Source: a virus
DNA: 21,682 bases
Direction: 5' to 3' (one strand)
Virus record (IMG/VR): IMGVR_UViG_3300025010_001191
Span: 1 to 21,682 of that record
The number at the start of each line of letters is the position of its first letter. Position 1 is the first letter of the stretch. The notes under the pieces were generated by a model. That model searched no databases and had not been told where the DNA came from. It was given only the letters and a program-made list of their open reading frames with translations. Of the stretch, positions 1-21,682 are shown piece after piece. Made by a program: the position numbers and the translations under genes.

Positions 1-2
1 CG

Positions 3-638
3 TTGATGTTAGTCCTGTTTTGCTTACCTGCCTACGCCGGAGAAATTAAACTCCAAGTCAATGGGCAGGAAGTGACATCAAGTATGCAGTATATTGACGG
101 TAACATCTATGTCCCGATTAACACGCTGGCCGAATCTATGGGCGCAAAGGCAGAATGGGACAAGGAAAGCAATACCGTTAAACTCGTATTCAGCGAGAAT
201 ATGAGCAGTATTTTCGGCATATTGAAGGAGTTAGACAAAGACCCAAAACTAATGACCGTCATTGCTGATGCCGTTTATTATCATCGTTACCCTACTAAAG
301 TTTATCAGGTTCCGACACAACAGCAGACACCATACGTTCAACCATACCAACCGCCGCAACAGTCTACAACTACTTCTCCTGCTACCGTTGATGATGCCGA
401 GGATGAACCGGAGCAGGTTGATAATTCTGCTAAGATTGCTCGCATCAAAAAGCAATACGAAGCGTCTAAAGCGGCACTCGATAACGAAAAGAAAAAGCGT
501 AGGGAAGCGGTAGCATATGAGCATCATTTACTACCCGGATATGCACCAAAACAATTCGAAAAAATTGACATTGAGTTTGAGGAAAAGTATGTAAGGTTAG
601 AAAACTGGTACGAGGAGCAGTTGGAAAAACTGCAATAA
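3..638 (+). CDS. Copper amine oxidase N-terminal domain (stalk-like) secreted protein, 5' partial
   Basis: The frame is open to the left edge, so the true start may lie outside the window. The first visible residues end a signal peptide (hydrophobic MLVLFCLP, then AYA before GEI). Residues about 13-65 match the copper amine oxidase-like N-terminal domain common in Bacillota surface proteins (VNGQEV, YIDGNIYVPINTLAESMGAK, KESNTVKLVF). That domain is structural and does not make the protein an oxidase. A P/Q/T-rich linker (about 100-135) leads to a charged helix, probably coiled coil, to the end. It lies upstream of the lysis region and ends in a terminator. The exact role is unknown; a cell-envelope or virion-associated accessory protein is possible. 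Confidence 0.7.
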   Translation: MMLVLFCLPAYAGEIKLQVNGQEVTSSMQYIDGNIYVPINTLAESMGAKAEWDKESNTVKLVFSENMSSIFGILKELDKDPKLMTVIADAVYYHRYPTKVYQVPTQQQTPYVQPYQPPQQSTTTSPATVDDAEDEPEQVDNSAKIARIKKQYEASKAALDNEKKKRREAVAYEHHLLPGYAPKQFEKIDIEFEEKYVRLENWYEEQLEKLQ

Positions 639-642
639 AAGA

Positions 643-674
643 AATAACCACTCTCAACAGGGTGGTTATTTTTC
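643..674 (+). terminator. Rho-independent terminator, probably bidirectional
   Basis: AATAACCAC (643-651) pairs with GTGGTTATT (662-670), followed by T5. It closes the upstream gene. It also overlaps the 3' end of the minus-strand repressor gene, so the two convergent units appear to share it. Confidence 0.85.
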
Positions 675-878
675 GTCCGGCACATATTTCATTAAGTCGC
701 CTGGGTGACATTTAAGTGCGGTACATATTCTATCTATTACCGAAACGTCAATTCTTGTTATCGTACCGTTATACATTGCATACAGGGTATTCTTGTTAAC
801 TCCGCTTAATTCGTGCAGTTTAGGGACTTTCATTCTGTCCTTATTAAACATGATTTTGTCTAAGTTAAATTTTATCAC
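666..878 (-). CDS. Small Cro/CI-type HTH repressor
   Basis: This 70-aa protein is essentially one helix-turn-helix domain of the Cro/C1 class (HTH_26-like). Residues about 14-60 carry KVPKLHELSGVNKNTLYAMYNG, then IDRICTALKCHPGDLMKYVPD. The start is GTG at 878, with GGAGGTG at 886-892. Its promoter (TTGACT-17-TATAAT, 930-902) is consensus-like and lies back to back with the rightward promoter at 960-988. It is therefore likely an autoregulated repressor of the DUF6809/antirepressor cassette, and the antirepressor downstream is its probable antagonist. The family call is strong; the targets are inferred. Confidence 0.85.
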   Translation of the reverse strand: MIKFNLDKIMFNKDRMKVPKLHELSGVNKNTLYAMYNGTITRIDVSVIDRICTALKCHPGDLMKYVPDEK

Positions 879-904
879 TTCAATGCACCTCCATGAAGTG
901 CATT
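876..904. repeat. Nested inverted repeats over the repressor start and RBS
   Basis: CACTTCA (876-882) and TGAAGTG (894-900) form 7-bp arms, and AATGCAC (882-888) and GTGCATT (898-904) form a second pair. Together they cover the RBS and start codon of the minus-strand repressor. They could be an operator, or an mRNA hairpin hiding the RBS. Confidence 0.55.
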
Positions 905-930
905 ATACAATGATGTACGGATAAAGTCAA
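902..930 (-). promoter_or_regulatory. Promoter of the 666-878 repressor
   Basis: On the minus strand, TTGACT (930-925), a 17-bp spacer and TATAAT (907-902). A 17-nt sequence at its -35 region (minus strand 937-921, AATTCAGTTGACTTTAT) is identical to the -35 region of the rightward promoter at 16831-16859. Confidence 0.85.
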
Positions 931-959
931 CTGAATTCGGTATATTTTATAATGAACCG

Positions 960-988
960 TTGACATTAAAGCGAATATATTGTACAAT
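960..988 (+). promoter_or_regulatory. Rightward promoter of the DUF6809/antirepressor cassette
   Basis: TTGACA (960-965), a 17-bp spacer and TACAAT (983-988). Near-repeats of TRTACAATGA occur in this promoter and in the divergent one, consistent with a shared operator region between them. Confidence 0.85.
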
Positions 989-1034
989 GAAGTCAATAGA
1001 AGTAACATAGATATAAATGTGGGGAGGCAGAGAG

Positions 1035-1319
1035 ATGGAAAAAAGTTTCAAGGAATGTTTTGCGGAGTTGTGCGCAGATAGGGCGAGTGATGCTATCGTA
1101 TCGGCGCGACAGAAGGATGCTGAGTATGTTGAGGCAATGGACAGGCTTAACACAATTCGCGCTCAATTGGTTCCGCTGTTGAACGATGGCAATGAGTTTT
1201 TACTTACACAGTTGTCAGACGCTTATTCTCGCAGGCAGATATGTGAAACTCGTCTGGCATATGAGCAGGGGATGCGTGACGGGTTGCGGTTGAATAAAAT
1301 AGTGGGAGGTATTACATGA
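1035..1319 (+). CDS. DUF6809-like small phage protein
   Basis: The predicted protein has 94 residues and is mostly helical. It opens with MEKSFKECFAELCADRAS, and its C-terminal half (QLSDAYSRRQICETRLAYEQGMRDG) resembles the DUF6809 family of small Bacillota phage proteins of unknown function. I chose the ATG at 1035 because GGGGAGG at 1020-1026 precedes it; an in-frame ATG at 1017 lies before that site. It is the first gene after the rightward promoter and overlaps the next gene by ATGA. The family assignment is from memory of the pattern. Confidence 0.65.
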   Translation: MEKSFKECFAELCADRASDAIVSARQKDAEYVEAMDRLNTIRAQLVPLLNDGNEFLLTQLSDAYSRRQICETRLAYEQGMRDGLRLNKIVGGIT

Positions 1320-1501
1320 ACGATTTGGTGCTGTGTTTAAGAGTTCTTATTGCTGGTTTTAGTCTTTTTGTTTTTTACTGTGTATGGGATAATAATAGGA
1401 CTGGTTACATGGAATGGGGTGGTTGGGAATCGGAACCTGGATTAGTTGTAATATTCTTTATTGCGCTTAATGTATTTGCAAATATAGGCATTATTTTATA
1501 A
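1316..1501 (+). CDS. Small membrane protein
   Basis: A 61-aa protein with two hydrophobic segments (about residues 3-22 and 43-60) separated by a polar WDNNRTGYMEWGGWESE loop. Shine-Dalgarno GGGAGG lies just upstream, and the start overlaps the preceding stop. No family recognised. Its place in a repressor/antirepressor cassette could suggest a superinfection-exclusion or membrane-modifying role, but nothing in the sequence proves that. Confidence 0.6.
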   Translation: MNDLVLCLRVLIAGFSLFVFYCVWDNNRTGYMEWGGWESEPGLVVIFFIALNVFANIGIIL

Positions 1502-1521
1502 TATGGGTTGGGAGGGGTAGC

Positions 1522-2418
1522 GTGAACAATCAACTTGTTCCAGTAGAGCAGAAGTTAGTCAACTTTAATGGTGCTGAGATTATGGCGGTAAAAGCCAGCA
1601 ATGATAAACTTTATGTCGGTGTCAGGTGGGTGTGTAGGGGCATTGGTCTTTCTGAAGATCAGGCAACACGCCAAACCAAGAAGATTAATGAGGATGTAGT
1701 CTTAGTTAAAGGGTCGTCAAAAATGACTATCCCTACAACAGGCGGTAATCAAGAAATATTAACAATTGAACTAAACTTCCTACCTCTCTGGTTGGCTAAA
1801 ATTAACGCCAATATTATTGAGAGCGAAGAAGTGCAGGAAAGACTCGTCGAGTATCAGTTAAAAGCAAAAGACGTTTTGGCAGAAGCATTTTTACAGAAAG
1901 CAAAGTCGCTTCGGCGTAGGATGCCGACATGGGATCGTGAAGCAATGGCAGAAATAAGGTTCGCTAAAGAATTTGCCAAGGCAATAGGCATTAGACCAGA
2001 ACGTGCGGTTGCAGTTGCTATTGCCAGAACCGAGAAAGAAACAGGCAGACAGTTGAATGATTATCGTAAACTTTTACCTGCTGTTAGTGAAGAAGATGCC
2101 GAGATTTTAACCGCTAGTCAAATAGGAGAACAGTTAGACCTAAAATCCAGTGCAGTAAATTTACTGCTAGAGGAAATGGGTTTACAGTACGGTATACGCG
2201 AAGCAGGAAAGAAACCTGGGACTGAAAGATTAGTCAAGAGAAACCCTTGGAAGTTAACTGAGGCAGGCAAGGAATACGGAGTGATGCAGGATGCCGCTAA
2301 TAATAAGTGGGAAGGATTTCAGATACTTTGGAAACCTAAAGTCCTTGATGTGGTTAGAGGATTTATTTCTAGTAAGTCTGATGCAGACCAGGAGGCGCAT
2401 CATGAAGTTAAGAATTGA
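1522..2418 (+). CDS. P22-type phage antirepressor
   Basis: A 298-aa protein. Residues about 5-120 match the P22_AR_N antirepressor domain: VEQKLVNFNGAEIMAVKASNDKLYVGVRWVCRGIGLSEDQ, later LNFLPLWLAKI and LVEYQLKAKDVL. The C-terminal part (ILTASQIGEQLDLKSSAVN onward) looks like a winged-helix or KilA-associated module of the kind found in Bacillota antirepressors. The start is GTG, with GGGAGGGG at 1510-1516. Such proteins bind and inactivate a repressor. The obvious partner is the repressor at 666-878, and the 16.3-17.2 kb repressors are possible second targets. Confidence 0.85.
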   Translation: MNNQLVPVEQKLVNFNGAEIMAVKASNDKLYVGVRWVCRGIGLSEDQATRQTKKINEDVVLVKGSSKMTIPTTGGNQEILTIELNFLPLWLAKINANIIESEEVQERLVEYQLKAKDVLAEAFLQKAKSLRRRMPTWDREAMAEIRFAKEFAKAIGIRPERAVAVAIARTEKETGRQLNDYRKLLPAVSEEDAEILTASQIGEQLDLKSSAVNLLLEEMGLQYGIREAGKKPGTERLVKRNPWKLTEAGKEYGVMQDAANNKWEGFQILWKPKVLDVVRGFISSKSDADQEAHHEVKN

Positions 2419-2773
2419 ACCAGTTCAACTAAACGAGTTATCCGATGCTCAGAAACAGAGACTTCGGGAGTTGTGGGAACCTAAGCAATTTGATGTTTAT
2501 ATTAACGATTCTGGAGAAACTTTTGTTGCCGCACTATTTGACAGGGATTGGTCTAATAGTGGAGGCAAGATAATTAGAATTACAGGCGGAGGAAATAATA
2601 AAAATAACTGCCTGCCACTCCTTAGTATAGGTCAATTAGTCGAGATGATAAGGAAAAAACGTACTGACTACATTGACTTAATAGAATCATATGAAGGATG
2701 GTATTGTGGTACTTCCGCGTTAGAAGTAGAACTCTGCGACGCTCTATGGCAGGCAGTAAAGAAAATATTATAA
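2402..2773 (+). CDS. Hypothetical protein, 123 aa
   Basis: The start is ATG at 2402, overlapping the antirepressor stop and preceded by AGGAGG. A longer frame from 2291 has no RBS. The protein opens with MKLRIEPVQLNELSDAQKQR, has a mixed strand/helix middle (VYINDSGETFVAALF), and ends in a helical stretch. The part IGQLVEMIRKKR resembles the helix seen in many small phage proteins that end with a short gyrase-like or DUF tail, but no family is recognised. It is the last gene of the cassette before the 2775 terminator. Confidence 0.6.
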   Translation: MKLRIEPVQLNELSDAQKQRLRELWEPKQFDVYINDSGETFVAALFDRDWSNSGGKIIRITGGGNNKNNCLPLLSIGQLVEMIRKKRTDYIDLIESYEGWYCGTSALEVELCDALWQAVKKIL

Positions 2774-2774
2774 A

Positions 2775-2796
2775 GCACCCTCCGGGGTGTTTTTAT
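2775..2796 (+). terminator. Rho-independent terminator
   Basis: GCACCC and GGGTGT (one G-T pair) around TCCG, followed by T5A. It ends the repressor/antirepressor cassette. Confidence 0.8.
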
Positions 2797-2810
2797 TTTG
2801 CGGAAATGAG

Positions 2811-2943
2811 GTGATAACTTTTGCAGGCAGGTCGCCCCCAGAGAAGCGACCACGGAGGTACGATCTCCGTTCCTGCAAGAACAGAATAGCATTACGCTTG
2901 CTGATACGCAAGTTGATAAATCCCAGAGAAAGGATGTGTTTCC
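2811..2943 (+). ncRNA. Structured leader with tRNA-like three-way junction
   Basis: Three stems fit exactly: TTGCAGG (2821-2827) with CCTGCAA (2872-2878), 7 bp; GGTCGC (2830-2835) with GCGACC (2846-2851), 6 bp with a 10-nt loop; and ACGGAG (2852-2857) with CTCCGT (2865-2870), 6 bp with a 7-nt loop. A further hairpin, CTTGC/GCAAG (2897-2912), follows before the RBS of the XhlA-like gene. The outer 7-bp stem plus a stem with a 7-nt loop is tRNA-like, but there is no T arm. It may be a cis-regulatory leader of the lysis genes or a stand-alone RNA. A 66-codon frame across it (2787-2987) looks spurious. Confidence 0.6.
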
Positions 2944-3147
2944 ATGATGGAGAGGGACGAAGCGCGACTCAGAGATATAGAAATTAGGGTCGCCCAAATC
3001 GAGGCAAAGGTGGATTCACACATGGACGACATTAGAGAAATTAAGGCAATGCAGCAACAAATTTTAAAATGGATAGTCGGTGCATTGGGAATTAGTCTAC
3101 TAACCCTTGTTACAGTTACCCTTAATTTAATAAAGGACAGACTGTAA
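2944..3147 (+). CDS. XhlA-like hemolysin/holin-associated protein
   Basis: A 67-aa protein. Residues 1-42 form a charged coiled coil (RLRDIEIRVAQIEAKVDSHM, then DDIREIKAMQQQ), and residues about 44-62 form one membrane span (IVGALGISLLTLVTVTLNLI). This is the hemolysin XhlA layout, a membrane partner of holin and amidase in Bacillus-type lysis cassettes. AAAGGA at 2929-2934 supports ATG 2944; a second ATG follows at 2947. The next gene starts one base after its stop. Confidence 0.8.
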   Translation: MMERDEARLRDIEIRVAQIEAKVDSHMDDIREIKAMQQQILKWIVGALGISLLTLVTVTLNLIKDRL

Positions 3148-3148
3148 C

Positions 3149-3427
3149 ATGAAACATTATAAGCTACTTGCGCTCATTTTAGTTATCGGCATAATTGCCA
3201 TAGCAACAATTTGTTACGCCGGCAATCAGAAACTAAACATTAACCAGTTAACCGACAATCAGTTAAGGCAAGAATTACTTGGTATAAAGGGCATAGGTGC
3301 GGTTACTGCTGAGAGAGTTATTATGTATCGTGCGGAGAATAAACCCGTAACTGTGGGCGAACTGGACAGCGTGAAGGGCATCGGAGAGAAACGGTTGTCC
3401 CTTGTAAGGAAAAAATTCAAGGATTAG
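3149..3427 (+). CDS. Secreted ComEA-like helix-hairpin-helix protein
   Basis: A 92-aa protein with an N-terminal signal or anchor segment (about residues 7-24, ending CYAGN). Two HhH motifs follow: LGIKGIGAVTAERVIMYR (about 47-64) and LDSVKGIGEKRL (about 73-84), preceded by LNINQL as in ComEA. The HhH pair binds double-stranded DNA without sequence specificity in ComEA. Finding an exported DNA-binding module in a lysis operon is unusual. It could be captured host competence material, or it could handle DNA at the cell surface. Confidence 0.8.
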   Translation: MKHYKLLALILVIGIIAIATICYAGNQKLNINQLTDNQLRQELLGIKGIGAVTAERVIMYRAENKPVTVGELDSVKGIGEKRLSLVRKKFKD

Positions 3428-3438
3428 GAGAGGTTTTC

Positions 3439-4128
3439 ATGGAAATCAAACAAAAACCGAGCAAGAATTTTAGTAGCAGGCAGGGCAGAAAAATCATTGC
3501 CATTGTCGATCACATTACGGCAGGTGCTTTTAGTGGTGCAGTATCATGGTTATCTAATCCGGCGGCCAAGGCAAGCGCACACTACATTATTAGTCGCGCC
3601 GGTGAGATTGTGCAGTTAGTGGCAGACGAGAATAAGGCATGGCACGCAGGCGGTCCGAATAAACCTAATTGGCCTGTGTATGACGGTACGGATCCTAACC
3701 TCTACACCATCGGTATTGAGCATGAGGGGTATAAGGACCAAGGCGGCAATGGTCAATTAACCGAGGACCAGTATCAGGCGACACTTTGGTTACACCGTCA
3801 ATTAATTGCCAAACATGGAATTAAGATTGACCGCGATCATATCATCGGGCATTACCGTATTGACAGCGTTAACCGTCCTAATTGCCCAGGTCCGGCGTTT
3901 CCTTGGGATAGGTTGTTTGATGATCTAGATAATAAACCCGTTAGTCAAGTCCCAGGCCCCTTCCCTGACGTTGCAGGTGATAGGTGGTCGGCAGGACATA
4001 TTGCCAGAGTCAAGGATTTAGGTCTAATGGTTGGCGGCGGTGATGGGTACTTTAATCCCGAAGCACCGTTGACGAGAGAACAAATGGCGGCGTTAATTTG
4101 CAAATTAATTGATAAGGGGATGTTATAA
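3439..4128 (+). CDS. N-acetylmuramoyl-L-alanine amidase endolysin with SLH domain
   Basis: A 229-aa protein. Residues about 18-150 are an Amidase_2 (T7 lysozyme/PGRP) domain. Zinc ligand candidates are the His of VDHITAG, the His of IIGHYRID and the Cys of NRPNCPGP; IGIEHEG is a further conserved piece. The C-terminal about 55 residues form one S-layer homology repeat (FPDVAGDRWSAGHIARVKDL, GYFNPEAPLTREQMA). SLH binds secondary cell-wall polymer, or peptidoglycan in diderm Bacillota, so it is the wall-targeting part here. GGAGAGG precedes ATG 3439. It cuts the amide bond between muramic acid and the stem peptide for host lysis. Confidence 0.9.
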   Translation: MEIKQKPSKNFSSRQGRKIIAIVDHITAGAFSGAVSWLSNPAAKASAHYIISRAGEIVQLVADENKAWHAGGPNKPNWPVYDGTDPNLYTIGIEHEGYKDQGGNGQLTEDQYQATLWLHRQLIAKHGIKIDRDHIIGHYRIDSVNRPNCPGPAFPWDRLFDDLDNKPVSQVPGPFPDVAGDRWSAGHIARVKDLGLMVGGGDGYFNPEAPLTREQMAALICKLIDKGML

Positions 4129-4614
4129 ATGGACTATCAAAACATAGCAACGGTAGCACTTGAAGTAGTAGCAACGGCAGCAATACCGTCACTCATATAC
4201 ATTATAAAGAAGTTAGCAAGTGACTTTATTGCACAGCACTTCGATGTTAAGAAAATGCAACTAGAGTTATCTCATGCCGGTATCAACTTCACCTCCGAAA
4301 AGGTATCCGAGATAGTAAATAGCACTATCGAGAACGCAATTAAGGCGTTGAATTTGCCTGCTATAGTAAATGTACCTGTGGAGGATAAAGAGTCGCTGAA
4401 ACAGGCTGAAAATGCGCTTACACATGAGGTTAGCGGCAATACAGAATGGATAATTGGCGAAGGTTTTATCGTTAAAATAAACGGTACTCAGAAGGATTTT
4501 TATACCCCCAAGAGTGTCGGAGAGGATACTTTTAATATATTAGTCGAGAGGGTTTATCTGATTGACGGTGTAGTTAAAACTGACCGCCCGTTTGTTGAAT
4601 ATCTAATGTCATAG
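4129..4614 (+). CDS. Holin-like (LLH-type?) membrane protein
   Basis: This 161-aa protein starts directly after the amidase stop. There is one N-terminal hydrophobic segment (about residues 6-26, VALEVVATAAIPSLIYIIKK), then an amphipathic helical region and a soluble C-terminal part (GNTEWIIGEGFIVKINGTQK). The position after the amidase and the single N-terminal span fit LLH-family phage holins, but the extended C-terminal domain is longer than usual. Holin function is inferred from context. A strong terminator follows. Confidence 0.5.
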   Translation: MDYQNIATVALEVVATAAIPSLIYIIKKLASDFIAQHFDVKKMQLELSHAGINFTSEKVSEIVNSTIENAIKALNLPAIVNVPVEDKESLKQAENALTHEVSGNTEWIIGEGFIVKINGTQKDFYTPKSVGEDTFNILVERVYLIDGVVKTDRPFVEYLMS

Positions 4615-4618
4615 GCGG

Positions 4619-4975
4619 TTAAAATAGAATACGCGAATTAATTTTAATACCCCCGGTGACTTCGGTTGCCGGGTTTTTATTTTTAACAAAAGTTTTATGT
4701 ATCCTCAATAACTGCAACGCCTTATTAATAACACAATTGTTATCGAGTGGCAAATTAAAACCTGTTGAACCGTCAAAACTATCGAATATATCTGCAAAGG
4801 GTACTGTTTTGGCTATGTCGGGATAAGTCTTCTGCAATTCAACTAATTCTCTCGCCCATTTATCCCATACATGATCTTCTATGATCGATGTATTAAACCT
4901 GTAATAGATACAGGAATGGATGTATACTTGCCTACGCCTACGGTTTATTAGACTATATGCTTCGCTGTCAGTCAT
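4619..4975 (-). CDS. DNA ligase LigA-related small phage protein
   Basis: A 118-aa protein opening LINRRRRQVYIHSCIYYRFN, then IIEDHVWDKWARELVELQK and FDSFDGSTGFNLP. This matches the short phage proteins annotated as DNA ligase LigA-related, which resemble the NAD-binding Ia region of bacterial ligase (the Y-x-DxxW-pattern) but lack the catalytic domain. The role is unproven; it may act on NAD or DNA nicks. The start is ATG 4975 with GAGGTG upstream. Transcription arrives through a long leader with its own terminator (4995-5033), so expression is probably set by readthrough. Confidence 0.75.
   Translation of the reverse strand: MTDSEAYSLINRRRRQVYIHSCIYYRFNTSIIEDHVWDKWARELVELQKTYPDIAKTVPFADIFDSFDGSTGFNLPLDNNCVINKALQLLRIHKTFVKNKNPATEVTGGIKINSRILF
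4650..4684 (+). terminator. Strong UUCG terminator of the lysis operon
   Basis: CCCGGTGAC (4652-4660) pairs with GTTGCCGGG (4665-4673) around a TTCG loop, with G-T pairs inside, followed by TTTTTATTTTT. The hairpin lies inside the 3' coding end of the convergent LigA-related gene, so it also encodes that protein's NPATEVTGG segment. Confidence 0.9.
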
Positions 4976-4994
4976 ATTTTCACCTCAAATTATC

Positions 4995-5188
4995 AAAAAA
5001 AATAGACAACCTCTCCCCAATAAAAGGTTATCTGCTTAAATACAAAGGCTAATTTTTTCAACGTGACATACCATATTAGATTCAACAACAACTATTTGCC
5101 CACAGAGGAAGTCACTTCCTTTCGTCTCAGATTGTCGGAGTAACCGCCATGTACGCATATTACGCGAGATAGAGGCGTAGCGGTTGAT
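4995..5188 (-). ncRNA. Structured leader or independent RNA ending in an attenuator
   Basis: A promoter at 5223-5195 would start RNA near 5188. On the minus strand the first part folds as AACCGC-TACGC ... GCGTA-CATG-GCGGTT. A near-perfect palindrome, GGAAGTGACTTCC, follows. The end is a rho-independent terminator: AGATAACCT paired with AGGTTGTCT (5033-5025 and 5012-5004), then T8 (5002-4995). Only 20 nt separate this terminator from the LigA-related start, with no room for another promoter. It is therefore either an attenuator controlling that gene or a stand-alone RNA of about 190 nt with leaky readthrough. I do not recognise a known riboswitch. Confidence 0.6.
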
Positions 5189-5194
5189 GTGAAT

Positions 5195-5236
5195 ATTATA
5201 CCACTCAGTTAATTATATTGCAACCGTTTACGGTAG
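5195..5236 (-). promoter_or_regulatory. Promoter with adjacent upstream operator
   Basis: On the minus strand, TTGCAA (5223-5218), a 17-bp spacer and TATAAT (5200-5195). Directly upstream of the -35 lies CAACCGTTTACGGTA (plus 5221-5235), which differs by one base from the sequence at the same place in the Tad2 promoter. A 14-bp block around the -10 (plus 5194-5207) is identical to that of the large RNA promoter (6833-6846). Confidence 0.8.
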
Positions 5237-5302
5237 AAGTATACTGTATAAAGTTTATGAGTAAATAAAAAACTCCCTCGGTTGGAGAGAGTTTATGTGT
5301 TG

Positions 5303-5845
5303 TTAGTTGACTACTTCCCAATCATCGGCGAGCATGTCAGTTTGTGATGCAAGCCAACCGACCACTACGGTTCCGTCTGCTGCCTTCATATCAATGTGAG
5401 AATTTAACTTGACTCCACTACTCGGTATGATTGTTTCGTTAAGATGGTTTGCCGCCTCATTGCGCAATTTATCGAAAGGAATAGTAGTCCCCTTCACAAG
5501 ATAGATAAACATACCTTTGCCATTCCAACCGGAACGGGCAACCTTAAAACCTGCCTTTAAGTTATCCAACGCCTGACCGAAGTTAAGTCCTGTCTTTTGG
5601 GTGCCTTTATCCAGTTTAACACCAAGTTCGTCAAGTGCCTGTAAAACAGTTCTAACGGTTACGCGGTCATATTCCTTTATGTTATCCTCTAACCATTCAT
5701 AAGGAACCATGTCAGAGTGGCATTTACTACAAGTGTAACCGTCCTCATGGTATGACGGTGAATGAAAACCCTGTACGTCCTTTTCCCTCGCCCAAGCATC
5801 ATGTACCCTCTCGGATAACTTTTCAATCAAATCCTTGGTATCCAT
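5303..5845 (-). CDS. tad2: RyR domain fused to Thoeris anti-defence protein Tad2
   Basis: A 180-aa protein from ATG 5845, where GGAGGG sits at proper spacing; a GTG 11 codons earlier lacks an RBS. Residues about 5-76 are a bacterial RyR domain (HDAWA, HSDMVPYEWLED, IKEYDRVTVRTVLQALDELG), with an inserted CSKC pair. Residues about 86-180 are DUF2829/Tad2: LNFGQALDNLKAGFKVARSG, MFIYLVKG, HIDMKAADGTVVVGWLASQ, DDWEVV. Tad2 proteins sequester the cyclic ADP-ribose signal of Thoeris defence. RyR domains have been proposed to bind nucleotide-derived ligands in conflict systems. The fusion therefore looks like a two-site nucleotide sponge. It has its own promoter and stands apart from the lysis genes, as anti-defence genes often do. 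Confidence 0.85.
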   Translation of the reverse strand: MDTKDLIEKLSERVHDAWAREKDVQGFHSPSYHEDGYTCSKCHSDMVPYEWLEDNIKEYDRVTVRTVLQALDELGVKLDKGTQKTGLNFGQALDNLKAGFKVARSGWNGKGMFIYLVKGTTIPFDKLRNEAANHLNETIIPSSGVKLNSHIDMKAADGTVVVGWLASQTDMLADDWEVVN

Positions 5846-5881
5846 TATCTTATCCCTCCGTAGTTCTCTATTTGTCACTCA

Positions 5882-5925
5882 ATTATACTGCTAAGCAAAT
5901 AAAAATTCAACCGTTTACAGTAAAC
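5882..5925 (-). promoter_or_regulatory. Tad2 promoter with palindromic operator
   Basis: On the minus strand, TTGAAT (5910-5905), a 17-bp spacer and TATAAT (5887-5882). Immediately upstream of the -35 is the perfect palindrome GTTTACAGTAAAC (5913-5925). CAACCGTTTACAGTA (5908-5922) recurs with one change at 5221-5235. Confidence 0.8.
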
Positions 5926-5964
5926 TTATACCGTTTGCAGGATAAATAATGTCTGGTGTAGAAT
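5926..5964 (+). promoter_or_regulatory. Divergent rightward promoter inside an operator copy
   Basis: TTGCAG (5935-5940), an 18-bp spacer and TAGAAT (5959-5964). The -35 is part of TTATACCGTTTGCAG (5926-5940), which matches TTATACTGTTTGCAG at 16894-16908 in 14 of 15 positions. No gene follows; a terminator lies at 6021-6052. Confidence 0.6.
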
Positions 5965-5970
5965 AGTTAT

Positions 5971-6052
5971 AGTATCACCGGATTATCTTACTAGCATAGA
6001 AAATCCGAAGTATATCTACAAGGTCGCCTTCCACGGTCTGACCTCTTTTTTT
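5971..6052 (+). ncRNA. Candidate small RNA of about 82 nt
   Basis: Bounded by the promoter at 5935-5964 and a terminator (AGGTC 6021-6025 with GACCT 6040-6044, then CTTTTTTT). Inside, CGGAT and ATCCG can close a second hairpin (about 5979-6007). No credible reading frame lies in it. It is divergent from the Tad2 gene and under the same operator, so it may belong to the same regulon. Confidence 0.5.
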
Positions 6053-6248
6053 GCCCAAAACAAAACTAACCCCAACTCATGCGTCGTGACATTGGTTCAA
6101 ATTCACCAGTATTATTAATTATCTGTTTTTCATATGAGCGAAAAGTTTTATGTAGTTTTCTTCTATGATGCTTATTTAATTTGTCATAACATGGTCGTCT
6201 TGCGTAATCATAGCGAGGAGATTTATACAATAATACTAACTCCCTTCA

Positions 6249-6289
6249 ATAAAACAAAACTCCCCCAAGTAGGAACTCAGGAGAGTTTT
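6249..6289 (-). terminator. Terminator of the large minus-strand RNA
   Basis: On the minus strand, AAAACTC (6289-6283) pairs with GAGTTTT (6262-6256), with extra C/G pairs inside, then G and TTTTATT. It closes the transcript that begins near 6827. Confidence 0.7.
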
Positions 6290-6566
6290 GCCACCCTCAA
6301 TGCCTGCGCCTGCATCTCTTGGGTTGTGTCTGGTAGTGGTCGGGTTAGCTCCCATGCCGTATGTCGCAGAGGGGTTTTGTCCCGCGGGCGGTTATTAACC
6401 ACTTTTAGCCACCAGTAATATTTTGTCTGACCGTTGTTGTCGTTTTAAGCGGTAATTGCTTTTAGGATACCCAATATGCCGTTATCGCATATGACTTTTC
6501 ACTAATAAAATTAGCGTGGCTTGCAATTTTATCCCTCGTCAGCGTTTCCGCCACCGCTTAATTTGA

Positions 6567-6643
6567 AGGGACGAAAGGGAATCGAACCCATGACCTCTGC
6601 TCACCGTAGAAGTGTCAGAACTTTACCACTAAGCTATCAACCC
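6567..6643 (-). tRNA. tRNA-like gene with abnormal anticodon arm
   Basis: Acceptor GGGTTGA (6643-6637) pairs with TCGTCCC (6574-6568) apart from one mismatch. The D arm is GCTT-AGTGGTA-AAGT, the variable region AGGTC, and the T arm has a canonical TTCGATT loop with a GGG/CCC core. No CCA is encoded. The anticodon arm is about 5 nt too long: CTG-A-CAC-TTCTACG-GTG-AG-CAG. If the 7-nt loop is TTCTACG, U33 is present and the anticodon is CUA (amber), but position 37 is C, not the usual purine. Shifting by one would give UCU with a poor stem. It may be a domain of the large RNA and not a decoding tRNA. Confidence 0.6.
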
Positions 6644-6833
6644 ATATTTACCGTCCCACCCTGGTACGCCTGATTTTGACAGAGGCGTGGTGGGATCTGT
6701 TAAAATTTCTGTGAAGGTGCTATCTCTCCGTCTATCATGCGAAGAATGATGTATGAACACCGCCACAATGACCTCCACTTTGTACGACCCAACATATAAA
6801 AACAATAAGAGGCGTGGGAGGATTTATTGATGT

Positions 6834-6862
6834 ATTATACCACTCATCAAAAGCAATTTCAA
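6834..6862 (-). promoter_or_regulatory. Promoter of the large minus-strand RNA
   Basis: On the minus strand, TTGAAA (6862-6857), a 17-bp spacer and TATAAT (6839-6834). The block TGAGTGGTATAATA (6846-6833) is identical to that in the promoter of the 4995-5188 RNA. No CAACCGTTTAC operator is seen here. Confidence 0.85.
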
Positions 6863-6938
6863 CAACTTTTTCCCTAAAACTTACCTGAAATATGGACAAA
6901 TTATGACCGCATAACTTATATCAACAGGGGGTGGTCAA

Positions 6939-7166
6939 TTGTTCGATATGATTATGAAACATGAGGATGCTAAACGCCTTGACAATGAAGCAATGTTCGG
7001 GGTGATAAATTCTATCTACCCTGACAGAGAACTTTATAGCATGTCCTTAGATTGGCGCGATAACAAGCAGTATGTCCTAAAAGTGAAGGGCGTAAAGGGC
7101 GATGTGCTTGTCGGATGGCAGGAAGTAAAATACTCAAAGGAGTGGAATGACGCATGGGGACATTAA
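6939..7166 (+). CDS. Hypothetical protein, first gene of the FtsK operon
   Basis: A 75-aa acidic/basic mixed protein (MIMKHEDAKRLDNEAMFGVI, LDWRDNKQYVLKVKG, WNDAWGH). TTG at 6939 is favoured because the G-rich site at 6926-6934 is close; ATG 6948 would be spaced too far. No family recognised. It heads the rightward operon, overlaps the next small gene by 13 bases, and has no obvious consensus promoter upstream. Confidence 0.6.
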   Translation: MFDMIMKHEDAKRLDNEAMFGVINSIYPDRELYSMSLDWRDNKQYVLKVKGVKGDVLVGWQEVKYSKEWNDAWGH

Positions 7167-7306
7167 CAACTATTGGCGTTGTGTTGCTGACAATTGCATC
7201 TTACAGTTTAGTCGAAATACTTCTGATGGGCAGGGAGAAGTTGAAGTCTGTATGGACTGAGGTTGACAATATCCCTGATAGTAAGGAGGCATGGGATAAT
7301 GAGTAG
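7154..7306 (+). CDS. Small single-span membrane protein
   Basis: A 50-aa protein. Residues about 3-25 are hydrophobic (TLTTIGVVLLTIASYSLVEI), followed by a charged tail ending DSKEAWDNE. AAGGAGTGG precedes the ATG. Its stop overlaps the FtsK start (ATGAGTAG), so the two are translationally coupled. It may be a membrane partner for the FtsK-like ATPase, an inference from position. Confidence 0.65.
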   Translation: MGTLTTIGVVLLTIASYSLVEILLMGREKLKSVWTEVDNIPDSKEAWDNE

Positions 7307-8531
7307 CGGATCGGCAAATGCTTTTGACGGTATCGGCAAGGGTATATGGTTGGGAGTTGATTCAAGCATTAACTGTATTACGAATGTGGTAAAGTTTTTT
7401 ACCGATAAGTATTCCGAGAATAAGAAGGAAAAGGCTAAAGAGTTATTTAGAAATGTCGGCATGGAACGAACTGACGTAAGCGGTAAAGTTGATAGACCGC
7501 GAATTGTTAAGCAGATAAAAACGGATTATGGGGTTCATATGATAGTTAAACCTTATCCCGGCATTTGGATAGGTGACTTCTTTAAATACCATGCTCAACT
7601 AGAGTCTGCCTTAAATGCCGAGGTGCAGATTACGCAGGATAGTAAGGGGTATATCCACCTGAGAGTGTTTACAAGGGGCATACCGAGACGCTTTAAGTAT
7701 GTAGGTAGTTTGGCTAGTAGAGCGAAGAAATACCCCTGTGCCGTGCCTGTAGGAGTTGGCAGAGAGGGTTTGGTTATGCTCAATCTATCCGATGATGAAT
7801 GTTTTTCCGTATTGGTTGCCGGGATGCCGGGAGGTGGCAAAAGTAGTTTTATTCGGCAGGCGTTAATGAGTTTAGTTACTAACTATACGCCGGACGAAGC
7901 TATTCTTTATTTGGTCGATATGAAGCGCGGAGGGGTTGAGTTATCGGGATTTCAACTCGCTCCACACGTTAAGGATTTTGCTTGTGACTTAAAAGGTGCT
8001 GGCCGTGTTTTGACTGCTGCGCTGGACGAATTGGATTATCGTGCAGGTTTAATTGGTGGTGCAAATGTTTCTAGTATTGCCGACTACAATAGATACGGCA
8101 AGGGTAAAATGTCTCATGCCGTTGTCGTTATTGATGAATGGATGAGTCTTGACGATGAAGTTAAGAAGATGGCATTAACCTTAGTGCAGCAGGGACGTTT
8201 CGCCGGGATGCACACGATTATTTGCACACAGCATCCGAGTTGTAAAGTTGTATCGGGTGAGGTTAGAAGTTTAATACCGGCAACGATAGCGTTTAAAGTG
8301 TCGTCGAGGCGGTACAGTCGCATGGTTTTAGGTGAGGAACGTAATCAGGCCGCATACTTAGAATGTCCTGGCAGATGTATTTATCAGGCTAAAGAGAGGA
8401 TGCGGAAGGTTCAAGTTATGGACCTGCACCCAAGTAAAATAGAAAAAATGATCCGCAAATTATATCCGACAGATAAAACGGTTACGGTATTGGCAACCGA
8501 GAAAGACAAGGAGGTGGCATTGAGTTGGTGA
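7299..8531 (+). CDS. FtsK/SpoIIIE-type DNA translocase ATPase
   Basis: A 410-aa protein. The FtsK/SpoIIIE motor domain has Walker A GMPGGGKSS (about 174-182), VDMKRGGVEL after it, Walker B HAVVVIDEW (about 271-279), and a later sensor-like segment (IICTQHPS). ATG 7299 has AAGGAGG at 7283-7289; an upstream TTG frame is rejected. There are no membrane spans, and the N-terminus is short. Such small FtsK-like ATPases pair with replication-relaxation proteins in plasmids, integrative elements and phage-plasmids, as here (8834-9460). It may pump or segregate element DNA. Confidence 0.9.
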   Translation: MSSGSANAFDGIGKGIWLGVDSSINCITNVVKFFTDKYSENKKEKAKELFRNVGMERTDVSGKVDRPRIVKQIKTDYGVHMIVKPYPGIWIGDFFKYHAQLESALNAEVQITQDSKGYIHLRVFTRGIPRRFKYVGSLASRAKKYPCAVPVGVGREGLVMLNLSDDECFSVLVAGMPGGGKSSFIRQALMSLVTNYTPDEAILYLVDMKRGGVELSGFQLAPHVKDFACDLKGAGRVLTAALDELDYRAGLIGGANVSSIADYNRYGKGKMSHAVVVIDEWMSLDDEVKKMALTLVQQGRFAGMHTIICTQHPSCKVVSGEVRSLIPATIAFKVSSRRYSRMVLGEERNQAAYLECPGRCIYQAKERMRKVQVMDLHPSKIEKMIRKLYPTDKTVTVLATEKDKEVALSW

Positions 8532-8773
8532 GAACAATGGATGATTATAACCCCAATATTCATATAGGTTGGACTTATCCAGAAATAAATAAATTTAAAA
8601 AGTCAGAACATGCACATAAATATAGACTTATTGCCGGTAATAACGAGAGGTTTGTAGTTAACTATATACCTACTAAAGATGGACACATAGTCAGGTATGG
8701 TTATTTCTCAGAAACAAAGTCATGCTCTCCGAATGGTTATGATAAGGTGGACGGTGGGGCAGGAAACTGGTAA
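8525..8773 (+). CDS. Hypothetical protein, 82 aa
   Basis: TTG start at 8525, overlapping the FtsK stop, with AAGGAGGTGG at 8508-8517. Composition is polar and aromatic (YNPNIHIGWTYPEINKFKKS, GHIVRYGYFSETKS), ending GGAGNW. No family recognised. A GTG at 8528 is a possible alternative. It sits between the FtsK ATPase and the replication-relaxation gene. Confidence 0.6.
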   Translation: MVRTMDDYNPNIHIGWTYPEINKFKKSEHAHKYRLIAGNNERFVVNYIPTKDGHIVRYGYFSETKSCSPNGYDKVDGGAGNW

Positions 8774-8833
8774 CTAAACTTTTCAGCAATTCAAGACAAA
8801 ACAACTTTGTTTTAATGTGAGGTGTTAGGCGAT

Positions 8834-9460
8834 ATGCCTGCTAAACTTTCCGAGACTTCTTTAAAACCGCTTAAAGAAACTTCTCGTCGTTTCTTAATTA
8901 TCAACTTTATTCAAGATTTCGGGGTGCTTTCTCGTCGGTTAGTTAACCAGTTAGTGTTTGACGATTCGGAGTATGGTCAATGGAAGTGTAGAGTTGAGTT
9001 GAAGAAGTTGCATGATGCCGGTTTAATCCAGCGAGGTAGATGTATGTCAACTAACGATTATGTGTATTGGTGCGGCAAACAACCGAAGCAGGTTGAGCAT
9101 ATTTTAGGGATTAACGAAGTATGTATAATCGTGCGTGAGAAGGCCATATTCAAGCGCGAATACGATTTTGGTATTGGAGTAGCAGACGCTTATATTACCG
9201 TTGAAAATAGACCTTATTTTGTGGAATATCAGCGAGCGATTAATCACTCTGATATGTCGGTTAAGGTTAAGCAATACGAGCAATATGCGCTTAGTCGTAA
9301 ATGGGATACCGAGGATTGGCCGATGCCGGGACGTTTCGCCCGTGTGGTGGTTGTTGTTGATAATCTTAAAGACAGGGCGCGGATTGAGAAACTTGTCAAG
9401 GACAGTTCGGTTAAGTTTATCGTTTGTCTATTAAATGAAGTTAAGGAGGTTATTGTATGA
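8834..9460 (+). CDS. Replication-relaxation family protein
   Basis: A 208-aa protein. Residues about 18-85 form a winged helix (FLIINFIQDFGVLSRRLVNQ, ELKKLHDAGLIQRG). The C-terminal part carries YDFGIGVADAYITVENRPYF-VEYQRA, with an acidic D...E-x-Q pattern like a restriction-type nuclease fold. This is the Replic_Relax layout seen in mobile elements, sometimes linked to rolling-circle or conjugative relaxation. ATG 8834 is preferred, with GTGAGGTG at 8816-8823; GTG 8822 overlaps that site. It pairs with the FtsK-like ATPase upstream. Confidence 0.8.
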   Translation: MPAKLSETSLKPLKETSRRFLIINFIQDFGVLSRRLVNQLVFDDSEYGQWKCRVELKKLHDAGLIQRGRCMSTNDYVYWCGKQPKQVEHILGINEVCIIVREKAIFKREYDFGIGVADAYITVENRPYFVEYQRAINHSDMSVKVKQYEQYALSRKWDTEDWPMPGRFARVVVVVDNLKDRARIEKLVKDSSVKFIVCLLNEVKEVIV

Positions 9461-9678
9461 GTATTCAAGGTATGGGTTATGGGATTGGTTATCTCTTAGG
9501 GACTATTTATCACTTAGGACCGCCGGATTATGAAGATAAATATTTGAAGCGACAGAGGAAGTTAAGAAAAGCTGATGCAATATTTAATAAGCGGATGGAG
9601 TCTCTTTACGGGGATGCCTGGGAGAAGATACGGGATAAACGTGTTGCCGCCAATACGAATAGAATGTTGGGGAGGTAA
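9457..9678 (+). CDS. Hypothetical protein, 73 aa
   Basis: ATG 9457 overlaps the previous stop by 4 bases and has AAGGAGG upstream. The N-terminus is glycine-rich (MSIQGMGYGIGYLLGTIYHL), possibly a short amphipathic or membrane-touching segment, followed by a very basic helical region (KYLKRQRKLRKADAIFNKRM). No family recognised. It could be nucleic-acid binding by charge alone. Confidence 0.6.
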   Translation: MSIQGMGYGIGYLLGTIYHLGPPDYEDKYLKRQRKLRKADAIFNKRMESLYGDAWEKIRDKRVAANTNRMLGR

Positions 9679-9679
9679 A

Positions 9680-9895
9680 ATGTATAGAGGTGGGTATTAT
9701 TTAGGTTATTCATACATGGCAAAGGTTTATGATGAACCTTCGAGGTTGGGCATAGATAACGGCAGAATATCTAAGTTAACCGTATGTGATTATCGTAAAA
9801 CGGTTGTTAATTATGATCGTGGTTGGGATGTTTGGCCGAAAGATATTGACCACTACAGAGCGTATACGGAAATTAAAAGGCGATTGTTGGAGTAA
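9680..9895 (+). CDS. Hypothetical protein, 71 aa
   Basis: ATG 9680 directly follows the previous gene, with GGGGAGG upstream; a longer frame from 9575 is rejected. Aromatic-rich: MYRGGYYLGYSYMAKVYDE, then DYRKTVVNYDRGWDVWPKDI. A similar composition occurs in many small phage proteins of unknown role. Confidence 0.6.
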   Translation: MYRGGYYLGYSYMAKVYDEPSRLGIDNGRISKLTVCDYRKTVVNYDRGWDVWPKDIDHYRAYTEIKRRLLE

Positions 9896-9908
9896 AGGAG
9901 TGTTGTTA

Positions 9909-10106
9909 ATGAAAAGAGAAGAATTTACCAAGATATTTGAGATTTTCCATGCTAATATAGATAAACTTGATACTGACTATGAAAATGGTGTTGAGGAATT
10001 CGACAAGGCAATGGATGTTTGCATATCTTTACTTGCTATATGCGAGGTGTTTGCCGAGAATATGCCCGATGAAGTATTGGAGGCGATTGATATTAAATGG
10101 GAATAG
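9909..10106 (+). CDS. Hypothetical helical protein, 65 aa
   Basis: ATG 9909 with AAAGGAG at 9895-9901. Acidic and helical (FTKIFEIFHANIDKLDTDYE, EVFAENMPDEVLEAIDI). No family recognised. It is followed by a terminator, so it is the last gene of the FtsK sub-operon. Confidence 0.6.
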   Translation: MKREEFTKIFEIFHANIDKLDTDYENGVEEFDKAMDVCISLLAICEVFAENMPDEVLEAIDIKWE

Positions 10107-10115
10107 GAAAGTTTG

Positions 10116-10138
10116 TAACCCGAAAGGGTTATTTTTTT
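10116..10138 (+). terminator. Rho-independent terminator
   Basis: TAACCC (10116-10121), loop GAAA, GGGTTA (10126-10131), then T7. It separates the FtsK sub-operon from the RHH-led sub-operon. Confidence 0.9.
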
Positions 10139-10171
10139 CGGTAGATTTGTACTGAATATGGCAGAAAAGAC

Positions 10172-10200
10172 TTGCATTGTATATCTAAACGGTATATAAT
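10172..10200 (+). promoter_or_regulatory. Promoter of the RHH/HNH sub-operon
   Basis: TTGCAT (10172-10177), a 17-bp spacer and TATAAT (10195-10200). Repeated GTATAT steps flank the -10 and could be sites for the RHH protein encoded just downstream. Confidence 0.8.
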
Positions 10201-10220
10201 ATATATGAGGTGAGGCAGAA

Positions 10221-10361
10221 TTGAAGCGCAGAAGTATTTTTATGGATGATGAAAGACACGGAAAATTGAAGAAGGAGGCAGGTAAACAGAAGTTGAAAGT
10301 TTCTGAGTTGATTCGTCGGATTATTGATGAATGGTTGGATAATAGAAAGGAGGAAAAGTAA
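10221..10361 (+). CDS. Ribbon-helix-helix (CopG/Arc-type) regulator
   Basis: A 46-aa protein with TTG start; GAGGTGAGG lies just upstream. The beta strand (RRSIFMDDERHGKLKKEA), then helices LKVSELIRRIIDEWLD, give the classic RHH pattern, a full-size single domain. These dimerise and bind operator DNA. As first gene after a strong promoter it is probably an autorepressor of this sub-operon. Its stop is followed directly by the HNH start. Confidence 0.75.
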   Translation: MKRRSIFMDDERHGKLKKEAGKQKLKVSELIRRIIDEWLDNRKEEK

Positions 10362-10799
10362 TTGCCTTTACTTTCTAATGGATGCGGTCACTCAGGCAGA
10401 CACAGAGGATTAACCTATTTATCCATGAACGAAATACACAGTAGGATAAATAGCGGAAATTATGCTATTCATAAGAAGTATTCGCTACTGATAAACTTTG
10501 ACGGAACAGAAATTATATCCTTGAATGACTTTGTAGTACTACCTGTAAGCGGTCTTAGGGCGAATAAAACAGGCAGGAGACCGTTTGTAAGGATCAGGGG
10601 CGTAAAGGGTAAGAAAAGTATTCACATTTTAACTTATGAGGCATGGTATGATGATGAACTTACAGAAGGATTTAGTGTTCACCATCAAGATTTCAATAGA
10701 ACAAATAACCGCTACACTAATTTAGAGAAGTTAGATGCAGATACCCATAAACTAATACATACCCAAATAGACAGGGGGTATATGTCTTATTGTGGTTGA
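10362..10799 (+). CDS. HNH homing-type endonuclease
   Basis: A 145-aa protein, TTG start at 10362, with AAAGGAGG at 10347-10353. The C-terminal half carries the HNH core: FSVHHQDFNRTNNRYTNLEK, then H in DTHKLIH. This fits a phage free-standing HNH nuclease (HNH_3-like). The N-terminal half (PVSGLRANKTGRRPFVRIRG) resembles the strand-rich part that precedes HNH in such proteins. It may be a selfish homing nuclease or aid DNA processing. Confidence 0.8.
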   Translation: MPLLSNGCGHSGRHRGLTYLSMNEIHSRINSGNYAIHKKYSLLINFDGTEIISLNDFVVLPVSGLRANKTGRRPFVRIRGVKGKKSIHILTYEAWYDDELTEGFSVHHQDFNRTNNRYTNLEKLDADTHKLIHTQIDRGYMSYCG

Positions 10800-10814
10800 G
10801 AAGGAGGAAGCAAA

Positions 10815-11228
10815 TTGAGCGATAAACTACCCGAAAAGGTAATCCCAATTTCAACACTCCGCATTATCAGGGATAAGAACAAGAAATGCACTTGCCGTAA
10901 CCGTAAATTCTACATCGACACTCAGAACAGAGAAATTTCGTGTCAAGAGTGCGGTGCAGTTATTGACCCCTATGATGCTATGCTAGACATTGCAAATCAT
11001 TATGAGCAGTTCGGTAAGGAAGTTGATAACCTGCTGACTCAGCGCAAGCAGATATTAGACTATAAACCGCATCTTCTTGTTATGCGTGAGTTAGAGAAAA
11101 TCTACATGGGCGGTAAGATGTTGCCTTGTTGTCCTCATTGCGGTAAGGGTATACACGCTAAAGAATTGTTGGTTGCTAGTACGAGTAAGCAGTACGAGGA
11201 CAGACGAAGGTTGAAGGAGGAAAGTTGA
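10815..11228 (+). CDS. Protein with two zinc-ribbon motifs
   Basis: A 137-aa protein from TTG 10815 (AAGGAGG upstream). The first metal site is CTCRNRKFYIDTQNREISCQ-ECG (about residues 24-48), the second CCPHCGKG (about 104-111). The segment between is helical (MLDIANHYEQFGKEVDNLL). The layout suggests a nucleic-acid-binding zinc protein; no named family is recognised. Confidence 0.65.
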   Translation: MSDKLPEKVIPISTLRIIRDKNKKCTCRNRKFYIDTQNREISCQECGAVIDPYDAMLDIANHYEQFGKEVDNLLTQRKQILDYKPHLLVMRELEKIYMGGKMLPCCPHCGKGIHAKELLVASTSKQYEDRRRLKEES

Positions 11229-11434
11229 TGTATCTAAAAATTAGACAGGATGTTGGTCGCATAATAGAGGACTTAACTTTAGCACTAGAAAACTATAAGT
11301 TAAATTCTGACGAGAAGAAAGATGATCTTATGTGTGAATTGCTGAGATCAAAACAACGCATTAATTTAATTCTTGATACTAATGGGAAATGGTTTTTGTG
11401 TGAAGATGGCAAATCCATATTAGAGGAAAACTAA
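11228..11434 (+). CDS. Hypothetical helical protein, 68 aa
   Basis: ATG 11228 shares its A with the preceding TGA and has AAGGAGG at 11214-11220. Helical and charged (MYLKIRQDVGRIIEDLTLAL, MCELLRSKQRINLILD). No family recognised; it lies between a zinc protein and YopX. Confidence 0.6.
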   Translation: MYLKIRQDVGRIIEDLTLALENYKLNSDEKKDDLMCELLRSKQRINLILDTNGKWFLCEDGKSILEEN

Positions 11435-11850
11435 TGAGAGAGATTATTTTTAGGGGTATAAGATTAGACACTAAGGAATTTACTTATGGTTATTTGTGGG
11501 CAAAAAATAACTGCTCGGTTGGTGCAAGAACATTAATTATGAACAGCATGGGAAGTGCCTACGAGGTTGACACTGAGACTATCGGGCAGTTTTCCGGACC
11601 AAGGGACAGCAAGAGAACTACCGATTTTCCCGAAGGTCAGAGGATTTTTGAGGGTGATATAGTTAAGCGGAAAAAGGATAATGTTGTTAGAGTGGTTATA
11701 TTTAAAGATGGTTCATTCTTGACGGAAAGAATAAAACCATGTAGTAGATGTGTTTTTAACTCATTCCCTTTTTATAGATATGACGAGTGGGAAGTCATTG
11801 GAAATATCCATGAACACAGGAACCTGCTGGGAGGGGATGAAGTAGAGTGA
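11434..11850 (+). CDS. YopX family phage protein
   Basis: A 138-aa protein. MREIIFRGIRLDTKEFTYGY at the N-terminus, ETIGQFSG and the C-terminal FEGDIVKRKK ... WEVIGNIHEH match YopX (named after SPbeta YopX), a common phage family of unknown function. ATG overlaps the preceding TAA by one base. The length is normal for the family. Confidence 0.9.
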   Translation: MREIIFRGIRLDTKEFTYGYLWAKNNCSVGARTLIMNSMGSAYEVDTETIGQFSGPRDSKRTTDFPEGQRIFEGDIVKRKKDNVVRVVIFKDGSFLTERIKPCSRCVFNSFPFYRYDEWEVIGNIHEHRNLLGGDEVE

Positions 11851-12032
11851 AAGAAAAATCAGATATGTTGTTTTTTGCTGACGTGCTTCAATTTGACCTA
11901 AAGGAACTTGACGGCAAAACACTTAAAATGACTGTAGGGGATAATGAATTTATGACCGTTCTTATGGGTCACGACATTGCAACCGGAAATATTTATCTTA
12001 TCGATCAAAGATTTAAGAAGGGCGACAAATAA
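11847..12032 (+). CDS. Hypothetical protein, 61 aa
   Basis: GTG start overlaps the YopX stop, with GGGAGGGG upstream. Beta-rich (LDGKTLKMTVGDNEFMTVLM, NIYLIDQRF), ending in KKGDK. No family recognised. Confidence 0.6.
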   Translation: MKEKSDMLFFADVLQFDLKELDGKTLKMTVGDNEFMTVLMGHDIATGNIYLIDQRFKKGDK

Positions 12033-12148
12033 TGCCCTTCGACTACGCCAGAACAGAACCGGAATACTGCCTTGGGTGCGGTAGAAAGTTGACCGCTGCG
12101 GAGAGGGCAGAGGGGAAATGTGAGAAATGTGGGGAGGAAATTGTATGA
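12032..12148 (+). CDS. Mini zinc-ribbon protein, 38 aa
   Basis: ATG 12032 shares a base with the previous stop. Two CxxC pairs (EYCLGCGRKL and GKCEKCGEEI) make one complete zinc ribbon. Its 3' end is a 21-nt sequence repeated in the next gene (12119-12139 and 12334-12354), which also holds the RBS of the following gene. RBS of its own is weak, so coupling to the upstream gene is likely. Confidence 0.6.
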   Translation: MPFDYARTEPEYCLGCGRKLTAAERAEGKCEKCGEEIV

Positions 12149-12360
12149 AAAAATTAAAACCATGTCCGTTTTGTGGCGGCAAAGCAAAGATTAATAAAAT
12201 GCCATACGGTGACAACTATAAAGTTTATTGTCCTAAATGTGGTATTGCTATGGGTTTTACTTATAGTCATATTCACCCAAAGACGGAGGAAGAAGCTGTG
12301 ACTGCATGGAATACGAGAAGTAAAAAGAAAGAATGTGAGAAATGTGGGGAGGAAGTATAG
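12145..12360 (+). CDS. lar: Lar family restriction-alleviation protein
   Basis: A 71-aa protein. LKPCPFCGGKAKINKM, then YKVYCPKCGIAMGF and TEEEAVTAWNTRSKK fit the Lar restriction-alleviation family, named after Rac prophage Lar, which protects DNA from type I restriction by changing host enzyme activity. The C-terminal CEKCGEEV is an extra half zinc site copied from the neighbouring gene. ATG 12145 has GGGGAGG upstream. Confidence 0.85.
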   Translation: MKKLKPCPFCGGKAKINKMPYGDNYKVYCPKCGIAMGFTYSHIHPKTEEEAVTAWNTRSKKKECEKCGEEV

Positions 12361-12566
12361 TGGGCGTATACGATCCGGTAACACAGGAACCATGTCCCGA
12401 ATGTTGCGAAACTATGTACTCGGAAGGTGTTTCTAATGGCATAGGGTATTACTATCCACCGTTTCATTGTGATAAATGCGGATATTCTGAAAGATGCGGA
12501 TACGAGGGTACTAATTGCAATAAATGCGACCAATACGAGAATTGCTTTGGTGGTTTAAAAATATGA
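12360..12566 (+). CDS. Cysteine-rich zinc-binding protein
   Basis: GTG 12360 overlaps the Lar stop, with GGGGAGG inside the Lar 3' end. A 68-aa protein with several C-x2-C steps (EPCPECCETM, HCDKCGYSERCGYEG, NCNKCDQYENCFGG). A multi-zinc or rubredoxin-like small protein; no named family. Confidence 0.6.
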   Translation: MGVYDPVTQEPCPECCETMYSEGVSNGIGYYYPPFHCDKCGYSERCGYEGTNCNKCDQYENCFGGLKI

Positions 12567-12886
12567 TTATCAATGACCTTGCATTAGATGCTGTTGAGAA
12601 AGTCCTTGACATAAAACTATACGAACTTCAAAGAAAATATATTTTAGGTCAATGCGACTATTGGTATGGTGCAAGACGCTCTGGAAAGACTTCTGCTTAC
12701 TGCATTAAATTGGCGTTATCGGACGATGAACCGCTAAACATTAGAAAAGCATATTCGTTTTGCGACGATGATTATGGTGATTCGGGTAATATAGTTAGTT
12801 ATAGTAAGTGGTTTTTAGATAGGTTTATGGAGATATGGAGTAAATTAAAGGATGCCGGATTTCCTGTTAGGGAAGTCAGGAGATAG
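12563..12886 (+). CDS. Orphan P-loop protein, 107 aa
   Basis: ATG 12563 overlaps the previous TGA. LYELQRKYILGQCDYWYGAR then RSGKTSAY gives a perfect Walker A pattern (GARRSGKT, about residues 36-43). It looks like the N-terminal strand-loop-helix of terminase-large or helicase ATPases, but the protein stops before any Walker B is clear. Truncated ATPase remnant or a small nucleotide-binding protein; downstream sequence gives no continuing frame. Confidence 0.6.
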   Translation: MIINDLALDAVEKVLDIKLYELQRKYILGQCDYWYGARRSGKTSAYCIKLALSDDEPLNIRKAYSFCDDDYGDSGNIVSYSKWFLDRFMEIWSKLKDAGFPVREVRR

Positions 12887-12901
12887 GATAGGGGAGGTAG
12901 T

Positions 12902-13150
12902 ATGAAGCAAAGATGCATTCCGAGAGAAACTATTGAATTAGAAGGTGAGGAAGTTAGTCGTATTCTCTCGTACTTCAATAAAATAGCCGATGTTCCTATG
13001 GATGCTAAATTATTCTATATTTATCCCTGCGACGACCTGCAACCGGTAGACAGAGTTATTATAGCGTTAAAGGATAAAATGTTTTGGTCATTAACGCTTT
13101 GGCAATTGGTTAATATAGGATATGGAGTTAGTGAAGGAGGTTTGAAATGA
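12902..13150 (+). CDS. Hypothetical protein, 82 aa
   Basis: ATG 12902 with GGGGAGG upstream. Mixed fold (RCIPRETIELEGEEVSRILS, KLFYIYPCDDLQPVDRV). No family recognised. Overlaps the next gene by 4 bases. Confidence 0.6.
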   Translation: MKQRCIPRETIELEGEEVSRILSYFNKIADVPMDAKLFYIYPCDDLQPVDRVIIALKDKMFWSLTLWQLVNIGYGVSEGGLK

Positions 13151-13485
13151 AAACAACACCAATCTGTAACTGCCAGTCATGCGGCAAAGGGTTTGCTGAT
13201 GGCGATATAGTTTACCTTGTGCAATTGGATAACAATATCGTATGCCCTGTATGTGCCGCAATACACCCTGATAGGAAGCAAAGACTTGTTGAGATAGAAA
13301 CTACCTGCGACGCAAAAACTACCCGACTAGGCGCTATGATGTGTGTTTTGGGGAATGGTGGGGTTGCGTTAGATGGTCGAGAAATGGCGTTTTTAGATTG
13401 GATCGCTGGATGGGATCAGGAAACAGTTGATACTTTGGGTCGGTTACTGGAGAAGTGCTTGGAGGTGGGTGGTAACCGTGAATAA
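13147..13485 (+). CDS. Zinc-ribbon protein, 112 aa
   Basis: ATG 13147 overlaps the previous stop (ATGA), with GGAGG upstream. NCQSCGKGFADGDIVYLVQL and IVCPVCAAIHPDRK give two CxxC pairs of one zinc ribbon at residues about 8-45. The C-terminal half (LDWIAGWDQETVDTLGRLLE) is a helix bundle. No family recognised. Confidence 0.65.
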   Translation: MKTTPICNCQSCGKGFADGDIVYLVQLDNNIVCPVCAAIHPDRKQRLVEIETTCDAKTTRLGAMMCVLGNGGVALDGREMAFLDWIAGWDQETVDTLGRLLEKCLEVGGNRE

Positions 13486-13636
13486 CATCAATAAACAAAT
13501 TAAATTCTTGCAGGCGGTTAAATTTCTCCTTGAATGCCCACAGGATGTTATTGATAGTCTGGATCCTGATGATAAGGCGAAGTTGTGCGCTAAGATTAAA
13601 GAGTCATTTAGTAAGGAGGGTGGTAAGGGTGAATAG
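13478..13636 (+). CDS. Hypothetical helical protein, 52 aa
   Basis: GTG 13478 overlaps the previous gene; GGAGGTGGG lies at 13461-13469. NINKQIKFLQAVKFLLECPQ then SLDPDDKAKLCAKIKES. A small helix-pair protein of unknown role. Confidence 0.55.
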   Translation: MNNINKQIKFLQAVKFLLECPQDVIDSLDPDDKAKLCAKIKESFSKEGGKGE

Positions 13637-13820
13637 TCAAATACAATTCTACTCGATACCGGAGTGGGCGAAGTATATTGCCTACGATGATCAAATGGGT
13701 TGGTTGGCATTTGAAAACAAACCGCATTTAACTGATGGCAATACCTTTTGGAATTGCGAAGGGAGATACGAGGAAGTTTCCCCGGTATTGCCTACCACAT
13801 TGAAGGAGGTTAACCGTTGA
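13629..13820 (+). CDS. Hypothetical protein, 63 aa
   Basis: GTG 13629 overlaps the previous stop, with AAGGAGGGTGG upstream. Sequence SQIQFYSIPEWAKYIAYDDQ, MGWLAFENKPHL. Polar and aromatic; no family recognised. Confidence 0.55.
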   Translation: MNSQIQFYSIPEWAKYIAYDDQMGWLAFENKPHLTDGNTFWNCEGRYEEVSPVLPTTLKEVNR

Positions 13821-14119
13821 AACCAAGACACTTTAGAGTTTGCACTATCTTACCGCTCGAACCTTTTATATGCGCTGTCTATGGTTCTATAACAATAGAA
13901 TCGCTGATACTTTTTCAGAACGAACTTGACTGTCTGAGTGTAGAGATCGCGGAGGCATCGGAGAAACAGCAGGACTTAATCGTAAAGGCGAGTTATACTG
14001 AGGCAGAAACGCAATATAATGATGCAGGAGTTCCGTACACTCTTGACGATTATTGGGATTTTACGGTTGTTAAAACAGTACCATGGGACTATAAGGAGAT
14101 CGATTATGAGCAACCTTAA
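13817..14119 (+). CDS. Hypothetical protein, 100 aa
   Basis: TTG 13817 overlaps the previous TGA, with AAGGAGG upstream. Contains PYTLDDYWDFTVVKTVPWDY near the C-terminus and an acidic helix in the middle. No family recognised. Confidence 0.55.
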   Translation: MKPRHFRVCTILPLEPFICAVYGSITIESLILFQNELDCLSVEIAEASEKQQDLIVKASYTEAETQYNDAGVPYTLDDYWDFTVVKTVPWDYKEIDYEQP

Positions 14120-14294
14120 ATCTAAAATACATGCGTGCCGAGAGAAGTTGGCGTATGTGAGAGAGATATTGCAGGACAAGAAAGATGATCGGTTAGCGGA
14201 GTTAATTGGCGAGGTCAGCAACACGTTGAATGATATGTATGCTGGGATTAACATTTACAAGGAGCATATTAACCGATTGACAAGTAAATTGTAG
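14106..14294 (+). CDS. Hypothetical coiled-coil protein, 62 aa
   Basis: ATG 14106 overlaps the previous gene and has AAGGAG at 14094-14099. Strongly helical (LKSKIHACREKLAYVREILQ, LAELIGEVSNTLNDMYAGIN). Likely a small coiled coil; unknown role. Confidence 0.55.
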   Translation: MSNLKSKIHACREKLAYVREILQDKKDDRLAELIGEVSNTLNDMYAGINIYKEHINRLTSKL

Positions 14295-14304
14295 GGGTGA
14301 GGGT

Positions 14305-14580
14305 ATGGATTTTATTAAGTTAAAAGACGATATAAATTTCAAGGAATTATTTAAGTTTGGATTTGTGGAAGATCCGACAAACTGTGAGTATGGAGATACC
14401 TATTACCACCTAAATAACTATTACTTACAGATAGGTGATTTCAGAATAACCGTTAATACAATTTCCAGACACATAGACATTCTGTGCCTTGCTAAAGAGA
14501 AGGGGTTGCACAATATATTTAACCTAAAACCTTTGTATGGTTTAATATCTAATGACATGGTGGAGTTACCGAGAAAATAA
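14305..14580 (+). CDS. Hypothetical protein, 91 aa
   Basis: ATG 14305 with AGGGGTGAGGG upstream. NFKELFKFGFVEDPTNCEYG, then YYHLNNYYLQIGDFRITVNT suggest a beta-rich small domain. The last codons overlap, on the other strand, the remnant of a tryptophan-tail gene (14566-14700). Confidence 0.6.
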   Translation: MDFIKLKDDINFKELFKFGFVEDPTNCEYGDTYYHLNNYYLQIGDFRITVNTISRHIDILCLAKEKGLHNIFNLKPLYGLISNDMVELPRK

Positions 14581-14700
14581 CTTCTTCCACCACGGCAACT
14601 TCTTCTCCTGCTGCTCAATAAACTTTTCGGTACGAGATACACGACTAATAAGATGCTCAACTTTTTTGACGAGTTGGGCATTTAGAAAAGAGGGGGTAAG
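14566..14700 (-). pseudogene. Remnant C-terminus of a coiled-coil, tryptophan-tail protein
   Basis: On the minus strand an open frame with no start codon reads AQLVKKVEHLISRVSRTEKF, then IEQQEKKLPWWKKLFSR and a stop at 14566. An in-frame stop lies just upstream of 14700. The tail is the same type as the RPWWKFWKK end of the protein at 14933-15772, 230 bp to the right. It looks like the decayed end of a second copy or a displaced paralogue. Too short for normal gene calls. Confidence 0.6.
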
Positions 14701-14705
14701 TTATT

Positions 14706-14900
14706 TTGCGTACTATTAATATGGGTAGGGCAGATAAAATTATAATATGTAAAGGTACTGCCAATATACCACCTAGGTTTTGGTCTTGGATAGTTTGCTG
14801 TGAAGATGAATTTACTGAAGATATTAAAAAGCAAGGGTTTATAAAGACAGAATGTGCTAAGTATTTAACCTTAGAACAACTAAAATATTTAAATGAATAA
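14706..14900 (+). CDS. Hypothetical protein, 64 aa
   Basis: TTG 14706, with AGGGGGT upstream. RTINMGRADKIIICKGTANI, PPRFWSWIVCCEDEFTED. Small mixed protein, no family recognised. Ends before the shared terminator at 14917. Confidence 0.5.
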   Translation: MRTINMGRADKIIICKGTANIPPRFWSWIVCCEDEFTEDIKKQGFIKTECAKYLTLEQLKYLNE

Positions 14901-14916
14901 TTTAGTAAAATCATGT

Positions 14917-14940
14917 AACCGCTTCGGCGGTTTTACTTTT
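14917..14940 (+). terminator. UUCG terminator between convergent units
   Basis: AACCGC (14917-14922), TTCG, GCGGTT (14927-14932), then TTACTTTTT. It also abuts the stop of the minus-strand gene ending at 14933. Confidence 0.85.
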
Positions 14941-15772
14941 TCCAGAACTTCCACCAGGGCCGCTTACTTTGTGCCGCTAAAATATCTTCATTCTGTTTCT
15001 TGATCCACTCATATTCCTTTATGATGCTCTCTGTATTGCTAAAACTATCATTCTTAACATTTTCTATGGCGGACAACACTTCTTTTTTCTCCATGTCCTT
15101 TTCTCTCTTTAATTCCTCAAACATAGATACGGTTAATTCCTGTTGTTGGGCCAAAAGTTTCTCAAAATATTTTTGCTGCTCAGACAAGGCATGACTTATT
15201 TTTTCTTCAACTTCGGCCATGTAGTTGCGGCCAACGTCGATAATTTGTATCGGCTGCGGAGAATTATTTTCAGGTTGATAAATTTCAGTATGTGCAATTT
15301 CTGCACTAACTGAGTTATCCACAGGTTCGTTGATTTCGTTAATTTCGTTTTCGTGGTTTTCGCTGTTAGGCATTTCGTAAACTTCGCCGTTTAATGCAGC
15401 TTGAATAGATTCAGATGTTACGAAACGCCTTTTATTCTTTTCGCGAACAATAACTATCCTGCCTTCTTTTTCGCGCAGTTCTAAGGTACGAATACTAACA
15501 CCCATCAATTTAGCGGCCTCTTGGATTGTATATCTATCTTTCGTAGTTTGCATAGTTTTCGCACCGTCCAATTCGCTTTTCGTAGTTTGCGATCTTAGAT
15601 CGTTTAAGTAAGATTCGATCTTATTCTTTTTAAGATCTATATAATCATCATAATCATTATGGTTATTTTCGTAGTTATTTTTCGCTGAGATCGTAGTTTC
15701 GCTTCGCACTATTCGTAAATAACTTTTGTACTTATCGTAGTTTTCGTTAACTTTCCTCATTGCCTGTCCCAC
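14933..15772 (-). CDS. HTH, coiled-coil, tryptophan-tail DNA-binding protein (replication/segregation candidate)
   Basis: A 279-aa protein. The N-terminal about 70 residues are low-complexity, N/D/K-rich. Residues about 77-130 are a MerR/excisionase-like HTH (DRYTIQEAAKLMGVSIRTLE, KRRFVTSESIQAALNG). Residues about 190-260 are coiled coil (LSEQQKYFEKLLAQQQELTV), and the end is KRPWWKFWKK, a likely membrane- or protein-binding tail. GTG 15772 fits GGAGGGG best; ATG 15760 and TTG 15802 are alternatives. The layout recalls RacA-like anchors and DUF3967-type Bacillus plasmid proteins. Five 8-bp repeats lie within its first third, and an antisense RNA overlaps its leader. Role inferred: origin or centromere binding. 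Confidence 0.6.
   Translation of the reverse strand: MGQAMRKVNENYDKYKSYLRIVRSETTISAKNNYENNHNDYDDYIDLKKNKIESYLNDLRSQTTKSELDGAKTMQTTKDRYTIQEAAKLMGVSIRTLELREKEGRIVIVREKNKRRFVTSESIQAALNGEVYEMPNSENHENEINEINEPVDNSVSAEIAHTEIYQPENNSPQPIQIIDVGRNYMAEVEEKISHALSEQQKYFEKLLAQQQELTVSMFEELKREKDMEKKEVLSAIENVKNDSFSNTESIIKEYEWIKKQNEDILAAQSKRPWWKFWKK
15541..15742. repeat. Iteron-like array of five 8-bp repeats inside a gene
   Basis: TCGTAGTT occurs on the plus strand at 15541-15548, 15580-15587, 15669-15676, 15691-15698 and 15735-15742, usually with T/A before it and T after it. Distances are 39, 89, 22 and 44 bp; the last three are multiples of about 22. A degenerate TTCGTAAAT lies at the missing 22-bp position (15712-15720). 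The copies fall in two reading frames (QTTK/SETT in one, NYE/NYD in the other), so the sequence is kept at DNA level. An AT-rich tract and the palindrome CGATCTTAGATCG sit between copies 2 and 3. Confidence 0.65.
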
Positions 15773-15823
15773 ACATAACCCCTCCACCCATAAAATTTTC
15801 AATAAATTCTAAGCGGCAAGGAG

Positions 15824-15852
15824 TTGACATTTTGGCCTGCATACTCTAAAAT
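15824..15852 (+). promoter_or_regulatory. Promoter of an antisense RNA
   Basis: TTGACA (15824-15829), a 17-bp spacer and TAAAAT (15847-15852). It faces into the leader of the minus-strand gene and no coding sequence follows; the next element is the hairpin at 15896-15931. Confidence 0.75.
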
Positions 15853-15858
15853 AATAAA

Positions 15859-15935
15859 CAGCAAAGCAGGCATGAGTAAACCTCACGCTTAGATAAAAAC
15901 CACCTACACCTTGGCCGGGAGGGGTGGTTTTCGGC
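15859..15935 (+). ncRNA. Candidate countertranscript (antisense RNA) of about 77 nt
   Basis: Starts after the promoter at 15824-15852 and ends at AAAACCACC (15896-15904) paired with GGTGGTTTT (15923-15931). A second hairpin, GCATGAG/CTCACGC with one mismatch, precedes it. It is fully complementary to the 5' leader of the minus-strand transcript that starts near 15943. On that strand the same hairpin is followed by TTTTTATC and can act as an attenuator. This is the arrangement of plasmid copy-number countertranscripts. A 6-codon frame inside (MSKPHA) is probably meaningless. Confidence 0.55.
15896..15931. terminator. Bidirectional terminator/attenuator hairpin
   Basis: 9-bp stem AAAACCACC/GGTGGTTTT with an 18-nt loop. 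It ends the antisense RNA on the plus strand, and in the minus direction it sits in the leader of the HTH coiled-coil gene with a T5 run. Confidence 0.7.
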
Positions 15936-15949
15936 ATTTAATTGCAATA

Positions 15950-15978
15950 ATTTTAGCATTACCCGGTAAGTAATGCAA
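15950..15978 (-). promoter_or_regulatory. Leftward promoter with operator palindrome in the spacer
   Basis: On the minus strand, TTGCAT (15978-15973), a 17-bp spacer and TAAAAT (15955-15950). The perfect inverted repeat GCATTAC-N7-GTAATGC (15956-15976) fills the spacer and overlaps the -35, so a bound protein would block the polymerase. It drives the HTH coiled-coil gene. Confidence 0.75.
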
Positions 15979-15989
15979 TGTAATTTATT

Positions 15990-16018
15990 AAACCCCTCCA
16001 CAACGGAAGGGGTTTTTG
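15990..16018. terminator. Terminator between antisense unit and immunity genes
   Basis: AACCCCT (15991-15997) with AGGGGTT (16008-16014), followed by TTTTGTTTT on the plus strand and TTTAATAAATT on the minus strand. It can end the minus-strand gene at 16021 and back up the antisense RNA terminator. Confidence 0.75.
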
Positions 16019-16020
16019 TT

Positions 16021-16227
16021 TTATGCGGAACCGGCACAACAAAGATATTCTTCCCTGGCATCAACCAGGGACGCATCCTGCTTTGTGGGACTATACACTA
16101 CTATCTTATTAACCTGCTCAATACCTTCATGGGTGATGTGCTTATCGACGGTAATATTGTCACCGTCGACTATGCAATAAATAAAACCGCCAAAGTTACC
16201 TACGCCACTAACTCCTATAATAACCAT
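16021..16227 (-). CDS. Hypothetical protein, 68 aa
   Basis: On the minus strand, MVIIGVSGVGNFGGFIYCIV, then DGDNITVDKHITHEGIEQVN and KIVVYSPTKQDASL. A beta-rich small protein; no family recognised. The G5 run touches ATG 16227 directly, which is an unusually short spacing, so an ATT start two codons later cannot be excluded. It has its own promoter (16294-16266) and a terminator after its stop. A plus-strand frame over the same bases reads less well. Confidence 0.5.
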   Translation of the reverse strand: MVIIGVSGVGNFGGFIYCIVDGDNITVDKHITHEGIEQVNKIVVYSPTKQDASLVDAREEYLCCAGSA

Positions 16228-16265
16228 CCCCCTTTTATACGAACACTTGTTTTATACTACTCATA

Positions 16266-16294
16266 ATAATACGCCCAGCGTCCGTAATTTTCAA
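16266..16294 (-). promoter_or_regulatory. Promoter of the 16021-16227 gene
   Basis: On the minus strand, TTGAAA (16294-16289), a 17-bp spacer and TATTAT (16271-16266). It lies just after the CI-like repressor gene. Confidence 0.7.
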
Positions 16295-16326
16295 GGTAAA
16301 ATTTTCATCTAATTTCGACAAAGTTA

Positions 16327-16728
16327 TTACATATTTCTTACCTTTGTTATGGTTTTCAGCAATTCTTCGACAATCTCAGGTGGTATCTGCTCAGTGTACG
16401 CCTTTTTAGCCAACAGCAAGTAGGGCAGCGTTTCCTTGTCAAGTAGCATTTGCTTAATCTCGTCGGTTAATACCTCGTTAACCTCGGAAATGTCAAAAAC
16501 GGTACGAGCGTTTTCGCTGAAAAAGTACATCGGTGATACATTCAGTGCGGTAGCAAGTCTCTCGATAACTTTAATGCCGGGACTTTGCCTTTTTCCGCTT
16601 TCAATATCAGCAATGGTATTGGTCGATACGGCCTTCGGGTTGTCTTTTGTAATAGTTTTTAGCGATAGATCATCCATGCTTAAACCCCTATTATTCCTCA
16701 AATTATACAACTTATCCTTAATCTCCAT
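16327..16728 (-). CDS. CI-like XRE-family repressor
   Basis: A 133-aa protein. Residues about 5-72 form an HTH_3 domain (IKDKLYNLRNNRGLSMDDLS, TIADIESGKRQSPGIKVIER). The C-terminal part (FDISEVNEVLTDEIKQMLLD, IPPEIVEELLKTI) is a helical tail typical of Bacillota phage repressors that lack a LexA-type peptidase, so induction would need an antirepressor or other signal. The start is ATG, with GGGGG upstream. Divergent from the HTH gene at 16939, it is the probable lysogeny maintenance repressor. Confidence 0.85.
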   Translation of the reverse strand: MEIKDKLYNLRNNRGLSMDDLSLKTITKDNPKAVSTNTIADIESGKRQSPGIKVIERLATALNVSPMYFFSENARTVFDISEVNEVLTDEIKQMLLDKETLPYLLLAKKAYTEQIPPEIVEELLKTITKVRNM

Positions 16729-16774
16729 TTGGTATTCCCCCTTATTATATAATTATATTTCCTATCCTTAATTC

Positions 16775-16803
16775 AGTATACAGGTTGTTGTTGGTAGCGA
16801 CAA
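16775..16803 (-). promoter_or_regulatory. Leftward repressor promoter
   Basis: On the minus strand, TTGTCG (16803-16798), a 17-bp spacer and TATACT (16780-16775). CTTAATTCAGT (16767-16777) overlaps the -10 and recurs at 16821-16831 beside the divergent promoter. Confidence 0.6.
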
Positions 16804-16830
16804 TTTCACGGTAAAATATACTTAATTCAG

Positions 16831-16859
16831 TTGACTTTATACTTTTTAAAGTATATAAT
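16831..16859 (+). promoter_or_regulatory. Rightward early promoter with operator
   Basis: TTGACT (16831-16836), a 17-bp spacer and TATAAT (16854-16859). The spacer is an inverted repeat, ATACTTT-TT-AAAGTAT (16839-16854). Upstream, CTTAATTCAGT (16821-16831) repeats the element in the leftward promoter. AATTCAGTTGACTTTAT (16824-16840) is identical to the -35 region of the 902-930 promoter. Confidence 0.85.
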
Positions 16860-16893
16860 GGACATAGTTGAAAGAACTTATTTTTTTGCATAG

Positions 16894-16912
16894 TTATACT
16901 GTTTGCAGTAAC
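16894..16912 (+). promoter_or_regulatory. Operator copy in the leader of the Cro-like gene
   Basis: TTATACTGTTTGCAGTAAC. Its first 15 bases match the operator at 5926-5940 in 14 of 15 positions, and GTTTGCAGTA resembles GTTTACAGTA (5913-5922) and GTTTACGGTA (5226-5235). It lies between promoter and RBS of the 16939 gene, where a bound protein would block elongation. Confidence 0.6.
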
Positions 16913-16938
16913 ATTTTACTGAAAGGAGGACAAGTAGT

Positions 16939-17172
16939 TTGGATTTCACAGCGATTGGGTTAAACATCATCAAACGTCGCAAATCATTAAATTTAACCCA
17001 GGACGATATTTCAGAAAGAACTGGCATAACACAACCCAATGTTTGTAAGTTAGAGAATGGTCTTAATTCTAATCCGTCAGTCAATACGCTGCAACGTATC
17101 GCTGATGCCCTTGGTTGTGACTTACTGTATTTACTAGAAACTGAATCCGGTTCCGACTTGCTGAATTCATAA
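16939..17172 (+). CDS. Cro-like XRE-family regulator
   Basis: A 77-aa protein from TTG 16939 (AAGGAGG at 16923-16929). A single HTH domain: IGLNIIKRRKSLNLTQDDIS, then ITQPNVCKLENG and NTLQRIADALGCDLLYLLE. First gene of the rightward early unit and divergent from the CI-like gene, so it is the likely Cro counterpart. A palindromic terminator follows. Confidence 0.85.
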   Translation: MDFTAIGLNIIKRRKSLNLTQDDISERTGITQPNVCKLENGLNSNPSVNTLQRIADALGCDLLYLLETESGSDLLNS

Positions 17173-17193
17173 TAGCACACAATTTTTTAAAAA

Positions 17194-17228
17194 TCTGTGA
17201 CCGTCGTCACATTTTTGAAGTTTTTTTG
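17194..17228 (+). terminator. Terminator or operator palindrome after the Cro-like gene
   Basis: TGTGAC (17196-17201), CGTC, GTCACA (17206-17211), then T5 and a further T-rich tract. It could stop early transcription until antitermination or readthrough occurs. Confidence 0.7.
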
Positions 17229-17262
17229 AATATTTTTTAATTTTTTTTAGGGGGAATATAAA

Positions 17263-17412
17263 ATACTGAAATATGTTAACTATTTATTTGCTTTATGGTG
17301 GGCAGGTTTACTTATATCACTGTTTTTTGGTTTCCATCCAAACAACATAGTAATTGGTTGTGGATTTTTATGCTCTATGTTAAATTTTCTTTCTCATGCG
17401 GAAAATAAGTGA
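17263..17412 (+). CDS. Small two-span membrane protein with non-standard start
   Basis: An open frame of 49 residues (YVNYLFALWWAGLLISLFFG, IVIGCGFLCSMLNFL) with two hydrophobic segments. AGGGGG at 17249-17254 is well placed for ATA 17263 or CTG 17266, but no ATG, GTG or TTG is present at that place. Its stop overlaps the next small gene. A rare CTG start or a mutated start are both possible. Confidence 0.45.
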   Translation: MLKYVNYLFALWWAGLLISLFFGFHPNNIVIGCGFLCSMLNFLSHAENK

Positions 17413-17414
17413 AA

Positions 17415-17555
17415 ATGAACTGGTACTACCTACTTATCCATCATGGCAAGGAAGTTAGTTTCACGGGTGAATTTGCGGATACGCCGTTGGAAGCGTGTCA
17501 ATTGGCAATGGACAACTACGACGAAGCGGAATGGATTGAGGTGTTTGATTTTTGA
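17415..17555 (+). CDS. Hypothetical protein, 46 aa
   Basis: ATG 17415 (GTG 17409 in frame overlaps the previous TGA). NWYYLLIHHGKEVSFTGEFA, YDEAEWIEVFDF. Compact mixed small protein with a weak RBS; likely coupled to the upstream frame. No family recognised. Confidence 0.5.
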   Translation: MNWYYLLIHHGKEVSFTGEFADTPLEACQLAMDNYDEAEWIEVFDF

Positions 17556-17722
17556 ACTTAGACAAAAAACTTCATAATATGCACGAAACCGCTTTCCTAT
17601 GCCAGATTTATTGTGATTTGAGGGAAACTGCGGTAAAGATACACGAATTGGACGATAATGTAACTACCGAATTGCTTGCGGTTATGGATAAAATACACGC
17701 TGCAATTTGCGAGCAGGATTAA
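17552..17722 (+). CDS. Hypothetical helical protein, 56 aa
   Basis: TTG 17552 overlaps the previous TGA; GAGGTG lies at 17538-17543. LDKKLHNMHETAFLCQIYCD, TTELLAVMDKIHAAI. Helical, no family recognised. Confidence 0.5.
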   Translation: MNLDKKLHNMHETAFLCQIYCDLRETAVKIHELDDNVTTELLAVMDKIHAAICEQD

Positions 17723-17738
17723 GAAAGTAGGTGCATCG

Positions 17739-17900
17739 GTGAGTAATGCAATAGTTGAAACGTGCGATAACTGTAGGTTTTGGAAAGAAGTCGAAGGAAA
17801 CATACCGTTTAAATGCACCAAACACGGCGTAAAGTTTTTCACGCCAGGGTGCAATGTGTGTTTTTCATTTAAGGCGAAGGAGGACAAGCAGGATGTTTAA
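17739..17900 (+). CDS. Small zinc-binding protein, 53 aa
   Basis: GTG 17739 (weak RBS). VETCDNCRFWKEVEGN, FKCTKHG, then GCNVCFSF provide a CxxC, two single Cys/His and a second CxxC, enough for one zinc site. Many early phage genes have this shape. No named family. Confidence 0.55.
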   Translation: MSNAIVETCDNCRFWKEVEGNIPFKCTKHGVKFFTPGCNVCFSFKAKEDKQDV

Positions 17901-18126
17901 AGTGTGGGATCGGGTTGTTGTTGATGATGGGATTCTGTTTAAAGGTTTTAATGCTACTGTCTTAGGCAAACTCATATATGATACAGATGAACCTCAATAC
18001 CATATAAGATCAGACGAAAAAAATGTTGTTTGGTTTTCACATGATTGCTATGGGATGTGTGAGAACGGGTATGGACTAATTGCCAACGAATCTGACTTAA
18101 CTCTACTCACCAACAAACCGGCATGA
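17893..18126 (+). CDS. Hypothetical protein, 77 aa
   Basis: ATG 17893 with AAGGAGG upstream; a longer frame from 17854 is rejected. Beta-rich start KVWDRVVVDDGILFKGFNAT resembling an SH3-like or KOW-type small barrel (VLGKLIYDTDEPQYHIRSDE). No named family. Confidence 0.55.
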   Translation: MFKVWDRVVVDDGILFKGFNATVLGKLIYDTDEPQYHIRSDEKNVVWFSHDCYGMCENGYGLIANESDLTLLTNKPA

Positions 18127-18401
18127 ACACAAGCGACTATGCAGAACTAGCAAGAATAACAGCATCATGGGCGCATGGTATCCGTGAGGGACAAGCAGTA
18201 TTAGTCGCGGAAACACTCGAAAGAGTGTCGGCGTATTGCTTGGAGCAGGCTAATGTACCTGATGAATATATGAGGGAGTCGTTCAAATGCCCGTGTGTGA
18301 ACGCTGTGGAAGTGAAATGGTGGAAGTTGTTGTGCCTTGTACCGATATGGAGGTTGTTGCAGGGATTTTGGTCGAGAGGGAAACGCAAGACTACCGCCTG
18401 A
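18123..18401 (+). CDS. Hypothetical protein, 92 aa, overlapping a second frame
   Basis: ATG 18123 overlaps the previous TGA. The first 55 residues (DYAELARITASWAHGIREGQ, LVAETLERVSAYCLEQANVP, DEYMRESFK) look like a normal helical phage protein. The last third (KWWKLLCLVPIWRLLQGFWS) comes from DNA that another frame uses for a zinc ribbon (18287-18463). The C-terminus may be a frameshifted or accidental extension. Confidence 0.5.
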   Translation: MNTSDYAELARITASWAHGIREGQAVLVAETLERVSAYCLEQANVPDEYMRESFKCPCVNAVEVKWWKLLCLVPIWRLLQGFWSRGKRKTTA

Positions 18402-18463
18402 TGTGTCCGAAGTTGGATTGTTTTGAGGCGGTGGAGAGGGAGGAAGATACAATACCATTTTGA
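18287..18463 (+). CDS. Zinc-ribbon protein, 58 aa
   Basis: ATG 18287 with GAGGGAG at 18273-18278. MPVCERCGSEMVEVVVP, then RLMCPKLDCFEAVERE gives two cysteine pairs of a zinc ribbon. It overlaps the 18123-18401 frame by 115 bases. Reading quality and RBS support it as a real gene. Confidence 0.6.
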   Translation: MPVCERCGSEMVEVVVPCTDMEVVAGILVERETQDYRLMCPKLDCFEAVEREEDTIPF

Positions 18464-18477
18464 GGGAGGATTAATAA

Positions 18478-18708
18478 ATGAGTTTTGATGTTAATGTTTT
18501 CAATAAGAGTTACGTAAATGCTCAGGAAATTGCTAACATGGTGCAGGAAATGGCAGATGCAATTGAGGATTTAGAAAAAGAAAATGATAGACTAAAAACT
18601 GATATTGAAGAAGCAAATGACGCTTATCAGGAGTTGGAAGGTGAAGTAGAGAGACTAGAAGATGAACTAAAGAGTTTACAAATGTCGCTTGAAGATAAGG
18701 AGGATTAA
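18478..18708 (+). CDS. Coiled-coil protein, 76 aa
   Basis: ATG 18478 with GAGGGAGG upstream. Heptad pattern from about residue 25 to the end (IEDLEKENDRLKTDIEEAND, LEGEVERLEDELKSLQMSLE). A small phage leucine-zipper-like protein; partner unknown. It precedes the HD hydrolase in the same unit. Confidence 0.7.
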   Translation: MSFDVNVFNKSYVNAQEIANMVQEMADAIEDLEKENDRLKTDIEEANDAYQELEGEVERLEDELKSLQMSLEDKED

Positions 18709-18710
18709 CT

Positions 18711-19310
18711 TTGAAAGAAAAAATACAAAGAAACATAGAGAAATTTCACGCTAATGTAGGACATATTGACCGTCCCGGCATGGACAAGTTATCGGCATAC
18801 TTAGAATTAAACGGTTTCTTCTGCGCCCCATGTAGTGGTCAGCATCATTGCAATTGGGCAGGTGGATTATTAGAGCATAGTCTCAATGTTATGGATAAAG
18901 CGGTTGAACTCCGCACCGCCTTTAACGCTACTGAATTAAATCTACAAAGTGTTGTATTTGCATCGTTGTTCCATGATGTAGGTAAAATCGGCACTCATGG
19001 AAAACCGTACTATATCGACAACGTACTTAAAGACGGGAAAATAAGCGCAGCAAAACCGTATGAGCATAACAAGGAAATTGTCGAGTGTGACCATAGTATC
19101 GTGAGTCTGCATATTCTCAGTAAGTTTGTTCCTATGACCGAGGACGAGCGACAGGCGGTAGTATATCACAATATGCTGTACATTCCGAGTGGTAGGGACG
19201 TTAACGGTAAGGAGCATCCATTGACAATGATAGTCCATTTTGCCGACCTATGGTGTAGTCGTGTGACCGATAAGGGCATTGTGCCGGTGAGTAATGAGGT
19301 GATGTTTTAA
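18711..19310 (+). CDS. HD-domain phosphohydrolase
   Basis: A 199-aa protein from TTG 18711 (AAGGAGG at 18697-18703). HD superfamily pieces in order: GGLLEHSLNVMDKA (first His), FASLFHDVGKIGTHG (HD pair), CDHSIVSLHIL and MIVHFADLWCSRV (last Asp). This is the phage/plasmid class of HD hydrolases, which act on nucleotides or oligonucleotides. It lies directly before the ERF recombinase. Confidence 0.85.
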   Translation: MKEKIQRNIEKFHANVGHIDRPGMDKLSAYLELNGFFCAPCSGQHHCNWAGGLLEHSLNVMDKAVELRTAFNATELNLQSVVFASLFHDVGKIGTHGKPYYIDNVLKDGKISAAKPYEHNKEIVECDHSIVSLHILSKFVPMTEDERQAVVYHNMLYIPSGRDVNGKEHPLTMIVHFADLWCSRVTDKGIVPVSNEVMF

Positions 19311-19975
19311 TGCAAAAATCCGAATCGATAATCAATTTAGCAAAGGCATTAGCATTATTTCAATCTGAAGTAAAAAATCCTGCAAATACAGCGAATAACC
19401 CATTTTTCAAGAGTAAATATGCACCATTGCCGGATATTCTGAATGACGTTAGACCATTACTATCTAAGCATGGACTGTCTGTATTACAATCTCCAAGCGG
19501 TGACGGTGACAAGATAATCATAACAACTATGTTGATGCACTCGTCGGGAGAATGGATAGAAACCTGTCCTCTTATTTTAAGGGCAGACAAGGCAACAGCA
19601 CAGGGGGCAGGTAGCGCAATAACCTACGGACGGAGATATGCTTTATCCTCAATACTAGGTATTAGTTCAGAGGATGATGATGATGGAAATAGTGCAAGCG
19701 GCAACAAAAACGGTAGCAATGACAATAAAAATAAACAAAATAATGGTAGCAACACTCAACAGTCAAATAAACAATCAACTGGCAATGAAAACCCGAACGC
19801 AATATCAGAGGGTCAGATTAAAAAACTTCATGTCTTGCGCGGACAGAAAAATATTACTGAGGATGATTTTAAAAAACAACTAACAGTGATACTAAAGCGA
19901 GACATTGCGAGTCTTAAAGACTTAACCAAAAAAGAAGCATCAGACATAATTGAGCGCATAGAAAAAGCCAAATAA
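19310..19975 (+). CDS. erf: ERF family single-strand annealing protein
   Basis: A 221-aa protein. Residues about 1-125 match ERF: ALALFQSEVKNPANTANNPF, FKSKYAPLPDILNDVRPLLS, KHGLSVLQSPSGD, AQGAGSAITYGRRYALSSIL, GISSEDDDDGN. A Q/N/S-rich linker (about 128-160) leads to a helical C-terminal module. ERF proteins anneal complementary single strands during phage recombination and genome circularisation. ATG overlaps the HD stop. Confidence 0.9.
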   Translation: MQKSESIINLAKALALFQSEVKNPANTANNPFFKSKYAPLPDILNDVRPLLSKHGLSVLQSPSGDGDKIIITTMLMHSSGEWIETCPLILRADKATAQGAGSAITYGRRYALSSILGISSEDDDDGNSASGNKNGSNDNKNKQNNGSNTQQSNKQSTGNENPNAISEGQIKKLHVLRGQKNITEDDFKKQLTVILKRDIASLKDLTKKEASDIIERIEKAK

Positions 19976-20088
19976 TGTCTGACCAACAAGAACTCGTAAC
20001 ACCTGCTGACATTGCCGAAGTCGAAAGACTTATTATTGCGGTAGACAAGCATATCGAGAAGATGGAGAAATGGATCAAGGAAGGTTAG
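19975..20088 (+). CDS. Hypothetical protein, 37 aa
   Basis: ATG 19975 shares a base with the ERF stop. LVTPADIAEVERLIIAVDKH, IEKMEKWIKEG. A short helical protein without its own RBS, probably read by coupling from ERF. Confidence 0.5.
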   Translation: MSDQQELVTPADIAEVERLIIAVDKHIEKMEKWIKEG

Positions 20089-20100
20089 GAGGAAAATATT

Positions 20101-20292
20101 GTGATACAGGTCAAGGAATTTTTAAACTATCAAGAAGCACAGGAAGGCATGATTAATGATTGGTTAAAGGAAATGGATGGTAAGATTATCGTTAACAGTA
20201 TCCAATATAGTGTTTCTTGTTTTCAGGAAAGCGGTGCTTATGGTGCGCCAAAAGAGTTTTCCGGTGTACTAATAACCTACAGGACAATATAA
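20101..20292 (+). CDS. Cse60-like sporulation/phage protein
   Basis: A 63-aa protein, GTG start, with TTAGGAGG upstream. MIQVKEFLNYQEAQEGMIND, WLKEMDGKIIVNSIQYSVSC and EFSGVLITYRTI match the Cse60 (DUF2758) family, which is common in Bacillota phages. Function unknown. Confidence 0.8.
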   Translation: MIQVKEFLNYQEAQEGMINDWLKEMDGKIIVNSIQYSVSCFQESGAYGAPKEFSGVLITYRTI

Positions 20293-20312
20293 CTACTACA
20301 AGGAGGCAGCAC

Positions 20313-20510
20313 ATGGACAACCCATATGATCAAGGTTTTCGCGCAGGTTACTTGGGAGGTCCGAAACTGCCTCCTGCCGGTAAGCATGAAAGAGAAATTT
20401 ACTGCACCGGATACCGGGATGGGCGTATATCGGCAAGGAGAAATGCCGTGGTTGCCCGATGGGTACAGGGTGTGGTGAGAGGGAGGGAAATGAGTGGGGG
20501 TATCGTGTGA
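20313..20510 (+). CDS. Hypothetical protein, 65 aa
   Basis: ATG 20313 with AAGGAGG upstream. DNPYDQGFRAGYLGG, EIYCTGYRDGRISARR. Repeated FRAGY/YRDG pieces; no family recognised. Overlaps the next gene. Confidence 0.55.
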   Translation: MDNPYDQGFRAGYLGGPKLPPAGKHEREIYCTGYRDGRISARRNAVVARWVQGVVRGREMSGGIV

Positions 20511-20802
20511 TTGTAGTATGGATATGGATGATTGTGGATTAACGGAACTATATAATCCATCCTTCCCTAAAGCGCGAAAGAAACATATGTGTTGCGAGTG
20601 CAGGGAAGTTATTAAAGTGGGCGAGACATATGAAAGAGTTTCCGGCAAATGGGACGGTTGCTTTATGGAATTTAAAACTTGTCTTGCTTGTGTGAGAATA
20701 CGTAACCATTATTGCCCTAACGGATTTGTTTTTGAAAGTCTCAAAGAACAACTTATGCAATGCTTGGGTTTTGATTATACCGAAGTCGAGGAGGATGAAT
20801 AG
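20494..20802 (+). CDS. Cysteine-rich zinc protein, 102 aa
   Basis: GTG 20494 overlaps the previous gene, with GGGAGGG at 20481-20487. CDCSMDMDDCG, MCCECREVIKVGETYERV and TCLACVRIRNHYC give several metal-binding pairs. Similar to phage proteins that carry a treble-clef-type zinc site. Unknown role. Confidence 0.6.
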   Translation: MGVSCDCSMDMDDCGLTELYNPSFPKARKKHMCCECREVIKVGETYERVSGKWDGCFMEFKTCLACVRIRNHYCPNGFVFESLKEQLMQCLGFDYTEVEEDE

Positions 20803-21035
20803 TGCCATTTGTAACGGTTGAAGTCGAGGGAGGCAAACTAACCCTGCTCGGCGGTGACGAGGTAATGCGTGACGTTATCGAGAAGGAATGTCCTATTGAC
20901 CTGGCGTTTGACGATAAGTTGTTTAGGGAGGTTTACCGACACCCTGACGGAACGAGGTTAAATGTATACGGCAGTGTTCGCGGTAGAGGATTGAACGAGC
21001 ATATACTTTGGTCTGATGTGGAGGTAGTTAGTTAG
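20802..21035 (+). CDS. Hypothetical protein, 77 aa
   Basis: GTG 20802 overlaps the previous TAG, with GGAGG upstream. Beta-rich acidic protein (FVTVEVEGGKLTLLGGDEVM, RLNVYGSVRGRGLNEHILWS). No family recognised. Confidence 0.55.
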   Translation: MPFVTVEVEGGKLTLLGGDEVMRDVIEKECPIDLAFDDKLFREVYRHPDGTRLNVYGSVRGRGLNEHILWSDVEVVS

Positions 21036-21187
21036 TCACAGAATGACCGCAAACAGCATTTTAAGGACTGTACAGCGTGGTAAATATATTTTAGGTAGTC
21101 TAAGTAGTTGAGTAGTCAAAAAGGCACGTAGGCACATATTCGTCTACTGTATCCGGTAGATAGAAACTTTTAACGGGAGGTAGTTAG

Positions 21188-21682
21188 TTGAAAATTGGAC
21201 TTGTCGCAGTAGACTCTAAAATATCCAACCTTGCACTAATGAAATTATCCGCATACCACAAAAAGTTAGGTGACGAAGTAAAGATATTTGAACCGCTAAT
21301 CGATAAACCGGATTTGATTTATGCAAGCAAAGTCTTTGATTCTACTCCTGATTATGAATACTACCCTGCCGATGTTCCAATTATTAAAGGTGGGACGGGG
21401 TACGACATAAAAGAAAAATTATCGGACGAGATTGAAAGCATGTTTCCTGACTACAGCATATTTAACCACAATATTAGAAAACGTAGCGGTCAAATAATCG
21501 GTAACTATGCCTTGGGGTTCACCTCTCGCGGATGCAGCAGGCAATGTCCATTTTGCTTAGTACCGGAGAAAGAGGGCGACATAAAAGCGGTAGCAGATAT
21601 ATACGATTTTTGGAACGGTCAATCTCACCTGATGTTGTTGGATAATAACCTTACTGCATTGCCGGAACGCTTTGAATTGACG
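21188..21682 (+). CDS. Radical SAM protein, 3' partial
   Basis: 165 residues are visible, open to the right edge. TTG 21188 with GGGAGG upstream. The N-terminal part (KIGLVAVDSKISNLALMKLS, GDEVKIFEP, VPIIKGGTGYDI) resembles the B12-binding-like domain of phage radical SAM enzymes. The cluster motif is RGCSRQCPFC (C-x3-C-x2-C), followed by LLDNNLTALP. The substrate cannot be read from the sequence. Confidence 0.85.
   Translation, partial: MKIGLVAVDSKISNLALMKLSAYHKKLGDEVKIFEPLIDKPDLIYASKVFDSTPDYEYYPADVPIIKGGTGYDIKEKLSDEIESMFPDYSIFNHNIRKRSGQIIGNYALGFTSRGCSRQCPFCLVPEKEGDIKAVADIYDFWNGQSHLMLLDNNLTALPERFELT

Follow-up and report, generated by a model that had tools for sequence, protein, structure and literature searches.

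The locus and its encoded protein

The window, i.e. the whole stretch of 21,682 nt that was analysed, comprises positions 1 to 21,682 of the viral record IMGVR_UViG_3300025010_001191. On its minus strand, which also carries the repressor gene, positions 14933-15772 encode a protein of 279 aa, an assignment based on the open reading frame, Shine-Dalgarno spacing, alignment with relatives, fold prediction and searches. The GTG codon at 15772 is taken as the start, because a Shine-Dalgarno sequence GGAGG (15781-15785, minus strand) lies 8 nt upstream and the codon aligns with an ATG in three relatives with conserved leaders; a TTG at 15802 was considered and dropped on the leader alignment of these relatives. 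Translation may instead begin internally near residue 74, but the N-terminal extension is open in all alleles with peptides kept there, and the extensions of two related records (L013 and L017) differ by an in-frame indel.

Relatives were traced through the repressor, the leader and a leader word in common, giving five allele types: that of the window, L004 (with L002 and L003 identical in DNA), L013/L014/L017, L019 and L034. The allele records are related viral contigs, the completeness of which is not known. Searches of phage and plasmid records gave no close protein relatives for the window gene or the L004 gene, and matches of the L019 protein in such records were confined to the HTH surroundings of Listeria phage proteins; similarity of L021 and L022 to the locus protein is also restricted to the HTH. 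Scans of genome contigs with the gene and the repressor returned zero relatives and thus no host. Elsewhere in the window (3439-4128, plus strand), a gene encodes an amidase endolysin; its SLH domain suggests that the surface layers of the host are anchored through SLH domains.

The protein consists, in order, of an N-terminal extension, which is encoded by the iteron and AT-rich region described below, a MerR-type winged helix-turn-helix (wHTH; residues 80-129, 15386-15535, minus strand, from fold prediction and searches), a disordered linker, a predicted coiled coil (residues 180-270, 14963-15235, minus strand) and a basic tryptophan tail ending in KRPWWKFWKK (14936-14962, minus strand, from the sequence and allele comparison). 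The structure model has a mean pLDDT of 67.7, with a confident wHTH at residues 80-127, low-confidence N-terminal helices, disorder over residues 136-178 and a coiled coil over 180-270. An earlier note on this DNA described an HTH, a coiled coil and a tryptophan tail, with a possible role of the tail at the membrane; binding of the tail to membrane is suggested by its tryptophan-rich and basic composition, and its hydrophobic moment, calculated as a check for an amphipathic membrane-binding tail, was not significant.

Single-protein partition is the main rival to the reading of the locus as a replication origin, because the arrangement of wHTH, coiled coil and tail is that of pSK1 Par, RocS and TubY. 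The proteins pSK1 Par, RocS and RacA are segregation proteins with a MerR-type wHTH, a coiled coil and a C-terminal tail (PMC11500499), and TubY of the TubZRC partition system has a MerR-like HTH, a coiled coil and a lysine-rich tail that binds membrane and DNA (PMC7762940). The locus protein shares the three elements of pSK1 Par and RocS, with the wHTH beginning at residue 80 after the extension, and has the same order of HTH, coiled coil and tail as TubY. Foldseek and VIA matched the wHTH to the DNA-binding domains of BldC, Xis, MerR, RacA and pSK1 Par, including VIA Z scores of 5.1 for pSK1 Par (8csh; 1.8 Å over 49 residues) and 5.2 for RacA, scores that are moderate and usual for wHTH folds in general. 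For partition, the intragenic array would act as a centromere, the coiled coil would oligomerise and the tail would tether the complex to the nucleoid or membrane, with replication occurring elsewhere. The retention of PW[WY] in most allele tails, despite differing coiled coils, is consistent with such a role, as is the failure to find a ParA-type ATPase (PF13614) in five phages, the records of which may be incomplete. Nevertheless, a search of four members for DUF536 of Par and RocS found nothing at E values up to 1, the AT-rich tract, DnaA box and predicted antisense control of translation are origin features absent from descriptions of pSK1 Par, and the sites lie within the gene, unlike those of pSK1 Par and RocS. 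In contrast to TubY, the locus has its own intragenic array, and no TubZ or TubR neighbours were seen near the gene by inspection, as opposed to profile searching. On this evidence, partition as the sole function is possible but not probable.

Repeats, AT-rich tract and DnaA box within the gene

Plus-strand copies of TCGTAGTT start at 15541, 15580, 15669, 15691 and 15735 (spacings of 39, 89, 22 and 44 bp), with another copy on the other strand at 17514; 0.67 are expected per window, and the six copies were matched by no shuffle. The earlier note's observation of five exact copies within about 200 bp of the gene (15541-15742) is thus borne out, and the near-22-bp spacing is more regular than was claimed, since a degenerate TCGTA core at 15713, overlooked in that note, gives four cores (15669, 15691, 15713 and 15735) exactly 22 bp apart. 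On the plus strand, iteron 1 is the exact copy at 15735-15742 (from word counts, core 15735-15739), iteron 2 the degenerate core at 15713-15717, and iterons 3 and 4 the exact copies at 15691-15698 and 15669-15676; a second cluster contains the exact copies at 15580-15587 and 15541-15548. Numbered from the GTG, TACGA occurs at +33, +55, +77 and +99, i.e. in frames 0, 1, 2 and 0, and further TACGA cores are present at +188, +227 and +393. The copies had been reported to occupy two reading frames; the cores span all three, and the claim of selection at the DNA level holds, as the excess outlasts codon shuffling. Moreover, 14 same-strand CGAAA words occur at 15334-15746 (minus strand), with 0.58 expected per 450 bp. 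Against synonymous-codon shuffles of the N-terminal half of the gene, these 14 CGAAA compare with 5.6-5.9 expected, and AACTACGA was observed five times with 1.1 expected.

In a ranking of codon-independent word excess that took in gene chunks from the window and one 60-kb relative, the N-terminal half of the gene was first for pentamers (103 chunks) and also for hexamers, which could be counted in 31 chunks; second place for hexamers went to the relative's own copy of the gene, through another word, TAGAAA. In-phase counts at period 11 were significant for the window (reached by 0 of 400 randomised versions) and gave P 0.0075 for L004; periods 9, 10, 12 and 13 were not significant, and period 22, a multiple of 11, was. 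Across 181 kb from four records, at least four in-phase pentamers at period 11 were found only in the window gene (TCGTA) and the G003 gene (TTTCT, the reverse complement of AGAAA), with zero places at periods 10 or 13 and scattered hits at periods 9 and 12, which are multiples of the codon length. An origin of the repeats by chance from a protein rich in glutamate, lysine and asparagine is hardly credible: the N-terminal half does have this composition and L013 and L019 show little excess, but the excess elsewhere survives codon shuffling, the copies fall in all frames, the 11-bp period is not divisible by 3 and the dense repeat of a third allele is unrelated. The repeats are almost certainly real, selected DNA within the gene for a protein that is expected to bind DNA.

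With a spacing of 11 and 22 bp, the sites would all face the same side of the helix, suggesting head-to-tail assembly of the protein, as for BldC and Xis. The direct repeats bound by BldC have tracts separated by one helical turn (PMC5859096), a spacing that the 11-bp phasing fits, and both proteins share the wHTH fold with the locus protein; BldC has no coiled coil, however, and the function of BldC and Xis is in transcription or excision.

An AT-rich tract between the clusters (15603-15682), identified in a stability scan, is a candidate unwinding element. As the earlier note had proposed, it lies within the gene. Among 80-bp stretches within ORFs of at least 100 aa, the tract has the lowest stability in the window, G003 and G004 and the second lowest in G005 and G008. 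An easily melted AT-rich tract adjoins the array in 5/5 alleles. In addition, a DnaA box, TTATCCACA (15315-15323, plus strand), is the sole match to TTWTNCACA in the window, and the box of G008 is likewise the sole match to this relaxed pattern across 61,652 bases. A perfect box is present inside the gene in four of the five alleles, with constant orientation, before the HTH in L034/G008 and after it in the other box-bearing alleles; the L013/L017 allele has none. The box partly overlaps a retained VDN peptide and, with the codon-random P at 0.0075-0.10 per allele given the protein and its codon use, the argument depends on recurrence and changed position. The GC-skew that the earlier note recommended for mapping an origin gave no signal of this kind, as skew tracks gene direction only.

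The origin of phage lambda also has iterons and an AT-rich tract inside a gene, gene O, which encodes a DNA-binding initiator (PMC7466680). The locus resembles it in that repeats and an AT-rich tract lie within a phage gene for a DNA-binding protein, but differs in its unrelated protein, its position on the lysogeny strand beside the repressor, its predicted leader antisense RNA and an iteron sequence that varies between close relatives.

Promoters, leader and predicted antisense RNA

Upstream of the gene, a candidate sense promoter, TTGCAT-17-TAAAAT (15950-15978, minus strand), is conserved in L004 and L019. Its spacer contains a near-perfect palindrome, GCATTACTTACCGGGTAATGC (15956-15976), which is present as a single copy in the window and is replaced in L013; control of this palindrome by the repressor was considered and dropped, the window having no second copy. 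The repressor/Cro intergenic region has 15-bp direct repeats of its own (TATCCTTAATTCAGT, 16763-16777 and 16817-16831), which are likely repressor operators, and a 68-aa ORF between the repressor and the leader (16021-16227, minus strand) is retained in all four of the allele types that were aligned there; a search with its protein gave no matches.

An antisense promoter, TTGACA-17-TAAAAT (15824-15852, plus strand), is evident from the sequence and the allele alignment, both hexamers being kept in four aligned alleles, with a differing spacer in L004. It is predicted to produce an antisense RNA of ~80 nt (15859-15940, plus strand) with stem-loops at 15868-15890 and 15895-15932, the latter of which pairs in all aligned sequences and shows compensatory changes at three pairs. 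The plus-strand promoter and hairpin that the earlier note had described are thus present, with two hairpins in the predicted RNA in place of one, and are conserved in relatives. The mRNA leader (15773-15943, minus strand) is predicted to adopt two exclusive folds, in which an anti-Shine-Dalgarno arm pairs either with the arm that is the antisense target or with the Shine-Dalgarno sequence. When the leaders of four alleles were folded, the anti-Shine-Dalgarno arm paired with the antisense-target arm in partial leaders ending before the Shine-Dalgarno sequence (0.62-0.85) and with the Shine-Dalgarno side in complete leaders (0.81-0.91). The predicted switch would need co-transcriptional folding, because in complete leaders the Shine-Dalgarno sequence is paired with or without a block of the antisense target. 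An Rfam search at the leader found no family. Output of the gene would be set by the antisense RNA acting on the leader: binding to the 5' arm would free the anti-Shine-Dalgarno arm to pair with the Shine-Dalgarno sequence, and so stop translation.

A close parallel for this arrangement is the staphylococcal plasmid pSK41, in which RNAI, of ~83 nt with two stem-loops, acts on the leader with proposed Shine-Dalgarno sequestration and without attenuation, and the origin lies inside rep (PMC5703833). The locus is like such a RepA_N replicon in its intragenic repeats, predicted two-stem-loop antisense RNA against the leader and Shine-Dalgarno-sequestering leader fold. It differs in that a RepA_N domain (PF06970) was searched for in the protein and not found, the array precedes the wHTH code, a DnaA box is present, the protein has a coiled coil and tryptophan tail, and the carrier is a phage rather than a resistance plasmid.

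Allele exchange, phage context and proposed function

Leader DNA is conserved among alleles, whereas the HTH half of the gene is not. Coding-independent repeats differ by allele and occupy the same places, with TACGA in the window, TAGAAA in a second allele and GAAGTTCC in a third. The L034 gene has seven copies of GAAGTTCC, with the looser GAAGTTC in all three frames; the opposite strand of the 61.7-kb L034 record has two copies in total, one of them within the gene. Repeats beyond coding constraint are strong in three of the five alleles and weak or lacking in the L013/L017 allele and L019; either word counts miss the motifs of these two because they are too degenerate, or arrays are not used by all alleles. 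The refuting case of the earlier note, a conserved protein with lost repeats, was not encountered: wherever TCGTAGTT is absent the HTH half is also changed, and two of the four other alleles have new repeats of their own at the same positions.

The linker, coiled coil and tail are common to alleles in varying combinations: the window shares the C-terminal ~85-92 aa with L004 and the IIDVGRNYMAEVEEKIS linker with L019, and an LPWWRKLF tail is common to L019 and L034. At the DNA level, the window and L004 are 86.5% identical from the repressor side to 15824, do not match across the 5' part of the gene and regain 92.6% identity from 15171. Over 32.5 kb, G003 and G005 share 99.9% identity, yet from a switch point 1.4 kb downstream of the gene they have different alleles and a leader/repressor block with 76-80% identity. 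As sites and HTH are in one gene, swapping its 5' part alters both, and could make a new incompatibility type.

Cluster A mycobacteriophages provide a precedent for extrachromosomal prophages, in which the integration cassette is missing and plasmid maintenance functions are present instead (PMC7157519); the origins in those prophages are of the RepA or RNA type and are accompanied by parABS, unlike the phages studied here, in which no ParA-type gene was found. No match to a serine-recombinase profile was found in G000, G003, G004, G005 or G008, and PF00589 had no hit in G000, G003, G005 or G008; G004 has a lone tyrosine recombinase among its structural genes (L026 / G004:18172-19017). An absent integrase proves little, because contig completeness is not known, and for the same reason the context (gene on the repressor strand, no ParA, recombinase in G004 only) is consistent with an extrachromosomal prophage but falls short of proof. 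It is very unlikely that the protein is an autoregulator or excisionase-like protein with operators or recombination sites inside its gene; PHROGs and NCBIfam label the HTH excisionase-like and Xis is the best VIA match, but an integrase partner was not found in four of the five phages, and an operator needs neither an AT-rich tract nor a DnaA box and has a separate palindromic candidate in the promoter. Lytic replication in G003 has genes of its own, one DnaD-like and one DnaC-like, and G003 carries a further replication-initiator-like gene (L008:4084-4944) that was not seen at the corresponding place in the window. In the window, an FtsK/SpoIIIE-like gene and, directly after it, a Replic_Relax gene form a plasmid-like pair (7263-9460, plus strand), which is also present in G003; the window also has a tRNA gene with an Rfam match (6567-6643, minus strand).

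A maintenance function for the locus is likely, and the earlier note's proposal of a replication or segregation locus with iterons and antisense RNA is supported in this general form. From its sequence features, the locus is probably, though by no means certainly, a replicon of plasmid type that serves an extrachromosomal prophage; its origin would consist of iterons inside the gene, be bound by the gene product and be under antisense control. The MerR-type wHTH would bind the direct-repeat array in the 5' part of the gene that encodes it, and the resulting nucleoprotein array, flanking the AT-rich tract, would open this tract together with host DnaA at TTATCCACA, leading to the start of replication. 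The AT-rich tract, DnaA box and predicted antisense control favour an origin over a centromere, a choice not settled by sequence, and the protein layout argues the opposite. Also against an origin are the missing DnaA box in L013/L017, weak repeats in that allele and L019, the resemblance of the layout to segregation proteins rather than initiators, the failure to find a known replication-initiator domain in the protein and the tyrosine recombinase of G004.

Replication-type DNA and RNA features co-occur with a partition-type layout in the alleles, raising the speculation that one protein does both jobs, starting replication at the array and holding the copies by its tail, so that origin and centromere are the same; this is unlikely, as more assumptions are required than for single-function readings. 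It is conceivable, if doubtful, that a Par/RocS-like protein has become both initiator and segregation protein, with origin, centromere and specificity domain in one gene and incompatibility switched by gene exchange, as possibly between G003 and G005. A partition-type protein combined with an antisense-controlled intragenic origin was not found in the literature searched.

If the replicon reading is correct, the locus would be compact, with the DNA-binding domain and the sites it recognises passed on together in a single coding unit. The several natural, mutually different pairs of protein and sites would make it testable how origin or centromere specificity changes, and how phages become compatible within one cell.
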